Shown here in pieces: positions 1 through 64,000 of a stretch of DNA of 64,000 nt. Within the stretch, counting starts at the first letter, position 1; each line of letters begins with the position of its first letter. Made by a program: the position numbers and the translations under genes. The stretch is taken from NCBI GenBank assembly GCA_949292985.1, contig CASFBF010000011.1, positions 145,649 through 209,648 on the forward strand, written 5' to 3'. The stretch is from an uncultured Bacillota bacterium (GTDB taxonomy: Bacteria; Bacillota; Clostridia; Christensenellales; UBA1242). The notes under the pieces are model-generated. The model was not told the DNA's origin. It searched no databases and saw only the letters and a list, made by a program, of their open reading frames with translations.

Positions 1-1962
1 TCCAAAATCAATAACATTCCTTACAGTTCCTGTAAAAATCATACCTTCTTTAAGGTCTTCCATTGTGATTACATCGCTTCTCAGCACAGGTTTAGGCATG
101 CTTTCACGAATATCTCTGCCCGGTTTAGAAAGTTCGGAAATAATATCATGCAAAGTTGGCACTCCCACATTTAACTGAGATGCCACTTTTTCTTCTCCTT
201 TAAGTTTTACAAGGCTTTCAAGATTTGTTTCGCCTTTTTTGATGTCGTCAACTGTGAGAGAAAACATTTTTAAAAGACCGTCTGCCACAGCATAACTTTC
301 TGGATGCACACCAGTATTATCGTAAATATTATCGCCGTCTGTTATTCTTAAAAATCCTGCGCACTGTTCAAATGCTTTTGGTCCAAGTTTTGGAACAGAA
401 AGAAGTTGTTCCCTGTTTTTAAATCCTTTAATTTTAGCCCTATAATTTGTGATATTTTTCGCAATAGACATGTTCAACCCTGAAACATATGATAGAAGAG
501 ATGGCGAAGCAGTGTTAAGGTCAACTCCCACACTATTAACGCAATCTTCAACCACGCCAGTAAGCACTTCGGTGAGTCGGTTTTGAGGCATATCGTGTTG
601 ATACTGTCCAACGCCAATGCTTTTAACATCAATTTTTATAAGTTCGGCAAGCGGGTCTTGCAGTCTTCTTGCAATAGACACTGCGCTTCTTAATGAAACA
701 TCATAGTCAGGGAACTCTTCCGCACCTAATTTAGATGCAGAATAAACAGATGCGCCTGCCTCGCTAACAACGGCATAAGAAACTGGTCTTGAAACATGTT
801 TAATAAGTTCTGCAACAAAAATCTCTGCTTCCTTAGAGGCAGTGCCATTCCCGATTGAAACTATATCTACATCATATTTTTCAATCAAGGCTTTAAGTTT
901 TTCGATGCTCTCCTCAGTTTTAGATTGAGGTGGAGTTGGATATATAACAGTTGTTGCAAGTACATCGCCTTTTTTATCAATCACGGCAATTTTGCAACCT
1001 GTTCTATATGCTGGGTCAAGCCCTAAAATAATGTTGTTTTTAAGTGGTGCTTCCATTAAAAGTGGTTTTAAATTCACTTCAAACATTTTAATTGCTTGCT
1101 CGCAAGCATTATCTGTAAGTGTTGAACGCAACTCTCTTTCAAGCGCTGGGAAAAGCAACCTGTCAAGACTGTCGGCTATGGTTTGCTCCATAATTTCGTC
1201 AGTGTCAGGATTATCTTTTTTATAAGCAAACCTTATCTCTTTCAGCAAAAACTCAGGGTTAATTTCCACAGAAACTTTAAGGCATTTTTCCTTTTCCCCT
1301 CTGTTTAAGGCTAAAATTCTATGGCTTGGCAGTTTTTTAACTTCTTGCTTAAATCCGTCATAACCTTCGTAAGTAAGTTTGTTTTCTCCGTCAAGTAAAA
1401 CGCTGGAAATTTGGGCTTTATCCCATAAAATTTCACGCAAGGTTTTTCTAAGTTCGGCATCATCACTAATTCTTTCCGCAATAATATCTTTTGCGCCTTG
1501 CAATGCCGTTTCTTCATCAGGAACATTTTCGTTTATAAATTTACCCGCCTCTGCTTTAACATCAATCTTACCTTGTTTTTGAATTAAATCAGCCAGAGGT
1601 TCTAAACCATTTGCAATTGCCACTGATGCCCTTGTTTTTCGTTTTGGCTTGTATGGTCTGTAAATATCTTCCACCTCAGTCAGCGTGCGCGCCTCTGCAA
1701 GCGCCTTTTCTAATTCAGGTGTCCATTTGCCTTGTTCGGTTATAGTTCTTTGAACTTTTTCCTTTTCCTCATTCAAATTTCTAAGATATTTAAGCCTATC
1801 AGCAAATGCCCTAAGCACTTGGTCATCACAAGAGCCATGCATTTCTTTTCTATATCTTGCAATAAATGGGATGGTTGCACCCTCATCTAAAAGTGAGATA
1901 ATGTTTTCAACATAAACTGGTTTAAGAGCAAATTCACTTGCTAAAATTTCATTGATTGTCAT
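1..1962 (-). CDS. tex: Tex family RNA-binding transcription accessory protein (C-terminus cut off)
   Basis: This is the first 654 codons of a Tex protein; the reading frame runs off the left edge of the window. Tex is a cytoplasmic nucleic-acid-binding protein linked to transcription and RNA turnover. Visible parts in order are the helical N-terminal domain, the YqgF/RNase H-like domain (GLDPAYRTGCK near residue 315, where most homologues have DPGxRTG), a helix-hairpin-helix stretch (NTASPSLLSYVSGL and later LLSVPKLGPKAFEQCAGF) and, just before the edge, the start of the S1 domain (GMIFTGTVRNVIDFG). The gene starts at ATG 1962 and its start overlaps the stop of the upstream gene (positions 1959-2654) by four bases (ATGA), so the two are probably translationally coupled. 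Full-length homologues are about 720-780 residues, so roughly 70-120 residues are missing. The family assignment is secure. Confidence 0.96.
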   Translation of the reverse strand, partial: MTINEILASEFALKPVYVENIISLLDEGATIPFIARYRKEMHGSCDDQVLRAFADRLKYLRNLNEEKEKVQRTITEQGKWTPELEKALAEARTLTEVEDIYRPYKPKRKTRASVAIANGLEPLADLIQKQGKIDVKAEAGKFINENVPDEETALQGAKDIIAERISDDAELRKTLREILWDKAQISSVLLDGENKLTYEGYDGFKQEVKKLPSHRILALNRGEKEKCLKVSVEINPEFLLKEIRFAYKKDNPDTDEIMEQTIADSLDRLLFPALERELRSTLTDNACEQAIKMFEVNLKPLLMEAPLKNNIILGLDPAYRTGCKIAVIDKKGDVLATTVIYPTPPQSKTEESIEKLKALIEKYDVDIVSIGNGTASKEAEIFVAELIKHVSRPVSYAVVSEAGASVYSASKLGAEEFPDYDVSLRSAVSIARRLQDPLAELIKIDVKSIGVGQYQHDMPQNRLTEVLTGVVEDCVNSVGVDLNTASPSLLSYVSGLNMSIAKNITNYRAKIKGFKNREQLLSVPKLGPKAFEQCAGFLRITDGDNIYDNTGVHPESYAVADGLLKMFSLTVDDIKKGETNLESLVKLKGEEKVASQLNVGVPTLHDIISELSKPGRDIRESMPKPVLRSDVITMEDLKEGMIFTGTVRNVIDFG

Positions 1963-2654
1963 TTTTCTTCTCCTGTTGCTAATTTAATAATTTGTTTTCT
2001 TTGCACTGCGTTTGAATTTTGCAAAAGTGCAAGTTGAGTTAGGTATAAAAATTCTACTTCTTTCTCAAAATCGATGTTTTCTTCATCGCCAGAGCCTAAC
2101 AAAATTTTTAAACCATATTTTTGCATAAGCGGTATATTTGCAAAAGTTGCGCCGTGCTTAGCCAAACTTATCGGGCAAACCACAATTTTTGCACCATAAT
2201 CTCCCAAAATTTGTAAATCGTCTTTATCAGCATATACGCCACCTAAAATTGTGCAATCTCTATCTAAAAATCCCATATCTTCAATAAACTTTGCAGGCGA
2301 AACATCATATTTTGATGAAATTTGACCGGTTCTATATAAATCTTCAAAAAGCGGAATAACCACCGGTAAATTTAGGAAAGAGATTTTTTCAATGTCGCCC
2401 TCGTCAAGTTGCAATATGTCAACATAAACTGCTATTGGAAATTTCTGCTCTAAAATTGATTTTAAATTTTTTTGATTTAGTGCCTGTGTGCTATCAATAA
2501 CCACCCTGCCACTTATATTCGCATTTTTCATATCTTGAATTGTTTGCAATGGATTATGTGAAAAAATCTGTAAATATTTTACCCCAGCATCTAAATTTTT
2601 TTGAACTGCCTGCCCATTTAATTCACAAAAACCATTAACATATAATTGTTGCAT
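1959..2654 (-). CDS. degenerate amidohydrolase-superfamily protein, probably non-catalytic
   Basis: The second half resembles the C-terminal half of amidohydrolase TIM barrels such as the SAH/guanine deaminase group. GGVYADKDDLQILGDYG matches the usual 'HCVHLSDEEIELLAETG' segment, CPISLAKHG the 'CPTSNLKLG' segment, and ILLGSGDEEN the 'ALGTDG' segment. The metal-binding His of the first segment is Gly here, the N-terminal HxH motif is missing, and the protein is only 231 residues (family 400-470). It is therefore unlikely to be a metal-dependent hydrolase. A Shine-Dalgarno sequence (AAGGA) lies before ATG 2654. The stop overlaps the tex start by four bases, so it is co-translated with tex. The specific role is unknown; a ligand-binding or structural role is an inference. 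Confidence 0.6.
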   Translation of the reverse strand: MQQLYVNGFCELNGQAVQKNLDAGVKYLQIFSHNPLQTIQDMKNANISGRVVIDSTQALNQKNLKSILEQKFPIAVYVDILQLDEGDIEKISFLNLPVVIPLFEDLYRTGQISSKYDVSPAKFIEDMGFLDRDCTILGGVYADKDDLQILGDYGAKIVVCPISLAKHGATFANIPLMQKYGLKILLGSGDEENIDFEKEVEFLYLTQLALLQNSNAVQRKQIIKLATGEEK

Positions 2655-2738
2655 ATAAAATCCTTTAAAAGTGGTATAATTAGTTTAGCAAAACACACTG
2701 CTACTTTAAATTATATCATTTTTAAAAGGGTGTGGCAA

Positions 2739-3938
2739 ATGAATGAAAGAACAATTTTGCATTCAGATGTAAACAATTTTTTTGCCTCAGTTGAATGCGT
2801 GAGCAAACCTGAACTAAAAAATAAGCCAGTCGCTGTAACAGGGAATCCTGAAAAAAGAACTGGCATAATTTTGGCAAAAAATGAAATTGCAAAATCATTT
2901 GGAGTTAAAACCGGACAAACAATTTATGAGGCACAAAAACTTTGTCCGGAACTAGTTTGTCTGCCACCCCATTATTCCCTATACGAAAAAATCTCAAAAA
3001 AATTACATGCTGTATATTTAGAATACACCGACCTTGTTGAACCAATAGGCTTAGATGAGTGTTGGCTTGATGTTACTAGTTCTAAAAATGTATTAAAAAA
3101 AACTGGGGAACAAATAGCTTACGAAATAAAAGAGCGCATTAAAAAAGAATTTGGATTTACAGTTTCAGTTGGTGTAAGTTTTTCAAAAATTTATGCAAAA
3201 CTTGGTTCTGATTTAAAAAAACCTGACGCAGTAACAGTAATTCCAAAATCAAAATTTAAAGAAATAGTCTATCCTTTGCCACTGAACTCGATAGTTGGCA
3301 TAGGTCATAGACTTGAAAAAAAATTTAAACTTATAAACATTAACACAATTGGAGAATTTTGCAATCTAACAAAATCGTATATCAAATCGCTTATGGGCAT
3401 AACTGGTGTTAAATTGCTTGAAAATTTGCAAGGAAGTGAAGAAGATAAGGTCGCAAATTATTATCATCTCACTCCGCCAAAAAGCATAGGAAACGGAACA
3501 ACAACCATAAAAGATATAGAAAAACGGGAAGATATTGAAAAAGTGCTTTCCTTTTTGGCCGAAAAAGTAAGCAAACGATTGATTTCGCAAAACTTTCAAG
3601 CCAAAACGCTATCAGTAACATTAAAATCAAACACGCTGGAAAAATTTAGAAAATCGGTAACTTTCCCCCCAACTTTTGCCAGCAATGTTCTTCTAAGAGA
3701 AGCCATGACAATAGTGGATAGTTTTTTTAAGTATAACCAACCAATCAGGGCAATTCGTCTTCGCGCATCAAACTTAGAAAGTATTTCACACCATCAACAA
3801 CTGTCGCTTTTCGATGAAAAAGCCCAAAAGTCTTCAATTGGAATAAAAAACATCACCTCCAAATATGGAAGTGATGCAATATATCTTGCCAGCGAAACCG
3901 AAAGTTTTATAAATCGCAAAAATCACACCGAAGAATAA
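2739..3938 (+). CDS. dinB: Y-family DNA polymerase IV
   Basis: Encodes a translesion DNA polymerase of 399 residues. The start is taken at ATG 2739 (MNERTILHSDVNNFF) because AAAAGGG lies eight bases upstream; an in-frame codon at 2646 would add a non-conserved extension. Diagnostic features are the palm motif DVNNFFASVE with the first catalytic Asp and an aromatic steric gate, the second catalytic motif GLDECWLDVT (canonical S-D-E), SVGVSFSKIYAKLGSDLKKPD, the HhH-type segment VGIGHRLEKKF, a little-finger domain, and a C-terminal QLSLF beta-clamp-binding motif. It converges on the surface-protein gene ending at 3942 with only three bases between the stops. A TATAAT at 2675-2680 could be its -10, but no good -35 is seen. 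No LexA box was recognised. Confidence 0.95.
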   Translation: MNERTILHSDVNNFFASVECVSKPELKNKPVAVTGNPEKRTGIILAKNEIAKSFGVKTGQTIYEAQKLCPELVCLPPHYSLYEKISKKLHAVYLEYTDLVEPIGLDECWLDVTSSKNVLKKTGEQIAYEIKERIKKEFGFTVSVGVSFSKIYAKLGSDLKKPDAVTVIPKSKFKEIVYPLPLNSIVGIGHRLEKKFKLININTIGEFCNLTKSYIKSLMGITGVKLLENLQGSEEDKVANYYHLTPPKSIGNGTTTIKDIEKREDIEKVLSFLAEKVSKRLISQNFQAKTLSVTLKSNTLEKFRKSVTFPPTFASNVLLREAMTIVDSFFKYNQPIRAIRLRASNLESISHHQQLSLFDEKAQKSSIGIKNITSKYGSDAIYLASETESFINRKNHTEE

Positions 3939-3941
3939 ATT

Positions 3942-6314
3942 TTAGTAATAATATTTTTTGTAGTCGTCGCTCTTAACCTTTTTAGAACCGCTTCCGCCAC
4001 CACGATTTCTTAAAACAAGCCATATTACAATTCCGATGCCTGCAAGAACAACAACTCCACCAACAACGCCAACTATAATCCAAACCGTGTTATTATCTCC
4101 ACCATTCTCAGCAACCGAAGCATTGATTGTTAAAGAAAATGTGGAGGTGTTTGTGTAATTTATTGAAGCAGTTGAAAAACTAAATTCATAAACTGTTAGA
4201 TTAGAATCATTAGCATCAGGATAGGAAGTTGTATTTATTGAAGAATTTTCAATTACAAACAATTTGCGCAAAGATTGTTCAAAAGCAGAAGTGTCAACTT
4301 TAGCATCATTGTTTGCAACAATTCGTAATGTAATAGATTGATTTTTATCAAGCATAACAGACCCCGTTGACTCTGACACAACTTGATTATCAACTTCAAC
4401 TCTATTTATAAAGTTAGAGTCAAAAGTGAAACTTAAAGTGCAAGGGTCATTAACAAAATTAGCCATAAGCAAAAATGATTGATTAAAATCACCAGTTGCG
4501 AAAGTAATTGAAAGTGGGTTTTGTTTTGATTGTTCAGCGTCAGTCCAATTTGCAAGAACCCAAGTTTTTCCGTCAACATTTATTTGATTTTCTGCTAAAT
4601 CTTCATCTGCGACCGTATCTGTTAAATAATAAAGGCTCCAATTTGTGAATGCATGCATACTTCCTGCGACTGCTTCAACATTTACGGCACTGCTTGCACT
4701 TGTAATCTGTCTTGAAAGAACAGAAGAAATACTTGACACACCAGTATATCTAACTCCACCATTACTGTCTTTTGAGACAACATACATATTATAGGTTATT
4801 GGCTGTAATGCAAATGAATAAGCGCCCTCTGTTGTGCTAGTGGCGGTCACCAACAAAACAAAATTAATCGCATCTTCACTTTCATTTACAACTAAAACTA
4901 CATCACCATCTGGCGAAACCATTTCACCCTGTTCAGTTTCTGTAAATTGTGAGTAATGAAGTTCAGCCCCATTACAATAGATTTCTGATATTTGTTGATA
5001 TGCTTTTTGATTTTGATCCTTAAAAGTAAAAGTTAACGTGGCTTTATCTCCATAAGGCACATTTTCAACTTTGCTTTCACCCTCAATCTGCAACAAATTA
5101 CCAGAATCAAGCGCCGCAGCAAAAGATATTGTAAAATTCTGGAAAATTTGAAGTCTAAGTTCTGTACTACTTCCATTTGAAACCATAACATATGTATTTA
5201 CAAAATCCCAATTAGCCGTATCTTCATTCCACACGAAATTATAACTTGTCCCTGAAATTTCAAAAGCATATGATGGTGAAGCATAAAAATCTTGTGCATA
5301 AAGTACTGCCCTAGTAACGCGCATGACATAATCTTTTATGCCAACATTTACATACGTATAATTTCCCTGATTAGCGAAAGCATCATGATTATTGTCATAA
5401 TAAGCAACAGAAGATATATTTCCTGAAGTAGGCGCTGTTGCTATATTAGCAACAACACTGCCAACTAGATAATTTTCTTGATTAGTGTTATTTGCAGTTA
5501 TTCTAGCACCAGAAACACAGTCTTTAATTTTTGATAAGTTGCCTTGAATTTCACCAACAACACCACCTATATAAATGGTTGACGAATTATTTTTTTCGCT
5601 GGTAGTCATTTCTCCAAAATTTGCAACTTTCGTTAAAACAGTGTTTTCAATAACACCTGCAATTCCACCTAGTTTAATTGTATATATGTTGAGCAAACTG
5701 AATTGCAAATTTATATGCATATAATTTAAAACGTTTGTAACGTTTCCACCATCTAATTTCCCTGCAACAGATCCAAAAATAGTTGTTTTAGATATAGTCA
5801 AAGCATCATTGATAGTTGCATTTATCTCACAATTTGTAATTTGAGTATTTTCGGCTTTACCAACTAAAACCCCTGCATAAACTACATCGCTTGAAGAAAA
5901 TGAAGATTTATATTCTCCTTCAATATTCAAATCGGTAATAGTTGCGCCGTCTGTATAACCAAACAAACCTTGATATGTAAAATCGCCATCAATAACAATA
6001 TTTGAAATAGTGTGGCCGTTGCCATTAAATGTGCCTTTAAACGGTCTATCAAGCATACCAATCGGCATCCATGATTTAGAAAGGGTTATATCATTCTGTA
6101 AAATAATTGTTATACCTGCAAAGTCGTTTCTCTCATCTTCTTTTTCAGCATTGACAGCGTTGGCAATGTTTTTTAATTCAGTTTCAGATGAAACAGGAAC
6201 AATTTCATTTTCAGCATTTGCGACTTGACTAACATCTCCGCCAATAAATGCGAGCGGAGTTAAAGCCAAAATAGCAAATGAACATGTGAGCAAAAATGCA
6301 AATAATTTTTTCAT
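3942..6314 (-). CDS. membrane-anchored beta-helix (GLUG-like) surface protein
   Basis: A 790-residue exported protein. Residues 1-34 form a Sec signal peptide ending in VANA-E. Residues 40-330 show the repetitive pectin-lyase-like pattern of GLUG proteins, for example FKGTFNGNGHTISNIVI, GLFGYTDGATITDLNI, YAGVLVGKAENTQITNC, LGGIAGVIENTVLTKVANFG and IGGVVGEIQGN. A long Ser/Thr/Asn-rich beta region follows. A single transmembrane helix sits near residues 745-770 (WIIVGVVGGVVVLAGIGIVIWLVL), followed by a short basic, tyrosine-rich tail (KSDDYKKYYY). The protein should face outward with a tiny cytoplasmic tail; no LPXTG motif is present. It has its own promoter and an AGGG ribosome site. Related beta-helix folds are carried by the 1945-residue protein ending at 11517. 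Its ligand is unknown. Confidence 0.85.
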   Translation of the reverse strand: MKKLFAFLLTCSFAILALTPLAFIGGDVSQVANAENEIVPVSSETELKNIANAVNAEKEDERNDFAGITIILQNDITLSKSWMPIGMLDRPFKGTFNGNGHTISNIVIDGDFTYQGLFGYTDGATITDLNIEGEYKSSFSSSDVVYAGVLVGKAENTQITNCEINATINDALTISKTTIFGSVAGKLDGGNVTNVLNYMHINLQFSLLNIYTIKLGGIAGVIENTVLTKVANFGEMTTSEKNNSSTIYIGGVVGEIQGNLSKIKDCVSGARITANNTNQENYLVGSVVANIATAPTSGNISSVAYYDNNHDAFANQGNYTYVNVGIKDYVMRVTRAVLYAQDFYASPSYAFEISGTSYNFVWNEDTANWDFVNTYVMVSNGSSTELRLQIFQNFTISFAAALDSGNLLQIEGESKVENVPYGDKATLTFTFKDQNQKAYQQISEIYCNGAELHYSQFTETEQGEMVSPDGDVVLVVNESEDAINFVLLVTATSTTEGAYSFALQPITYNMYVVSKDSNGGVRYTGVSSISSVLSRQITSASSAVNVEAVAGSMHAFTNWSLYYLTDTVADEDLAENQINVDGKTWVLANWTDAEQSKQNPLSITFATGDFNQSFLLMANFVNDPCTLSFTFDSNFINRVEVDNQVVSESTGSVMLDKNQSITLRIVANNDAKVDTSAFEQSLRKLFVIENSSINTTSYPDANDSNLTVYEFSFSTASINYTNTSTFSLTINASVAENGGDNNTVWIIVGVVGGVVVLAGIGIVIWLVLRNRGGGSGSKKVKSDDYKKYYY

Positions 6315-6329
6315 AACAACCCTAATAAT

Positions 6330-6358
6330 AATCTAACATATTTAATTTATTTTTCCAA
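6330..6358 (-). promoter_or_regulatory. promoter of the 790-residue surface protein gene
   Basis: Reading the minus strand, TTGGAA (6358-6353), 17 bases, then TAGATT (6335-6330), ending 15 bases before the ATG at 6314. The same -35 variant TTGGAA is used by the TasA-like gene starting at 18194. Confidence 0.6.
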
Positions 6359-6376
6359 ACAATTACAAAAAATATT

Positions 6377-7813
6377 TCAAAATCTACGATTTTGGTTTTT
6401 AAGTTTTCTAATCATCTTCTCTTTTGCAATTAAAACTTCGGATTTTTGTTGTTTTATGGGCGATGCTTGTGGTTTATTCATCAAATAATAACGCAATTCA
6501 TCTAACGCATGATCATCATTTTTTATAGGTAAATCTTCATTTCCCCACCAATATGATTTAAATTCCCTAATTAAGTTTGTGCAATTTTTAAAAATAAATA
6601 AATGCGGTTTGCCTTCGCCATCTTTCAAATATCTTTTTACTGTTGAAATTCCGCTGAACATATCTTTATTAACCTTTGGATTTGTTAATATTCCGTTCTC
6701 ATAAAACAAATCTACAACACTTTTATTTGAAGCCAATGTTCGTTGTGAAGCGGCGCTGTCTATAAGCGCAGTGATCATGCCGTTGGAAGCGGTGTACCAA
6801 TTAAGTCTTTGCGAAATTTGTTTAATGCGCTGTGAGTGATACTGGACATCTTTTTTTGGCTCAAAATGCTCGGCTATGACATAAATATTGTTGTCAAAAT
6901 CAACGGCATACCAATGTGCTGATAAAGGATTGTTTAAGCCAGGATCGATAGAAATATTATCTTGCCATTCAAACGGAACTTCAAACGGTTCAATAACATG
7001 AACATTTTCATCAAATTCGGGATAAACTAAACCACCAAGCGCAGTAAATTTTCCATATCGTCTGCTTTCCAATTCTTCGGCGGAAAGGGAACTTGTCAAA
7101 AAATCTATCTCTTTTTTTGACAAAAAAGGATTATCCGACCATTCTATAAACTCATACCAAACCTCAGGTGAACTGTTTTGATTAAGATAAATTTCGTTAT
7201 AAACCCAGGTCAAACCTTTTAAAGGTGTCATGGTTCCAAAAATTTCTCCCTGCCTGTCTAGCACACGCATTTGACACTCTCGGTATATGTCAAATGGTGG
7301 TTCTTCATCAAACCAAACAAAATCCAATGAAGTCCCCTGAAATTTTTCTCTGCCTTGGTCGCAACTTTTAAAGCCAATTTTACTTATTCCGCCAAACACA
7401 TTTTTTACTAGAATAAAGTCAATAACACCACTTTCTGGGCTGTCGGCTCTACCCTGTGACATAACAATTTTTTCAATCCAATTTGGAGAAAGATAATGCA
7501 AAATTTTTTGTTGTGCCACATCTCTTTGAACTTGTTTTGAAAGCGAAACCACCCACCCCTCAACTCCTTCGGGTTTGTTCTGCTTATAAGGATGGGCACC
7601 CCTTGCCAAATAAACCACTTCAACCGCACCGCACTCACTTTTGCCACTTCTATTTCCGCCAAAAACCCAACGATTGCGCTTTTTGCATTTATGAAACGCC
7701 ACTTGCTTTTTATGAACTTTTTCACCTGTGTTGTACTTACTAAGATTGTTTTTTGCTTTGCGCTTTAATTGCTCGGCTTCAATGAGTTTAAGTTTTTCTA
7801 TAATTTGCGACAT
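6377..7813 (-). CDS. phage terminase large subunit (TerL), orphan
   Basis: The DNA-packaging motor of tailed phages: an ATPase fused to a nuclease, 478 residues. The ATPase part has Walker A FGGNRSGKS (about 51-59), Walker B FVWFDEE (about 165-171) and a coupling motif FGTMTPLKG (about 192-200). The RNase H-like nuclease part keeps three acidic residues: D290 in SIDPG, D352 in LIDSAAS, and D434 in DDHALDELRYYL. All key residues appear intact and the length is normal, so this is not an obvious pseudogene. The start is ATG 7813, preceded by GGGGGGAG; a GTG lies one codon upstream. No small terminase subunit, portal or capsid gene lies next to it: its flanks are host-type surface genes. The only virion genes in the window start 50 kb away at 57.7 kb, on the same strand. 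Confidence 0.93.
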   Translation of the reverse strand: MSQIIEKLKLIEAEQLKRKAKNNLSKYNTGEKVHKKQVAFHKCKKRNRWVFGGNRSGKSECGAVEVVYLARGAHPYKQNKPEGVEGWVVSLSKQVQRDVAQQKILHYLSPNWIEKIVMSQGRADSPESGVIDFILVKNVFGGISKIGFKSCDQGREKFQGTSLDFVWFDEEPPFDIYRECQMRVLDRQGEIFGTMTPLKGLTWVYNEIYLNQNSSPEVWYEFIEWSDNPFLSKKEIDFLTSSLSAEELESRRYGKFTALGGLVYPEFDENVHVIEPFEVPFEWQDNISIDPGLNNPLSAHWYAVDFDNNIYVIAEHFEPKKDVQYHSQRIKQISQRLNWYTASNGMITALIDSAASQRTLASNKSVVDLFYENGILTNPKVNKDMFSGISTVKRYLKDGEGKPHLFIFKNCTNLIREFKSYWWGNEDLPIKNDDHALDELRYYLMNKPQASPIKQQKSEVLIAKEKMIRKLKNQNRRF

Positions 7814-7865
7814 CACTCCCCCCTTTGCGACAGTTTTTTTCTTTTAGATTAAATTTACAAAAAGT

Positions 7866-7871
7866 TAAAAT
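7866..7871 (+). promoter_or_regulatory. -10 box six bases before the start of the SH3-like gene
   Basis: TAAAAT followed by AAGAAC and ATG at 7878. A weak -35 (TTTAGA, 7843-7848) stands 17 bases upstream. Transcription would begin at or next to the start codon. Confidence 0.5.
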
Positions 7872-7877
7872 AAGAAC

Positions 7878-8675
7878 ATGAAAAAAATAGGTTTGATTTT
7901 AGCAATTTTTACAGTATTTTTATCATTTTCGCCCGCAACAACAACGGTTCGTGCAGACGAAACAAAAACTTATTATGCCAAGATATTAAACAGCAACGCT
8001 TATTTTTACTCGTCTCCCACCAGTTATGATGATGCCAAACTTTTCGTAATTCCTTCTTCATATTTTGTTTTACTTTTAGACAATGCTGGCGAGGATTTTT
8101 ACTATGCCAAATATCTAGATTTGTATGGATATGTTAAAAAAAATGAAGTAACGCCAATGGACGGCACTCCTACAAATCCATATGCGAACTCCACATTTCG
8201 TAATTTTTCACCTAACGGACTTTCTGTATATTCACGACCAAAATCAGATGCTGAAATTTTAGGTTCGCTAAATTTTTTACAAACAGACATAACCCTATAT
8301 GGAGAAATAATAGGTGAAGAATTGTTTGAAAATTCCACTAACACTTGGTTTTATTGTTGCACCACACAAAATGGCAACAAAATAAACGGATACGCATTTT
8401 CATATTATTGCGATATTGTAACTCGGCCATCTGAAAATACTGAATATTATCCAGAAATAACTGGTGATCTTGTGTTTTCAAATTCTCTTTCTGATGGTGG
8501 ATTAAGTGATACGGCGATTGCAATTATAATACTAGCGGTTTCTCTGCCATGTTTGGTAGTTTTATATCTTTTATTAAGTCCAAATAAAAGAAAAGTTGGC
8601 AAAAAAACTGAAAAAGTAAAAACGATAAAACGAGGCAAAGACTACTATGAATTCAACGAAGACGACTTAACCTGA
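7878..8675 (+). CDS. secreted, membrane-anchored SH3-like domain protein
   Basis: A 265-residue protein with a signal peptide (about 1-27, VRADE at the cleavage region). It has an extracellular part with two SH3b-like stretches (YYAKILNSNAYFYSSPTSYDDA... and GLSVYSRPKSDAEILGSLNF), a transmembrane helix at about 213-235 (AIAIIILAVSLPCLVVLYLLL) and a basic cytoplasmic tail ending KDYYEFNEDDLT. SH3b modules usually bind peptidoglycan or surface polymers; that role is inferred. The gene lies inside the phage-type gene pair (TerL and the sigma-like regulator) but on the other strand. Its last 31 bases overlap, tail to tail, the 3' end of the regulator gene. There is no Shine-Dalgarno sequence: a TAAAAT box ends six bases before the ATG, so the mRNA may be leaderless. 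Confidence 0.75.
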   Translation: MKKIGLILAIFTVFLSFSPATTTVRADETKTYYAKILNSNAYFYSSPTSYDDAKLFVIPSSYFVLLLDNAGEDFYYAKYLDLYGYVKKNEVTPMDGTPTNPYANSTFRNFSPNGLSVYSRPKSDAEILGSLNFLQTDITLYGEIIGEELFENSTNTWFYCCTTQNGNKINGYAFSYYCDIVTRPSENTEYYPEITGDLVFSNSLSDGGLSDTAIAIIILAVSLPCLVVLYLLLSPNKRKVGKKTEKVKTIKRGKDYYEFNEDDLT

Positions 8676-9157
8676 AAATCATTTCCCAATCCCTTTTCAA
8701 AGGATTGTTTAATATCCATTATCCAACCTTCATGTTTTAAATAATCGTTAAGTCGTTTGTTGTCAAATTTAAGCAATGCGCATTGCGCTTCAAAAGCAGA
8801 TTCTGCCTCACTAATTTTTCTAAAATATGTTCTTCTTGGAAGAGAAAATTGTTGCATAATATTTTCAACTGGTTGCTTTTCAAAATACTTTTTAATTAAA
8901 AGCAAAGCGCAATCTTTATTCATATTTTTAAGTGATTTTTCCACGAGAACTTTTAAATTGATAAGTTTCACTTTACGCTCTGACAGTTCGATAATTTTAT
9001 CAGTTAAAGCCAATGTATTATTAGTTAAAATATCACTTCCAAGCATATAAGACGATGAAAGTGCTTTTTTCTCTATAATTTTATCAATAGCCCCTGCTAT
9101 ACGCTCCAAAAACCTGTAAGATGTTAAAATTGTTTTAGCCCAAATATGATTTTGCAT
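8645..9157 (-). CDS. sigma-70 region 4-like HTH regulator (ArpU/RinA-type, phage late regulator family)
   Basis: A 170-residue protein without membrane segments. Residues 1-80 are helical. Residues 82-120 (ALLLIKKYFEKQPVENIM then FSLPRRTYFRKISEAES) have the sigma region 4 helix-turn-helix pattern, typical of small phage- or element-borne regulators of late or transfer genes. The ATG at 9157 has a GGGGAG ribosome site. It lies 0.8 kb upstream of terL on the same strand, separated by the oppositely oriented SH3-like gene, and is a candidate regulator of packaging genes. Four 11-bp-phased TTGACG-type repeats lie about 115-150 bases upstream of it. Whether it binds them is unknown. The family assignment rests on pattern only, and a small terminase subunit cannot be excluded. 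Confidence 0.6.
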   Translation of the reverse strand: MQNHIWAKTILTSYRFLERIAGAIDKIIEKKALSSSYMLGSDILTNNTLALTDKIIELSERKVKLINLKVLVEKSLKNMNKDCALLLIKKYFEKQPVENIMQQFSLPRRTYFRKISEAESAFEAQCALLKFDNKRLNDYLKHEGWIMDIKQSFEKGLGNDFQVKSSSLNS

Positions 9158-9262
9158 AAACTTCTCCCCTTTTTTTATGATAAAAAAATTATAAAATTCG
9201 CATTGTTAATAGTCAAACTTTAATGCCAAAAATTTAAGCCTAAATTCGATTTTTTTACAAAA

Positions 9263-9311
9263 TTGTCGAAATTTGACGACATTCTGACATAATTTTGACG
9301 CAATTTTGACG
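9263..9311 (+). repeat. 11-bp-phased TTGACG iterons
   Basis: TTGACG occurs at 9273-9278, 9295-9300 and 9306-9311, with the variant CTGACA at 9284-9289. The period is exactly 11 bp. A looser copy, TTGTCG, stands at 9263-9268. The units are direct repeats on one face of the helix, in the 280-base gap between the sigma-like regulator (start 9157, minus) and tRNA-Leu. This looks like an operator array. Which gene it serves is not shown by the sequence. Confidence 0.55.
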
Positions 9312-9388
9312 GCAAAAACACCTTAAAAAGCCAATAATTTTTGAAAATGAAAAAATAAATTAAAAAACATAAAATGTTGTAAAAAAAG

Positions 9389-9417
9389 TTGAAAAATTTT
9401 TTTAGGTATGCTAAACT
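9389..9417 (+). promoter_or_regulatory. tRNA-Leu promoter
   Basis: TTGAAA (9389-9394), 17-base spacer, TAAACT (9412-9417). This would start transcription about 12 bases before the tRNA. Confidence 0.65.
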
Positions 9418-9436
9418 AAAAAAGCCTTGATTAAAT

Positions 9437-9523
9437 GCCGCTGTGCTGGAATTGGCAGACGGGACGGACTCAAAATCCGTTGCCAGCAATGGCGTGTGGG
9501 TTCAAGTCCCACCAGCGGCACCA
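9437..9523 (+). tRNA. tRNA-Leu (anticodon CAA)
   Basis: An 87-base class II tRNA with an encoded CCA end. The acceptor stem GCCGCTG (9437-9443) pairs with CAGCGGC (9513-9519). The anticodon stem ACGGA/TCCGT encloses the loop CTCAAAA, giving anticodon CAA, which reads UUG leucine codons. The T arm GTGGGTTCAAGTCCCAC is standard, and the extended variable arm (GCCAGCAATGGC) is as expected for leucine tRNAs. I saw no second copy of its 3' end nearby, so it is not demonstrably an integration site. Confidence 0.96.
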
Positions 9524-9525
9524 AA

Positions 9526-9562
9526 AATAAACACCAACGGTATTTGTTGGTGTTTATTTATG
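9526..9562 (+). terminator. stem-loop after tRNA-Leu
   Basis: Thirteen-base-pair perfect stem (9526-9538 with 9546-9558) and a seven-base loop immediately after the CCA. The following T tract is short and interrupted, so it may act partly as a processing or termination signal. Confidence 0.6.
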
Positions 9563-9587
9563 TTAAAAAATACTTTAGAAATTAAAC

Positions 9588-9616
9588 TTGACAACATTAG
9601 CAAATGATAGTAATAT
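9588..9616 (+). promoter_or_regulatory. consensus promoter directly abutting the gene at 9623
   Basis: TTGACA (9588-9593), 17 bases, TAATAT (9611-9616), six bases, then ATG 9623. The expected start of transcription is the start codon itself. Confidence 0.7.
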
Positions 9617-9622
9617 TTAGTT

Positions 9623-10156
9623 ATGTATAAAATAAAGGTAAGTAAAAAGAACAGAAACAAATTGATATTAGTAAGCGATGATTTAGTGTTTTTAAATGTT
9701 AAAGAATTAAAAAAGAGAATCGCAAGATATTTATTTGAGTTATCAATCAATGACAGTGAGGATAAATTCAGCCAAAAAATCAAAAAGTTAAATTCAAAAT
9801 TAAAGTCATATAATTTTTTTGAATTAAGGCATGCATATATTTGTGTAAAAGAAAGCATACCAAAAAACAAATTGTTATCTTTTAAAAATTCATTAAAAGT
9901 TTGTGTTGAAGAAAATAATTTAAAAAAAGACTTTATATATGATTGTTATGATAGTGAAAATTATTTTAACAGAATTCTTGCTAAATACCATAAAAAAACA
10001 GAATTAAAATCTATATTAGCCCTACCAACTGTGCAACCTAACATTCAACAATACACACCAACAATCAACAACAATGAATGCGAAAATTTTGAAGAAAGTA
10101 ATAATTTTAATCTTGGCAAATTCAATAGCAAAGATAATGAAATAAAATTAAAATAG
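9623..10156 (+). CDS. unknown lysine/asparagine-rich cytoplasmic protein
   Basis: A 177-residue, charged protein with no signal peptide, membrane segment or recognisable domain. The N-terminal 135 residues look mostly helical and basic. The last 40 are Asn/Glu-rich and probably disordered. It stands alone between tRNA-Leu and a strong bidirectional terminator, with its own consensus promoter. It has no ribosome-binding site, so translation probably starts on a leaderless mRNA. A single-gene cargo position next to a tRNA is compatible with acquisition, but no mobility gene is present. No function is proposed. Confidence 0.7.
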   Translation: MYKIKVSKKNRNKLILVSDDLVFLNVKELKKRIARYLFELSINDSEDKFSQKIKKLNSKLKSYNFFELRHAYICVKESIPKNKLLSFKNSLKVCVEENNLKKDFIYDCYDSENYFNRILAKYHKKTELKSILALPTVQPNIQQYTPTINNNECENFEESNNFNLGKFNSKDNEIKLK

Positions 10157-10180
10157 AGAGCGGTGAACGCTCTCTATTTT
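10150..10180 (+). terminator. bidirectional terminator
   Basis: Perfect 13-bp stem (10150-10162 with 10168-10180) with loop GTGAA. A-rich and T-rich flanks allow it to end both the gene at 9623 and the minus-strand SGNH hydrolase gene ending at 10211. Confidence 0.8.
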
Positions 10181-10210
10181 AATTTAACATTTAAACCTTC
10201 TTTTTCAATT

Positions 10211-11503
10211 CTAAAATTCAATAAAAGATGACAAAATGCTTCCTGCATAAAGCCTAACCATAAAATCATTTGGGTGGTTTGTATAATTGGCAGAAATATC
10301 CATATATTGATATCTGGTATCCCCTACATTGTTATTCGCTTGCTTTTTATTTAAAATTGCCATCGAAACTTCATATAAACTAATGTAAGTACATCCTGAT
10401 TTATATCCTTCCACTGAAATGTTATTTAGACTGTTCGCCAATTCCTGCATTTCACTTATATACGAACTATGGTTGCCCGCAAAAATAGATAGAGGATTAG
10501 GTGTAAAACTGCCAAGAATAATATAATCAGCGTATGGCGAATATGCCCTAATTTCAGTAATTATTTGAGCAATGTTGCTTTTAAATAATGTTGGATTATT
10601 TTGTGCTGTGCCATCATTCATACCAAACCCAACAAAAACTAAATCATAATTAGATTTATCATATGCGGATTGTAAAGTTTGTTTTACTCCCCAAGCACTT
10701 GTTGTACCACCTACGCTAGGATTAACAATAGTAACTTTAGATGAATCACCGCCATAATATTTTGCTACTAAAAAATTTTTAATTTGGTCAAACCATGTAG
10801 GCGTGTATGGTTCAAAGCCTGAAAACGCAGATGCACTTGCTCCTACACTAATGGAATCCCCGAAAACTAGAATTTTAACAGGTTGACCAGCATTTAATTT
10901 TTTAAGTAAATTTGGATAATTTTCAGGCTGAAAAGATTGCGGTGTGAAACCTAAGTCCTGTGTTGAATTATCAAACTTATATGTAACATTTAAATAATTA
11001 GTTCTAGTTAAGGCATTTTCTGCAACTACATGCACGCCATTATTAGTTCCACCACCATCGTTATAGTTAGCGCTAATTAAAGAACCATCGTTGTATTGAG
11101 CTGGCACATTTTTATTATCCAACCATTCTTCTTGCAAATAAGGCATACCGTTATTATAAGCAAATGAAATTTGATTTCCTGAAACTGTGTACATAGAAGC
11201 ATCATAGGTTGTGTTTAAATCATAACTTTGCACAGATATAATTTCGGTTGGAGTATAAGTTAAATATCCCACAGCATTTGCATTACTTCCATATCTTATA
11301 GGCGTTACAATTTCATTATAAATTGTTGTTTCATTACCGTTGGTGTTGAACCAATATGGAATACTAATTTGCTCAACTGTGTATTTAGAAGTAATATTAC
11401 CTCTTGCATTGAACCAATAACTTGAAAAACCCAGCAAAACACCCATCGTTGCTGCAAGTAATGATGCCACTATTATAATGATTAAATTGCGTGTTTTGCT
11501 CAT
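10211..11503 (-). CDS. exported SGNH/GDSL-family hydrolase
   Basis: A 430-residue protein with an N-terminal membrane/signal segment (residues 5-27), a beta-rich domain of about 170 residues, and an SGNH esterase domain from about residue 190. Block I is FGDSISVGASA with the nucleophilic Ser, a Gly block follows (SVGGTTSAWG), and block III is GFGMNDG. The block V segment reads YTNHPNDF: the His is present, but the Asp usually three residues before it is Tyr. Such enzymes remove acyl groups from carbohydrates or cleave esters; the substrate here is unknown. The start at ATG 11503 is chosen because AGGAG lies seven bases upstream. The gene is 13 bases downstream of the giant beta-helix protein gene and probably shares its mRNA, suggesting it works on the same surface structure. 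Confidence 0.82.
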   Translation of the reverse strand: MSKTRNLIIIIVASLLAATMGVLLGFSSYWFNARGNITSKYTVEQISIPYWFNTNGNETTIYNEIVTPIRYGSNANAVGYLTYTPTEIISVQSYDLNTTYDASMYTVSGNQISFAYNNGMPYLQEEWLDNKNVPAQYNDGSLISANYNDGGGTNNGVHVVAENALTRTNYLNVTYKFDNSTQDLGFTPQSFQPENYPNLLKKLNAGQPVKILVFGDSISVGASASAFSGFEPYTPTWFDQIKNFLVAKYYGGDSSKVTIVNPSVGGTTSAWGVKQTLQSAYDKSNYDLVFVGFGMNDGTAQNNPTLFKSNIAQIITEIRAYSPYADYIILGSFTPNPLSIFAGNHSSYISEMQELANSLNNISVEGYKSGCTYISLYEVSMAILNKKQANNNVGDTRYQYMDISANYTNHPNDFMVRLYAGSILSSFIEF

Positions 11504-11516
11504 TATGCCACTCCTT

Positions 11517-14500
11517 TTATGCAACAAGAATCCAATTTACTGTTGACGTACCTGTTGGCTCATAAACAGGCTCTACAACAGTTGTTCCTGTCATATTGTT
11601 GAAATTTGCACCAACATCATTTGAAACTGTTATTTCTCTGTAAAGATTTTGTGTTGCTCCTGACAATCCTTCAAGCGCTCCATAAAGTTGTCCTACATTG
11701 CCTGCTGAATTTGGAGACAAGATTAAATTCGCCACTTTGTTGTAAGAGATGTTGGTCATATTTACAGCATAACCAATAATTCCCCCTACATTTGCGGAAG
11801 AAATAGTTCCTGCGACTGACCAATTTGAATTTACATTGGTGTTTTTGATTTGAGAGTTTTCACCTCTACCAACAATACCGCCAATGGCAGAAGTAGAAGA
11901 AATAGAGTTAGAAATATAAACGTTTGCACCATTTACCAATGCATTTTGCATTAACTGACCTGCAACGCCACCTGCATATATGGCATTTTGTAATGTAAGA
12001 TTGTATGTAGTAACACTTAAAATGCTTGCGCCAATAGCATTACCGACATGGCCACCAGCATAACTACCTGAAATTGTGTTTAAAGTTGAAATGCAAGAAT
12101 TTATTGAACCATCTTGCATTTGACCAATGAAACCTCCTGCATTTGTTGATGCAACTACACTTGAATTTGTTACAGTTGATGCAGAAACTTGCATTTGTGA
12201 AGATGCGCCAACGACACCGCCTGCTGAATCCGCTCCGTATATTTGGCAACCGGAAACATAAACATTTTCAATTTGTCCGCCATTGCTCTCACCTACAATA
12301 CTGCCTGCCTTACCTTGAGAATTTATATTCACCTGTGTAAGTTCTATATTATTAAATGTTGTATTATAAGCATTACCAACAATAGAACCCACGTTTTGTT
12401 GAGTGGAAACAGTTAAATTAAAGTCGTTGATTTTTAAATCTTGAATGACAGCGCCGTCTGTATAAGCAAATAAACCGTAAGCTGAATCTGGGCTGGAATT
12501 AAAGGATAAGCCACTTATAGTTTTATTATTGCCAAGTAAAACGCCTGTAAAAGGATTTTCCTGTATACCCAACGCTGTCCAATCAAATTCACTTAAATCG
12601 ATATCTTTTTGTAATTTAAAATAAACTTGTCCGTCACCCGAATAATTATCTTGATACTGCATAATTTCACTGAAAGTATTTGCATCAAAGATTATGTAAG
12701 GATTAAATTGAGTTCCTCCGCCTAAAATTTCTTCGTTTATTTTAAAAGCGTTTACGACATTTCTCAATATTGGTGAACCTGAAACCTGTGAATCATCACT
12801 TGGCATACCCCAAATATCAATAAAATCAAAATCGCTGAAACTTGATGCCTGATTGAATTCTACGGTGGACAAACTTTGCACAGAAACCGATGTTGTATTT
12901 TGGTAAATATCAGGGAAATTATTAACTTCCCAATAATAGCAATTTAAAATGTTACTTGAATTATTTTCACCAATAAAAGCACCTAACAAAACTTCTCGAA
13001 CTTTGTTTTGAACGATGCCATACATGAAACAGTTTTGAATTGTAGAAGCAAAACCAACATAGCCAGCAAAACCACCCACTTCTGATTCACCAACACCTGA
13101 ATAATTAGTAAGAGTATGAACTGTAGTATACGAATTAGATATTGACACATTCTCTGCATATGCAATAAAACCGCCTAATCTTTTAGTGCCTGTAACATTA
13201 CCATCGCTATAACATTGTTCAATAATGCTTGCATTCTCGGCTTGTCCGACAAACCCACCTAAATTAGCCATATAATTATCTTCTTCGGTGATTAAAGAAG
13301 TAACATTGTTTGTTGCATAACAATATTTAATTGTAGAACCACTAATGTAACCTACTAAACTTCCAGCATTTGCGTTTACATTTAAATTCCCGTTATGTGA
13401 ATACGACGAAATAACTTGGCTTGAAATTGCTTTACCAACCAACCCTCCAGTAAATCCACTGAATTGATCATAATTAGTAATGGTAAAACCAGAAACACCT
13501 AAATTTTGTATTGACGCATTGTTTAACTGTTCAAACAATCCAGCCGTTCCGTTATTTTTGGAAATAACAAAATTGGAAATTTCATAACCATTACCATCAA
13601 AATGTCCCATAAAATTAGTTATTGTTTGAGTAAGAATTTGTCCATTAGCATCAATATTAGAATGGAGTTTATAGTAAGTACTTGTTCCTTGCCCAGAAAG
13701 TTTATCGATATTCAAAAATTGTTCAAAAGTTTGAATTATATAAGGATTGCTTTCTGTGCCTAACCCAGAAGCAAAATATTTTGTAGAAGATGCTGATGTA
13801 TTAAGAGAACCATCATTTATAGATAAGTTAATTACTTCTAAACCTCTATTTTCTGCCGAAGTATAATTAGAAGCATCACTTAAAGTTTGTCCGTTTCTAT
13901 GTAGCACGATAACATAATCACCCATTGCTAGATTATAAAATTGCAGATTACCACTTGAAGTAGACGTTGAAGAAGCAACAAGAGCGCCATCTTTGTAGGC
14001 TTGTGCCACAACATTGCCATCAGTATTTATTGTGATAGTGCCAGTTTGAACATAATTATTTGTTGTTGCCTGTGGAATTGGCATACCATAAGGCAAAGAG
14101 CCAGAATCTGACATCTTCCAAACAGAATTAAAATCCCAACCACTGAAAGATGATTGAGTACGCATCTGGTCAGCACTTAATTCGGTTGCACCTGGGTTAG
14201 ACAAATCATTACTTCCGCTATAACAGTAATCATTAGAAAAATTACCATTTGCTTTATTATGTCCAAAGCCACGTGTAATATGATAGTTGTCCTTAGTAAT
14301 ATCTAGGCTATACCTGTAGCCATGTCCTCCTAAAACAACATAGGCATAACAGTTTACAATGCTTACACTAGAAGATTTATTTATTCCAACAAAACCACCT
14401 ACTGAATCTCTGTCATCACTAGCTGAAGTTGTTTGTCTATCACTGTAAACAGAACCATATGCAAAGCAGTTTGAAATATTTGTGTTACCGTCAGTTACTC

Positions 14501-17354
14501 CGACAAATCCACCCACCATCCAAACACCTATAACTGATGCGCTATTTTCCCCAGATGATGTATCATCATGTGCATAATAACATGAACTTATTTGTCCCCC
14601 ATTACTCCAACCTACAAAGCCACCCGTTGGATGATTTGGTTCTGTGCCTGCTCTAACCCAACTTACACTTGTATTGACCACTGAACAACCATTAACATAT
14701 CCACCGCTTGCTGAATCTAAATTAGTGATAGAGCCAATACACCCTCCAGTGTTATTATTACTTTGAGCATAACCGCCTTGAATTTTAATATTTTCTACAA
14801 CAACGCCCAAACCCATTCTACCTGCTAAAATACCCGCGCTAGCATCAGCAGATTTTGAATTATTAGTAACGCCACAATTTAAAAAAGTTAAATTGTTAAC
14901 TTTTGTGTTACCTGAAATGGTAGTAAAAGTCCCCAACTGCAAATAAGAGCCACTGCTTATATACAAATTAGAGATTGTATGACCTTCACCTAACAACTCT
15001 CCTGAAAAGTCTTCCTTTGGATTGAAAGTAACTCCGTTGAAATCTAAGTCTGATGTTACTTTATATTTCCCAGTACCACCATAATAAATATTGTTGTAAC
15101 GAGAAGAAATACCATTAAATTTAGAAGTATTATCTACAATATGATAACCATCTACAGAAATTTGCATAGCGTATGAATATGTTAATTCACACTTATTATC
15201 TATAAGATGAGCAAATTGATAAGGTTGCCCATCAGAACCAGTGTACATTCTGTCATATTCCCAGAAAGTTCCGCCAGCATTAAAAATATCCATAAAGTAT
15301 GAATTTCCAGAAAGTGGAGCCATTCCTGCAAGTTGGTTTGCTGTGATTAAGTTGTCTGTTGAATTACCGTTAAAATAGTTCAAATCAGCAACCCTGTCAA
15401 GATAATAAACATAACTCTGGGACTCAGGAGTATATAAACTAATACCATAATCAGCATGCCCTAAATTATAACAATAGGAAATGGTTACTCCAGTACCATT
15501 ACAAATAATTCCTGCCGACCAAGGTGATAACATACAATCCAAATCGCCAATATTAAAAGAATGTGTAATACTTGCGCCAGTGCCACCTACAACAGCAATT
15601 CCACCTGTTTGTCCGCCCATAATGTATCCTGCGTTGTAACATCTTTCAATATCACCGCTGTTAGATGCTGCAATCCCTGAAACAAAACTGCTTGCGCCAG
15701 TTGAATTATTTGGATTATACACACTTATAGAGCCCAGGTTTGCACACAACAAAATTCTACCTGAATTAGATGCAGCAATCCCCGCTGCATTTGTGCCATT
15801 ATCATGAGTAGAAGACATAATAAAATCCATACTCATTCTATTTACACAGTTTGAAATTGTGCCATTATTTGTTGCAGCAAATGCAGCCATATTAAAAGGT
15901 AAAGTAGTGGAAGTGGTTATAGTGCTTTCAGCTATTTCTAATCCATTTAATACGCCACCTGAGCCAACTGTGGCAAACAATGCGATGTTATTGTGTGCAG
16001 ATTGAATATCAAGCCCAGTTACTTTAACGGTTTTGCTTGTTGCTGAACAACCGTTATAATTTCCTGTAAACTCAGAAATTTCGCCTGAACTTTCATCAAG
16101 TCCAATTGGAGTGAAAGTACCAGGATTATTAAAATTAGTATCAATGCCTGCAAAATACAAATTTGCTGACTGAACATAATCATTATTTAAATTCAAACTG
16201 AATTGAGTTAACTCACTAACCTCATAAGTTTTTCCAATCAACGCCATAGCCTGTGGCGAACCTATATTAAATGGATTATCAGAAGAGCCATCACCAGTTA
16301 AACTCAAAGTGTTGTCGTAAGTATTCACCCATAATTGTGGATATGCATAAAAATCTTTATAACTATAAAAGTAATCAGGCATTTCACCAGTTGAAGCCCT
16401 ATTTAAAAGTTCAATAGCATAACTTGAAGCACCATTTATCGTCATTTTTTCATAACATGCAAGTTGGTTTTGAGTTGCAGGTAAAACATATGTTTGATCA
16501 ATACTCTCTCCGCCTGAATAAATTGCTGTGGAGGAAACAGAACTTAAATATAAAGCGTTGTTAATTGTTCCTGCAGTATATGTGTGAACAACTCCTCCTT
16601 GTGCTCCTGCGCCTGAATTATACACGCCGTTAACTATACCACCATTATAACCCGCAATGCCACCAGTTTGGCCACCAGACAAAGAGCCATTGTTAAAACA
16701 CGACAAAATTTGACCACTATTTTGCCCAGCAATTCCACCAACAAAATCATTGCCTGCCACAGATGCATCATTAAATGAATATTTAATTAAACCTTGGTTA
16801 TTTCCAACTAATCCACCCACAACGCCTGAACCTGTCGATTTTATTGAAGAATTTTTTAAACCAATATTATAAATTTTGGCATCAGCAGTTGTGGCACCAA
16901 ACAATCCAACATAGTCGGCACTTGAAGAAATTTGTGCATTTTCAATAACATAGTTGCCGCCATCATAAACGCCTGGAAAGGCAGATGAACTGTCACCGAT
17001 AGGATTGATATTCCCTTCATCATCTCCATTGAAATCATAAAGTAAAAAATTTAAATCAGCAATTTGCAAGAAATAATTTGGTGATGACATGTCAAACTCA
17101 CCCGCCTCATCTCTGTGGTACATAAAATATCTTATATTATTAAATTGCTCAGGTGTAGCAATCAAATAAGGGTTTTCTGCTGAGCCATCTCCACCTGCAA
17201 AAGGTTTGCTTGATGTAGAAAAGGTTGTGTTAGTTTCGCCTTTTTGTGTTAATGCCGATGAAACACTCGTTATAAGCACAAGGCCTACAACGCACATTAC
17301 AATTGATATTGCTAAAATTAGCCACAGCAATTTAATGCATTTAGAATATTTCAA
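11517..17354 (-). CDS. giant GLUG-type beta-helix surface protein (1945 residues)
   Basis: An exported protein with an N-terminal hydrophobic segment (residues 9-35) ending SSALTQKG, similar to the end of the signal in the neighbouring TasA-like proteins. The rest is built of imperfect repeats of the type 'GGLVGxNxGxIxxCxNxGxVxG', as in GLUG and pectin-lyase-like solenoids. Four module openings with the pattern GxGTxxNPYxI stand near residues 55, 351, 1196 and 1545, marking a repeated multi-domain layout. There is no C-terminal membrane helix or LPXTG motif; it ends TVNWILVA. The start is a TTG at 17354 with GGAGG seven bases upstream, lying inside the 3' end of the TasA-like gene (TTGA overlap). 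Co-transcription with that gene and the SGNH hydrolase is likely. It probably forms an adhesive or fibrous surface layer; this role is inferred. Confidence 0.88.
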   Translation of the reverse strand: MKYSKCIKLLWLILAISIVMCVVGLVLITSVSSALTQKGETNTTFSTSSKPFAGGDGSAENPYLIATPEQFNNIRYFMYHRDEAGEFDMSSPNYFLQIADLNFLLYDFNGDDEGNINPIGDSSSAFPGVYDGGNYVIENAQISSSADYVGLFGATTADAKIYNIGLKNSSIKSTGSGVVGGLVGNNQGLIKYSFNDASVAGNDFVGGIAGQNSGQILSCFNNGSLSGGQTGGIAGYNGGIVNGVYNSGAGAQGGVVHTYTAGTINNALYLSSVSSTAIYSGGESIDQTYVLPATQNQLACYEKMTINGASSYAIELLNRASTGEMPDYFYSYKDFYAYPQLWVNTYDNTLSLTGDGSSDNPFNIGSPQAMALIGKTYEVSELTQFSLNLNNDYVQSANLYFAGIDTNFNNPGTFTPIGLDESSGEISEFTGNYNGCSATSKTVKVTGLDIQSAHNNIALFATVGSGGVLNGLEIAESTITTSTTLPFNMAAFAATNNGTISNCVNRMSMDFIMSSTHDNGTNAAGIAASNSGRILLCANLGSISVYNPNNSTGASSFVSGIAASNSGDIERCYNAGYIMGGQTGGIAVVGGTGASITHSFNIGDLDCMLSPWSAGIICNGTGVTISYCYNLGHADYGISLYTPESQSYVYYLDRVADLNYFNGNSTDNLITANQLAGMAPLSGNSYFMDIFNAGGTFWEYDRMYTGSDGQPYQFAHLIDNKCELTYSYAMQISVDGYHIVDNTSKFNGISSRYNNIYYGGTGKYKVTSDLDFNGVTFNPKEDFSGELLGEGHTISNLYISSGSYLQLGTFTTISGNTKVNNLTFLNCGVTNNSKSADASAGILAGRMGLGVVVENIKIQGGYAQSNNNTGGCIGSITNLDSASGGYVNGCSVVNTSVSWVRAGTEPNHPTGGFVGWSNGGQISSCYYAHDDTSSGENSASVIGVWMVGGFVGVTDGNTNISNCFAYGSVYSDRQTTSASDDRDSVGGFVGINKSSSVSIVNCYAYVVLGGHGYRYSLDITKDNYHITRGFGHNKANGNFSNDYCYSGSNDLSNPGATELSADQMRTQSSFSGWDFNSVWKMSDSGSLPYGMPIPQATTNNYVQTGTITINTDGNVVAQAYKDGALVASSTSTSSGNLQFYNLAMGDYVIVLHRNGQTLSDASNYTSAENRGLEVINLSINDGSLNTSASSTKYFASGLGTESNPYIIQTFEQFLNIDKLSGQGTSTYYKLHSNIDANGQILTQTITNFMGHFDGNGYEISNFVISKNNGTAGLFEQLNNASIQNLGVSGFTITNYDQFSGFTGGLVGKAISSQVISSYSHNGNLNVNANAGSLVGYISGSTIKYCYATNNVTSLITEEDNYMANLGGFVGQAENASIIEQCYSDGNVTGTKRLGGFIAYAENVSISNSYTTVHTLTNYSGVGESEVGGFAGYVGFASTIQNCFMYGIVQNKVREVLLGAFIGENNSSNILNCYYWEVNNFPDIYQNTTSVSVQSLSTVEFNQASSFSDFDFIDIWGMPSDDSQVSGSPILRNVVNAFKINEEILGGGTQFNPYIIFDANTFSEIMQYQDNYSGDGQVYFKLQKDIDLSEFDWTALGIQENPFTGVLLGNNKTISGLSFNSSPDSAYGLFAYTDGAVIQDLKINDFNLTVSTQQNVGSIVGNAYNTTFNNIELTQVNINSQGKAGSIVGESNGGQIENVYVSGCQIYGADSAGGVVGASSQMQVSASTVTNSSVVASTNAGGFIGQMQDGSINSCISTLNTISGSYAGGHVGNAIGASILSVTTYNLTLQNAIYAGGVAGQLMQNALVNGANVYISNSISSTSAIGGIVGRGENSQIKNTNVNSNWSVAGTISSANVGGIIGYAVNMTNISYNKVANLILSPNSAGNVGQLYGALEGLSGATQNLYREITVSNDVGANFNNMTGTTVVEPVYEPTGTSTVNWILVA

Positions 17355-17965
17355 ACATTAACCTCCACTGCTAAACTAAAATTTTGAGAACTTATAGAAG
17401 GTAAATCCCAAAGATTGTAACCATCCACCACATAAATTCCTAAATATACGGTTACATTCCCTTCTACTGCGATTTGACCACTTGAAGAAGTTTGGGATAA
17501 ATTAAAGCCTTCCTGTGAAATGTTTTCATAATAGTTTGTTTCAATTGGATATGAAAACACAAAATTTTCTTTATTTTGATCTAAAATCGATAGCGAATAA
17601 TATATTGGAACAGTTGAAAAGTTAGTAATTTGTATCTTCACCAAGAAATATCTGTAATAATTTGTATAACTGAACTCAACATTTTCGTTAAATGACCCTA
17701 ACGCATAATCTTCATCAACAGATTTGTGTAATGCCTGTGTAAAAACTGGCTCCTGTGCTAGCGAAGAAAGTGTTGAATTATTTGATGGTGCTATGTAATC
17801 AGAAACCAAAACTTCGCATTTGGCCTGTCCATCATCTTTTACAGTAATATAAGTATTTAAGTCAACTTTTTGCGAAATAATAGCCCACACACTTACTCCG
17901 AAAAGTGTAAGTGTGCACAAAATGGCCACAACCAATAAAGTAATTTTTATTTTAACATTCTGCAA
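17351..17965 (-). CDS. TasA/CalY-like secreted protein (SipW-type substrate), first gene of the beta-helix operon
   Basis: A secreted protein of about 204 residues. The signal segment ends FGVSVWAIISQKV, matching the 'GGTWAAF' signal end of Bacillus TasA and two neighbouring proteins (VSVWAAVSQ, VSVYAALTQ). The mature part is a beta-rich domain with the family layout: a Lys/Gln strand after cleavage, a central Tyr-rich strand (YTNYYRYFLVKIQITNF) and a final extracellular strand pair ending LAVEVNV. The start is taken as TTG 17965 because AGGAG lies six bases upstream; an ATG at 17995 lacks a ribosome site. It is transcribed away from the gene at 18194 and coupled to the giant beta-helix gene. 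Polymerisation into fibres is inferred from the family. Confidence 0.75.
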   Translation of the reverse strand: MQNVKIKITLLVVAILCTLTLFGVSVWAIISQKVDLNTYITVKDDGQAKCEVLVSDYIAPSNNSTLSSLAQEPVFTQALHKSVDEDYALGSFNENVEFSYTNYYRYFLVKIQITNFSTVPIYYSLSILDQNKENFVFSYPIETNYYENISQEGFNLSQTSSSGQIAVEGNVTVYLGIYVVDGYNLWDLPSISSQNFSLAVEVNV

Positions 17966-17999
17966 AAAGTACTCCTTAAAAATAATATTACACATAAAG

Positions 18000-18028
18000 A
18001 TTTTATTATTCTAGTAAAAAAAAGTCAA
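18000..18028 (-). promoter_or_regulatory. left arm of the divergent surface-locus promoter
   Basis: On the minus strand, TTGACT (18028-18023), 17 bases, TAAAAT (18005-18000). The -35 is embedded in TAATTTATTTG (18036-18026), which is repeated in mirror orientation at the right-arm promoter. Confidence 0.6.
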
Positions 18029-18135
18029 ATAAATTATAAAAAAACAGAAAATTTGTGAAAATTAAGCCTTATTTTCGATTTTTTTTGTATCTAAGAAAAT
18101 TTTTAATTTTTTTTTATTTTTTTAATTTTTTTGAC

Positions 18136-18172
18136 TAATTTATTTGGAAAAATGCAAAATAAATGATAATAT
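18136..18172 (+). promoter_or_regulatory. right arm of the divergent surface-locus promoter
   Basis: TTGGAA (18144-18149), 17 bases, TAATAT (18167-18172). The sequence TAATTTATTTG at 18136-18146 overlaps the -35 exactly as in the left arm, which suggests a shared regulator binding site in both promoters. Confidence 0.6.
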
Positions 18173-18193
18173 AAGTTTCGAAAAGGAGGATTT

Positions 18194-18841
18194 ATGGAAA
18201 AAGAAGAAAAACTTCAATCCAAAATTAAAAGAAAAATTATTGTAATTGTGATGAGTATGCTTTTATGTATGCTTTTAATTGGCGTTTCCGTATGGGCGGC
18301 TGTTTCACAAACACTAACCTCACCTAGTACAATTTTAATAACATCAGATGGACAAGCAAAAATTGGTATTACTGCAAGTTATGCCTTTGGTGCAAAAGAC
18401 GAAACTCTTTTCTCTGCTATTGGTGATCAATCTACAACGGTAACCGGCCTATCCTATACTGAGATAATCGAAAAAACTGCTGAACAAAATTCACAAACAG
18501 CAGACGGACCAGACATCGTTTTCTCAGCAACAGATAGTTATACATACACAGCTTACAAGGTTGAATTTGTAAATACTGATGCATCTGCAGTAACTTATGA
18601 AATTAAATTCACAGATAACGACGGCGATTACACCTTTAATAATCAGATAACACTTTATTCAGCAGCAGGAACAGATTCATTCACTTTTGCTGATGACCAA
18701 ACTGCGATGAGTGGAAGAATTGAAGAAAGAGCATCTCTTACAGTTTATGTAATCGTTGCATTAAACACAGAAATAACCGAACTTGAACCTGCAACACTTG
18801 AAAACTTTAATTTAGTTGTAACTGCAACAGTTGCAGCCTAA
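18194..18841 (+). CDS. TasA/CalY-like secreted protein A
   Basis: A 215-residue protein. A basic N-terminus and hydrophobic segment (residues 12-33) end GVSVWAAVSQTLTSP, closely matching the TasA signal end (GGTWAAF), so cleavage by the SipW-type peptidase encoded at 19554 is likely. The mature chain is acidic, Thr/Ala/Asp-rich and predicted all-beta, with the Tyr-rich strand DSYTYTAYKVEFVNT shared with its two paralogues and no cysteine in the mature part. ATG 18194 has an AGGAGG site. It is followed 19 bases later by a paralogue, and the pair probably forms the major and minor subunits of a surface fibre. Function is inferred from family and context. Confidence 0.78.
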   Translation: MEKEEKLQSKIKRKIIVIVMSMLLCMLLIGVSVWAAVSQTLTSPSTILITSDGQAKIGITASYAFGAKDETLFSAIGDQSTTVTGLSYTEIIEKTAEQNSQTADGPDIVFSATDSYTYTAYKVEFVNTDASAVTYEIKFTDNDGDYTFNNQITLYSAAGTDSFTFADDQTAMSGRIEERASLTVYVIVALNTEITELEPATLENFNLVVTATVAA

Positions 18842-18860
18842 ATAAAAAAGGAGAAAAATT

Positions 18861-19478
18861 ATGGAAAAAACAAAAACTTCTCTCAAAAGAAAACTTTTAA
18901 TCACACTTTTTAGTGCGCTTATTTGTGTGTTGGTTATTGGCGTTTCAGTTTATGCTGCACTGACACAAACAGTAACTTTAAATAACAACATTACAATCAC
19001 AACTTCTGGACAAACAAAAGTTCAAGTTGTAGTATCCGAAGGATCTAACACTGCAAGCACAGGGATCACCGAAAAACCTGCTTCTGAACCATTATGGAGC
19101 GAAGTAACAACAAAGGCTGCAAATGAAGATACTGGTTCAGGTTCATTAACACCAATCGATTTCTCTGTAAGTGATGGGATAAATTACTATGCTTACAAAA
19201 TTGAATTTACAAACGAAGGAACTGAAACTTCATATGCCCATATTACAGCTGATGCAATTGATAACACACAACTTACAATTTACACAGGCGAAACTTGGGA
19301 TTCCCTTTCTGCAATCGGCAATAAGACAGCAATAGATGCAGATGTAACCCTTGCAGCAACAGATGGCACTGGCTCTTATTATATTGTAGTTGCATCAAAT
19401 GTTGATTTGGCAGAATTAGACAAGATGGACCAAACTCCATTCAATGTTACAATAACAATCGATCAATCAAATTCTTAA
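18861..19478 (+). CDS. TasA/CalY-like secreted protein B
   Basis: A 205-residue paralogue of the preceding gene. The signal segment ends GVSVYAALTQTVTLN. The mature part shares the layout 'ITITTSGQTKVQVVV ... NYYAYKIEFTNEGTETSY ... SYYIVVASNVDLAELD'. ATG 18861 has AAGGAG. A strong terminator follows at 19491, so the two subunit genes form their own unit, separate from the peptidase gene. The three paralogues in this locus are divergent outside the signal and the Tyr-rich strand. Confidence 0.78.
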   Translation: MEKTKTSLKRKLLITLFSALICVLVIGVSVYAALTQTVTLNNNITITTSGQTKVQVVVSEGSNTASTGITEKPASEPLWSEVTTKAANEDTGSGSLTPIDFSVSDGINYYAYKIEFTNEGTETSYAHITADAIDNTQLTIYTGETWDSLSAIGNKTAIDADVTLAATDGTGSYYIVVASNVDLAELDKMDQTPFNVTITIDQSNS

Positions 19479-19490
19479 AATAATTAAAAT

Positions 19491-19517
19491 AAAAAATGGC
19501 TTAACGCCATTTTTTTA
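19491..19517 (+). terminator. terminator of the TasA-like gene pair
   Basis: AAAAAATGGC (19491-19500) pairs with GCCATTTTTT (19506-19515) around loop TTAAC, followed by more T residues. Confidence 0.85.
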
Positions 19518-19518
19518 T

Positions 19519-19547
19519 TTGTAAAAAATAAAAAAAAATGCTAAAAT
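19519..19547 (+). promoter_or_regulatory. promoter abutting the signal peptidase gene
   Basis: TTGTAA (19519-19524), 17 bases, TAAAAT (19542-19547), six bases, ATG 19554. The -35 overlaps the T tract of the preceding terminator. No ribosome site is present. Confidence 0.6.
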
Positions 19548-19553
19548 AAAATC

Positions 19554-20396
19554 ATGGAAAATCAACCAAAAGACAATGAAATAATTTTGCAAAACGAAGC
19601 CCCAAAAAAAGAAAAGAAAAAAATGACGCCAAAACAAATTGTTTATCTAGTTTTGGATGTTATTTTGTTTCCTATTCTAATTTTTGCAACATTTTTTTCA
19701 TTATCTTTAATTATAACACGAGCAACCAAAGGTGTTCCTTCCGTTTTTGGATACTCTATGGTTATAATCTCTTCTGGCAGTATGAAAGATGCTGGTTTTG
19801 AAGTTGGGACAAAAACTTTTATTAAATCGCAACCTATTGACAATTACGAAGTTGGAGATTATATTGCTTTTTATGATTATGTCGACCCTAACTGTCAAAC
19901 GCCTCCAACTATTGCCAATGGCATAACCCCAACTTATAACCCAAGCCATAACCGAATCGTGTTCCACGAAATAATTGAAATCATCACAGATGCTAATGGA
20001 AATCTTTGGTTTAGAACAAAAGGAACCAACAACGATGCCGCTGACAGAAATCTTATTTATCAAAACTATGTCATCGGCGAATATGTAGAAGATGGCAATA
20101 TCATAACGGGGTTGTTTGGTTTTCTCACTTCAACAGTTGGCATTCTTGTTCTTATAGCCCTTCCGTGCACAATAATCTTATTTAGAGATTGCTACGAACT
20201 CATCAATTTGGCTTTCATTTATAATGACAAGCGTAAGTTTGAAAAACAACAAGCAAAAATGGAGAATAAATTGCTTAAAGAAGCAGAAGAAATGCAAACC
20301 CAATTAAACACTAACCAAGATAATGCTTCTAATAACATTTTAAACAATAAAAAAATCACAAAAAAAGATAAAACAAACAATAAGGAGAAACAATGA
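19554..20396 (+). CDS. sipW: SipW-type (ER-type) signal peptidase I
   Basis: A 280-residue membrane protease that removes signal peptides outside the membrane. A charged cytoplasmic N-terminus (1-28) leads to a transmembrane helix (about 29-55). The catalytic Ser lies in IISSGSMKDAGFEVG (S76, before Met), followed by NYEVGDYIAFYDY and the SHNRIVFHEI segment. There the catalytic His of the Ser-His (ER/SipW) class would be H132 or H138; the bacterial LepB catalytic Lys motif is absent. GTNNDAADRN matches the conserved 'GDNN' box. A second membrane helix (about 188-212) precedes a Lys/Gln-rich cytoplasmic tail. Standing beside three TasA/CalY-like proteins, it is the obvious processing enzyme for them. 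Its stop overlaps the metG start by four bases, tying its transcription to metG. Confidence 0.85.
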   Translation: MENQPKDNEIILQNEAPKKEKKKMTPKQIVYLVLDVILFPILIFATFFSLSLIITRATKGVPSVFGYSMVIISSGSMKDAGFEVGTKTFIKSQPIDNYEVGDYIAFYDYVDPNCQTPPTIANGITPTYNPSHNRIVFHEIIEIITDANGNLWFRTKGTNNDAADRNLIYQNYVIGEYVEDGNIITGLFGFLTSTVGILVLIALPCTIILFRDCYELINLAFIYNDKRKFEKQQAKMENKLLKEAEEMQTQLNTNQDNASNNILNNKKITKKDKTNNKEKQ

Positions 20397-21973
20397 ACAA
20401 CAAAAAATTTTATATAACCACCCCTATTTACTACCCTAGCAACAAATTAACACTTGGCAACTGCTACACAACAGTATTATGTGATAGTATAGCAAGATAT
20501 CATAGAGCATTGGGCTATGATGTATTCTTTTTAACTGGAACAGATGAACATGGGCAAAAAATTGCAAAAATAGCAAACGCAAAAAACATGAAAGAAATTG
20601 ATTACTTAAATGAAATAGTTGCTGACACAAAGAATTTGTGGAATTTATTAAATATTTCATATGATAAATTTATTAGAACAACTGATGAAGAACATGCTTC
20701 AATTGTTACAAAAATTTTTAACAAACTTTATGAAAACGGCGATATTTATAAATCAACTTATAAAGGCAAATATTGCGTGCCTTGTGAATCTTTTTGGAGT
20801 GAAGAACAACTTGTGAACGGCAAATGCCCTGATTGCGGAAGAGATGTTATTGACGCTGACGAAGAATGTTATTTCTTCAAACTTTCAAAATATGAAGATA
20901 GGTTAAAAAAACTTTATGAAGACGGCAGAAATTTTCTTCTTCCAGAAAGTCGTGCAAATGAAATGATAAACAACTTTTTTAGCAAAGGCTTAAAAGATTT
21001 GTGCGTTTCAAGAAAAACTGTTAAATGGGGAATTCCTGTGGAATTTGATAAAGAACAAACCATTTATGTTTGGGTTGACGCACTTTCCAACTATATCTCC
21101 GCATTGGGTTATCTTTCAGATGACGACAGTTTATTCAAAAAGTTTTGGCCAGCCGATGTTCATGTTGTAGGTAAAGAAATTGTTCGTTTCCATTCAATAA
21201 TTTGGCCAGCAATATTGATGTCGCTTGGTCTTCCCCTTCCAAAACTTATTTTTGGTCATGGATGGTTAATTTTTAATGGTGGCAAATTAAGTAAAAGTAA
21301 AGAAAATGAAAAGAAGGAAGTAATCGACCCAAGAATTTTAAGCGCAAGATATACTTCTGATGCAGTTAGAAATTTCCTTATTGGTGAAATTTCGTTTGGA
21401 CAAGATGGGCCATATTCACAAGAGTTATTTTTAAACTCATTTAATGGAATTTTGGCGAACAAAGTTGGAAACATTTCTTCAAGACTTATTGGCATGATTT
21501 CTAAGTATAGCGATGGTGTTATAAGTTCCGATATAAAAACACTGCCAGAAGATGAAATATTCATAAACAAGATTAAAGAACTAAAACAAGATAGTATTGA
21601 AAAAATTAAGCAATTAAAGCCAACATTAAGTTATAAATCCGCTTTAAAAATTATTGATGAATGCAATCTTTACATCGACAGCAATAAACCTTGGGAAATA
21701 GTTAAACAAGAAAATGGCAATATAAGAGTAAACACAATTTTATATTTTGCTTGCCAAGCAATGTTGGAAGCATACTCAATACTTGATGCTTTCTTACCTG
21801 AAAATATTTGCAAAGTTTTGAAAATCTTTAACATTGAAAATGTTAAAATAGATGAAAACGCTTGCTGTAATTTTAATATAGGCGGAATTAAAGTTGAAAA
21901 AATTCAACCACTTTTTGCAAGACTTGATATTAACAAAGAAATTCAAGAACTTGATGAAATTGCAAACAATTAA
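20393..21973 (+). CDS. metG: methionyl-tRNA synthetase
   Basis: Charges tRNA-Met; 526 residues, lacking the C-terminal EMAP-type tRNA-binding domain found in about 650-residue homologues. Signatures are FYITTPIYYPS, FLTGTDEHGQKI, a zinc knuckle CVPCESFW...CPDCG, WVDALSNYISALGY, and the KMSKS loop as KLSKSKENEKKEVIDP. The HIGH motif reads TLGN (KLTLGNCY): the second His as Asn is common in this family, but the first as Thr is unusual. Since everything else is intact and no other copy is visible, it is probably active. It is co-transcribed with the signal peptidase gene (ATGA overlap) and closed by a terminator at 21975. I saw no T-box leader. Confidence 0.95.
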   Translation: MNNKKFYITTPIYYPSNKLTLGNCYTTVLCDSIARYHRALGYDVFFLTGTDEHGQKIAKIANAKNMKEIDYLNEIVADTKNLWNLLNISYDKFIRTTDEEHASIVTKIFNKLYENGDIYKSTYKGKYCVPCESFWSEEQLVNGKCPDCGRDVIDADEECYFFKLSKYEDRLKKLYEDGRNFLLPESRANEMINNFFSKGLKDLCVSRKTVKWGIPVEFDKEQTIYVWVDALSNYISALGYLSDDDSLFKKFWPADVHVVGKEIVRFHSIIWPAILMSLGLPLPKLIFGHGWLIFNGGKLSKSKENEKKEVIDPRILSARYTSDAVRNFLIGEISFGQDGPYSQELFLNSFNGILANKVGNISSRLIGMISKYSDGVISSDIKTLPEDEIFINKIKELKQDSIEKIKQLKPTLSYKSALKIIDECNLYIDSNKPWEIVKQENGNIRVNTILYFACQAMLEAYSILDAFLPENICKVLKIFNIENVKIDENACCNFNIGGIKVEKIQPLFARLDINKEIQELDEIANN

Positions 21974-21974
21974 A

Positions 21975-22000
21975 AAAACTCGGGTTATCCCGAGTTTTAT
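21975..22000 (+). terminator. bidirectional terminator between metG and trpS
   Basis: AAAACTCGGG (21975-21984) pairs with CCCGAGTTTT (21989-21998), loop TTAT. The gene on each side ends within a few bases. Confidence 0.85.
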
Positions 22001-22002
22001 TT

Positions 22003-22989
22003 TTAAACACCAATTGCTTTTCGCACTTTGCTTAAAGTCTTTTTCGCAATCATTCTGGCCTTTATTGCACCGTCTGCAAGAATTTTATCAACCTCATCTC
22101 TATGTGTTTGGTAATAGAAATATTTTTCACGCATAGGTTTTAAAAATTCATTGGCAACTTCAAATAATTGTTTTTTCGCCTCGCCCCAACCAAGGCCTTC
22201 TTGCAGTTTTTTTGCAAATTCTTTTGATTTTTCTTCACCAGCAAAAAGTGAATATAACTTAAATAATGCACAATCTGTGTCTTTTGGTTCGCCTGGCATG
22301 CGACTATCTGTAACTATCTTGTTTATCGATTTTCTAAGTTGCTCCTCAGTTGTAAACAGCCCAATGATATTGCCATAACTTTTACTCATTTTTCTTCCGT
22401 CCAATCCAACAAGTGTTGCAGTTTCTTTTTGAATAATGTCCTCTGGCTCTTTCAGTGTTTCTCCATATTTTTTATTAAAATAATTGGCAATATCTCTTGC
22501 AATTTCAACATGTTGCTTTTGATCCAACCCCACTGGAACATAATCAGTGTCAAACAAAAGTATATCTGCCGCCATTAAAATTGGATAGTTATAAAGCCCC
22601 ATGTTCACGCCCGCATCTCTATCAACATTTGCCATTTCGTTTTTTTCAACACAGGCTTTATAAGCATGCGCCCTATTCATCAAGCCTTTTGGCGTAACAT
22701 TACACAAAATCCAATTCAATTCAAAAGTTTCTGGAATATCAGATTGTTTATAAAAAACAACTTTGTTTGGGTCAACACCACACGCAAGCCATGTGCAAGC
22801 AATATCATATGTATAGTCTTGCATCTCTTGTTTATTGTTTAATGTCGTTAAGGCATGATAATCTGCTATAAAATAAAAACATTCAGTATCCTGCTGTTTA
22901 GTCAACTCTATTGCTGGTTTTATAGCACCAAAATAATTGCCCACATGGGCATATCCTGTTGGTTTTACTCCTGTTAAAATTCTTTTCAT
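22003..22989 (-). CDS. trpS: tryptophanyl-tRNA synthetase
   Basis: Charges tRNA-Trp; 328 residues, the normal bacterial length. It has the class Ic signatures TGVKPTGYAHVGNYFGA (HIGH equivalent), a central PILMAADILLFDTDYVPVGLDQKQHVE segment, and KMSKS in DGRKMSKSYGN. The start is ATG 22989, with AAGG upstream; a longer frame to 23019 is not conserved. It has its own promoter and no T-box element. It converges on metG across a shared terminator. Confidence 0.96.
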   Translation of the reverse strand: MKRILTGVKPTGYAHVGNYFGAIKPAIELTKQQDTECFYFIADYHALTTLNNKQEMQDYTYDIACTWLACGVDPNKVVFYKQSDIPETFELNWILCNVTPKGLMNRAHAYKACVEKNEMANVDRDAGVNMGLYNYPILMAADILLFDTDYVPVGLDQKQHVEIARDIANYFNKKYGETLKEPEDIIQKETATLVGLDGRKMSKSYGNIIGLFTTEEQLRKSINKIVTDSRMPGEPKDTDCALFKLYSLFAGEEKSKEFAKKLQEGLGWGEAKKQLFEVANEFLKPMREKYFYYQTHRDEVDKILADGAIKARMIAKKTLSKVRKAIGV

Positions 22990-23009
22990 AACTACCTTCT
23001 TGATAGAAG

Positions 23010-23038
23010 ATTGTATCATTATTTTAAAGAAAATGCAA
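23010..23038 (-). promoter_or_regulatory. trpS promoter
   Basis: On the minus strand, TTGCAT (23038-23033), 17 bases, TACAAT (23015-23010), about 20 bases before ATG 22989. Confidence 0.65.
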
Positions 23039-23119
23039 ATATTTTATATAATTCTAAGCTAATTATTAAAACACATTATGATTTTTTTTAATAAAAAATA
23101 AGAATTTTATAAAAACATC

Positions 23120-23791
23120 TTAATATTTAATGCCTAAATTGGTATATTTATCTTCTTGATCGAAAGCCATTTCAACTTGAACGCCAAACTTTTTTATATA
23201 ACTTTGTTTTGGCGGTAAATAATTTAAAAAATCATTATAATAAAGGCATTCATAATTTGGATAAGTTATAATGCCTTTTATTGTCATAAGTTGATGGGCT
23301 GAGCCCTCTGCAACAATATAATGATATAAATTAAATTCTCTATCTGGCTCCACATTTACCAAACCTTTAAAAACCTTATCTTCATGCGTAAATATAATCA
23401 TGGGCTTACCTTCATTTTCTAGCAACCTGCATACATCATCAGTTACCCATTTTGATTGTGCGATTTGTTTTTCAAAAGCCTGTTTTTTTATACTTTGCAT
23501 TTGAAGATAAAATTTTTCGCAAAACCCTGAAAATTTTTTAATTTGATTGTTAGGCAAAAATTCAAAAACTGACGCACCTATATCTTCTGCAAATTTTTTA
23601 TAAGAAATAAGTTTACCGGTTAAATAAAAATCATAATCTTTTTGAGCATACAAATATTTAAAAAACAGCAACAGTTTGTCAAGGTCAGACTCAGAAACAA
23701 ATTGTGAATTATTTGACAAAAAACATTTAAACTTGTTTGCTCCCGCTTTATCCAAAAATGCACAAATTTTTTCAAGAGTTTTTTCTTGCAA
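23120..23791 (-). CDS. unknown cytoplasmic protein
   Basis: About 223 residues, no signal peptide or membrane segment and no domain I recognise. The N-terminal half is helical and Lys-rich. The C-terminal half is mixed and aromatic (HYIVAEGSAHQLMTIKGIITYPNYECLYYNDFLNYLPP). The start is uncertain: a TTG at 23791 lies nine bases after GGAGG and is preferred, with GTG 23797 and an ATG at 23827 as alternatives. It stands alone between trpS and the mechanosensitive channel gene, transcribed away from the latter. Confidence 0.65.
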   Translation of the reverse strand: MQEKTLEKICAFLDKAGANKFKCFLSNNSQFVSESDLDKLLLFFKYLYAQKDYDFYLTGKLISYKKFAEDIGASVFEFLPNNQIKKFSGFCEKFYLQMQSIKKQAFEKQIAQSKWVTDDVCRLLENEGKPMIIFTHEDKVFKGLVNVEPDREFNLYHYIVAEGSAHQLMTIKGIITYPNYECLYYNDFLNYLPPKQSYIKKFGVQVEMAFDQEDKYTNLGIKY

Positions 23792-23895
23792 AATCACTCC
23801 CCTCCAACAATTTAGATTTAAACACAAAACTTTCTATTGAAATTTATATGCTTAAATAAAATTTAATGCTAATCTAAAATTGTTACAAAAATATT

Positions 23896-23923
23896 TTGTA
23901 TTTGATAAACTTTTAGTTATAAT
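23896..23923 (+). promoter_or_regulatory. promoter abutting the MscS-type gene
   Basis: TTGTAT (23896-23901), 16 bases, TATAAT (23918-23923), six bases, ATG 23930. No ribosome-binding site. Confidence 0.65.
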
Positions 23924-23929
23924 ATTGTT

Positions 23930-25033
23930 ATGGATTGGAACGCAATTTGGCAAGACATTAAAGATTTTTTTACAGGTAATGGTTGGGCAATATTAGGGTT
24001 TTTTGTAACGCTGATTGTTGGTTTTATTATAGTAAAACTTCTTATCAAACTTTGTCGTAAACTTTTATCTAAAACAAAACTTGAACGCATAGCACAAAAA
24101 TTTATAATAAGTATAATTAAAGTTGCACTTTATTTAATATGGATTTTAATACTTCTTTCGGAACTTGGTATTTCAATTACAGGCATTGTCGCCGCACTAT
24201 CTGCTGCTATTTTGGCAATAGGTTTAGCACTTCAAGATAGTTTATCAAATTTGGCAAATGGGATTATTATTGTTTCTGGTAAATTTTTTAAAGAAGGCGA
24301 TTACATAAACATCAATGGCGTTGAAGGAACTGTGCGAAATATAAATTTGCTTTCTACCACTATTTTAACAGTTGACAATAAAGCAATAACTATTCCAAAT
24401 TCTCAGATTGTTAATAACCCAATGACAAATTACAACAGAGAAAAATTAAGACGAGTAGATTTAAGTTTTGATGTTGCATACGAAACTGATATTGAAAAAG
24501 CAAAGTCAATAATTTTGAAAGTTGTAGAAAGTGATGGCAGAATTTATTTAGAACCGAAACCTTTTGTTGCATTGAAAGCTTTAAACGAAAGTTCTATAAA
24601 AATTGTTGTTCAAGTGTGGGCAGATGGTGAAGATTACTGGGATGTTTATTACTATTTGGTTGATAAAATATTTAATGAATTGAAGAAAAATAAAATATCA
24701 ATTCCGTTTAACCAAGTGGAAGTTAGACTAAGAAACGACAAAGTAAAAATTCCATTTAATACTGCTCCTTTACCAAAAAGAGTTGAAAAAGTTAGAGAGC
24801 CTGAGAAGAAACCTAATCTGTTTGAAAAAAGTATTGAAAGTTTAAAACATCACAAAAAAAATGAAAAAAAAGCAGAAAAACAATTAAAAAAACTTGAAAA
24901 AGAAAACAAAAAATTAGAAAAAGAAAAATTAAACAAAACAAAAAAAGTTGATAAAATCACAGACGAAAATAATAAAGAAAAAGAAAAACCTACTTCAAAA
25001 CAATCGAAGAAGCCAAAGGAGAACAAAAAATGA
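23930..25033 (+). CDS. MscS-family small-conductance mechanosensitive channel
   Basis: A membrane channel that releases solutes on osmotic downshock; 367 residues. Three N-terminal hydrophobic helices are followed by the pore-lining TM3 and conserved loop (AAILAIGLALQDSLSNLANG), the beta domain (FFKEGDYININGVEGTVRNI and TIPNSQIVNNPMTNY) and the C-terminal alpha/beta domain. The last 90 residues are an extreme Lys/Glu tail (repeated K-K-x-E-K), beyond the usual 280-residue channel; it is probably a cytoplasmic coil or disordered tether. It overlaps the DegV gene by four bases. It is probably translated from a leaderless mRNA. Confidence 0.92.
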   Translation: MDWNAIWQDIKDFFTGNGWAILGFFVTLIVGFIIVKLLIKLCRKLLSKTKLERIAQKFIISIIKVALYLIWILILLSELGISITGIVAALSAAILAIGLALQDSLSNLANGIIIVSGKFFKEGDYININGVEGTVRNINLLSTTILTVDNKAITIPNSQIVNNPMTNYNREKLRRVDLSFDVAYETDIEKAKSIILKVVESDGRIYLEPKPFVALKALNESSIKIVVQVWADGEDYWDVYYYLVDKIFNELKKNKISIPFNQVEVRLRNDKVKIPFNTAPLPKRVEKVREPEKKPNLFEKSIESLKHHKKNEKKAEKQLKKLEKENKKLEKEKLNKTKKVDKITDENNKEKEKPTSKQSKKPKENKK

Positions 25034-25866
25034 AATATAAAATCATAGCAGATGCATCATGTGATATTCCACAAGAATTTGTGGATAAATACGGAATAAT
25101 ATTAGCGCCTATTGAAGTTAGGTTTGGTGAAGAAACATACCCACAAGGCTTGGAAACCGAAACATTTTATAAAAAAATTTATGAAACGGGTCTAATCCCT
25201 AAAACATCTATGCCAAATCAATTTTTATTCGAAGAGTTGCTCTCCCCTTATGTAAACAAGCCAGACTATCATGTTATTGCAATAACAATTTCAAGCGAAA
25301 TGACTGCCACAATCCACCAAGTTGAAGGTGCTGTTCAAGCGCTTAAAATGCAAAACATCACCTATCGTCAATCAGGCGTTACAACTTGGGCACAAGGAGC
25401 AATAATTATTGAACTTTGCAAATTTATTGAACAAGACCAAAACCTTGAACATGTGGTTAAAAAACTTGACGAACTTATAAGCAAAGTAAAACTTGCGGCA
25501 GTTATTGGAGATTTAAAATATCTTAGAGCAAGTGGCAGGTTGTCGGCAACAAGCCAAGTTATGGGAAGTATGTTAAACATAAAACCGATTGTAACACTTA
25601 ACGGCGGAAAAGTTAACAACGAAGCAAAAATTATGGGCGAAAACAAAGCCAATATGTACTTAATAAACAAAGCAAAAAATCGTGATACCAACTACCCTGT
25701 TTATTTTGGTCATTCAGACTGTAAAGATATAATCAATAAATTTGTTGAAAAATACTCTCCAATTTTAGGAATTGAACCAACAAATCAAATTATTTGTGAT
25801 ATTGGTTGTGTTGTTGGTTCGCATGTCGGACCAAAATGCTATGGACTTGTTTGGTTTGAAAAATAA
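25030..25866 (+). CDS. DegV family fatty-acid-binding protein
   Basis: A 278-residue DegV protein. The N-terminal domain begins KYKIIADASCDIPQEF, with the Ser/Thr-rich lipid-headgroup loop TSMPNQFLFEEL. The C-terminal domain has LKYLRASGRLSATSQVMGSMLNIKPIVTLNGGKV. DegV/FakB proteins hold a fatty acid for phosphorylation by the FakA kinase; no fakA gene is visible here. Its ATG overlaps the MscS-type stop (ATGA), and GGAG lies just upstream within that gene. A terminator follows. Confidence 0.93.
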   Translation: MKYKIIADASCDIPQEFVDKYGIILAPIEVRFGEETYPQGLETETFYKKIYETGLIPKTSMPNQFLFEELLSPYVNKPDYHVIAITISSEMTATIHQVEGAVQALKMQNITYRQSGVTTWAQGAIIIELCKFIEQDQNLEHVVKKLDELISKVKLAAVIGDLKYLRASGRLSATSQVMGSMLNIKPIVTLNGGKVNNEAKIMGENKANMYLINKAKNRDTNYPVYFGHSDCKDIINKFVEKYSPILGIEPTNQIICDIGCVVGSHVGPKCYGLVWFEK

Positions 25867-25890
25867 AGGACTTTTGAAAGTCCTTTTTTT
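25865..25890 (+). terminator. terminator after the DegV gene
   Basis: AAAGGACT (25865-25872) pairs with AGTCCTTT (25879-25886), followed by a T run. Confidence 0.85.
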
Positions 25891-25936
25891 ATGCCATTTC
25901 TCTTTAATTTAATTAAAATTAAACTTTAATAGTTTT

Positions 25937-26158
25937 TCATCGTCTGTTTGGTATAAATCCAAGTGGTCTAACACGGTCGCTGTAAAATTCAACCATAAAT
26001 TTAAGTTGCCCATCCTCTTTCCTGTATCTAACTTTTACAGGCGAAGTCAACATTACAAAGTTTTTAACAGCATTTTGTATTTCATTTTGCAAAAGTTTTA
26101 ACATTTCTTCCCCAACATATTGCACATCATTCATAATCAAATTTTCAAGTCTTTGCAT
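25937..26158 (-). CDS. minE: MinE-like cell division topological specificity factor
   Basis: A 73-residue protein directly downstream of minD, as usual for MinE. The pattern QRLENLIMNDVQYVGEEMLKLLQNEIQNAVKNFV... KVRYRKEDGQLKFMVEF matches the MinE order of a MinD-contacting N-terminal strand, a helix with 'LxxLxxEIxxVIxKYV', and a beta strand pair. It is shorter than typical MinE (about 85-90) and diverged. ATG 26158 is chosen over GTG 26164 because AAGGAAGG is correctly spaced for it; the ribosome site lies in the minD 3' end. Identification depends on context as much as on sequence. Confidence 0.7.
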   Translation of the reverse strand: MQRLENLIMNDVQYVGEEMLKLLQNEIQNAVKNFVMLTSPVKVRYRKEDGQLKFMVEFYSDRVRPLGFIPNRR

Positions 26159-26160
26159 TC

Positions 26161-26952
26161 TCACACCTTCCTTTTTATGTTACGGCGAATATATCCCATA
26201 AACCCACGATATTTCATTTCACAATCGTAAATTTTCTTTGTGCCGTTATGAATGTTTTCACATAGCAATGTAAAAGCACGTGTGGATTCCTGTGAATTTA
26301 AGTAACCACCCACCGAACAAGCACTGCTAATTGCATCATCTTCTGGAATAACACCATACAAAGGTATGTGCAATGCTCTTACCACATCTTCTACTCTAAG
26401 CATTTCACCGTTTGCAAGCAAATCTCCACGCATCCTATTTATAACCAATCCTTTACTAGAAAGATTATATTCATTTAAAAGACTTAAAACTTTGTTAGCG
26501 TCTCGAATACTCGAAAGATGCGGTGTTACTACAACGATGGCCTCATTGGCTGAAAATACTGCACGATGAAATCCTGCATCAACTCCTGCTGGACAATCTA
26601 TTAAAATGTAGTCGAAAGAAGAATCAAGCATATTTAAAACACTTTTAACATGCTCACCTAAAATATGTGTTTTCCCACTATAATGCGACGATGGTAATAA
26701 AAATAAATTAGGAAACCTAATGTCTTCAACAAGTGCCTGTTTTGCCCTACATCTGCCCATAATAACATCAGTAATGTCAAAAACAACCTGCTTTTCAAGC
26801 CCCATAACAACATCTAAATTATTTAAACCAATGTCCACATCAACAAGCACGGTTCTAAAACCTAGCGATGCCAAATTAACGCCCAAATTAGCGCAAACTG
26901 TGGTTTTACCAACGCCACCTTTACCACTTGTTAACACAATTTTTCTTGCCAT
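26161..26952 (-). CDS. minD: septum-site determining ATPase MinD
   Basis: A membrane-cycling ATPase that positions the division site; 263 residues. It has the deviant Walker A GKGGVGKTTVCANLG (residues 10-24), VDVDIGLNNLDVVMGLE, the switch region DYILIDCPAGVDAGFHRAV, and VVVTPHLSSIRDANKV. The C-terminal GYIRRNIKRKV is the expected amphipathic membrane-targeting helix. It is followed by the minE-like gene and lies downstream of the MreB-like and Ppx/GppA-like genes on the same strand, though a terminator stands between mreB and minD. Confidence 0.95.
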   Translation of the reverse strand: MARKIVLTSGKGGVGKTTVCANLGVNLASLGFRTVLVDVDIGLNNLDVVMGLEKQVVFDITDVIMGRCRAKQALVEDIRFPNLFLLPSSHYSGKTHILGEHVKSVLNMLDSSFDYILIDCPAGVDAGFHRAVFSANEAIVVVTPHLSSIRDANKVLSLLNEYNLSSKGLVINRMRGDLLANGEMLRVEDVVRALHIPLYGVIPEDDAISSACSVGGYLNSQESTRAFTLLCENIHNGTKKIYDCEMKYRGFMGYIRRNIKRKV

Positions 26953-26992
26953 AAATCTCCTTACAACAATAAAATTTTAACAATGGGCAATA

Positions 26993-27032
26993 AAAAAAGA
27001 AAGAAAAATTTTGTTGAAGATTTTTCTTTCTT
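26993..27032 (-). terminator. terminator of the MreB-like gene
   Basis: On the minus strand, AAGAAAGAAAAAT pairs with its complement around a loop of about ten bases and is followed by seven T residues before the minD leader. Confidence 0.7.
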
Positions 27033-27052
27033 GTCAAATAAATTGTTAACTT

Positions 27053-28045
27053 TTAAGACAAAACTTTTTTAAGCAGTGCTTCATCGCTAATAAGTTTTCC
27101 AGCCCCCAAAATTGCCACATTTTCAGCATCTTCACTAATCGTAAAATTATAAGTTAAATTGCGTTTTAAAAAGTCATCTAAACCCGTAATTTTGCTTACA
27201 CCACCAGTGAAAATCACACCATTTTTGATTATATCTGCTGAAATTTCAGGTGGAAGAGTGTTGATTGTTACATTTACCGTTCTAACAATTTCTTCTAAAA
27301 ATGCTTCAAAAACATGTCTTATATCTTTGCAAGAGATTATTTTAGTTTTAGGCATATTACTTACCCCATCTAACCCCATAACTTCCATGTTTAAAGTATC
27401 GTTTTTATAAAGCGAACCTATTTCGCTTTTAACTCTTTCAGCAGTTGGCAATCCAATTAAAATGCCGTCTTTTGCCATTGCCAAGGAATTTGCAAGTGCT
27501 ATATCCATGGCTCTGCCACCAATTCCAAGTGTTACGCCTTTTAATATAGAGCCCAAATTTACAACTGCTATGTCTGTTGTTGCGCCACCAATATCAACAA
27601 TCATGCTTGCTTTTGGTGAAAGAATGTTTACATTACACCCTAAAAGCGAACACAAAACCGCAGGAATAAGGCTTATTTCGTTAAAACCAAGTTTATCAAA
27701 AAGAGAATAATATTTTTTCTTTTCCTCTGCGCTTAATCCGCAAGGAATTAAAACCAAAATGTTGGAAGATTTTTTATACTTAATTTTCTTGAAAAATGTT
27801 GAAAGCATTATAAAAGTATATTCAAAGTTTTCAATAACGCCATTTGCAATAGGATTAAACACTTCAACTTCATCCAAAGTTTTCCAAACAAGTTTTTTTG
27901 CTTCCTCACCAACTGCTTTAACTTTGTAGCCTTCTGTGCTGGTTTCAACCGCAACCAAAGTAGGCTCTTTTAAAACAAAGCCTTGCTCTCTTGCAAAAAT
28001 CGTAGTGTTTGCTCCACCTAATTCAATGGCATAGTTGTAACGCAT
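27053..28045 (-). CDS. mreB: MreB-family actin-like rod-shape protein, divergent
   Basis: A 330-residue actin-fold protein of the MreB/Mbl group, which guides lateral wall synthesis. It has the phosphate-1 motif YAIELGGANTTIFA, where the family has IDLGTANT: the Mg-coordinating Asp is Glu and Thr is Gly. It also has FNPIANGVIENFEYT, the phosphate-2 motif VDIGGATTDIAVV, GGRAMDIALA, the adenosine-binding GVIFTGGVSKITGL and a C-terminal ILGAGKLI. The gene has an AAGGAGG site. It follows the Ppx/GppA-like gene by nine bases, and that neighbour also opens with IELAGAST, so the two probably act together. Confidence 0.88.
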   Translation of the reverse strand: MRYNYAIELGGANTTIFAREQGFVLKEPTLVAVETSTEGYKVKAVGEEAKKLVWKTLDEVEVFNPIANGVIENFEYTFIMLSTFFKKIKYKKSSNILVLIPCGLSAEEKKKYYSLFDKLGFNEISLIPAVLCSLLGCNVNILSPKASMIVDIGGATTDIAVVNLGSILKGVTLGIGGRAMDIALANSLAMAKDGILIGLPTAERVKSEIGSLYKNDTLNMEVMGLDGVSNMPKTKIISCKDIRHVFEAFLEEIVRTVNVTINTLPPEISADIIKNGVIFTGGVSKITGLDDFLKRNLTYNFTISEDAENVAILGAGKLISDEALLKKVLS

Positions 28046-28054
28046 AAAACCTCC

Positions 28055-29533
28055 TTAAATAAGTTGAAGATTTTTCTTGAAAAACTTTCTATAATCCTGA
28101 GCAACCTTCATCCCCTGCATAATTTCGTAAGTAGGGTCTGAATTAACAATAAGTTTCATGATTATAGAATCACCCAAAATATCGCAAACAATATCAGTTA
28201 CAACAAGTTTTTTAGAACTATTAAGTGCAACTGCAAGTTTAACAATAACGCCAAGTTTTCTTACTGCATTTAAGTCTTCATCTGTCAACAAATCTTTGTA
28301 TTTCATCCATTGTGAAAGATTAAAGTTGTCAGATGTTTGACAAGCGCAGATAAATGCGCCTAATAACAAGTCTTTTTGGCTTACTCCACACAATCCTGAA
28401 TTTAAAATAACATAAAATCCGTGCTTTTCATAATCTTCAAAGTTTATTTGTTTGCCACAATCAAACATATATGCCGCAACTCTTAAAGGTTTAACATATG
28501 CCCTAGGCAATTTATGCATAACTTTAAGTTGCTTAAACAATATGCCCGCCATATTTGCAACACGCAAATTGATGGAACTTTCGTCTTTAATAAATTCGTG
28601 GATGTTATCAAAAGAAGAGCCCAATAAATCTGAGAAACGCTCTTGAACATCATTAGAAATGCTTGAAATTATAACGCCTTCTCTAACATTTGCAGTTGAA
28701 ACGCACGCCTCTTGGATTTTTAATTTATCATAAATTGCACTTATGATAGCGAAGCCAGACAAAAGCACATCGCTTCTATCCTCCACCAATCCTTTAACTT
28801 TGGTTATTTTATCAAGGTCTAAGCCTTTCACAAAACTTATAACTTTATTTTCAAGTGTTTTGTTTACTGGATAGTTATTGTCAATTTCAAGTGGATAATG
28901 GTCTATTTTTTTTGCAACTCTACCTAAATTTATAAATGGATTACCTACGCCAACGATAGCCTCATCTTCATCAACATTAAGATTTTTAAAATTCATATTA
29001 CTTGTAAATTCCGCTTTCATTTGGTCAAAATCCAAACTGGCATTATTTATGTTTTCGTATCCAAAAGGAACAACTTCATATCCCAATGTCGTCCTTCTGT
29101 TGTATTTAATAAAATATGTGCTGTTTGTTGCAATATAAACAATCACTCCCTTTGAATTATCAATCTTGTTTACAACGGAAGTGTAAATATTTTTTACAAC
29201 ATCTTCTTCATTAAGAAAACTAAAACCAAGCCCAGTGTTATTATATATCTCTTCAAAAAAACCACGCTGATTTCTTGCTTGCAAGATAATATTGTTTGCA
29301 ACAGCGATAATTTTTTTAACCCCATTTTCTTCAACAATATTTCTGTAAAGTTTAAGAACTGCAACTATGTCTGAAATGGTTTTTGGTTTTAAAAGTTTTT
29401 CATCATTTATGTCTTTTGAAATATTAGCAGAGTCGCTTTCCTGCCTTACCAATCTACTTCTTCCATTTTGTGTCTCATAAATTGAAAGAACCGTGCTTGC
29501 GCCTGCTAATTCTATTATTGCAACTTTTTCCAT
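28055..29533 (-). CDS. Ppx/GppA-family phosphatase-like protein
   Basis: A 492-residue protein. The N-terminal two-thirds have the actin-like ASKHA layout of exopolyphosphatase/guanosine pentaphosphatase (VAIIELAGASTVLSIYETQ; later VIVYIATNSTYFIKYN and LLSGFAIISAIYD). The C-terminal third is a helical HD-like domain (VANMAGILFKQLKVMHKLP ... VAAYMFDCGKQINF). The usual DxGSNS opening is altered to ELAGAS, and the second phosphate motif (DIGGGS) is hard to see, so phosphatase activity is doubtful. It is the first gene of a pair with the MreB-like gene, suggesting a role in envelope growth or signalling. Confidence 0.72.
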   Translation of the reverse strand: MEKVAIIELAGASTVLSIYETQNGRSRLVRQESDSANISKDINDEKLLKPKTISDIVAVLKLYRNIVEENGVKKIIAVANNIILQARNQRGFFEEIYNNTGLGFSFLNEEDVVKNIYTSVVNKIDNSKGVIVYIATNSTYFIKYNRRTTLGYEVVPFGYENINNASLDFDQMKAEFTSNMNFKNLNVDEDEAIVGVGNPFINLGRVAKKIDHYPLEIDNNYPVNKTLENKVISFVKGLDLDKITKVKGLVEDRSDVLLSGFAIISAIYDKLKIQEACVSTANVREGVIISSISNDVQERFSDLLGSSFDNIHEFIKDESSINLRVANMAGILFKQLKVMHKLPRAYVKPLRVAAYMFDCGKQINFEDYEKHGFYVILNSGLCGVSQKDLLLGAFICACQTSDNFNLSQWMKYKDLLTDEDLNAVRKLGVIVKLAVALNSSKKLVVTDIVCDILGDSIIMKLIVNSDPTYEIMQGMKVAQDYRKFFKKNLQLI

Positions 29534-29545
29534 ATAAACCTCATT

Positions 29546-29716
29546 TTAATTGTCGTTTATAGCACTTACTGGACAACTAGCCTTACATGCTCCACATTTA
29601 ATGCATTTAGATTTATCAATAGATGCTTTCCCATTTTTATCAAATGAAATGGCTTCTACTGGGCAAATAGCAATGCATGTGCCACAACTTATACATTTTT
29701 TTGAATTTACAATCAT
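29546..29716 (-). CDS. 2[4Fe-4S] ferredoxin
   Basis: A 56-residue electron carrier. It has two CxxCxxCxxxCP clusters: Cys 8, 11, 14, 18 in CISCGTCIAICPVEAI and Cys 38, 41, 44, 48 in CIKCGACKASCPVSAI. This is the classical clostridial ferredoxin layout and supports an anaerobic lifestyle. ATG 29716 has a GAGG ribosome site. It lies 12 bases upstream of the Ppx/GppA-like gene and could share its transcript. Confidence 0.95.
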   Translation of the reverse strand: MIVNSKKCISCGTCIAICPVEAISFDKNGKASIDKSKCIKCGACKASCPVSAINDN

Positions 29717-29818
29717 TTTTAACCTCTTACAAGGTGTATTATATCATAACAAACTTGGTTTTGTCCACCTTTTTTTGATAAAACTTTTAAACAAAAATTC
29801 TTGAATTTGCCTAGTTTT

Positions 29819-30190
29819 TTAGGCTTTTTGTTTTTTTAATGCTTTAAAAAATTCACCTATTGCAAGCACAACTAAAAACCCACCAAAGCAACGCCTTAAA
29901 ACCATGCTTGGCAAAACAGTAGCCATGAATGCGCCAATAATGGCAAAAATTACTCCGCCTAGAATTATCCAAAATATATCTTTTGTAACAATCAGACCAT
30001 TTTTCGAATGAATGTATATAGAAAATATAGCCATAAACAAAAATGTAAGCAAATTTATGCCTTGACTTAGTTGTTGATCAAAATTTAAAAAAATAGTAAG
30101 CAACGGTATAAGCAATGTGCCACCACCCATACCTAGTCCACCAAAAAATCCACCAAGAATACCAAATAAAATTTGTAAAAAAATTATCAT
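29819..30190 (-). CDS. TauE/SafE-family permease, C-terminal half as separate protein
   Basis: A 123-residue integral membrane protein with about four hydrophobic helices and the family glycine motif GGLGMGGGTLLIPLLTIFL. TauE/SafE proteins export sulfite, sulfonates or related anions and are normally about 250 residues with two such halves. Here the second half is encoded separately and overlaps the preceding half-gene by four bases (ATGA), so the halves most likely assemble as a heterodimer. The substrate cannot be read from the sequence. Confidence 0.85.
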   Translation of the reverse strand: MIIFLQILFGILGGFFGGLGMGGGTLLIPLLTIFLNFDQQLSQGINLLTFLFMAIFSIYIHSKNGLIVTKDIFWIILGGVIFAIIGAFMATVLPSMVLRRCFGGFLVVLAIGEFFKALKKQKA

Positions 30191-30591
30191 ATCAACAATC
30201 TAATTCCTCCTATCAACATAATTACAGCGAAAATGATTCTTAAAGTTTTTGACGGAATAAATTTAAGCGCAAATGATCCCGCAATTCCACCTACAAGAAC
30301 TCCCAAACCCACTGTTAAAAGAGGAAGAGATTCAATACTTCCCTTAAATATGTAAATCACGCAACTTACAAGTGATAAAGGAAAGATTACTGCTATTGCC
30401 GTGGCATGAGCCTGCTTATTATTTAACCCCAATCCTTTTTCAAGAGTTGGAACGCAAATCATGCCTCCTCCGCCACCAAAAAAACCGTTTAAAAAACCCA
30501 CTATGCTACCCAGCATAATCAAGATAATCTTTTTTTTCAAAGGCGCTTTACCTTTAATCAACGATTTATTATTTTCATTTTTCATTTTCAC
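30187..30591 (-). CDS. TauE/SafE-family permease, N-terminal half as separate protein
   Basis: A 134-residue membrane protein with a basic N-terminus, about four helices and the glycine motif GFFGGGGGMICVPTLEKGLGLNNKQAHATA. It is the partner of the next gene (ATGA overlap). The start is taken as GTG 30591 because a perfect TATAAT (30603-30598) ends six bases before it and no ribosome site is seen; ATG 30585 two codons later is the alternative. Together the two genes replace a single TauE/SafE permease. Confidence 0.83.
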   Translation of the reverse strand: MKMKNENNKSLIKGKAPLKKKIILIMLGSIVGFLNGFFGGGGGMICVPTLEKGLGLNNKQAHATAIAVIFPLSLVSCVIYIFKGSIESLPLLTVGLGVLVGGIAGSFALKFIPSKTLRIIFAVIMLIGGIRLLI

Positions 30592-30597
30592 TAAATT

Positions 30598-30603
30598 ATT
30601 ATA
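30598..30603 (-). promoter_or_regulatory. -10 box six bases before the split permease start
   Basis: Minus-strand TATAAT followed by six bases and GTG 30591. No convincing -35 was found. Confidence 0.45.
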
Positions 30604-30623
30604 AATATTTAATTAAAAAATAT

Positions 30624-30652
30624 TTGATTATTAGATAAATTTGTTGTATACT
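30624..30652 (+). promoter_or_regulatory. promoter of the 1072-residue surface protein gene
   Basis: TTGATT (30624-30629), 17 bases, TATACT (30647-30652), about 33 bases before the ATG. Confidence 0.65.
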
Positions 30653-30684
30653 AAATCGTAACGTTAACTCAAAAGGTGTGCTAT

Positions 30685-33600
30685 ATGACAAAGAAAAAAT
30701 CAATACTTACAACATTATCATTACTTATTTTTGCGCTATTATTGCCCTTTGCAATGATTGTGCTGTTGCCAATCAAAATGCCAGTTAAAGCAAGCACTAT
30801 TGAAGAATATAGTGAAAGTGTTTCTATTACAAATTCAAGTTTTAACTCTATATCGTCTACATACTATGATGGCGATGTTTCTGGCTGGACAAGATATTGG
30901 GGAAACACCGGCGCAAAAACTATGATTATTGATATTCAAAACAAATTCGACCAGTATTCTTCATCAACATACTACCTTCAAAGCAACCCTGAAAAAGTGG
31001 GTACGGATAATAAAATATTGATGATCAATTCTGCAAATACTTCCCCTACTTCTTCAAATTTTAGTTCAAGAGAAATATCCGAAGGTTATATTTCTGATGC
31101 AATATCACTTTCAGCAAATTCCTATTATGAATTTCAAGTTTCAATGAAAACTCAATCATTCAATGAAGCAAATGCATTTGGGTCAGTTTATATTTCAGGT
31201 TTAGTTGATGAAAATGATGAAGCGATTAACGCTAATGTTGAATATCAAACTTGCAATAACTGGACAACTTATTATTTTTATATAGCAACAGGCAATCAGG
31301 ATCAATCTATCACAATTGACTTATGGTTAGGCACAAACGAACGCCCATCAACAGGAGTTGTTTTCTTTGATGAAGTAAGGGGTGTTCAACTTTCAGAAAA
31401 TGCATTTTACAAAAACATGGAACTTAACGACAAATACGGCATTGACTATGTTTTAGCAGACGGAATAGAAGATAGAAACATAATAAACACAGACAACCTT
31501 AATTTTAATTTTGAAAAAAGTTTAGAAGGTTCAATAAACAACCTTGTTGATTGGAATGTTACATCATCATCAATCGGCGGTCATGCAAGAATTTTGAATT
31601 TGAATAAAGGTGCATTTGAAGATGCAACCACATTTGAATATCCTGGCAGTGACCTTTCAGTAAACAATACCCAAGCGTTGGCACTTTGGGCATTTGATTC
31701 AAATGTTTCTGTAAAATCACAGCCATTTGAAATCAAATCTTTGGGATTATACAAAATAACACTTAATGTAAAAACTTCTGAATTAACAGCAGGCAATTTC
31801 ACAGTTTCAATAAATGAAACAAACTCAATTAAAGATGAATTTGGTTATCTTTCTTCATATGTACTTGGCAGTGCAACTTCTTCTGCCCTTTCAGCAAATG
31901 GTTCAAACAATCTTATAAACGGTTATTCACAGGTAACTTTCTATGTTCAAGGTCATGATAGATACGATTCAGAAGTAGAGTTGAGTTTAAACCTTGGCTC
32001 AACCGACTCCCATGCAACAGGAGCAGTTATCGTTGACAATATAACCGTTGAACTTGTAAGCAGTGAAGACTTTGTTACAGATGGCAATATTTTGCAATTA
32101 GCGACAGCACAAGCAGGCTCAACAACATTTACTAATGGATATTTCAACAAAGCATCAAACGCAACAAACACTTTAACATACCCTATTGCACCTGCTGACT
32201 GGACAATTACTAAGTCAGAAAACAACTCAAATCAAGAAGCAGGTATAATAAATGTTTATTCACCATATTTTGAATCTTATGATTTCTATTGGAAAGAATC
32301 ACTTGCAAACCCAGGTTCACCTGATGAGTATTCTTCAACGAATGATGTAAACAACATTTTGATGTTATACAACCAAACAAGTAACTATCAGTCAATCACA
32401 TCGTCAACATTTAATTTAGATGCAAACACTTACTATACATTAACTTTCAAATACAAAACATTAGGCAATGCATCATTTAACATTAAAATAACTGATGAAG
32501 ATGGAATTAAACTTTTAACACAAACATCACTATCAAACAACAGTTGGACAACTTATAAATGCGAAATATATACTGGTGAGGTTGCATCAACATCACAATT
32601 AACCATTGAACTTGGCACAGAAGAAGAAATGGTTTCAGGTTATGCATTTTTTGATAATTTTGAAATAAACACTTCAACCGCAGAAAAATTTGAGACTGCA
32701 AGCGTACAGATTGACCTTTCGGGGTTTATGCTTAACTTGGACCCTAATAACGAAATAACAAACAACATCACTTCATCAAACGCTTACACAGGAAAAATAG
32801 TTTCTGGCGACAGCAATTCTGCAAAAGGTGGAATTATTAAAGGTGAAGGTAACGATGCCTTTGAATATGTAAACGATAATGGCGAAATCTTACCTATTGA
32901 TGATGGAAGCCTAACAAAAAATGTGCTTGTAATTCAAACTGACAAACCTTCAACTTTCTCATTAACTTCAAACTTTACAATATCAGCAAGTTCAAGCAAA
33001 TCATATTATGAACTTTCGTTCAGACTTCTCACTTCCTTCCCTTCATACTCAGGAACACATATACATGATGGCGAAGAAGTAGATACTAAATTTGGTGTTT
33101 CAATTGGTTTGAACGATTTTGATAAAATTGAAGGCTTAACATCAAATAACGGTTGGACTGAATATAAAATTTTGTTTAACACATCAGAAGATAAAGATGT
33201 TGCGTTTGTGTTCAGCCTTATTTCTGATTGCAGAGATACAACAGGATACGCTTTCCTGACTGATATAAGTTGGAAAGAAAGCGATGCCGAAACATATAAC
33301 ACAGCAAGCAGACAAGCAGAATTCAACAAAACTCTATTTACAACATCAACCACAGTATCAACAGATACAGATGGAGATGACGGTGATGACAACACAACTG
33401 ACACAACAACTGACAATAACCTAAATGAAACATTGTGGGTGCTCATACCTTCCCTTATCCTTGCTGTGGTTTTAATAATTGCTGTTGTAGCATTTGCTCT
33501 TAAACATGTAAAATTTAAAAAATCAGTTAAAATTGACAAGAAAAATTACGACAGAGAAGAATCATTACATGCAGATATTTTAACAAATCAAGCAAAAGAA

Positions 33601-33903
33601 ATACAAAAAGCGGAAATAGAAAAAGTTAATGGCCACATTGAAACCATTAAAGCACAAATTGCAGATCTTGAAGAGAATAACAAACAAACCATTGCTCAAT
33701 CAAGACAGCAAGGAAAAGTTACAAAATCAGTTGAAAAGCAATTTAAATCTTTCGCTCAAAAGCGTGCCACTTTACAAAAAACAATGGATGAACTCAATGA
33801 ACATAAATCATTCATTGAAACAAAAGACTATTTGATTACTATTGAAAAACGCATCATTTCAAATAGAAAAAAACAGTCAAAACAGAATAAGAAACAAAAA
33901 TAA
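30685..33903 (+). CDS. large surface protein with repeated carbohydrate-binding-type domains and cytoplasmic coiled coil
   Basis: A 1072-residue exported protein. The signal segment (about 8-35) ends PVKAS. The extracellular part holds at least four jelly-roll modules of the CBM_4/9 type, each closing with a related strand: STGVVFFDEV, ATGAVIVDNI, VSGYAFFDNF and TTGYAFLTDI. A low-complexity Asp/Thr linker leads to a transmembrane helix (about 923-945, LWVLIPSLILAVVLIIAVVAF). About 125 cytoplasmic residues form a Lys/Glu/Gln-rich coiled coil (AKEIQKAEIEKVNGHIETIKAQ...). Sugar or wall binding is inferred from the modules. A coiled coil of this size inside the cell is unusual for a surface adhesin. 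ATG 30685 has AAAAGG eight bases upstream. A terminator follows. Confidence 0.82.
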   Translation: MTKKKSILTTLSLLIFALLLPFAMIVLLPIKMPVKASTIEEYSESVSITNSSFNSISSTYYDGDVSGWTRYWGNTGAKTMIIDIQNKFDQYSSSTYYLQSNPEKVGTDNKILMINSANTSPTSSNFSSREISEGYISDAISLSANSYYEFQVSMKTQSFNEANAFGSVYISGLVDENDEAINANVEYQTCNNWTTYYFYIATGNQDQSITIDLWLGTNERPSTGVVFFDEVRGVQLSENAFYKNMELNDKYGIDYVLADGIEDRNIINTDNLNFNFEKSLEGSINNLVDWNVTSSSIGGHARILNLNKGAFEDATTFEYPGSDLSVNNTQALALWAFDSNVSVKSQPFEIKSLGLYKITLNVKTSELTAGNFTVSINETNSIKDEFGYLSSYVLGSATSSALSANGSNNLINGYSQVTFYVQGHDRYDSEVELSLNLGSTDSHATGAVIVDNITVELVSSEDFVTDGNILQLATAQAGSTTFTNGYFNKASNATNTLTYPIAPADWTITKSENNSNQEAGIINVYSPYFESYDFYWKESLANPGSPDEYSSTNDVNNILMLYNQTSNYQSITSSTFNLDANTYYTLTFKYKTLGNASFNIKITDEDGIKLLTQTSLSNNSWTTYKCEIYTGEVASTSQLTIELGTEEEMVSGYAFFDNFEINTSTAEKFETASVQIDLSGFMLNLDPNNEITNNITSSNAYTGKIVSGDSNSAKGGIIKGEGNDAFEYVNDNGEILPIDDGSLTKNVLVIQTDKPSTFSLTSNFTISASSSKSYYELSFRLLTSFPSYSGTHIHDGEEVDTKFGVSIGLNDFDKIEGLTSNNGWTEYKILFNTSEDKDVAFVFSLISDCRDTTGYAFLTDISWKESDAETYNTASRQAEFNKTLFTTSTTVSTDTDGDDGDDNTTDTTTDNNLNETLWVLIPSLILAVVLIIAVVAFALKHVKFKKSVKIDKKNYDREESLHADILTNQAKEIQKAEIEKVNGHIETIKAQIADLEENNKQTIAQSRQQGKVTKSVEKQFKSFAQKRATLQKTMDELNEHKSFIETKDYLITIEKRIISNRKKQSKQNKKQK

Positions 33904-33930
33904 AAGAACCTTTTGAAAGGTTCTTTTTTT
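33902..33930 (+). terminator. terminator after the 1072-residue surface protein gene
   Basis: AAAAGAACCT (33902-33911) pairs with AGGTTCTTTT (33918-33927), followed by T residues. Confidence 0.85.
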
Positions 33931-33953
33931 AAATAAAAATAAGTTAATTATTA

Positions 33954-34439
33954 TTACTCGTCATCATCATCGTCATCATCATCGTCATCATCATCTTCGT
34001 CATCATCGTCATCATCATCGAAATCTAAATCGTCGTCTAAATCTTCATCAATGTCTAAGTCGTCGTCATCAAAGTCCATATCATCATCAAAATCACCGTC
34101 TAAAATATTATCGTCATCAAGATCTGTAACCGATGCCATTTCGCCTGTTTCTTCATCAGGTGAAACATAATCGTCTTCTTCATCACGGTCAATATATTTA
34201 GTCCAATCAGCATTAACTTCACCATCTTCGGTTTGATGTTCCTTTAAACAACTAGAACACATAATTTCGTCTGGTTGGATATAATTTGTTTTGCATATTG
34301 GGCAAAGTTCCAAATCTAAATCGTCCATATACTCATCTTTGTTTGATAACTCTGCTTGGCAAACAGAACAAAGTTTTTCGCTTTTTTTAATAAAGTTAAG
34401 TTCGCATCTTGGGCAACGCTTATATTCAGGTTTTTTCAT
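33954..34439 (-). CDS. zinc-ribbon protein with long poly-Asp tail
   Basis: A 161-residue cytoplasmic protein. The N-terminus has two to three CxxC pairs (CPRC, CSVC, CPIC, CSSC), forming one or two zinc ribbons. From about residue 85 the chain is almost purely acidic, ending in runs of Asp broken by single Glu residues. The tail is encoded by a (GAT/GAC)n-rich tract at 33957-34095, a simple trinucleotide repeat that could change length by slippage. The start is ATG 34439, with AAAGGAG; an upstream frame to 34499 has no ribosome site. Acidic tails often mimic nucleic acid; a role in RNA polymerase or ribosome binding is only an inference. Confidence 0.75.
   Translation of the reverse strand: MKKPEYKRCPRCELNFIKKSEKLCSVCQAELSNKDEYMDDLDLELCPICKTNYIQPDEIMCSSCLKEHQTEDGEVNADWTKYIDRDEEDDYVSPDEETGEMASVTDLDDDNILDGDFDDDMDFDDDDLDIDEDLDDDLDFDDDDDDDEDDDDDDDDDDDDE
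33957..34020 (+). repeat. trinucleotide (TCA/TCG)n tract
   Basis: About twenty consecutive TCA, TCG or TCT units on the plus strand encode the terminal Asp/Glu run of the zinc-ribbon protein on the minus strand. TCA/TCG-rich sequence continues less regularly to about 34095. Confidence 0.8.
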
Positions 34440-34466
34440 AAAAATCTCCTTTGAAAATCTAATGCA

Positions 34467-34495
34467 ATTATACCTATTACTATTAGTTATGTCTA
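34467..34495 (-). promoter_or_regulatory. promoter of the zinc-ribbon protein gene
   Basis: Minus-strand TAGACA (34495-34490), 17 bases, TATAAT (34472-34467). Confidence 0.6.
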
Positions 34496-34536
34496 GCAAA
34501 ATGAATATGTTTTTAAAAAATTTTTATTACAATTTT

Positions 34537-35154
34537 TTAATTATTTTCTTCCGCAGCCGAGCGCCTTATGTATTTAATAGAAATATCCTTTGCAGAAATC
34601 AAATTACCCTCTTTTTCACCCTTATTTGCAACCTCTAACAAAATTTCTGGCTTAATTGTTATAATATATGGTAAAAATCCTTCTTCTGCCAAACAATACT
34701 TGTTTTCTCCACCTTTAAGAACTTCTACGCCCGATAAAAGATGTTCGTCAACAATTTTTTTGCCAGACTTATCATATGTCGCACCATAGAATAATCCGCT
34801 TTGCGCTTTCATGTAACATGTGAATTTATTTTTTGTTTTATAATCTTTCAAAACCTGTGCAGCCATAAGGTCTAGTGTTGGAATTGGAACAACCTTTTTT
34901 TCAGGCATGCCCGCGCAAAATCCTTTAATTAGTGCAGCACCAATTCTAAGGCCAGTGAAAGAACCAGGGCCTATAACCAGTCCAAAATTGCCAACATCTG
35001 CAAGCGAAATATTGTTTTTAGTTAAAATCTCATGTATTTCCTGCATCATTTTTTCAGACTGTTTGCAATCGGCTTCTATTTCACAAAATCTGGTTGTTTC
35101 TCCTGCCTGAATAGCAATAATTGCAGTTTTTGTTGCCGTTGAAATTACAAGCAT
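34537..35154 (-). CDS. tsaB: tRNA threonylcarbamoyladenosine biosynthesis protein TsaB
   Basis: A 205-residue ASKHA-fold partner of TsaD in making t6A at position 37 of ANN-decoding tRNAs. It has the opening MLVISTATKTAIIAIQAG and the conserved GLVIGPGSFTGLRIGAALIKGF and VPIPTLDLMAAQ segments. It lies two bases downstream of tsaE on the same strand, as in many Firmicutes; tsaD is not in the window. GGGG precedes ATG 35154. Confidence 0.94.
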   Translation of the reverse strand: MLVISTATKTAIIAIQAGETTRFCEIEADCKQSEKMMQEIHEILTKNNISLADVGNFGLVIGPGSFTGLRIGAALIKGFCAGMPEKKVVPIPTLDLMAAQVLKDYKTKNKFTCYMKAQSGLFYGATYDKSGKKIVDEHLLSGVEVLKGGENKYCLAEEGFLPYIITIKPEILLEVANKGEKEGNLISAKDISIKYIRRSAAEENN

Positions 35155-35156
35155 TT

Positions 35157-35579
35157 TTATCCCCTTTTAATAATTTGTATTTGCCTTTGATTATCATCAA
35201 CTTTATCAATAACTATTTTAAAATCCCAATCTCTAACCAACTCTTCTGCCTGCTGTGGCCATTCCACAATGCTAACACCTTTTAATTGGTCGTGGTCGAA
35301 ATACTCTTCTAACCCCAACATTTCAGCCTCTTGCGGATCTGTTATTCTATACAAATCAAAATGATAAATAGGCATTCTACCACCGTCGTATATATTCATA
35401 ATGGTAAAAGTTGGGCTTGTAACAAGCATCTTGCATTTTAAACCTTTTACAAAGCCTTTAACAAAGTGAGTTTTGCCTGCGCCAAGGTCGCCCTGCAATA
35501 AGATGATGCAAGGATTTTTAATGCTTTTAGCAAATTTTGAAGCAATGTCCATGGTTTGTTTTTCACTTTTGCTCAGCAT
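35157..35579 (-). CDS. tsaE: tRNA threonylcarbamoyladenosine biosynthesis ATPase TsaE
   Basis: A 140-residue P-loop ATPase of the t6A complex. It has Walker A LQGDLGAGKTHFVKGF, SPTFTIMNIYDG, and the TsaE-specific HFDLYRI and VSIVEWP. The start is ATG 35579, with AGGAGG six bases upstream. It overlaps the end of the PAP2 gene by 17 bases, so the ribosome site lies inside that gene. Confidence 0.95.
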   Translation of the reverse strand: MLSKSEKQTMDIASKFAKSIKNPCIILLQGDLGAGKTHFVKGFVKGLKCKMLVTSPTFTIMNIYDGGRMPIYHFDLYRITDPQEAEMLGLEEYFDHDQLKGVSIVEWPQQAEELVRDWDFKIVIDKVDDNQRQIQIIKRG

Positions 35580-36108
35580 GTTTTTCCCTCCTTTTTTCAA
35601 GCCACAGAATACCAATAAAAGCAATTACTGCGCCTATTATAGCCCCAACAAAAATATCTGTCAAATAATGTAAGCCTAAATACAATCTTGAAATAAAAGT
35701 TAGTATTGTTAAAATTGACATACCTACAACAACTAAAACCCTATACAATGGCTTTTGGGTTGATTTAAACACAAAGTAACATAAAAATATACTCAAAATA
35801 ATAACGCACAAAGCATGTGAAGAAGGCATACTTTCCCCAACAGTGTGCGTAAGGTTTACAATTTCTGGGTGAGAAATGTAAGGTCTATCCCTGCCTATAA
35901 TCATTTTAAGAATATAATTAAAACCAACGCCACCTAAAAAACATATCCCAAAAACATACGACAGTTTGCGGTTTAAAACAAAAAACATAAGTAGCAAAAT
36001 TATAAACCCTAAATAACTACCTAAAAGTGAAATAAGTTCAAAAAACGCAGTCAAGCCTTCGCTTGACACACTTTGCAAAGCAACAATAAAATCTACTTCA
36101 AATTCCAT
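35563..36108 (-). CDS. PAP2-family membrane phosphatase
   Basis: A 181-residue protein with about five or six membrane helices and the three PAP2 motifs: KMIIGRDRP, MPSSHA and SRLYLGLHYLTD. All catalytic Arg/His residues are present. Such enzymes dephosphorylate undecaprenyl pyrophosphate or phosphatidic acid at the outer face of the membrane. It is transcribed into tsaE-tsaB. There is no ribosome site: TAAAAT ends six bases before ATG 36108, so the mRNA is probably leaderless. Confidence 0.9.
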   Translation of the reverse strand: MEFEVDFIVALQSVSSEGLTAFFELISLLGSYLGFIILLLMFFVLNRKLSYVFGICFLGGVGFNYILKMIIGRDRPYISHPEIVNLTHTVGESMPSSHALCVIILSIFLCYFVFKSTQKPLYRVLVVVGMSILTILTFISRLYLGLHYLTDIFVGAIIGAVIAFIGILWLEKRREKHAEQK

Positions 36109-36114
36109 ACAAGT

Positions 36115-36143
36115 ATTTTATCAAAAAAATTAAAAAAAAACAA
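36115..36143 (-). promoter_or_regulatory. promoter abutting the PAP2 gene
   Basis: Minus-strand TTGTTT (36143-36138), 17 bases, TAAAAT (36120-36115), six bases, ATG 36108. Confidence 0.6.
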
Positions 36144-36162
36144 ATAAAGCAATATTTATTTG
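36132..36162 (-). terminator. terminator of the methyltransferase gene
   Basis: Minus-strand CAAATAAA (36162-36155) pairs with TTTATTTG (36148-36141), followed by nine T residues. It overlaps the stop codon at 36156 and the -35 of the PAP2 promoter, so the two units are packed back to back. Confidence 0.6.
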
Positions 36163-36743
36163 ATTTTCTTAGCAATTAAAAGCCCATCTTCTATGTCAAG
36201 CAACTTGCTTTCGAATTCAGGTGAATTTTCAATTTCCTGCATAAACTTTTTTAAATTATTAACAATGGTTCGATGTTTATGCCCCACATTTTCTTGGGCA
36301 ACATAACCGTGAAAACTAACATCATCTGCAACCAAAACTCCGCCATTGTTTAAAAGCATTTTTAAATGCGGTAAATATTTTATATACTGCCCTTTTGCAC
36401 CATCTAAAAATATAAAATCAAATTTTTCACCGCACTCTTCAAGGTTTAAAATTGCATTCATAGCATCATCAACAATCAAATTTGCCCTTTCTGACACCCC
36501 TTCATCAATAAAGGTTTGTTTTGCAACCAAAGCATTTTCTTGGTTTTTTTCAATAGTGCAAAGTTTGGCTTCTGGACAGCACAAAAGCATAACTGTCCCA
36601 GAATATCCATAAAATGTGCCTATCTCCAATATTTTTTGTGGATTGTTTTGACGCAAAAGAGAGCAAAGCACCTCTTCGCTCTCTGGCCTGATAATAGGCA
36701 AATATTCTGTTTTTGATAAATTTTTAATTTGATTTAGTTTCAT
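36156..36743 (-). CDS. class I SAM-dependent O-methyltransferase, TrmR/YrrM-like
   Basis: A 195-residue Rossmann methyltransferase with motif I ILEIGTFYGYSGTVML, motif II CTIEKNQENALVAKQ, a VDDAMNAI turn and FDFIFLDGAKGQYIKYL followed by GGVLVADDV, the layout of the catechol-type O-methyltransferase family. The closest Firmicutes group is TrmR (YrrM), which methylates 5-hydroxyuridine in tRNA. That assignment is likely but not certain. Its ATG overlaps the RNase J stop by one base (TAATG), so it is translated after RNase J. Confidence 0.85.
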   Translation of the reverse strand: MKLNQIKNLSKTEYLPIIRPESEEVLCSLLRQNNPQKILEIGTFYGYSGTVMLLCCPEAKLCTIEKNQENALVAKQTFIDEGVSERANLIVDDAMNAILNLEECGEKFDFIFLDGAKGQYIKYLPHLKMLLNNGGVLVADDVSFHGYVAQENVGHKHRTIVNNLKKFMQEIENSPEFESKLLDIEDGLLIAKKIK

Positions 36744-38398
36744 TAGTCCAAAGTCACAATTGTAATAATCATAGGTCTGCGCTTTGTGCGCTTAAATATG
36801 AAATTTGAAATATTTCTTCTAATTGTGTTTTTAATAACCGCAGGTTCCATTCCACGCAAATCTTGCTCTTTTAATGATGCTATAATTGCGGCTTTTGCAT
36901 CTTGAACAAATGCGTCCATTTCATCTTGATACACCACTCCCCTAGTAATAATAAATGGCTCACTAGAAACGCAACCGCTTACATTATTGATGTTTACCAC
37001 AACAACACAAATGCCTTCCTCAGAAAGTTGTTTTCTTTCTTTAAGCACATTGCTGTCCATATCGCCTATACCTATTCCATCAACAAGTCGTTGCCCTGCT
37101 GTAACAAAATCCGACTGTTTTATTGAGTTTGCGCCTAATTCCACTTGCATACCAAGAGATGGAAGCAAAATGTTTCTTTGCTCCATACCAAGTTGCTGTG
37201 CAAGTTGAGAATGCATTTTAAGATGCCTAAACTCACCGTGAATTGGAATGAAGAATTCCGGCCTAGTAAGCGCATGCATAGTTTTTAATTCCTCTTGGCA
37301 GGCATGTCCCGAAACATGCACATCTGCAAGTTCATCATAAATAACATCAGCGCCAAGTTTATAAAGAGCATTGATAACATTATAAACAGACTTTTCGTTT
37401 CCAGGAATTGGCGAAGCCGAAAACACAATTAAATCGTTTTCACGAAGTTGAATTTTCTTGAACTCACCTGCTGCCATTCTTGTGAGTGCACTCATTGGCT
37501 CTCCTTGACTTCCAGTTGTAATAATTAAAAGTTCATTATCAGCATACTTATCAACTTTGTCTATATCAACAATGTTATCTTTGTTATATTTCAATTCTCC
37601 TATCTTCATGGCAACTTCACTGATGTTAATCATGCTTCTGCCTGTGAATGCCACCTTTCTTTTATATTTTTCAGCCAACTCCAAAATTTGTTGTAAACGA
37701 TGTATGTTGGAAGCAAATGTTGCAATAAAAAGGCGTTTGGTTTGATTTTTTTCAAATATAGTATTTAATGTTCTCCCAACAGAGCGCTCGCTCATAGAAT
37801 ATCCTTTTCTTACAACATTTGTGCTTTCACAAAGCAAAAGTTTTACACCTCTTTTGCCCAATTCACCAAAGCGTGCAAGGTCGGTCATAGTTCCGTCAAT
37901 AGGCTCAAAATCAATTTTAAAATCGCCTGTGTGAATAATATTCCCAACTGGCGTAGTTATACATAAAGCCAGTGCGCCAGCAATAGAGTGACTCACCTTT
38001 ATAAACTCAATTGTAAACGAACCAAGTTTTAACACATTCTTAGGCTTAACAGAAATGGCTTTATATTTAATTTTATCAAACTCTTTCATCTTGTTTTCAA
38101 CGAGCGCAAGTGTAAGTCTTGAACCATAAATTGGAACATTCAGTTCATTTAACACAAAAGGCAAAGCACCAATGTGGTCTTCGTGTCCGTGTGTTAAAAT
38201 TATGGCTTTAACTTTATCTCGATTAGCCAAAAGATAACTGATGTCTGGGATAACAATGTCGACACCTGGCAATTCTTCACCCGGGAATGTTAAGCCTGCA
38301 TCAATTACGATAATTTCATCGTTATATTCAATGGCGGTCATATTTTTTCCAATCTCACCCACACCACCAAGGAAGGTGATTTTTACTTTGTTATTCAT
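36743..38398 (-). CDS. rnj: ribonuclease J
   Basis: A 551-residue metallo-beta-lactamase/beta-CASP ribonuclease active in mRNA decay and rRNA maturation. It has the metal motif HGHEDHIGALPF, VSHSIAGALALCI, HTGDFKID, beta-CASP segments (FIATFASNIHRLQQI, ITTGSQGEPMSAL, VHVSGHACQEEL, FIPIHGEFRHL) and a C-terminal domain ending KRTKRRPMIITIVTLD. The start is ATG 38398, with AAGGAG. The 561-residue alternative frame lacks a ribosome site. It forms an operon with the methyltransferase. Confidence 0.96.
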   Translation of the reverse strand: MNNKVKITFLGGVGEIGKNMTAIEYNDEIIVIDAGLTFPGEELPGVDIVIPDISYLLANRDKVKAIILTHGHEDHIGALPFVLNELNVPIYGSRLTLALVENKMKEFDKIKYKAISVKPKNVLKLGSFTIEFIKVSHSIAGALALCITTPVGNIIHTGDFKIDFEPIDGTMTDLARFGELGKRGVKLLLCESTNVVRKGYSMSERSVGRTLNTIFEKNQTKRLFIATFASNIHRLQQILELAEKYKRKVAFTGRSMINISEVAMKIGELKYNKDNIVDIDKVDKYADNELLIITTGSQGEPMSALTRMAAGEFKKIQLRENDLIVFSASPIPGNEKSVYNVINALYKLGADVIYDELADVHVSGHACQEELKTMHALTRPEFFIPIHGEFRHLKMHSQLAQQLGMEQRNILLPSLGMQVELGANSIKQSDFVTAGQRLVDGIGIGDMDSNVLKERKQLSEEGICVVVVNINNVSGCVSSEPFIITRGVVYQDEMDAFVQDAKAAIIASLKEQDLRGMEPAVIKNTIRRNISNFIFKRTKRRPMIITIVTLD

Positions 38399-38473
38399 TT
38401 TTCTCCTTTTAAATAATAAAATTTTCACGGCAAAAGCCGATAAAGCCGAAATAAAAACTATTAAAAAATAATG

Positions 38474-39400
38474 TTATAACAAAAATTTTGCTTTTGTAAT
38501 AGTGTCTTGTTCTTCAAGTTTTTTGGAAGATAGCACTGTATCTTTATCCACATAATAACGCATGCCTTGACAAGAAAAGAAATTCATAATTTCAAACATA
38601 GAACTTACTACATTGAAAATAGGAACAAGAATTATTAAACTTGCCACACCAAGCCCTAGCGCCAATAAAATAATTGCAAAATATGTTGCTATGCAAAACA
38701 AAAGTGACCTTGCGGCTCCTCTTGCAGACGCTTTTATTCCAATGCCAAAAGCATTACAAACATTTTCTCCACTTACAACCATTGCTGGCGCCCACCCCAT
38801 AGTAAGGAAGTGTTTGATAGACAAAACAATCGTTGCTATAATAAGGAAAACAAAAGGCATAGCAAGTTCAAATTCGGTGCCGTTAACTGTTAAGAGCATA
38901 TAGAAAATTCCTGCTGTAAGAACATTGAAAGGCAAACAGAAAAGTGTTCTGAAAAATGCATACAAGGCGGACTTTTTCATGGTCCTAACCCATGTTGAGG
39001 CAAAGCCATGTTTTGCATGGGAAGACATATATCCATACATCATTTCGTTTACAACATATCTGCCAATGTTCATTAAAAATGGTCTGACAATAAACAGAAT
39101 AACACTAATATAAATGCCAACTGCCAAATATTCAGTGAACAAGGTTGTAAGCGCTGAAATCAAAACATCAATTACAGCAAGAAAAGTAACAGCAATATTA
39201 TTTCCATAAAAAAGACCAGCCATAACAAAATCTTGCATTAAAGAAGCATTCCAATTTTGCGTTACAATATCTTTTAAAACATTGTAAAAAGGCATGATTA
39301 AGCCAATCACAATTGCCCAAACGATAATGCGATAAAAAATCAGTTTCCACGTTTTATCAAAATTTGCAAACGAGATTTTTAAATAGTTTTTAAACGTCAT
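38474..39400 (-). CDS. multispanning membrane protein of unknown function
   Basis: A 308-residue protein with about six or seven hydrophobic helices, a short basic N-terminus (MTFKNYLKISFANFDK) and a soluble C-terminal tail of about 35 residues (VDKDTVLSSKKLEEQDTITKAKFLL). No transporter signature is visible. An AAGGA site precedes the ATG. It stands between the greA and rnj units; a role cannot be assigned. Confidence 0.8.
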   Translation of the reverse strand: MTFKNYLKISFANFDKTWKLIFYRIIVWAIVIGLIMPFYNVLKDIVTQNWNASLMQDFVMAGLFYGNNIAVTFLAVIDVLISALTTLFTEYLAVGIYISVILFIVRPFLMNIGRYVVNEMMYGYMSSHAKHGFASTWVRTMKKSALYAFFRTLFCLPFNVLTAGIFYMLLTVNGTEFELAMPFVFLIIATIVLSIKHFLTMGWAPAMVVSGENVCNAFGIGIKASARGAARSLLFCIATYFAIILLALGLGVASLIILVPIFNVVSSMFEIMNFFSCQGMRYYVDKDTVLSSKKLEEQDTITKAKFLL

Positions 39401-39491
39401 ATATTTTCCTTGTTTAAATTATACCAAATAGAAAATTTTAAATCAAGAAAATTTAAACAAACAAAGCAAATATTTTGTGACAAAAAAGCAT

Positions 39492-39962
39492 TTAAACTGT
39501 TATTGACAAAATTTTATATCTAACTTCACCATTTGGAGTGCTTACAACAACCATTTCGCCTACTTTATGCCCTAAAAGAGCCGCACCAACAGGTGATTCA
39601 TTGGAAATAAGCCCGCTTTTAGGGTCGCTTTCATCAGAACCAACAATTTTGTATTCAACATCTTCATCAAACTCTTCATCATAAAGTTTAACCTTAGTGC
39701 CAAGGCTAACTTTTGAAGTATCAATATCAGATTTTTTAATTATGACGGCGTTAAGCAAAGTGTCTTCAATTTCAGCAATTTGCCCTTCAATCAAAGCCTG
39801 TTCGTCTTTTGCTGCATCATATTCAGAGTTTTCAGACAAATCTCCGAACTCACGAGCCGTTCCAATTTTCTTAACAACTTCTGGTCTTTTAACTGTTTTA
39901 AGATATTGGAGTTTTTCCTCTAATTGTTTCTTACCTTCTGGTGTCAAATATTTTACTGCCAT
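39492..39962 (-). CDS. greA: transcription elongation factor GreA
   Basis: A 156-residue factor that rescues backtracked RNA polymerase. The N-terminal coiled coil has the acidic tip ([19 protein letters not shown]), and the C-terminal FKBP-like domain has the characteristic [18 protein letters not shown]. The start is ATG 39962 ([13 protein letters not shown]), with GGAGG seven bases upstream. A 175-residue frame would add a non-homologous hydrophobic extension. Confidence 0.96.
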
Positions 39963-40092
39963 AGTAACCCCTCCAAGACATAATACCGTTATTATATGCA
40001 TGAGCAGAAAAAAAGTCAACCAAAATTAAAATATTTTTTAAGAATTTTTTGTCTATCAATTTCGCATACTAAACCTATCAAGGAGGAAAATT

Positions 40093-40497
40093 ATGTTCAC
40101 ATTTATCGCTTTTGTTTTAACCATTGCTGGCTGTGTAAATTGGCTTCTTATAGGCTTATTACAATATGATTTTGTGGCTGGAATATTTGGCTATCAAGGC
40201 AGTGTTTTTTCAAGATTGATTTACATTATTATAGGCGCTGCTGCCGTATTTTTAGTTGTAAAATTATTTGTTGACAAAGGCTCAATACATGTTTGGGGCG
40301 CTAAAAAGAAAAGGCTTGCAAAAGCCAAAGAAGAATATGCTGCCATGAATGTGGAAGCTTCAAAAGAACAAAGACGCAGAAAAGAAAGCGGATATCATGA
40401 AAATTCCGACTATTCAAGAGATGATTACGAAGAAAGAAGAGATAACCACGATGACAGGCAATTAAGTTTATTTGATGAACACTTTGATGACAAATAA
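40093..40497 (+). CDS. DUF378-family membrane protein
   Basis: A 134-residue protein. Residues 1-62 hold two membrane helices with the DUF378 pattern (TIAGCVNWLLIGLLQYDFVAGIFG ... RLIYIIIGAAAVFLV). The rest is a charged cytoplasmic tail rich in Arg, Glu and Asp, ending LSLFDEHFDDK, longer than in typical DUF378 proteins (about 70 residues). An AAGGAGG site precedes the ATG. Function unknown. Confidence 0.82.
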   Translation: MFTFIAFVLTIAGCVNWLLIGLLQYDFVAGIFGYQGSVFSRLIYIIIGAAAVFLVVKLFVDKGSIHVWGAKKKRLAKAKEEYAAMNVEASKEQRRRKESGYHENSDYSRDDYEERRDNHDDRQLSLFDEHFDDK

Positions 40498-40498
40498 T

Positions 40499-40527
40499 TT
40501 GACATTTACCATTGCATTTGCTAAACT
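40499..40527 (+). promoter_or_regulatory. gpmI promoter
   Basis: TTGACA (40499-40504), 17 bases, TAAACT (40522-40527). It begins right at the end of the upstream gene and gives a leader of about ten bases. Confidence 0.7.
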
Positions 40528-40544
40528 TTTTTTGTGAGGTTAAA

Positions 40545-42047
40545 ATGGTAACTTTGGTTATTTTAGATGGTTTTGGAATAAACAAAACTCGCTTTGGCAA
40601 TGCAATAAAAGCCAGCGGAACGCCATATTTAAACAAATTAAAAAAGCAGTACCCACACGGCACACTTAAAGCAAGTGGCGAGGCTGTGGGCTTGCCTGAC
40701 GGACAAATGGGAAATTCAGAAGTTGGACATTTAACTTTGGGTGCTGGCAGAGTGATTTTGCAAAATCTCAAACAGATTGATAAGTCTATTGAAGACGAAA
40801 GTTTTTTCTCTAATCCTGCCCTTTTAAAAGCAATAGCACATGCAGAAAAAAATAATTCTGCATTGCATCTTTTGGGTCTGGTTTCAGATGGCGGAGTGCA
40901 TTCGCATATAAGACATTTACAGGCACTTTTGCAACTTGCAAACAGCCACGGGCTTGAAAAAGTGTTTGTGCATGTTATAACCGACGGTCGTGATACTGGT
41001 GTTACGCACGGGCAATTTTTTGTGCAAGATTTGCAAGAAATGATAGAAGGCACAAATGCAAAAATTGCAACCATTTGTGGCAGAGTTTATGCCATGGATA
41101 GAGAGCAAAGATATGACAGACTAAAAAAAGCATACGACCTTTTGACTGCTGGCAAGGGCGCAAAGTATGATGACCCATTAACCGCTTTGCAAATGAGTTA
41201 TGCAAACGGCATAACTGATGAATTTGTTGAACCTGTTTTACTTAACAAAGATGGAATAATTAAGGACGGCGACAGCGTGATATTTTACAATTTCCGCTCC
41301 GACCGTGCCCGTGAACTAACCTCTGCTTTCACCGACCCAGACTTTAATCATTTCAAAACCAAAAAGTTTAAAAATTTGCTTTTTACATGCATGGAACTTT
41401 ATGACGAAAAATTTAAAAATTTAAACATTATATTCCCTCCTGAAAAAGTGGAAGACAATTTAAGTGCGCTGATATCAAAAGCAGGAAAAAAGCAATTCCA
41501 CATTGCCGAAACAACAAAATATGCGCATGTAACATTTTTCTTCAATGGAACAATAGAAACCCCATATCCAGGTGAAGATAGAAAACTTATCGAAAGCATT
41601 GAAACAACCGATTTTTCACCATATCCAAAAATGCGAGCATTGGAAATTACCAACGACGCCTTAGAAGCAATCGCTAGCCAAAAATATGACTTTGTTTTAA
41701 TAAACTATTCCAACACCGATATGCTTGGCCACACCGGAAACTTTAATTCAGCAAAAGAAGCGGCGGCATGCGTTGACAAACAAGCCTACGCCATAGCACT
41801 TGCCACACTTATGGCTGGCGGAACATGCATCATCACAGCCGACCATGGCAACGCAGAACTTATGTATGATAAATTTGGCAACCCTATCACATCTCATACA
41901 AATTTTGATGTTCCGTTTATAATTGTTTCAAAAAATAAAATTAAATTAAAAATAAAAAAAGGCACGCTTGCAAATATAGCACCAACGGTACTAAAATTAT
42001 TAAATATTGATATTCCAAAAAATATGCAAAATTCGCTAATTAAATAA
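40545..42047 (+). CDS. gpmI: 2,3-bisphosphoglycerate-independent phosphoglycerate mutase
   Basis: A manganese-dependent glycolytic enzyme interconverting 3- and 2-phosphoglycerate; 500 residues. It has the metal site VILDGFG at the N-terminus and the catalytic Ser region MGNSEVGHLTLGAGR. SDGGVHSH, TDGRDT, YNFRSDRARE, NYSNTDMLGHTG and ITADHGNAE carry the remaining metal and substrate residues. The start is ATG 40545 (MVTLVILDGFG) with a GAGG site. It has its own near-consensus promoter and is closed by a terminator shared with the convergent SSB-like gene. Confidence 0.96.
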   Translation: MVTLVILDGFGINKTRFGNAIKASGTPYLNKLKKQYPHGTLKASGEAVGLPDGQMGNSEVGHLTLGAGRVILQNLKQIDKSIEDESFFSNPALLKAIAHAEKNNSALHLLGLVSDGGVHSHIRHLQALLQLANSHGLEKVFVHVITDGRDTGVTHGQFFVQDLQEMIEGTNAKIATICGRVYAMDREQRYDRLKKAYDLLTAGKGAKYDDPLTALQMSYANGITDEFVEPVLLNKDGIIKDGDSVIFYNFRSDRARELTSAFTDPDFNHFKTKKFKNLLFTCMELYDEKFKNLNIIFPPEKVEDNLSALISKAGKKQFHIAETTKYAHVTFFFNGTIETPYPGEDRKLIESIETTDFSPYPKMRALEITNDALEAIASQKYDFVLINYSNTDMLGHTGNFNSAKEAAACVDKQAYAIALATLMAGGTCIITADHGNAELMYDKFGNPITSHTNFDVPFIIVSKNKIKLKIKKGTLANIAPTVLKLLNIDIPKNMQNSLIK

Positions 42048-42056
42048 ATAAAAATA

Positions 42057-42090
42057 AATTATTCGCCTTATTTTATAAGGCGAATAATTA
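42057..42090 (+). terminator. bidirectional terminator between gpmI and the SSB-like gene
   Basis: TTATTCGCCTTAT (42059-42071) pairs with ATAAGGCGAATAA (42075-42087) around loop TTT, with A-rich and T-rich flanks. It extends to just before the convergent stop at 42092. Confidence 0.75.
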
Positions 42091-42091
42091 T

Positions 42092-42763
42092 TTATAATCT
42101 CATTTCTTTTTCTTCAAAACTTATATGCGCATCTATTTTTTCTTCATATTTAGTTATTTCTTGAATACTTACTTCATACGCTGTTTTTTCATAAGAAATT
42201 TCATCAATAATTTTAGTAAAATTACGAGATTGAATTCTGCCCTGTATGCTTATCTTATCCCCAACCATAAAGTTTTTTGCAAACAACGCATTTCTGCCCC
42301 AAGCAATCAGCGGAATATAATCTGATTTTTTAAAAAACGGTCTGTTGACTGCAAGTAATATATCGCAAATTTGTCTTTTAAAAGGCGTCTCTCTATAAAT
42401 AGGCGGTTTGCAAATATAACCTGTAAGTTCGATATTATTGGCGTCAACTTCATCTGATTTTTGTGCCACATCTTTGCACAAAACACTTAGCAAAAGTTTG
42501 CTTTTGCCATTTTTTTCATCTTGATTATGCGATCTGTACTCTCCATAAATATCAAGTTTTTCGCCAACATCAAACTTGAATTTGCCAAGCGAAATCAGTC
42601 TTTCCGAAACCGTTACAGGAATGCTGTCAACAGTTCCCGAAAGTCTTTGCACATCAAGAGTTATAACATAAAACTTTTCTCCACCATAAAGTTCATGACT
42701 TAATTTTGGTGGTTGACTTACAGTGCCTGAAAGAAACACTGAATTTGTCTTTTCGTATTCCAT
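42092..42763 (-). CDS. SSB-like protein with two OB folds
   Basis: A 223-residue protein. Two segments look like single-strand-binding OB folds: NSVFLSGTVSQPPKLSHE... FYVITLDVQRLSGTVDSIPVTVSE, and ANNIELTGYICKPPIYRETPFKRQICDILLAVNRPFFKKSDYIPLIAWGRNALFAKNFMVGDKISIQGRIQSR. The second is the better match to SSB/PriB. No acidic SSB tail is present, so it is not the main SSB. ATG 42763 has AAGGAG. It lies directly downstream of the polysaccharide deacetylase gene. Confidence 0.82.
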   Translation of the reverse strand: MEYEKTNSVFLSGTVSQPPKLSHELYGGEKFYVITLDVQRLSGTVDSIPVTVSERLISLGKFKFDVGEKLDIYGEYRSHNQDEKNGKSKLLLSVLCKDVAQKSDEVDANNIELTGYICKPPIYRETPFKRQICDILLAVNRPFFKKSDYIPLIAWGRNALFAKNFMVGDKISIQGRIQSRNFTKIIDEISYEKTAYEVSIQEITKYEEKIDAHISFEEKEMRL

Positions 42764-42776
42764 AAATTTTCTCCTT

Positions 42777-43541
42777 TTATTTTTGGTGTTGCACGCCATT
42801 TCTATCAATCTCGTATCCATCATGATAAACTAATTCCCCAACAGAGGTGATTTCATACCCTTGCATTGTAAGTCTATCCAAAATCATGGTAAGTCCATCT
42901 AAAATATTATCCGAGTTGTTATGCATTAAAATAATCGAACCATTTTTAACATTTTTCATCACTCTGTCACACATTTCAGAGGCAGACAAACCCTTCCAAT
43001 CAAGCGTATCAACATCCCACTGAATAGTGATTAAATCTTGATTGGATGCTTCTTCTAACAGAGTGTTGTTATAAGAGCCAAACGGTGCTCTAAACAACTC
43101 AACTTTTTTATTTGTAATTGCTTCAATTTTTTGAATTGAAGTTGTAAGTTCGGTTTTGATTTCTTCTGCGCTCAGTTTTGCCATGTCTGGATGCTTATCA
43201 GAATGCGTTCCAATTTCAATACCCGCCTCATCAATTTTCTTGACAATGTCTGGATATTCGTCCACCCAAAAGCCCACCAAGAAAAATGTTGCTGAAACAT
43301 CGTATTCTTTTAAAATCTCCAAAATGCCCTCGGTTTTATCCGCACCCCAAGCGGCATCAAACGAAATGGCAACTTGTTTTTTATCAGTTTCTACATTATA
43401 AACAGGAACAAGCCTTGTGGAGTATCCGAAAAAAACTTCGGCAAGCCTAGCCCCGCTAAAACTGATTGCAAGCAAAACACAAACGATAATCATGATGATT
43501 GCAATTTTAATTGTTCTTGATTTAACAACTGCAAAATGCAT
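42777..43541 (-). CDS. membrane-anchored polysaccharide deacetylase, PdaB-like
   Basis: A 254-residue NodB-domain protein anchored by an N-terminal helix (residues 11-33). The five NodB motifs are present: ISFDAAWG (metal Asp), HSDKHPD (metal His residues), RAPFGSYN, DVDTLDWKG and ILMHNN. FDAAWG is close to the FDISWGD form of the sporulation deacetylase PdaB. With the GPR-like gene at 55.9 kb, this points to endospore formation. The start at ATG 43541 fits GAGG seven bases upstream; a TTG two codons earlier does not. Confidence 0.88.
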   Translation of the reverse strand: MHFAVVKSRTIKIAIIMIIVCVLLAISFSGARLAEVFFGYSTRLVPVYNVETDKKQVAISFDAAWGADKTEGILEILKEYDVSATFFLVGFWVDEYPDIVKKIDEAGIEIGTHSDKHPDMAKLSAEEIKTELTTSIQKIEAITNKKVELFRAPFGSYNNTLLEEASNQDLITIQWDVDTLDWKGLSASEMCDRVMKNVKNGSIILMHNNSDNILDGLTMILDRLTMQGYEITSVGELVYHDGYEIDRNGVQHQK

Positions 43542-43681
43542 GTGCAAACCTCGCTTTTAATAATATTAAATTTGTTTTTCTACTCCAAGAATAACCTTGG
43601 GTCAAACTTGTCTAGTTAGGTCGATGACTGTCGAAGAAAAACTGTTAGTTTAATTTATTATTAAATTTGGCAAAATATGTC

Positions 43682-43712
43682 AAAAAAAGCATGCATAAAT
43701 TTTGCATGCTTA
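43682..43712 (-). terminator. terminator of the parE-parC operon
   Basis: Minus-strand AAGCATGCA pairs with TGCATGCTT (plus-strand 43703-43711 with 43687-43695), followed by a run of T residues. Confidence 0.8.
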
Positions 43713-43743
43713 ATTTGGATATGTTTTATTATTGAAAATTTAA

Positions 43744-46122
43744 TTAGCAGTAAATATAAGCGCCTAAAAATTTCTTTTTTATTATTAGTTCGCCTGATGA
43801 AAGCCTGTCTGAAAGTTTTAATTTTTTAGTTTCAAGTGGCAAAATTTTAAGACCAAAATCCACTGCGATAACAGTCGACACAACATTCAAACTAGCGAAA
43901 CCAACTTTTGCATCACCTGACAAGTTAAAATATTTTAATCCCTTCCTATATCTTGATGACAAAGCAAAGTTTTTGGTTTCAATTCGTTTGATATGTCCGT
44001 CTGTTGAACAAGCCACAACTATGTCATTCGGGCTGAATTGTCCAGCAAACACTACACTGTCGCCCTCATCTAAATTGATGCCTTTAACGCCTATTGAAAT
44101 TCTTCCTTGCTGAGGGGCTTCCGCACTTTCAAATGCCAAACTCATACCCTGTTCAGACAGCATAAGCACTTTTTTGGCTGGGTCAAGGTATTCAACATTC
44201 AAAAGCGTGTCATTATCTTGCACTTTAACCGCTTGATAATAGGATTTTTGTGTTATTGTATCTTCCGCTGATGATCGCTTAATCATGCCAGTTTGAGTAA
44301 AGAATAAAACTTCACCCTGTTTAGACGCTGTAAGAATTTTTACTGCGCGTTCAGTTGGCAATGCATTTGCATCAATTTCAACCATAGAAAAGCCCTTATC
44401 ACGCCATTTGCACTCTTTAAGTTTATCAGCAGTTGCTTTAATCACATTTCCCCTATCAGAGAAAATCAGAATTGTGTCAGCGCTTGTGCAATTTATAACC
44501 TGCGTATGAACATCTGTTAATGTGGAGGTTTCGCCCAATGACTTGTTTGACATTGAATAGTTTTTTGCACTAACCTTCTTAACAGTTCCACCTGCTGTTA
44601 ACGCAAGTACGAAATTTTGTGCTGATGTTACTTCACTCACAGCCTCTTTAACTTTTATTTCAGCATTTTTGAGAGCGTGGCTTTTTCTTGGAGATGAATA
44701 CGCTTTTTTAATTTCTAAAATTTCTTTTTTAACAACATCAAATTGAAGTGTTTTGCTGTTTAAAATTTTAGTAAGCCTGTCAATTGTTTCGTTAAGTTCT
44801 TTTAATTCGGCTTTAAGTTTGTCTTCTTCCAAATTAACAAGCCTTGCAAGACGCATATCCAAAATAGCCTGAGTTTGTTTTTCAGAAAAGCCAAATTTTG
44901 CTTTTAGCCTTGTTTTAGCCTCAGTAACTGTTGGGCTGGATTTAATTATTTTGATAACAGCATCTATGTTAGCAATGGCTTTAAGCAAACCTTCTACAAT
45001 ATGCGCACGATCTTTTGCAGCATTTAGGTCAAATCTGGTTCTTCTGACAATAACTTCTCGTTGATAGTTGGCATAATAGGATATTATGTCCATAAGTCCC
45101 ATAAGCCTTGGTTTGCCACCAGCAATTGCAACCATATTGATTGCATAGGAAATTTGCATGCTGGTTGATTTAAATAAAATTTCCAATATTTTATTAGGGT
45201 CAGCATCTTTCTTTAACCTGATAATTGCACGCATACCATTTTTATCACTTTCGTCCCTAATTTCACTGATTGCCGAAAGTTTATCTTTATTTGCTTCTTT
45301 TAGTTCAACAATTTTTTGAAGAAGAGCGGCTTTATTCACCTGATAAGGAAGTTCAGTAATAACAAGACTGCACTTATCACCATTGTTTTCCACGCTAACT
45401 TTGGCACGAATTGTAATTTTGCCTTTACCAGTTTGATAGGCATTTTTTAAACCGTCTTCAAATATTAGTTCGCCACCAGTTGGGAAATCAGGACCTTTTA
45501 TTATTCGCATCATTTGGTCAAGCGAAATTCTTGGGTTATCAATATAAGCCACAACCCCATCAATAACTTCCCCAAGGTTGTGAGGTGGAATGTTGGTGGC
45601 AACGCCAACCGCAATACCAGATGCTCCGTTAACAAGCAAGTTTGGAAATCTTCCCGGCAACATATCCGGTTCTTTTAACGAATCGTCAAAGTTTAAACTC
45701 CATTTTACTGTATCTTTATCAAGGTCACGCAAAAGTTCCATTGCAAGCGGTGCAAGTCTGGCCTCGGTATAACGCATAGCCGCTGCACTGTCGCCGTCAA
45801 TGGAGCCGAAGTTTCCATGTCCGTCTACAAGTGGAGCACGCAAAACAAAATCTTGGCTTAATCTAACCATTGCATCGTAAACAGAACTATCACCGTGTGG
45901 GTGGTATTTACCCATACATTCACCCACAATTCTTGCAGATTTTTTATAAGGTTTTTCTGGCTGCAAGCCAAGTTCAAGCATAGAATATAAAATTCTTCTT
46001 TGAACAGGTTTAAGCCCGTCTTCAACCCTTGGCAATGCCCTATCAAGCACAACATGTTCGGTATAGGGAATCATAGAATCATGCAAAACTTCATCTAGCG
46101 ATTTGTAAATAATCTCTTCCAT
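43744..46122 (-). CDS. parC: type IIA topoisomerase subunit A (ParC/GyrA family)
   Basis: The DNA-breaking subunit; 792 residues. It has [21 protein letters not shown] and the quinolone-region [17 protein letters not shown] (Ser and Asp at the resistance positions, so target-site resistance is not apparent). The catalytic Tyr lies in [10 protein letters not shown], followed by the tower/coiled-coil region and a C-terminal beta-pinwheel. The GyrA box (QRRGGKG) is not preserved; the nearest segment is [12 protein letters not shown]. This favours topoisomerase IV or a non-supercoiling paralogue over gyrase, but the call is not final. It lies two bases downstream of its partner parE. Confidence 0.85.
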
Positions 46123-46124
46123 TT

Positions 46125-48071
46125 CTAGCCTCCCTTATACTCATTCATAAACTTGTCAACTTTATCAAAATTGGCATGTTCAGAAATATACTCTTTTCTT
46201 GCTTCTATATCATCGCCCATAAGCGTTACAACCATTTTTTCGGCTTCGGCTGCATCGTCAATGGTAACTTGAATAAGTGAACGCTTTTCAGGGTCCATAG
46301 TTGTTTCATAAAGTTGGTCTGGGTTCATCTCACCTAAGCCTTTATACCTTTGAATTAAATAACCTTTCCCACACCTTGCAACAGCGGCAGGAAGTTCGGC
46401 ATCTGAATAAACATATTCTTCAAAACCTTTCTTATAAACTTTGTATAAAGGTGGCAAACCAATAAACACATGCCCGTCGTTTATAAGTTCGCGCATATAC
46501 CTGAAAAAGAAAGTTAACAAAATTGCCCTAATGTGTGCACCGTCTTGGTCGGCATCGGAGAGAATGATAACTTTGTTATATCTTAAACTTGACAAGTCAA
46601 AATCTTCACCTATCCCTGTTTCAAGAGCACTTATAATGGTTCTAATTTCCTCATTACCAAGCACTTGGTCAATTCGCTTTTTCTCAGCATTAAGTGGTTT
46701 TCCCCTAAGTGGCAAAATTGCTTGGAAAGAGCGGTCTCTGCCCTGTTTAGCACTGCCACCTGCGGAATCTCCTTCCACAATAAACAGTTCGGCTTTTTCA
46801 CGATTTTTTGAAGATGATGCAGCAAGTTTACCAACCAAATTAAAATTATCCGCCGAATTTTTTGCTCTTGTAAGTTCCTTGGCACGCCTTGCAGCCTCTC
46901 TTGTTTTGGCGGCAGCCTTTGCTTTACCAAGAATTGCGTCTGCAACAGCGCCCGATTTTTTGCCACTTAAAAATTCATTTAAACCTTTTATGGTAAGCGC
47001 TTCAACCTTAACCCTTGCCTCAGGGTTTCCAAGTTTTGTTTTTGTTTGCCCTTCGAATTGAACATTGTTCATTTTAACCGACAAAACAATGGTTAAACCT
47101 TCTCTAAAATCTTCGCCTAAAAAGTTAGGTTCTTTTTCCTTTAAAATGTTGTTTGCACGAGCATAATCGTTAAAAACCTTTGTGATTGCCGATTTAGCAC
47201 CTGTTTCATGAGTTCCACCTTCGGTGGTAGGAATGTTATTTACATAAGAAAAACAGTTTTCGGTGTAACCGTCAGTATAAATTAAGGCAAGTTCCATTTG
47301 AAAATCTTTGTCTTCTTCTTCAATGTAAATAGGCTTTGGGTATAATTTTGTTTTGCCTTCAACTAAATATTCAGCAAAATCACTTATTCCACCTTCGTAG
47401 TGGAAAGAGGCTTGTCCGCCTTCAATTTTATCTACTACATTTATCTTTAAATTTTTGTTCAAAAACGCAAGTTCTCTTGCTCGCCTTGCAATAACTTCAA
47501 AATTAAATGATTGTTTGCCAAAAATTCTTTCATCTGGCATAAATGTAACTTTTGTGCCAGTTTTATTTGTTTTACCAACAACTGTAAGTGGTTTATCAAC
47601 CACACCACCATGCACTTTACCATCTGCGCCTTCTATTGAAGCAAAACGCATATTGTGTTCTAAGCCATCTCTGCACACAGTTACATCGCACCATAAAGAC
47701 AGAGCATTTGTAACCGATGCCCCTACGCCGTGCAAACCGCCAGAGAATTTATAGTTTTGTGTATTAAACTTTCCGCCTGCATGCAAAGTTGTATAAACAA
47801 CTTCTACACCAGATTTTTTCATAGTTGGATGAATATCAACAGGAATTCCACGGCCATTATCTTCAACCGTCGCACTTCCGTCTTGATTTATTGTTATGTT
47901 GATTGTGTCGCCATAACCGCTTGAAATTTCATCTATTGCATTGTCAACAATTTCCCATAAAATATGGTGAAAACCTTTTGGTCCTGTTGTGCCGATATAC
48001 ATACCCGGTCTAAGCCTAACAGCATCTAAGCCTTCAAGCACAACGATATCTTTTGATTTATATTCAGCCAT
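46125..48071 (-). CDS. parE: type IIA topoisomerase subunit B (ParE/GyrB family)
   Basis: The ATPase subunit; 648 residues. It has GHKL ATPase motifs [18 protein letters not shown] and [15 protein letters not shown]. The transducer domain is followed by the TOPRIM motif [18 protein letters not shown] and [12 protein letters not shown], and a C-terminal [20 protein letters not shown]. It pairs with the A subunit downstream (two-base gap). It has its own promoter, and ATG 48071 follows AGGAG. ParE or GyrB cannot be told apart with certainty without the rest of the genome. Confidence 0.88.
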
Positions 48072-48100
48072 AAAGTCTCCTAGTTAATAAATATATAATT

Positions 48101-48129
48101 ATTATAACACAATAAAAATTTTAAACCAA
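48101..48129 (-). promoter_or_regulatory. parE-parC promoter
   Basis: Minus-strand TTGGTT (48129-48124), 17 bases, TATAAT (48106-48101). Confidence 0.65.
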
Positions 48130-48209
48130 GAAATTTTCAATTTTAGGAATGTGTATTTTTATACATTTTTTTGCATAAATACAATTAAATAAATTGGATT
48201 AACTTTGCG

Positions 48210-48215
48210 TATTAT
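48210..48215 (+). promoter_or_regulatory. -10 box six bases before the murG start
   Basis: TATTAT followed by ATATGT and ATG 48222; a TG two bases upstream resembles an imperfect extended -10. No good -35 and no ribosome site are visible. Confidence 0.4.
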
Positions 48216-48221
48216 ATATGT

Positions 48222-49259
48222 ATGAAAAAAATAGTATTCACGGGTGGCGGTACTGCTGGGCACATATATCCCAACATCGCAATAATAGAAGAACTTAAAA
48301 ATTATGAAGTGCACTATATAGGCTCGAATGGAATGGAAAAGCAAATTTTAAAAAATTTTCCAAATGTGATTTATCATGAAATCCCAACTGTGAAATTTGA
48401 TAGAACAAGCATTTTTAAAAACTTTGCATTGCCATTTAAATTATATAAAAGCATTAAAGCAGCAAGAAAAATATTGCGTCAAATAAATCCGTGCGTAATA
48501 TTTTCAAAAGGCGGATATGTTTCACTTCCTGTTGCCATCGCTTCTAAAAAGTTAAAAATAAATTTAATCACTCATGAAAGCGACCTTTCTCTTGGACTTG
48601 CAAACAAAATCATATCACGATATGCAAAAATAGTTTGCACCACATTTGAGCAAACAAGCATATCACACAAAAACTTTATATGGACCGGTCAACCTATACG
48701 CAAGCAAATTTTTGAAGGAGACAAAAACAAGGTATTAAAAAAAATAGGCTATCAAAACAAGCCAATAATTTTATTTGTTGGTGGAAGTTTAGGATCAACA
48801 AAAATAAATTCACTTTTAAAAGAGCCATCATATTTAACAGATAAATACACAATCATTCATGCTGTTGGCAAAAATAATATTGGAAGTATTTCCCACTCGC
48901 AAAACTACTATCCGTTTGCATATCTAGACCCTATTTCAGATTTTTATTCCGCAGCGGATATAGTTGTATCTCGTGCTGGTTCTGGTGTTATCAACGAACT
49001 TTTGGCATTAAAAAAAACAATGCTTTTATTACCATTATCAAAGAACGCTTCCCGTGGTGATCAAATTGAAAATGCCAAACTTTTTAAAGAAAAAGGATAT
49101 GCTGAAATAATATTAGATGAAAATTTAAATCAAAGATCTTTGCAACAAAATATAGAAAAAATGTTTAAAAATATAGATTTTTATAAAAAAAATATGCAAA
49201 AAACTGCAAAAAACAATGCAAATGAACAAATTATTGAGTTAATTAAAAAGTTTAGTTAG
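48222..49259 (+). CDS. murG: UDP-GlcNAc:lipid I transferase MurG
   Basis: Adds GlcNAc to lipid I to form lipid II on the inner membrane face; 345 residues, GT-B fold. It has the glycine loop FTGGGTAGHIYPNIAI, FSKGGYVSLPVAIA, the GGSLGSTKIN loop, and the nucleotide site SRAGSGVINELLALKKTMLLLPL. It stands alone rather than in a dcw cluster. It lacks a ribosome site, so translation is probably leaderless. Its 3' end overlaps the convergent subtilase gene by 21 bases. Confidence 0.94.
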   Translation: MKKIVFTGGGTAGHIYPNIAIIEELKNYEVHYIGSNGMEKQILKNFPNVIYHEIPTVKFDRTSIFKNFALPFKLYKSIKAARKILRQINPCVIFSKGGYVSLPVAIASKKLKINLITHESDLSLGLANKIISRYAKIVCTTFEQTSISHKNFIWTGQPIRKQIFEGDKNKVLKKIGYQNKPIILFVGGSLGSTKINSLLKEPSYLTDKYTIIHAVGKNNIGSISHSQNYYPFAYLDPISDFYSAADIVVSRAGSGVINELLALKKTMLLLPLSKNASRGDQIENAKLFKEKGYAEIILDENLNQRSLQQNIEKMFKNIDFYKKNMQKTAKNNANEQIIELIKKFS

Positions 49260-50384
49260 GTCAGGATAACCAAAACCTTCCAAGTTTTTATTCAAACAAA
49301 TTGGCTTGCAACAATTCAATAATTTTCGTTTAGCCTCATCAGGCGTAATGTTAGGAAATTTTTCTACAAGCAAACACATCGCCCCAGCAATCATCGGAGT
49401 AGCAACTGATGTTCCACTTAATTTTATGTAATCTGCGTTTGTTCCACAAGAAATTATGTCCACCGCTGGGGCTACAACATCAGGTTTGAAACTTCTGAAC
49501 GAAGGCCCCCTTGAAGAAAAAGAAGCAATCTCAAAAAGAGAAGACGAAAAAGTGTTATCGTCCATGCGATTATCGTCCATGCCACCAACTGTAATCAGTC
49601 TCCTGCTTACTCCGGGGCTTTTTATAGACTGAAATTCAGGTCCACTATTCCCCGCCGCAGCAACCACTATTACTCCGCTTTTCCACAGCTCTTCCGCACC
49701 GTTCATAATGGGGTCGTTAAACCCCAACGGCTCACTTCCAAAACTCATGCACACAACTTTTATGTTGTGTTTTTTATGGTTGTCATAAATCCATTCCATA
49801 GCAGTTAATATGTTATTAGAATATGCCTCACCATTTCTATCCAGCGCTTTTAAAGCAAATATGTTTGCCCGTGGTGCAATACCCATATATTTGCCACCAC
49901 TTGCCGCACCAGAGCCTGCACAAACCCCGCTCACAAAAGTTCCATGTCCATTATCATCATACGGACGGGACCCATTCCCTACAAGGTCGACAAACTTTTT
50001 TATACGATTTTCACCCAAACAAAAATCATAATGTTCGGTTATACCTGTATCAATAAACGCCACGCCCACGCCCTTGCCTGTAAGCGAAGTTTGTGGCAAT
50101 TTAAGCACCCTTCTTGCAACATGCATAAGTGCCAAAGCGGTGGAGTTTGCAGATATGTATTTAACCGCCCCCAATCGAGAGAGCAAAGATATTTGTTGTT
50201 TGTTTGCTCGAACATAAAAAGAATTGATGAATAAATATTCATCTAGTATTTCTATATTATGTTTAATCAGCATCTTTTTAAGTTCTTCAAAATGCCTTGC
50301 ACTAATAAGACAGTTTATTTTTTTATCTTCCTGCGCAAGAGTTGCCACATAGGCAAGATTTAAATCAATTTTTTTAAAATTCAT
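49239..50384 (-). CDS. subtilisin-like serine protease (S8), probably intracellular
   Basis: A 381-residue protease with no signal peptide. An N-terminal propeptide-like domain of about 95 residues precedes the catalytic domain. That domain has Asp in VAFIDTGITEHYDF, His in NGHGTFVSGVCAG, oxyanion Asn in VVAAAGNSGPEF and Ser in LSGTSVATPMIAGAM, so the triad is complete. Lack of a signal suggests an intracellular (Isp-like) protease, whose usual role is protein turnover during stationary phase or sporulation. Its start overlaps the stop of the upstream 99-residue protein (ATGA). It overlaps murG tail to tail. Confidence 0.9.
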   Translation of the reverse strand: MNFKKIDLNLAYVATLAQEDKKINCLISARHFEELKKMLIKHNIEILDEYLFINSFYVRANKQQISLLSRLGAVKYISANSTALALMHVARRVLKLPQTSLTGKGVGVAFIDTGITEHYDFCLGENRIKKFVDLVGNGSRPYDDNGHGTFVSGVCAGSGAASGGKYMGIAPRANIFALKALDRNGEAYSNNILTAMEWIYDNHKKHNIKVVCMSFGSEPLGFNDPIMNGAEELWKSGVIVVAAAGNSGPEFQSIKSPGVSRRLITVGGMDDNRMDDNTFSSSLFEIASFSSRGPSFRSFKPDVVAPAVDIISCGTNADYIKLSGTSVATPMIAGAMCLLVEKFPNITPDEAKRKLLNCCKPICLNKNLEGFGYPDLTKLFN

Positions 50385-50680
50385 CGCAAGTTCTCTAACA
50401 ATTTTTTCAAGTTTTGATATGTTTCAGTCGGCAGAAAAGCACGCATAGATTCCACGCTTTGACTTAACAGGTTGTAGTCAAATGAGCCCTCAGACTTTTG
50501 CCTACCCACTTCCTCAGCAAGTTTTTTAGCAAGTTCAGATGAATCTAAACCTTTTAATGAATCATAAGCCAGTTTTATTTTTTCCTGCTGATCAGAAGTT
50601 TCATTAACATTAACTTTTGACTCTTCTTTTGGCGCACTTTTAGTTTTTTCAAAGGTAAAATCTGAAAAATTTTTACTCAT
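50381..50680 (-). CDS. small acidic/helical protein co-encoded with the subtilase
   Basis: A 99-residue soluble, charged protein, mostly helical (LAYDSLKGLDSSELAKKLAEEVGRQKSEG), with no domain I recognise. It overlaps the subtilase start by four bases, so the two are made together. A chaperone, inhibitor or adaptor role for the protease is possible but not shown. No clear ribosome site is seen upstream. Confidence 0.65.
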   Translation of the reverse strand: MSKNFSDFTFEKTKSAPKEESKVNVNETSDQQEKIKLAYDSLKGLDSSELAKKLAEEVGRQKSEGSFDYNLLSQSVESMRAFLPTETYQNLKKLLENLR

Positions 50681-50761
50681 GCCACTTTTCTCCCTGTTGC
50701 ATTATATGCTTGCAAATACTTTTCTTCCACAATTTTTGTTACATATTTTATTTTTAAAGCA

Positions 50762-50767
50762 TATAAA
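50762..50767 (+). promoter_or_regulatory. -10 box six bases before the Q/N-rich gene
   Basis: TATAAA followed by TTTAGC and ATG 50774. TTACAT (50739-50744) is a weak -35 at 17 bases. No ribosome site. Confidence 0.45.
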
Positions 50768-50773
50768 TTTAGC

Positions 50774-51151
50774 ATGAGCAATAATTTTCCGCCACTTTAT
50801 CCACAAGAGGCATATTCCGAACAAAACAACTTAAATGCGTTTTCTAATAATAAAAACAACGCATATTATGAAAACGCATATTCACAAAACGCCTCATCAC
50901 AACAAAATCAACAAAACCAACAAAACCCGCTCGCCAATATTTTAGGGGGACTGAGTAATTCAAACTTTAATTCTGCCCTGCTTCCACTTTTAATGAAAGC
51001 GCTTTCAGGTGGCGGAGTTTCTGCATTATCAGATGACGGCTCAAAAGCGTCATCAAATTCTGATAATCCACTTTTAGGAATACTATCTTCTTTTACAAAT
51101 AATAAAAAAACCCCGCCAAAAAATGTCGGGGAAAAGCAATTTCCAGATTAG
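50774..51151 (+). CDS. Asn/Gln/Ser-rich low-complexity protein
   Basis: A 125-residue protein. Residues 1-55 are rich in Asn, Gln, Tyr and Ser (QNQQNQQN repeats), residues 56-95 are a Gly/Ser/Leu-rich middle (LANILGGLSNSNFNSALLPLLMKAL), and the end is polar. No signal peptide or domain. The composition suggests a disordered or self-associating protein. Its 3' coding end contains a terminator that acts for the opposite strand, and its stop overlaps the ABC ATPase stop by four bases. Probably translated from a leaderless mRNA. Confidence 0.6.
   Translation: MSNNFPPLYPQEAYSEQNNLNAFSNNKNNAYYENAYSQNASSQQNQQNQQNPLANILGGLSNSNFNSALLPLLMKALSGGGVSALSDDGSKASSNSDNPLLGILSSFTNNKKTPPKNVGEKQFPD
51104..51131 (-). 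terminator. terminator of the ABC ATPase gene, inside a convergent coding sequence
   Basis: Minus-strand CCCCG (51131-51127) pairs with CGGGG (51115-51111) around an 11-base loop, followed by seven T residues. It lies within the last 16 codons of the Asn/Gln-rich gene on the other strand. Confidence 0.65.
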
Positions 51152-51813
51152 TCTTCGCTGTTATATTCATTTGCTGAAACAACAGAACCGCTTTTAAAAT
51201 AAATTTTTCTTTTGCAAAACCTATCTGCAATTTTTTCATCTGTGGTTGCAACTATAAGCGTTGTTGATGGTTGAACAAGTTTTTCTAAGATTTCCTCAAT
51301 AACCTCAATATAAAAATCTGAAAGGTTTTCAAATATGTTGTCAATCATCAAAAAATCAAGTTTTCTAAACGATAATCTTATAAGTGAAAGAATATATTTT
51401 TCTTCAACTGTAAGATTGGATATTTTCTCATCTTTAATTTTTTCAAGTGAAAACTCTATCACCGCCTCGTTGATTTTGCTTTCAATTTCAGCAGGGCTGA
51501 TTTTACGTTCGTTCAAGATGTATTTAAAATTTTCATAAACGGTTTTATTTTCTAAAAACACAGGCGAAGCAGGCACATATCCAGCACTTATATCAGAGCG
51601 GTAGTTAACTTTTTTAAGTGGCCTGTCTTTGATATAAACCTCACCCTTTGTTGGCTTTTCTAGTTTAGAAATAATTCTAAGCAAACTGGTTTTGCCACTG
51701 TTATCCGCACCAACAAAAGCGACTTTTTCGCCGTCTGCAACTTCTAAATTTATGTCATAAAGAGCATAAAATTCTCGTGTGTATTTTAAAAACAAATGTT
51801 TAATTGAAAGCAT
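51148..51813 (-). CDS. stand-alone ABC-type ATPase with weak signature motif
   Basis: A 221-residue nucleotide-binding domain. It has Walker A FVGADNSGKTSLLRII and Walker B LDFLMIDNIFENLS, where the catalytic Glu after Asp is Asn. The signature LSGGQ is replaced by LTVEEKYIL. The D-loop/H-loop end reads STTLIVATTDEKIAD with no clear switch His. No permease gene is adjacent. ATP binding is likely; efficient hydrolysis and transport are doubtful. It may be a regulatory ABC protein or half of a split system encoded elsewhere. ATG 51813 has AAGGAG. Confidence 0.8.
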   Translation of the reverse strand: MLSIKHLFLKYTREFYALYDINLEVADGEKVAFVGADNSGKTSLLRIISKLEKPTKGEVYIKDRPLKKVNYRSDISAGYVPASPVFLENKTVYENFKYILNERKISPAEIESKINEAVIEFSLEKIKDEKISNLTVEEKYILSLIRLSFRKLDFLMIDNIFENLSDFYIEVIEEILEKLVQPSTTLIVATTDEKIADRFCKRKIYFKSGSVVSANEYNSED

Positions 51814-51847
51814 AACAACTCCTTAACAATATTCTACTATAAACTAA

Positions 51848-51880
51848 TAAAAAATAAAAGCGATTTAACTCGCTTTTACT
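51848..51880 (-). terminator. terminator of the lipoprotein gene
   Basis: Minus-strand TAAAAGCGA pairs with TCGCTTTTA (plus-strand 51870-51878 with 51855-51863), followed by a T-rich run. Confidence 0.7.
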
Positions 51881-51895
51881 TTATGTGCGTTGAAT

Positions 51896-52399
51896 TTATT
51901 GGCAGTTTAAAACAAAATCTGCGCTTACTGGTTGAGTGTTTGCCAAAATTTCACCCGTTCCATCAGCATTATCCTCAACTTCACCCGCAACAACTCTAAA
52001 AAATAACTTTGCAGGCTTTTCAACATTAAAAACATAAATCACATCAACAGCATTTTTAAGTTGTTCAAAACTTTCTTTGCCCGCTTGACCCATACTTGAA
52101 TAAATTATGCTTGTCAATGAATTCCACCTATTGCTTTGCGAGATTGTTGCGCTCATCTTCCCTTCTCCTTCTTGAAAGAAAGTGAACTGTAAGTCATCAA
52201 CATCACTCATAATTTGAATATCATAATATTTGTTTTCAACCCTATCATCTTGCTGAAAGTTTATTTTTACCGCATAATCTTCACTTCCTGCACTTGTTGC
52301 GTTGGAAAGATATGCAACAGTTATTTCGTTAGAACTTTCACAGCCTGCAAAAATACAAGCGCAAATAATTAGTAAAGCCAAAAACTTTATTTTTTTCAT
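51896..52399 (-). CDS. predicted lipoprotein of unknown function
   Basis: A 167-residue protein with a lipoprotein signal peptide (MKKIKFLALLIICACI then lipobox FAGC, lipidated Cys at about residue 19). The mature part is beta-rich (ITVAYLSNAT, YDIQIMSDVDDLQFTFFQEGEG, KLFFRVVAGEVED) and ends in Cys. It is outward-facing and membrane-anchored. It has a GAGG site and its own terminator. No family is recognised. Confidence 0.8.
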   Translation of the reverse strand: MKKIKFLALLIICACIFAGCESSNEITVAYLSNATSAGSEDYAVKINFQQDDRVENKYYDIQIMSDVDDLQFTFFQEGEGKMSATISQSNRWNSLTSIIYSSMGQAGKESFEQLKNAVDVIYVFNVEKPAKLFFRVVAGEVEDNADGTGEILANTQPVSADFVLNCQ

Positions 52400-52447
52400 G
52401 TTTCACCTCTTTTTACTTATTCCCAGTAAAAAGAGATTTAAACTTTT

Positions 52448-54356
<1,909 letters not shown>

Positions 54357-54384
54357 AATTTCCTCCTTGAATAACCATGATTTA

Positions 54385-54413
54385 AGTTTACAACTAAGCG
54401 CAGTTTTTGTAAA
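54385..54413 (-). promoter_or_regulatory. groESL promoter
   Basis: Minus-strand TTTACA (54413-54408), 17 bases, TAAACT (54390-54385). Confidence 0.6.
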
Positions 54414-54467
54414 GCAAAAGTGCCAGTTTTAACTGAATACTTTGTCTAAATAAGTCATAAAAATATT

Positions 54468-55214
54468 ATGATGAAAAAAATAAAAAGCAGAAAAATGATT
54501 TACATTTTTATAGTAATTTTTGTGGTTATGCTTATATGTGCAAGTGTTGTGGCCAATTATTTTTGCTCATCACTTTATATAGGCAGTGCACAAAATTATT
54601 CTGGACAATTCACATTTCTTTCAAACGAGTGCTATCTTTTAAGCGTAACTAAATCGCAAAGCGAACTTGAAGCACAGGCCCTTGCAACAGACTACACACA
54701 ATTTGGCGCTTCGGGATATATCTGGAAACAAGATGATTATTACCATGTAATTTACAGCGCACATGAAAAGCAAAATGATGCTTCACTTTTACAAAATTCA
54801 TTAAAAGACAAACTTATAAATTGCGAAATTGTTAAAATTACTTTCCCATCGTTTGTTTTTGAAGATGATTTCACAGCCACTCAACATGCAGTTTTGCAAC
54901 AGGCATCAAACAGTTTTTTACAAACTTTTAGAACACTATCAGATTTAGCGGTTGGGATTGAAACAGATGTTTACACAAACGCCGTAGTGGGAGAAAAACT
55001 TCAAAAATTGCAAACATCATTACAGCAAATTTGCGAAAACTACAATGATGAATTTTCAAAGAACACCCAAAATAAAATTATTTCACTTGGTGAATATCTA
55101 TCTGATGAACTAGAAAGCGTAATGCTTTCAACTATAAACAATGTAAGTTTAAAATATCATGCGGTTGAAATTTTAGATATCTACAAAAATATGTGTCATG
55201 AATTTAACAATTAA
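54468..55214 (+). CDS. membrane-anchored protein with SPOR-like extracellular region
   Basis: A 248-residue protein with a short basic N-terminus and one transmembrane helix (about 11-31). An external domain follows whose first 80 residues (YLLSVTKSQSELEAQALATDYTQFGASGYIWKQDDYYHVIYSAHEK) look like the SPOR peptidoglycan-binding fold. The remaining helices are uncharacterised. It is transcribed away from groESL. The ATG is 54468 or 54471, with no ribosome site. Its 3' end overlaps murI by 11 bases. The SPOR assignment is tentative. Confidence 0.62.
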   Translation: MMKKIKSRKMIYIFIVIFVVMLICASVVANYFCSSLYIGSAQNYSGQFTFLSNECYLLSVTKSQSELEAQALATDYTQFGASGYIWKQDDYYHVIYSAHEKQNDASLLQNSLKDKLINCEIVKITFPSFVFEDDFTATQHAVLQQASNSFLQTFRTLSDLAVGIETDVYTNAVVGEKLQKLQTSLQQICENYNDEFSKNTQNKIISLGEYLSDELESVMLSTINNVSLKYHAVEILDIYKNMCHEFNN

Positions 55215-55914
55215 ATAAATAATGAAAAAACTTTGGCAAACTTTCTCCGTCTCCTGTCGTCATAAAAAAGCAATCGTTCCCGCCAGAACTTGGGCAAAAA
55301 GTGTTCAACCGTTTGGCTATACCTTGACTGCTTGCAAACAGTTCAGCATCACAGAAACTTGAAATCTGCTGTTTAATGGCTTCAAAATGTGTGCAACCAA
55401 GCACAATAGCTTTGGGCGAAAGTGGCATTATGTTTTCTTGCAAATATTCGGTTAACACATCTAAATCAAATAAATTTTCATCTATTAAAGATGGCAAATT
55501 GTCAATAGCAAGTTTCTGCATATCGTTATACTTTTTTGCAAGAGCGCTGTATTTTATGGTTGCGGGAGTAGCCAGCAAAAGTACATCTGACTGAGCATAT
55601 TTTTCACATGCTGGTTTAATGGCAGGTTCACAGCCAATAAAAGTTATCTGCGGAAAAAGATTACGCATACTTTTTATTGACGCAGCAGTAAGAGTGTTGC
55701 ACGCAAATATTATTATATCTGGCTTAAAAAAAGAATTAAGAAAATCAACCAAACTTTTGGCAATTTTTATTAAATTTTGTTTGCTTTTTTCACCATATGG
55801 TGCATTTTTCTCATCTGCAAGATACAAAAATTGGCAGTCGTGAACTGAATTTAATAAACTTTTCAGCACATTCAGTCCACCACTGCCACTATCAATTACC
55901 GCAACTTTTTTCAC
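55204..55914 (-). CDS. murI: glutamate racemase
   Basis: Makes D-glutamate for peptidoglycan; 236 residues. It has IDSGSGGLNVLKSLL with the catalytic-site Asp/Ser, FACNTLTAAS with the first catalytic Cys, and VLGCTHFEAI with the second. Shorter than the usual 260-270 residues but with all signatures. It begins with GTG 55914 and no ribosome site, 13 bases after the gpr-like gene, and probably shares its mRNA. Confidence 0.92.
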   Translation of the reverse strand: MKKVAVIDSGSGGLNVLKSLLNSVHDCQFLYLADEKNAPYGEKSKQNLIKIAKSLVDFLNSFFKPDIIIFACNTLTAASIKSMRNLFPQITFIGCEPAIKPACEKYAQSDVLLLATPATIKYSALAKKYNDMQKLAIDNLPSLIDENLFDLDVLTEYLQENIMPLSPKAIVLGCTHFEAIKQQISSFCDAELFASSQGIAKRLNTFCPSSGGNDCFFMTTGDGESLPKFFHYLFNC

Positions 55915-55927
55915 ATATTTATATATG

Positions 55928-56686
55928 CTAAAACGATAAAGTAATTGCCTGAGAAATTAGTTTTGAAAGATTATTTATCTCGCTATGAATATCTTTTGGC
56001 GTTAAAATAAGTTTTTCTGGAAATTCGGGACTCACTTTACCTGCAAGCAACATTGTAGGAACGCCTATTGAAATACATGGCACTCCAAGCGATGCTTTGC
56101 AAAGTTTATTTCCCAAATTATTCACAGCGCTTGCTGGGGTCATGCCCACATCATTTATTTGAATAGAGGTTGTAAGCCGTGACGGCGAATCAGTTCCCAA
56201 AGCGTCGATTATACACACTCCGTCCACATCAAGCCAAATCGAAAGCATATGCACCACTTCAAAAGAATTGATGCCCGTGTTAACAAAAATGTTTGGCGCA
56301 AATTTAAAAATCCTAAGCGGTTTTCTAAAAACATCTAAATCCATTCTGTCCAAAACTTTTGGGCCAATACTGTCTGCTAAAATTGCTGGATTGCCCAAAC
56401 CAACAACAAGCAAGCGTGATTTTTTATTTAAATTATTTTTACGCATCAACAACCTTAACCCTTTGCAAATTTGCTCACTAATATAATCAAAGCAATCTTC
56501 GCCATATCCGTGCATCAAAGGGCAATTGTAGATTATATAAGTTCCTTTATCAAATCCTGTATGTTTGGCTTTTTCAGAACTGTTTACTTCAATTTTACCA
56601 ATGCGCAAAGAATACTTGCCATGTTGCGTTTCCTCATAGCCTAAACTTTTTAAATCTTCCCCACATTCGTCTATTAAGTCATACAT
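55928..56686 (-). CDS. gpr: GPR-like spore germination protease, short form
   Basis: GPR cuts small acid-soluble spore proteins at germination. Matching segments are LLVVGLGNPAILADSIGPKVLDRM (family 'VVGLGNxxVTPDALGPKV'), NTGINSFEVV, and VCIIDALGTDSPSRLTTSIQINDVGMTPASAVNN (family 'DALAARSxxRVNxTIQISDTGIxPGSGVGN'). SLGVPCISIGVPTMLLA follows. Both conserved Asp residues of the active site are present. The protein is about 252 residues against 320-370 in Bacillus and Clostridium, being shortened at both ends. The start is placed at ATG 56686; no ribosome site is seen. Confidence 0.85.
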   Translation of the reverse strand: MYDLIDECGEDLKSLGYEETQHGKYSLRIGKIEVNSSEKAKHTGFDKGTYIIYNCPLMHGYGEDCFDYISEQICKGLRLLMRKNNLNKKSRLLVVGLGNPAILADSIGPKVLDRMDLDVFRKPLRIFKFAPNIFVNTGINSFEVVHMLSIWLDVDGVCIIDALGTDSPSRLTTSIQINDVGMTPASAVNNLGNKLCKASLGVPCISIGVPTMLLAGKVSPEFPEKLILTPKDIHSEINNLSKLISQAITLSF

Positions 56687-56727
56687 ACAAATATTTTGTA
56701 GCAAACAAAAAAAATTATTTATTTTAC

Positions 56728-56756
56728 TTGCAAAATTACACTTGTTATGATATAAT
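56728..56756 (+). promoter_or_regulatory. rpsT promoter
   Basis: TTGCAA (56728-56733), 17 bases, TATAAT (56751-56756). Confidence 0.75.
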
Positions 56757-56783
56757 CACCTTAGACTTGAAAAGGAGAATAAC

Positions 56784-57059
56784 ATGGCAAACATCAAATC
56801 GGCTAAAAAAAGAATTTTGGTTGCAGAAAAAAATCGTGAAAAAAACAGAGCCATCAAATCAAAAATAAACACATATACCAAAAAGTTTAAAGTTGCTTTG
56901 GCTTCTGGTGATGTTGCACTCAGTGAAAAAGCGTATAGTGAAGTTACATCTGTTCTTGATTCAGCAGTGGCAGATGGGGTTATTCATGCAAACTGTGCAG
57001 CAAGAAGAAAATCAAAATTCGCAGTTGCACTTGATAAAATCAGAGCAAAACAAAACTAA
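56784..57059 (+). CDS. rpsT: 30S ribosomal protein S20
   Basis: A 91-residue primary 16S rRNA-binding protein. MANIKSAKKRILVAEKNREKNRAIKSKI and the C-terminal GVIHANCAARRKSKF are diagnostic. AAGGAG lies seven bases before the ATG. Its placement next to gpr, in divergent orientation here, is common in Firmicutes. Confidence 0.97.
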   Translation: MANIKSAKKRILVAEKNREKNRAIKSKINTYTKKFKVALASGDVALSEKAYSEVTSVLDSAVADGVIHANCAARRKSKFAVALDKIRAKQN

Positions 57060-57072
57060 TTTAGAAATAAAT

Positions 57073-57100
57073 AAAACCGAACAAAATGTTCGGTTTTTTT
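57073..57100 (+). terminator. rpsT terminator
   Basis: AAAACCGAAC (57073-57082) pairs with GTTCGGTTTT (57088-57097) around loop AAAAT, then T residues. The A-rich left side may also serve the convergent gene ending at 57099. Confidence 0.85.
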
Positions 57101-57590
57101 AATCTAAGTCAATTCCATGATCGTTTAAAATCTCTTTTCCCTTTTTATCCCATTTTCTTAAAGTTGACAAATTATAATCTTCTGGTCGAGCAGCCAGTGA
57201 ACTATTCTGTTTTTTTACAACCATGTTTTTTAACAAAACAGACTCATCAAGCGCCCTAGTAACAACTTTCAGTTCTTCGAGAGTGAATTCACCTTCCAAG
57301 TTTTTAAGTCCATCAGCACCGTTAACATAAAATTCAGCAAGAGCAACTGTAAAAAGTAATTTGTCTTCTGTATTTATTATCATTTTATAAAGTCTATCTG
57401 ATAATTCGGCGTCTGGTAATATAGGAAGCCTATCATCACGCAAAGCATGTTGTTTAAAATCGTATACAGCCAAAACATTACGAGTCTTTCCATAATTTTT
57501 TAATAATACATATGATAAACCTTCGTTGTCTGGAAATGTAAGTTTTTTAATTTTACTAATAAAAGGCTTATCTAACTTTTGCTCTTCCAT
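57099..57590 (-). CDS. unknown soluble protein with strong promoter, beside the virion operon
   Basis: A 163-residue charged, soluble protein (FISKIKKLTFPDNEGLSYVLLKNYGKTRNVLAVYDFKQ...; C-terminus STLRKWDKKGKEILNDHGIDLD). No known domain was recognised. The start is ATG 57590, with GGAGGG; an ATG four codons earlier overlaps the ribosome site. It has the best promoter in the window. It lies just beyond the terminator of the phage-type operon, so it is a separate unit that could be phage-derived (lysogenic cargo or regulator) or host. Confidence 0.65.
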   Translation of the reverse strand: MEEQKLDKPFISKIKKLTFPDNEGLSYVLLKNYGKTRNVLAVYDFKQHALRDDRLPILPDAELSDRLYKMIINTEDKLLFTVALAEFYVNGADGLKNLEGEFTLEELKVVTRALDESVLLKNMVVKKQNSSLAARPEDYNLSTLRKWDKKGKEILNDHGIDLD

Positions 57591-57610
57591 CTTACCCTCC
57601 ATACTTGATT

Positions 57611-57639
57611 ATTATAACATATTATAACAAAAAAGTCAA
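57611..57639 (-). promoter_or_regulatory. near-consensus promoter of the 163-residue protein gene
   Basis: Minus-strand TTGACT (57639-57634), 17 bases, TATAAT (57616-57611). A second TATAAT overlaps the spacer. Confidence 0.8.
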
Positions 57640-57644
57640 GTTTT

Positions 57645-57675
57645 AAAAAAAGAGAGCAATTTTGCTCTCTTTTTT
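57645..57675 (-). terminator. terminator of the virion operon
   Basis: Minus-strand GAGAGCA and TGCTCTC with A/T extensions (plus-strand 57647-57658 with 57663-57674), followed by seven T residues. It starts at the stop codon of the last holin-type gene. Confidence 0.8.
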
Positions 57676-57937
57676 ATAAATTTTCGTCTTTTTGCTCATC
57701 GCTTTGGCTGTCTGCGGTTTGCTCGGATTCGTCCTGAGAGACAGTGCTATCCTTTTTAGGCATGGTAACAACCCCCACTGCCACTAAAACCCCTGCCACA
57801 CTCATAACTATATCTGATATAAGTTCGCCTTCAACATTAACGCTGAATGCTTTGCCTATTGCACTTCCCAGCATTGCTAATGCTCCTGCCAAAGCCGTCC
57901 AAAAACTATATGAGCATATCAAGTTTTTTATCTTCAT
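57674..57937 (-). CDS. phage holin-type membrane protein
   Basis: An 87-residue protein with two hydrophobic helices (FWTALAGALAMLGSAIGKAF and ISDIVMSVAGVLVAVGVVTM) and a polar Ser/Glu/Gln tail, the layout of small class II phage holins (phi LC3-like). It would make membrane lesions at the end of the lytic cycle. ATG 57937 has AAAGGAG and lies inside the preceding gene (32-base overlap). It is the last gene of the operon; no endolysin is encoded here. Confidence 0.72.
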   Translation of the reverse strand: MKIKNLICSYSFWTALAGALAMLGSAIGKAFSVNVEGELISDIVMSVAGVLVAVGVVTMPKKDSTVSQDESEQTADSQSDEQKDENL

Positions 57938-58160
57938 TTTTTCTTCTCCTTTTTGGAGTGACGATTTGTTTTAAATACTCAACATCCTCTTTAATCTTTT
58001 CTACAACCCCAATATGTGCAGAAAGTTCATCGATGGTTTGTTGATACTTTTCCTCTCTTTTTTTGCTGTCTTTAAGTTGATAAACAAACAAAAAGACGAA
58101 CAGCACTGCGAATATGCCATTGCTGACAATAACGCTGATTATTTCCTGCCACATTTGCAT
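57906..58160 (-). CDS. BhlA/UviB-family holin-like protein
   Basis: An 84-residue protein with one N-terminal membrane helix (IISVIVSNGIFAVLFVFLFVYQL) followed by a charged helix (KDSKKREEKYQQTIDELSAHIGVVEKIKEDVEYLKQIV), the standard BhlA/UviB pattern. It probably acts with the next holin-type protein in lysis or release. Its ATG overlaps the upstream stop by one base (TAATG). Confidence 0.78.
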   Translation of the reverse strand: MQMWQEIISVIVSNGIFAVLFVFLFVYQLKDSKKREEKYQQTIDELSAHIGVVEKIKEDVEYLKQIVTPKRRRKNEDKKLDMLI

Positions 58161-58444
58161 TATTTAATCTCATCAATAAGTTTGTCATAAAAAATGCCAA
58201 GTTCGCCTCGCAGTTGCGCATTTGTTTGCACAAAACTCATTGCCACGGTTTTATCAAAATGCTTTAAAAATTCAACGGTTGCTTCATAAGCCTGTTTTTG
58301 TTTTTCAACCAAATCGGAAGCAACCAAATTTTCACCACTTTCATCTTTAACAATGTCGTTTAATAAACTTTTCATTTCCTGTTTTTCTCCTTTGATAAAA
58401 AGCCTTTTCAAAAATTTTGAAGAACATTTGTCAAACAATTTCAC
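58160..58444 (-). CDS. small unknown protein of the virion operon
   Basis: A 94-residue helical, charged protein without recognisable domain. A GTG start at 58444 overlaps the upstream stop (GTGA) and has GAGG seven bases before it. An ATG at 58375 is the alternative. Its position between the nozzle-like and holin-type genes suggests a virion accessory or lysis role (inference). Confidence 0.6.
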   Translation of the reverse strand: MKLFDKCSSKFLKRLFIKGEKQEMKSLLNDIVKDESGENLVASDLVEKQKQAYEATVEFLKHFDKTVAMSFVQTNAQLRGELGIFYDKLIDEIK

Positions 58445-59910
58445 GAGATAACCTCAACTGTTATTTGCGGGCATGAGATATGCGAAGAGCCTTGTTGGCA
58501 GTCAAGAGATAAGGAAAAGACTTTACCAAACACTCTCACTCTAAATCGTTGCGATTTGTCGCTATCTTCAATCTGTAATTCTTGGCTTTCTTTTTCTGAA
58601 AAAATGGTCAATTTTGCTTGTGTGTGTGGTCGAACAATAACTTCTGTTATGCACTTGTCTTTTTCTGCGTAACCGAAATCTGTTTCAGGCGAATTCCATT
58701 GTTTAGCAAGAGGACTGCCAAAAAACAAACCGTCATGGGTAATTTGTCCGATATAACCCTTTTTCTCGCCTCGGAAAAGCGCGCATAGTTTGTTAACCTG
58801 TGGCGTTTGAATTGTGAACAATTGTTTAATATCAATGCCTCGCACAACTTCAAACTCACCAGTTGACATATCATAAACCACCATTGCGTTATTGATGTAT
58901 TCTCCGCTCTCGCACCCCACTTGTTTACCATCATTAAAATCATAGTTGCAAGCGAGAAAATATTTTCCATCATGACAAACCCCACTGCACTGATTGTTTG
59001 AATTGGAAATCATATTAGAAATAATTGGCAAATCAATCTTATCAACTCCACTGCCTTTAAGTCTGTAAAGTCCATCGTCAGTGAAAAACATAATTTCTTC
59101 ACCACTTTTAGAAATCGACTCTGGGTAAATATAAGAAGTTGAATGATAAATATGAGTTTCAGCCACATCAACATTAGTGCTGTATAAAGACAACCTTGTT
59201 ATTCCAAAATTAGTGAATAAATATAGATAATCTTTTAAAGCCACCAATTTAGTTAATCCGCCACGCAAATCAGGTAGTTCTGCTGTGGTAACATTATCAA
59301 AATTCCAAGCATCTATTCGTTTTCTGCTATATTGAAGTTCATTATTGTCACCAATAGTTATTAAAAATAAATATGGGCCATACCAACACCCAGAAACAAA
59401 TTTAGGAATATTTTCATATGTTTGAATTCCCATACCATTTAACCCCACAGTTTGATCGGCGCTTGAAGCAAAAAACATTGTGTCGTTATCCGTGTTTATT
59501 CTAAATGCAGCGCCATTAGGAATTTCTGTGAAAGTTGCATCACTTGGATACATCATTTTGTCATCAATAACATTGAAAAAATAAATTCTCATGTCCTGCG
59601 CTAAATAAAAAACATAGTATTTATCTGAATTAGAATAACTTTCATACATTGGGAAAAACCATGCTTTTAAAATTTCTGTGGCATTTATAGTAAATGTTTG
59701 GTCGGATGAACTTTGAGAATTAGGCAAAGCGAGTTGTTCAAATCCATAACTAGAAGTTAATGCGCCTGATGAAAAACTAAAATTGTAACAATTTTTTGTT
59801 TGGGTTATTTCAAGTTTAGCATCATCAACATTTTTCCATTCATCAAATTTATTTAGTCTAATTTTGGTTGATTTATTGGTTTTGGTGGCAAAATTTTTTC
59901 TATAAAACAT
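58441..59910 (-). CDS. phage tail nozzle/DNA-stabilisation-like protein (beta-propeller type)
   Basis: A 489-residue beta-rich protein. Repeated short strands such as YYVFYLAQDMRIYFFNV, GPYLFLITIGDNNELQYS, LKDYLYLFTNFGITRLSLYS, EEIMFFTDDGLYRLKG and GKYFLACNYDFNDGK resemble the propeller of podovirus nozzle proteins (T7 gp12, P22 gp10 type). Gene order (after coat and an adaptor-sized gene) agrees. It would close the portal channel and form the short tail. The family assignment is by pattern and context, not by a conserved motif. Confidence 0.6.
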   Translation of the reverse strand: MFYRKNFATKTNKSTKIRLNKFDEWKNVDDAKLEITQTKNCYNFSFSSGALTSSYGFEQLALPNSQSSSDQTFTINATEILKAWFFPMYESYSNSDKYYVFYLAQDMRIYFFNVIDDKMMYPSDATFTEIPNGAAFRINTDNDTMFFASSADQTVGLNGMGIQTYENIPKFVSGCWYGPYLFLITIGDNNELQYSRKRIDAWNFDNVTTAELPDLRGGLTKLVALKDYLYLFTNFGITRLSLYSTNVDVAETHIYHSTSYIYPESISKSGEEIMFFTDDGLYRLKGSGVDKIDLPIISNMISNSNNQCSGVCHDGKYFLACNYDFNDGKQVGCESGEYINNAMVVYDMSTGEFEVVRGIDIKQLFTIQTPQVNKLCALFRGEKKGYIGQITHDGLFFGSPLAKQWNSPETDFGYAEKDKCITEVIVRPHTQAKLTIFSEKESQELQIEDSDKSQRFRVRVFGKVFSLSLDCQQGSSHISCPQITVEVIS

Positions 59911-59919
59911 ATTGCCTCC

Positions 59920-60471
59920 TTAATTTTTCCATTGTCTTTTAGGTAATGTAAGCAAAGATTTTTTTCTTACGAAAGATATGAGTGCATCTTTAAATCTTTT
60001 TTCATATAAAAGTGCTTCTTCTGATAATCCTTGCATAAACAAATATTCTCTTGCCGTTCCGTAAGCAAGCAATCTTTCAGGAAAAATAACTTTCTCTTCA
60101 TCGCCAAAATTAAACTTTTCAGGAACAATTTGATATGTGATTTGCACTTTGGTGCTATTTACTTCAATATGATCGGCAGATTGAGAATAAGTAAGATCTT
60201 TACCTGCTTCATCTTTTACTGAGATTATGCCACTTATTGGCTTGCTTAAAGACGAAAAATTTAAAACACCATCGTCAGTTGCAACAGTCTCAGTAAACAG
60301 AATTGGAAGATATTCAGTAACAATTTCCTCATAAGCAAGATTTAAACAAGTAAGCATAGCGTCAAGTTTGGCTTTTTGCACATCATCGCCCGAAGATGTC
60401 CCTATAAGCAACTTTAAATCTTTTTCACCCAAAAAATCGCAACAAAGTTGAATTGTATCGTTAATTTTCAT
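59920..60471 (-). CDS. phage head-completion/adaptor-like protein
   Basis: A 183-residue protein, helical at both ends with a beta-rich middle. It begins MKINDTIQLCCDFLGEKDLKLLIG and ends with the helical segment ERLLAYGTAREYLFMQGLSEEALLYEKRFKDALISF. This is the size and layout of head-tail connector (gp4/gp6-like adaptor) proteins, and it lies at the expected place after the coat gene. Its start overlaps the upstream stop (ATGA). Confidence 0.6.
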   Translation of the reverse strand: MKINDTIQLCCDFLGEKDLKLLIGTSSGDDVQKAKLDAMLTCLNLAYEEIVTEYLPILFTETVATDDGVLNFSSLSKPISGIISVKDEAGKDLTYSQSADHIEVNSTKVQITYQIVPEKFNFGDEEKVIFPERLLAYGTAREYLFMQGLSEEALLYEKRFKDALISFVRKKSLLTLPKRQWKN

Positions 60472-60782
60472 GTAATCACCTCTTTTATTTGCTCTACCGC
60501 GTCTTTTATTTTACTGTTTTGCAGTTTTTGATTATCTTCATCCATCTCTTTTATAAGTTTATCAAAGTTTTCTTTGCGTGTTTTTCGTGCTAAAAAAATT
60601 GTTCTTTCGTCTAACGTATCATAAGGAATAGTAAGGGCGTAAGAGTTATCTTTTTGTGAAGAGTTGTGAAGTTCAAAAGTATTTCGATTGCGGTTATAAA
60701 CTATAAAATAATTTTCATCCACTTCTTTAATTCGACTGGCGATATAATAAGGGTCGCAGTCAAGCAAAATTTGATTTTTCAT
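60468..60782 (-). CDS. small protein of the virion operon, unknown
   Basis: A 104-residue soluble protein (DPYYIASRIKEVDENYFIVYNRNRNTFELHN then a charged helical half). It lies between the coat and adaptor-like genes and resembles in size a head decoration or head-end protein. AAGGAG precedes the ATG. No family recognised. Confidence 0.6.
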   Translation of the reverse strand: MKNQILLDCDPYYIASRIKEVDENYFIVYNRNRNTFELHNSSQKDNSYALTIPYDTLDERTIFLARKTRKENFDKLIKEMDEDNQKLQNSKIKDAVEQIKEVIT

Positions 60783-60830
60783 TTTTTCTCCTTAAAAATC
60801 AAAGGGGCGAATATTCACCCCTTTAATTTA

Positions 60831-62048
60831 TTAAACACCAGTATCATCTTCTTCGGTTGTTGTGCTGGTTGCTGGTATGAATGGATTTGTAACTGTTGAT
60901 TTAATTTTGCTGATTTTTGCTTGTCCATTTGGCTTGTCGCAAATAAGTTCTGCATATTTAACAAGCGTAGCAGTATAAACAGGCAAATTTGGAGTTTGTT
61001 TTAAAACTCTTCCGTCATCACCTTCAATCCATGTCCAATCGCAAAGTTCATGTAAAGTGAAATCATCAGTATTAAGAAGATAAAGTGTGTCATCATCAAC
61101 AAATCTATCAGCAACAAGTGGAATACCATTATGAGATATTGCCTTAAATCCACCTTCAAGATTCATAATATCGATGTTAGTTCTATAAGCAGTTAAGTAT
61201 TGTTGATATGCCCTTCTAACAGCACTTGAACATGCAATAAAGTTAATTTTTGAATCTGCGTTTTCTTCCAAAAAGTCGATGGCAGTTTGAATCAAGTTGT
61301 CAGAAATTTCAGTTTCAACACTTGATGAATATGGGCTAAGCCAAGGGTAGTCTGCTCTTGTAACACCATAAAGGGTTGTAGAATCAGAGAAAATTGCACC
61401 AAGCCCTGTTATGTCATTATTTTTAGAAGATTGAACATACATACCAACAGGTGTACTATCAGATATAGTTAAATTTTTATCAATAGTGATTTTTTTGTTG
61501 ACTCTATCAACATACAAAATTCTTGCTTTTGTAAGTTGTAATGCGGTGCTTTTATAAAAATCAATAACCATTCCTTCAACTAAATTGTTTACTTTATCGC
61601 AAGTGATAACACTTCCTGTTGATGAAAGAGCATTTCCTAACAAACCAGTTCCATCACCATACAGCATTCTTCCAAGGTTGAAGGCGCTTGCTTTAATCAG
61701 TCCTTCCATTTCATCTGTTAAAAGATTAACAAATGCGCCAATATTGTTGGCAGATGAACGAACGGCTTTATCAGATATTTCAATTTTACCATAAAGGTTT
61801 TTTAATGTTGCTTTAAACTGAACATATTGATTTTCATATGCAGTTGGTAAAGATCCTGTTTCAGAACCAGCGCCTACGCCACCATTAAGACCATATGGAG
61901 CAAGTTTTACGATTTCTTTTCCCCAAATATCTTTATTAGATCTTTTAATTTTAGCGTAAAGTGGGTTTGCTGAAACATTAAGTTGGTTGGCAATAACGCC
62001 CAAATAAACGGTTTTAAGCGCATTGTCAGCAGTTTGTAATGTAACCAT
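60831..62048 (-). CDS. phage major capsid protein
   Basis: A 405-residue coat protein. The opening (TADNALKTVYLGVIANQLN), followed by a Gly/Ser-rich arm, KNLYGKIEISDKAVRSS and a long helix with LTDEMEGLIKASAFNLGRMLYGDGTG, fits the HK97-fold major capsid proteins of tailed phages. The late domain includes DFLEENADSKINFIACSSAVRRAYQQYL. It ends in a Thr/Glu-rich tail. It follows the scaffold gene, as in podoviruses. An AAGGAGG site precedes ATG 62048. Confidence 0.85.
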   Translation of the reverse strand: MVTLQTADNALKTVYLGVIANQLNVSANPLYAKIKRSNKDIWGKEIVKLAPYGLNGGVGAGSETGSLPTAYENQYVQFKATLKNLYGKIEISDKAVRSSANNIGAFVNLLTDEMEGLIKASAFNLGRMLYGDGTGLLGNALSSTGSVITCDKVNNLVEGMVIDFYKSTALQLTKARILYVDRVNKKITIDKNLTISDSTPVGMYVQSSKNNDITGLGAIFSDSTTLYGVTRADYPWLSPYSSSVETEISDNLIQTAIDFLEENADSKINFIACSSAVRRAYQQYLTAYRTNIDIMNLEGGFKAISHNGIPLVADRFVDDDTLYLLNTDDFTLHELCDWTWIEGDDGRVLKQTPNLPVYTATLVKYAELICDKPNGQAKISKIKSTVTNPFIPATSTTTEEDDTGV

Positions 62049-62074
62049 AATTTTCCTCCTTAAAAATTTGAAGG

Positions 62075-62686
62075 CTAACTAAACATTTGCTCCACCAATT
62101 TTTTAGCATCTTTAAGCGACGATGGAGTAACCGGTTTTTGTCCGGTTACTTTTTCTCCACTGTCGCCACTGATGATAAGTGGTGGATTTTTTGAAGTTAG
62201 TTGCCTCATGTAATTTTGAATAACATAATTTTTTAGTTCTTCGTCGTTAATAACATAGTTTTTAACTATTGGATTTTCAAGTTTTGATTCGTTGGTGTTA
62301 AGTTTATCAATCAAAAACTTAGCCCAAATTTCATCAAAATTTGATTTCCCTCCGCCCGCCAAACTTAATTGTTTAAGTTGGTCAGCATACTTTTCGGCTT
62401 CGCTGTGTTTCGAAAGGAACGATGCAAGTTCACTGTCGATGGTTTGTTCGTCAGGAATTACTTGCTGAGTTTTTTCTTTTTCAAGTTCGCTAAGCCTTTG
62501 GCTTTTTCTAGTAAACTCGGCTTCCAGCGCCTTATATGCATCTAAGAGTGCCTCTGCTGATTTAAATTTTCCAAAGCCATTTTCTATTGAGGAGCCTTCT
62601 TCACTATCAGCACTCTTAACCTCTGTTGCATTTGCAACCTCTGCCTGTTCCGAAGATGGTTGTTCCTCAAAAAGTTCTTCTTGCAT
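62075..62686 (-). CDS. phage scaffolding protein
   Basis: A 203-residue acidic, helical protein. It has the usual scaffold features: a Glu/Ser-rich N-terminus, a central coiled coil (EALLDAYKALEAEFTRKSQRLSELEKEK) and a C-terminal basic helix (SSLKDAKKLVEQMFS) that would bind the coat. It sits between portal and coat. The stop of the portal gene overlaps its start by one base (TAATG), and GGAGG lies in the portal 3' end. Confidence 0.78.
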   Translation of the reverse strand: MQEELFEEQPSSEQAEVANATEVKSADSEEGSSIENGFGKFKSAEALLDAYKALEAEFTRKSQRLSELEKEKTQQVIPDEQTIDSELASFLSKHSEAEKYADQLKQLSLAGGGKSNFDEIWAKFLIDKLNTNESKLENPIVKNYVINDEELKNYVIQNYMRQLTSKNPPLIISGDSGEKVTGQKPVTPSSLKDAKKLVEQMFS

Positions 62687-64000
62687 TATCTTTCCTCCTC
62701 TTTCTGCGCTTTAAGCAATTTTTTATGTTGGTTTATATGGTTTAAAAATCTTTGCTCCAAACTCTCGTCAATCAAAAATTGTTCTTCATAGTCGCCACCA
62801 AGCATGAAAGCAATATGTCTGTCGATGTGAAGTTCGTGTTCGTCAATTTCACACACTTTAACATTTTGATTTTTATATAACTTCAAATTTTCATTATCCG
62901 CTTTTTTTATGTGCAGTTCATTTGTGTCCTGAGCATTTTCCCAAACTCCAAGTCCAAGAAGTTGAAGTGCTTTAACTTTCATTTTATTGCTCATTTGCCC
63001 ATCTTCATCATTCATTAAGCCTGCTTCAATTAAATCGAACACCATTTGTCTGCGTTGAGTAACGCTTTCGCCTAAATCGTTTTGAGTTTCAAGTTCAATG
63101 TCATCGCTTGAAATATCACTTGAATTAAAATAGAAAAGTTCAACTTCACCATTATCACCAACAATTCTTGCAAGCCTTGGAACAATGGCAAATTGTTTGT
63201 ATAAATTCAAAATCATCTGCGACATATTTTTTACACAATCTTTCATATTATCGGCGGTGTTATTAAGTCTGAGTTCATCTTGTTCAAGCATAAGTTCAAG
63301 CGCCGTTCCTGAAAGATTTGAAGATGCCATACTACTATCAAAAACTTGATTAACGCCACTTATATCTTTAAACTCTGTTAAGAGTTTATCTTCTTCCTCG
63401 GCAAAATCATTAGAAAGATTTTCTCCGTTCAAAAATTCTGGCGCACTTGCACCCTGCCTGTAAACCAATATTTTACCTGGGCATAAACCTTCATCTTCAA
63501 GATTTTCAATATCGATCGAGCCATCTTCAACTGTTAAAACACCCATTGTAAGACGGTTCATAAATTCATGCTTTCTGTTTTTGACTGAATTATAAGCACG
63601 CTGAACTGGTATAAGTCTGTCAATAACGCTAACGCCCCAAAAAGAACTTACTTGATTAAGAGAAACTTGTTTTACAAATGGGAATGTGCGTCGCCCATCA
63701 GCGCCATTTTCATATGGCAAATCACCGTCAAAGAACAAATAATCACCAACAACAATGGTAAGTCTGCCGTTTGGAAGTTCTTTTGATGGTTTTTCGTATC
63801 TTTCTAAAACAAGTGCGCTGTTGGTTTTTGTGCCTTGGCTGATTTTTGGAGCAGCAGATGAATATCCAAGTCCTCCCACGCCAACGCTTGTAGAAGAAAG
63901 TGAAAAGATGTTTATATCCTCGCCTTGCAAATCAATACCATACAAATTTTTTATTTCCCCAACATCCATCGCACGCGCATGAATTATGCTCTGACAATTT
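62686..64000 (-). CDS. phage portal protein (N-terminus beyond window)
   Basis: The C-terminal 438 or so residues of a portal, the ring through which DNA is packaged. The frame stays open to the right edge; the ATG at 63969 is not the true start, because coding-like sequence continues (IIHARAM before it). Typical features are FPFVKQVSLNQVSSFWGVSVIDRLIPVQRAYNSVKNRKHEFMN, the long helix stretch SNLSGTALELMLEQDELRLNNTADNMKDCVKNMSQMILNLYKQFA, and an acidic end. Portals of this kind are about 600-700 residues, as in P22-like viruses. The module order portal-scaffold-coat is canonical. Confidence 0.85.
   Translation of the reverse strand, partial: NCQSIIHARAMDVGEIKNLYGIDLQGEDINIFSLSSTSVGVGGLGYSSAAPKISQGTKTNSALVLERYEKPSKELPNGRLTIVVGDYLFFDGDLPYENGADGRRTFPFVKQVSLNQVSSFWGVSVIDRLIPVQRAYNSVKNRKHEFMNRLTMGVLTVEDGSIDIENLEDEGLCPGKILVYRQGASAPEFLNGENLSNDFAEEEDKLLTEFKDISGVNQVFDSSMASSNLSGTALELMLEQDELRLNNTADNMKDCVKNMSQMILNLYKQFAIVPRLARIVGDNGEVELFYFNSSDISSDDIELETQNDLGESVTQRRQMVFDLIEAGLMNDEDGQMSNKMKVKALQLLGLGVWENAQDTNELHIKKADNENLKLYKNQNVKVCEIDEHELHIDRHIAFMLGGDYEEQFLIDESLEQRFLNHINQHKKLLKAQKEEER

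Follow-up and report, generated by a model that had tools for sequence, protein, structure and literature searches.

Two adjoining genes within the window, the whole 64,000-nucleotide stretch of DNA analysed here, raise the question of whether neighbouring actin-fold proteins can alter their nucleotide chemistry together. One of them encodes an MreB-like and the other a Ppx/GppA-like protein, and both carry Glu at the phosphate-1 position of the metal-coordinating Asp. The initial annotation had taken this as a parallel change in an operon pair, hinting at an interacting heteromer with altered nucleotide use. The reading frames, the N-termini (AIELGGANT in the MreB-like and AIIELAGAST in the Ppx-like protein) and the nine-base gap on which that proposal was built are all confirmed, on the minus strand, and the features concerned are as follows.

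28055..29533, minus strand: Ppx/GppA-like protein of 492 aa with an apparently dismantled active site (Pfam PF02541 and PF21447, lost catalytic and phosphate-loop positions, structure match of the model)
29510..29512, minus strand: Ppx-like Glu8 codon, at the phosphate-1 Asp position (residue counts in the genus and in other families)
29198..29200, minus strand: Ppx-like Val112 codon, where 8jgt (D. radiodurans PPX) carries the E114A mutation of a Glu (alignments and the 8jgt title)
28050..28055, minus strand: Shine-Dalgarno-like AGGAGG ahead of mreB, sharing bases with the stop codon of ppx
27053..28045, minus strand: MreB-derived actin-like protein of 330 aa, besides which no other MreB was found in the assembly (Pfam, alignment to 1jce)
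28022..28024, minus strand: MreB Glu8 codon, equivalent to Asp9 of T. maritima MreB and, by family equivalence, to Asp12 of Spiroplasma MreB5
27659..27661, minus strand: MreB Ala129 codon, aligned with the catalytic Glu131 of T. maritima MreB
27764..27775, minus strand: MreB residues 91-94, a shortened loop without hydrophobic residues that replaces the membrane loop
26161..26952, minus strand: minD, with a deviant Walker A motif and a C-terminal tail of apparently amphipathic character, as judged by eye (TIGR01968 283 bits, alignment)
25937..26158, minus strand: minE-like reading frame of 73 aa (PF03776 18.5 bits, below the cut-off of 25)

The assembly that contains the window comprises 897,309 bases in 11 contigs and is 98.96% complete; it was searched together with 36 genomes of the same genus and 24 from other families of the order, 61 in all. 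The MreB-like reading frame matches MreB_Mbl (PF06723) with 258 bits over residues 4-323 in a Pfam search (cut-off 27), and falls below the cut-offs of the NCBIfam MreB subfamily models (252 against 293 bits and 237.5 against 365.75). A search for a canonical mreB elsewhere, which had been proposed as a check, found none in this assembly, the other two PF06723 matches being DnaK and FtsA. Across the genus, an MreB match is present in 35 of 37 genomes, one in each save for weak matches lying at FtsA, and a full-length reading frame was read from 32 of the 37 (the matches in G019 and G026 were not fetched, that in G022 is partial, and G015 and G030 gave no match). A full-length Ppx-like reading frame was read in 34 of the 37; the match in G019 was not fetched and none was found in G001 or G030, the latter having a match to neither protein, and such absences among the genus genomes are to be read within the limits of incomplete assemblies.

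At the nucleotide site of the MreB-like protein, Glu8 aligns with Asp9 and Ala129 with Glu131 of T. maritima MreB (1jce), and the protein thereby lacks two of the features by which an MreB is recognized, the phosphate-1 Mg-coordinating Asp and the catalytic Glu. Position 8 is Glu in 31 of the 32 genus genomes, that of the window included, and Asp in one (G011), an acid being present in all; Glu8 of MreB is a trait of the clade and not a chance substitution. The catalytic position 129 is occupied by Ser (13), Thr (12), Ala (6) or Lys (1), and by Glu in none of the 32. At position 151, that of the second Mg Asp, 20 genomes have Asn and 12 have Asp, the window protein keeping Asp151; Thr is found at position 156 in only seven of the 32, and Asp or Glu at position 158 in every one. 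The loop glycines have fared better, with positions 10, 11, 153, 154 and 281 invariant in all 32 and position 282 Gly in 31, Gly11 itself standing in place of Thr or Ser. At position 155, the third glycine of phosphate-2 has given way to Ala, Thr or Ser in 22 of 23 aligned genus rows, Gly being present in 28 of 31 others, and because of this replacement nucleotide binding by the genus MreB, as judged from its sequence, is uncertain. The AlphaFold model of the window protein is poor (pLDDT 60).

Published accounts assign roles to the residues concerned. In Spiroplasma MreB5, the waters around Mg are held by Asp12, Glu134 and Asp156, and Glu134 is described as assisting hydrolysis, E134A being called a deficient mutant; in Caulobacter MreB, the attacking water is positioned by E140 and T167. 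The T. maritima (1jce), C. crescentus (4czf) and Spiroplasma MreB5 proteins share homology over the full length and most loop glycines with the genus MreB. However, the latter lacks their catalytic Glu (E131, E140 and E134, respectively), has Glu for the first Mg Asp and possesses no hydrophobic membrane loop, and no MreC was found alongside it. A further parallel is Spiroplasma MreB3, which is likewise without the E...T-X-[D/E] hydrolysis motif and which is reported to release phosphate slowly and still to polymerize. The parallel is incomplete, as MreB3 has Asp and Lys at the motif places, where the genus protein has Ser, Thr, Ala or Lys for the Glu, and coexists with other MreBs, whereas the genus protein is the only MreB found.

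In T. maritima and Geobacillus, MreB is reported to attach to membranes through its α2-β7 loop. A loop with at least two hydrophobic residues is found in none of the 23 genus rows; among MreBs of other families, it is found in 18 of 19 that have the catalytic Glu and in 10 of 12 that do not. There is also no N-terminal extension long enough to form a helix, with three to six residues preceding the position of window Tyr5 when the start is placed at the last Met of the frame. A profile search for MreC (PF04085) gave no match in the 37 genus genomes and a match in eight of the 24 others, and in no case did a genus genome have more than one full-length SEDS match (the match in G015 is partial, and G028 is without any). 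Two genomes of the comparison stand apart: G039 possesses MreC, yet both of its MreBs are without the catalytic Glu, and G046, which is 98% complete, keeps the catalytic Glu and has no MreC match. Loss of the Glu and loss of MreC are thus not strictly coupled.

A maximum-likelihood tree, quickly built from 58 MreB rows, 23 of them from the genus and the remainder from relatives, places the catalytic change on a broader footing. At a branch with full SH-aLRT support it divides into 21 canonical rows, in which position 8 is Asp in all 21 and the catalytic Glu is present in 19, and 37 others, in none of which that Glu is present. The 37 consist of the 23 genus rows, four of the sister family f19, L047 and the divergent MreBs of G038, G041, G043, G044, G045, G050, G052, G055 and G060, and loss of the catalytic Glu is therefore wider than the genus. 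Glu at position 8 is found in 22 of the 23 genus rows and all four f19 rows and requires at least three changes between Glu and other residues; as the branches are long and the placement among other-family rows is weak, the tree is compatible with either a single or a double gain of this Glu.

The Ppx-like protein shows losses of its own. It matches Ppx-GppA (PF02541) with 73 bits (cut-off 27) and PF21447 with 47 bits, and the best Foldseek match of its AlphaFold model, which is reliable only over about residues 1-292, is the Ppx/GppA of Aquifex (E 2.8e-21). Its domains are the same as those of E. coli Ppx (1u6z), D. radiodurans 8jgo and H. pylori 6pc0. Position 8 is Glu in 26 of the 34 genus genomes, Gln in three, Thr in two, and Ile, Lys and Ser in one each, whilst among 14 rows from other families it is Asp in all 14, and position 112 is Glu in 12. 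Position 112 is that of the catalytic Glu, E121 in E. coli Ppx and, by alignment, the E114 replaced by Ala in the D. radiodurans structure 8jgt; none of the 34 genus genomes has Glu there. The activity of E. coli Ppx is reported to need E121, D143 and E150; in contrast, the genus protein never has Glu at the positions of E121 and E150, and at position 133, that of D143, it has Asp in five of the 34. Outside the genus, however, position 140, that of E150, also holds a Glu in just one of the 14 rows. Neither the phosphate-1 nor the phosphate-2 loop (DxGSN, DIGGGS) is kept in the genus, their glycines being mostly gone, and Glu8 of this protein, though frequent, is not conserved, its site being degenerate. 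The last domain is strongly conserved within the genus and includes invariant C-terminal residues, among them His340 in 34 of 34. On this pattern, the Ppx-like protein is probably a non-catalytic structural or regulatory protein. The yeast Ppx/GppA relative Rtg2p, described as active in signalling, offers a likeness, although Rtg2p keeps E137 and D158, the equivalents of which are gone in all and in most, respectively, of the genus genomes read.

The initial expectation of altered nucleotide chemistry in both proteins is thus upheld as likely by the lost catalytic and loop residues. This loss of catalysis is read from alignment; another residue could substitute for the missing one, and a Glu can hold Mg via a water molecule. 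The rival explanation that both proteins remain active enzymes, with Glu serving as Asp and another acid in place of the catalytic Glu, draws on exactly these possibilities: position 8 of MreB is always an acid and position 158 always Asp or Glu, residues 110 and 111 are acidic in the genus Ppx rows, and 36 of the 37 genus genomes have a RelA/SpoT match, so that a (p)ppGpp substrate could exist. It is nevertheless judged unlikely, since the catalytic Glu is absent from all 32 MreB and all 34 Ppx sequences, the residue corresponding to it in MreB5 assists hydrolysis in the published account cited above, and most of the Ppx loop glycines have disappeared. Nor was a polyphosphate kinase detected above the cut-off in the genus: PPK1 has no match in the 37 genus genomes (seven of 24 others have one), and PPK2 none above the cut-off (one sub-threshold match, in G001; five of 24 others).

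The surroundings of the two genes suggest a different kind of alternative. That mreB and ppx form a conserved neighbourhood was borne out, the two lying on one stretch in 21 of the 23 genus stretches fetched; the exceptions, G001 (with no Ppx match elsewhere) and G015 (with no MreB match elsewhere), are both cut by contig ends. The map of these 23 stretches omits reading frames overlapped by longer ones, and further gene calls were taken separately. Of 22 genus stretches, 19 have minD downstream of mreB and on the same strand; one more is cut by a contig end, and G029 and G036 showed no minD at this place. In other families, ppx and mreB adjoin or are separated by a single gene in G038, G041, G048, G050 and G060, and mreB is preceded in ten mapped stretches by a gene that is taken, from a sequence motif, to be Maf-like. 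The mreB-ppx pairing is accordingly of long standing, and such synteny alone tells little about whether the products are in contact.

The MinD of the window scores above the TIGR01968 equivalog cut-off (283 against 212.9 bits), and its deviant Walker motif and C-terminal tail, the latter judged amphipathic by eye, are kept in 20 aligned genus rows. As in MinCDE systems, MinD is followed by a MinE-like reading frame. Of four such genus proteins, three match PF03776 with 18.5, 21.4 and 17.2 bits and one has no match (cut-off 25), the MinE of the sister-family genome G038 reaching 34.9 bits. In contrast to MinCDE, however, the C-terminal domain model of MinC (MinC_C) finds nothing in the 37 genus genomes, and matches in three of the 24 others.

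These observations invite the explanation that the MreB-like protein is a client or effector of MinD and MinE in place of MinC, with the Ppx-like protein as adaptor. It would fit the missing MinC_C, the retained MinD motif and tail, the MreB without a hydrophobic membrane loop and the frequent position of minD downstream, and in vitro, MinDE by itself is reported to set other proteins bound to the membrane in motion, among them constructs that carry the membrane helix of MreB. Yet this support is a matter of context only: mreB and minD also share one stretch and strand, with genes between them, in the MreC-bearing genomes G037, G039 and G053, so the arrangement may be inherited synteny, and the MinE-like proteins of the genus lie under the Pfam cut-off. 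This explanation is accordingly considered doubtful. More doubtful is the full version of it, in which MinD and MinE would pattern an anchor-less, ATPase-poor actin recruited by MinD, the dead Ppx would act as adaptor and the actin would replace MinC; if true, it would amount to a MinC-free bacterial Min system with an actin filament as its cargo.

The proposal from which this analysis began, an MreB-Ppx heteromer in which the two Asp-to-Glu changes represent a coordinated change of nucleotide use, has in its favour that the genes lie nine bases apart and travel together, and that both proteins have Glu in 23 of the 31 genus genomes in which both genes were read. The paired change itself is not borne out. 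In sister family f19, MreB has Glu in all four genomes in which it was found (G054, G061, G062 and G063; no MreB of this type was found in G064 or G065), whereas Ppx retains the Asp of IDLGSNS and the catalytic Glu in six of six, with phosphate-2 altered at its first glycine. Conversely, G066 has Asp in both proteins and keeps the Ppx catalytic Glu, despite Ppx loops that are already degenerate. Within the genus, position 8 drifts in Ppx, eight of the 34 having a residue other than Glu, and hardly does so in MreB, and in 16 of the 21 stretches another gene lies between the two, its product having a hydrophobic N-terminus and being trypsin-like according to Pfam analysis of one member. Furthermore, FtsA, which is encoded elsewhere, has Glu at the equivalent position in 19 of 30 genus and six of 20 other-family rows, that of the window's own genome reading CLEIGSS (the rows exclude the unfetched FtsA matches of G009, G019 (partial), G022, G026, G034, G042, G051 (partial) and G060; no FtsA match was found in G013, G028 and G058). 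The DnaK of the same genome is canonical (IGIDLGTTNS, DLGGGTFD), and the loop change is consequently not a genome-wide habit.

Taken together, the patterns in f19, G066 and FtsA indicate that the exchange of Asp and Glu recurs within the order, separately in each protein, and a coordinated change was rejected on this evidence. The Glu very probably arose independently in MreB and in Ppx, being in the latter a product of drift, and the heteromer with coordinated nucleotide use is rated highly improbable. Of the two observations that the initial annotation had named as telling against itself, the same Glu in the only MreB of relatives was found, and an absent link to the Ppx-like gene was not, the link being real. 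The case is a reminder that single-residue parallels between adjoining actin-fold proteins can be coincidence.

Both genes apparently evolve under purifying selection. The dN/dS ratios of mreB, ppx and minD are 0.035, 0.051 and 0.014 against the named MAG locus L034, 0.058, 0.093 and 0.031 against L046, and 0.147, 0.047 and undefined against L035, and are rough in all cases as dS is near saturation (1.1 to 1.8; 1.1, 4.5 and undefined for the L035 pair). Decaying pseudogenes were considered and are unlikely, given these ratios and the full-length reading frames. The explanation that both genes are now functionless and are being lost as the genome shrinks takes its appeal from a 0.9 Mb genome in which MreC, MinC_C and polyphosphate kinase were not found and motifs are degenerate, but is rated the least probable of all in view of full-length frames in 32 (MreB) and 34 (Ppx) genus genomes, a dN/dS of at most 0.236 in every scorable Ppx domain, the invariant C-terminal residues of Ppx and the conserved gene order.

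The reading that is modestly favoured, from sequence comparison, is that the locus encodes an MreB-derived, hydrolysis-poor and non-inserting actin-like scaffold together with a pseudo-phosphatase, beside MinDE. It would represent the relic of a clostridial mreB-min neighbourhood, rebuilt by reductive evolution. There is perhaps an even chance that the actin-like protein still binds nucleotide and hydrolyses it slowly or not at all, this estimate having been set no higher because the third phosphate-2 glycine is also replaced; its filaments would then be set by nucleotide binding rather than by turnover. Presumably unable to insert into the membrane unaided, the protein would need a partner, for which MinD, its tail kept, may tentatively be named as the natural candidate, and the scaffold would work without MreC.

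The elements of this favoured reading are known singly, as an MreB without the hydrolysis motif and as a signalling relative of Ppx; among the matches listed in a search of the open-access literature, no paper dealt with an only-MreB of this kind or with this gene pair. The genus keeps a single MreB, apparently under selection, which has MinD and a MinE-like protein as neighbours, while the C-terminal domain model of MinC finds no match. The locus bears on the role left to MreB after loss of the rod complex, and in this setting the need for ATP turnover is testable with small proteins.

Within the genus of the window, MinD and the MinE-like ORF are present in 19 of the 23 fetched stretches, and a search of all 37 genomes for the MinC_C domain gave none (0/37); the domain is present in 3 of the 24 genomes from other families of the order. 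Genes that surround the cluster, or that separate ppx from mreB in relatives, include the following:

Window 30676-33903, and 11154-16001 of the relative stretch L082: very long proteins flanking the cluster.
Window 29819-30591, minus strand: two half-length ORFs in succession (family search of one).
Window about 29555-29800, minus strand: short ferredoxin-like stretch, upstream of ppx.
L083 (a fetched stretch) 6729-7961, and equivalents: trypsin-like protein, between ppx and mreB.

The family of the long protein at 30676-33903 recurs in 20 of the 23 mapped genus stretches, and these flanking proteins, judged by eye, are perhaps surface-exposed. Most mapped genus stretches also hold a tandem pair resembling the half-length ORFs, of which the one searched is TauE/SafE-like; the pair is perhaps a split transporter. 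Upstream of ppx, five stretches from other families (L104, L111, L113, L117 and L130) carry genes that we take to be look-alikes of an Rnf electron-transport operon, and the ferredoxin-like stretch of the window is perhaps a remnant. In 16 of 21 genus stretches, ppx is separated from mreB by the gene of the trypsin-like protein, which is about 380-475 aa long and has a hydrophobic N-terminus; the window lacks it at that position.

Glu in place of Asp at phosphate-1 is also found in FtsA, in 19 of 30 genus rows and 6 of 20 other-family rows; the FtsA of genome G000 (L139 2638-3759) reads LEIGSS there. Separately, in genome G038 and three genomes of the sister family f19 (G054, G063 and G064), MreB paralogues that carry a motif of the EEE[IV]KA type form tandem arrays of two or three (L105, L129, L153).

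At the position of the catalytic Glu (E131 in T. maritima), an MreB of another relative, G039 (L106), has Lys (LIEKP). Since its gene adjoins that of MreC, the sequence suggests that a rod-complex MreB, too, may be without the catalytic Glu.
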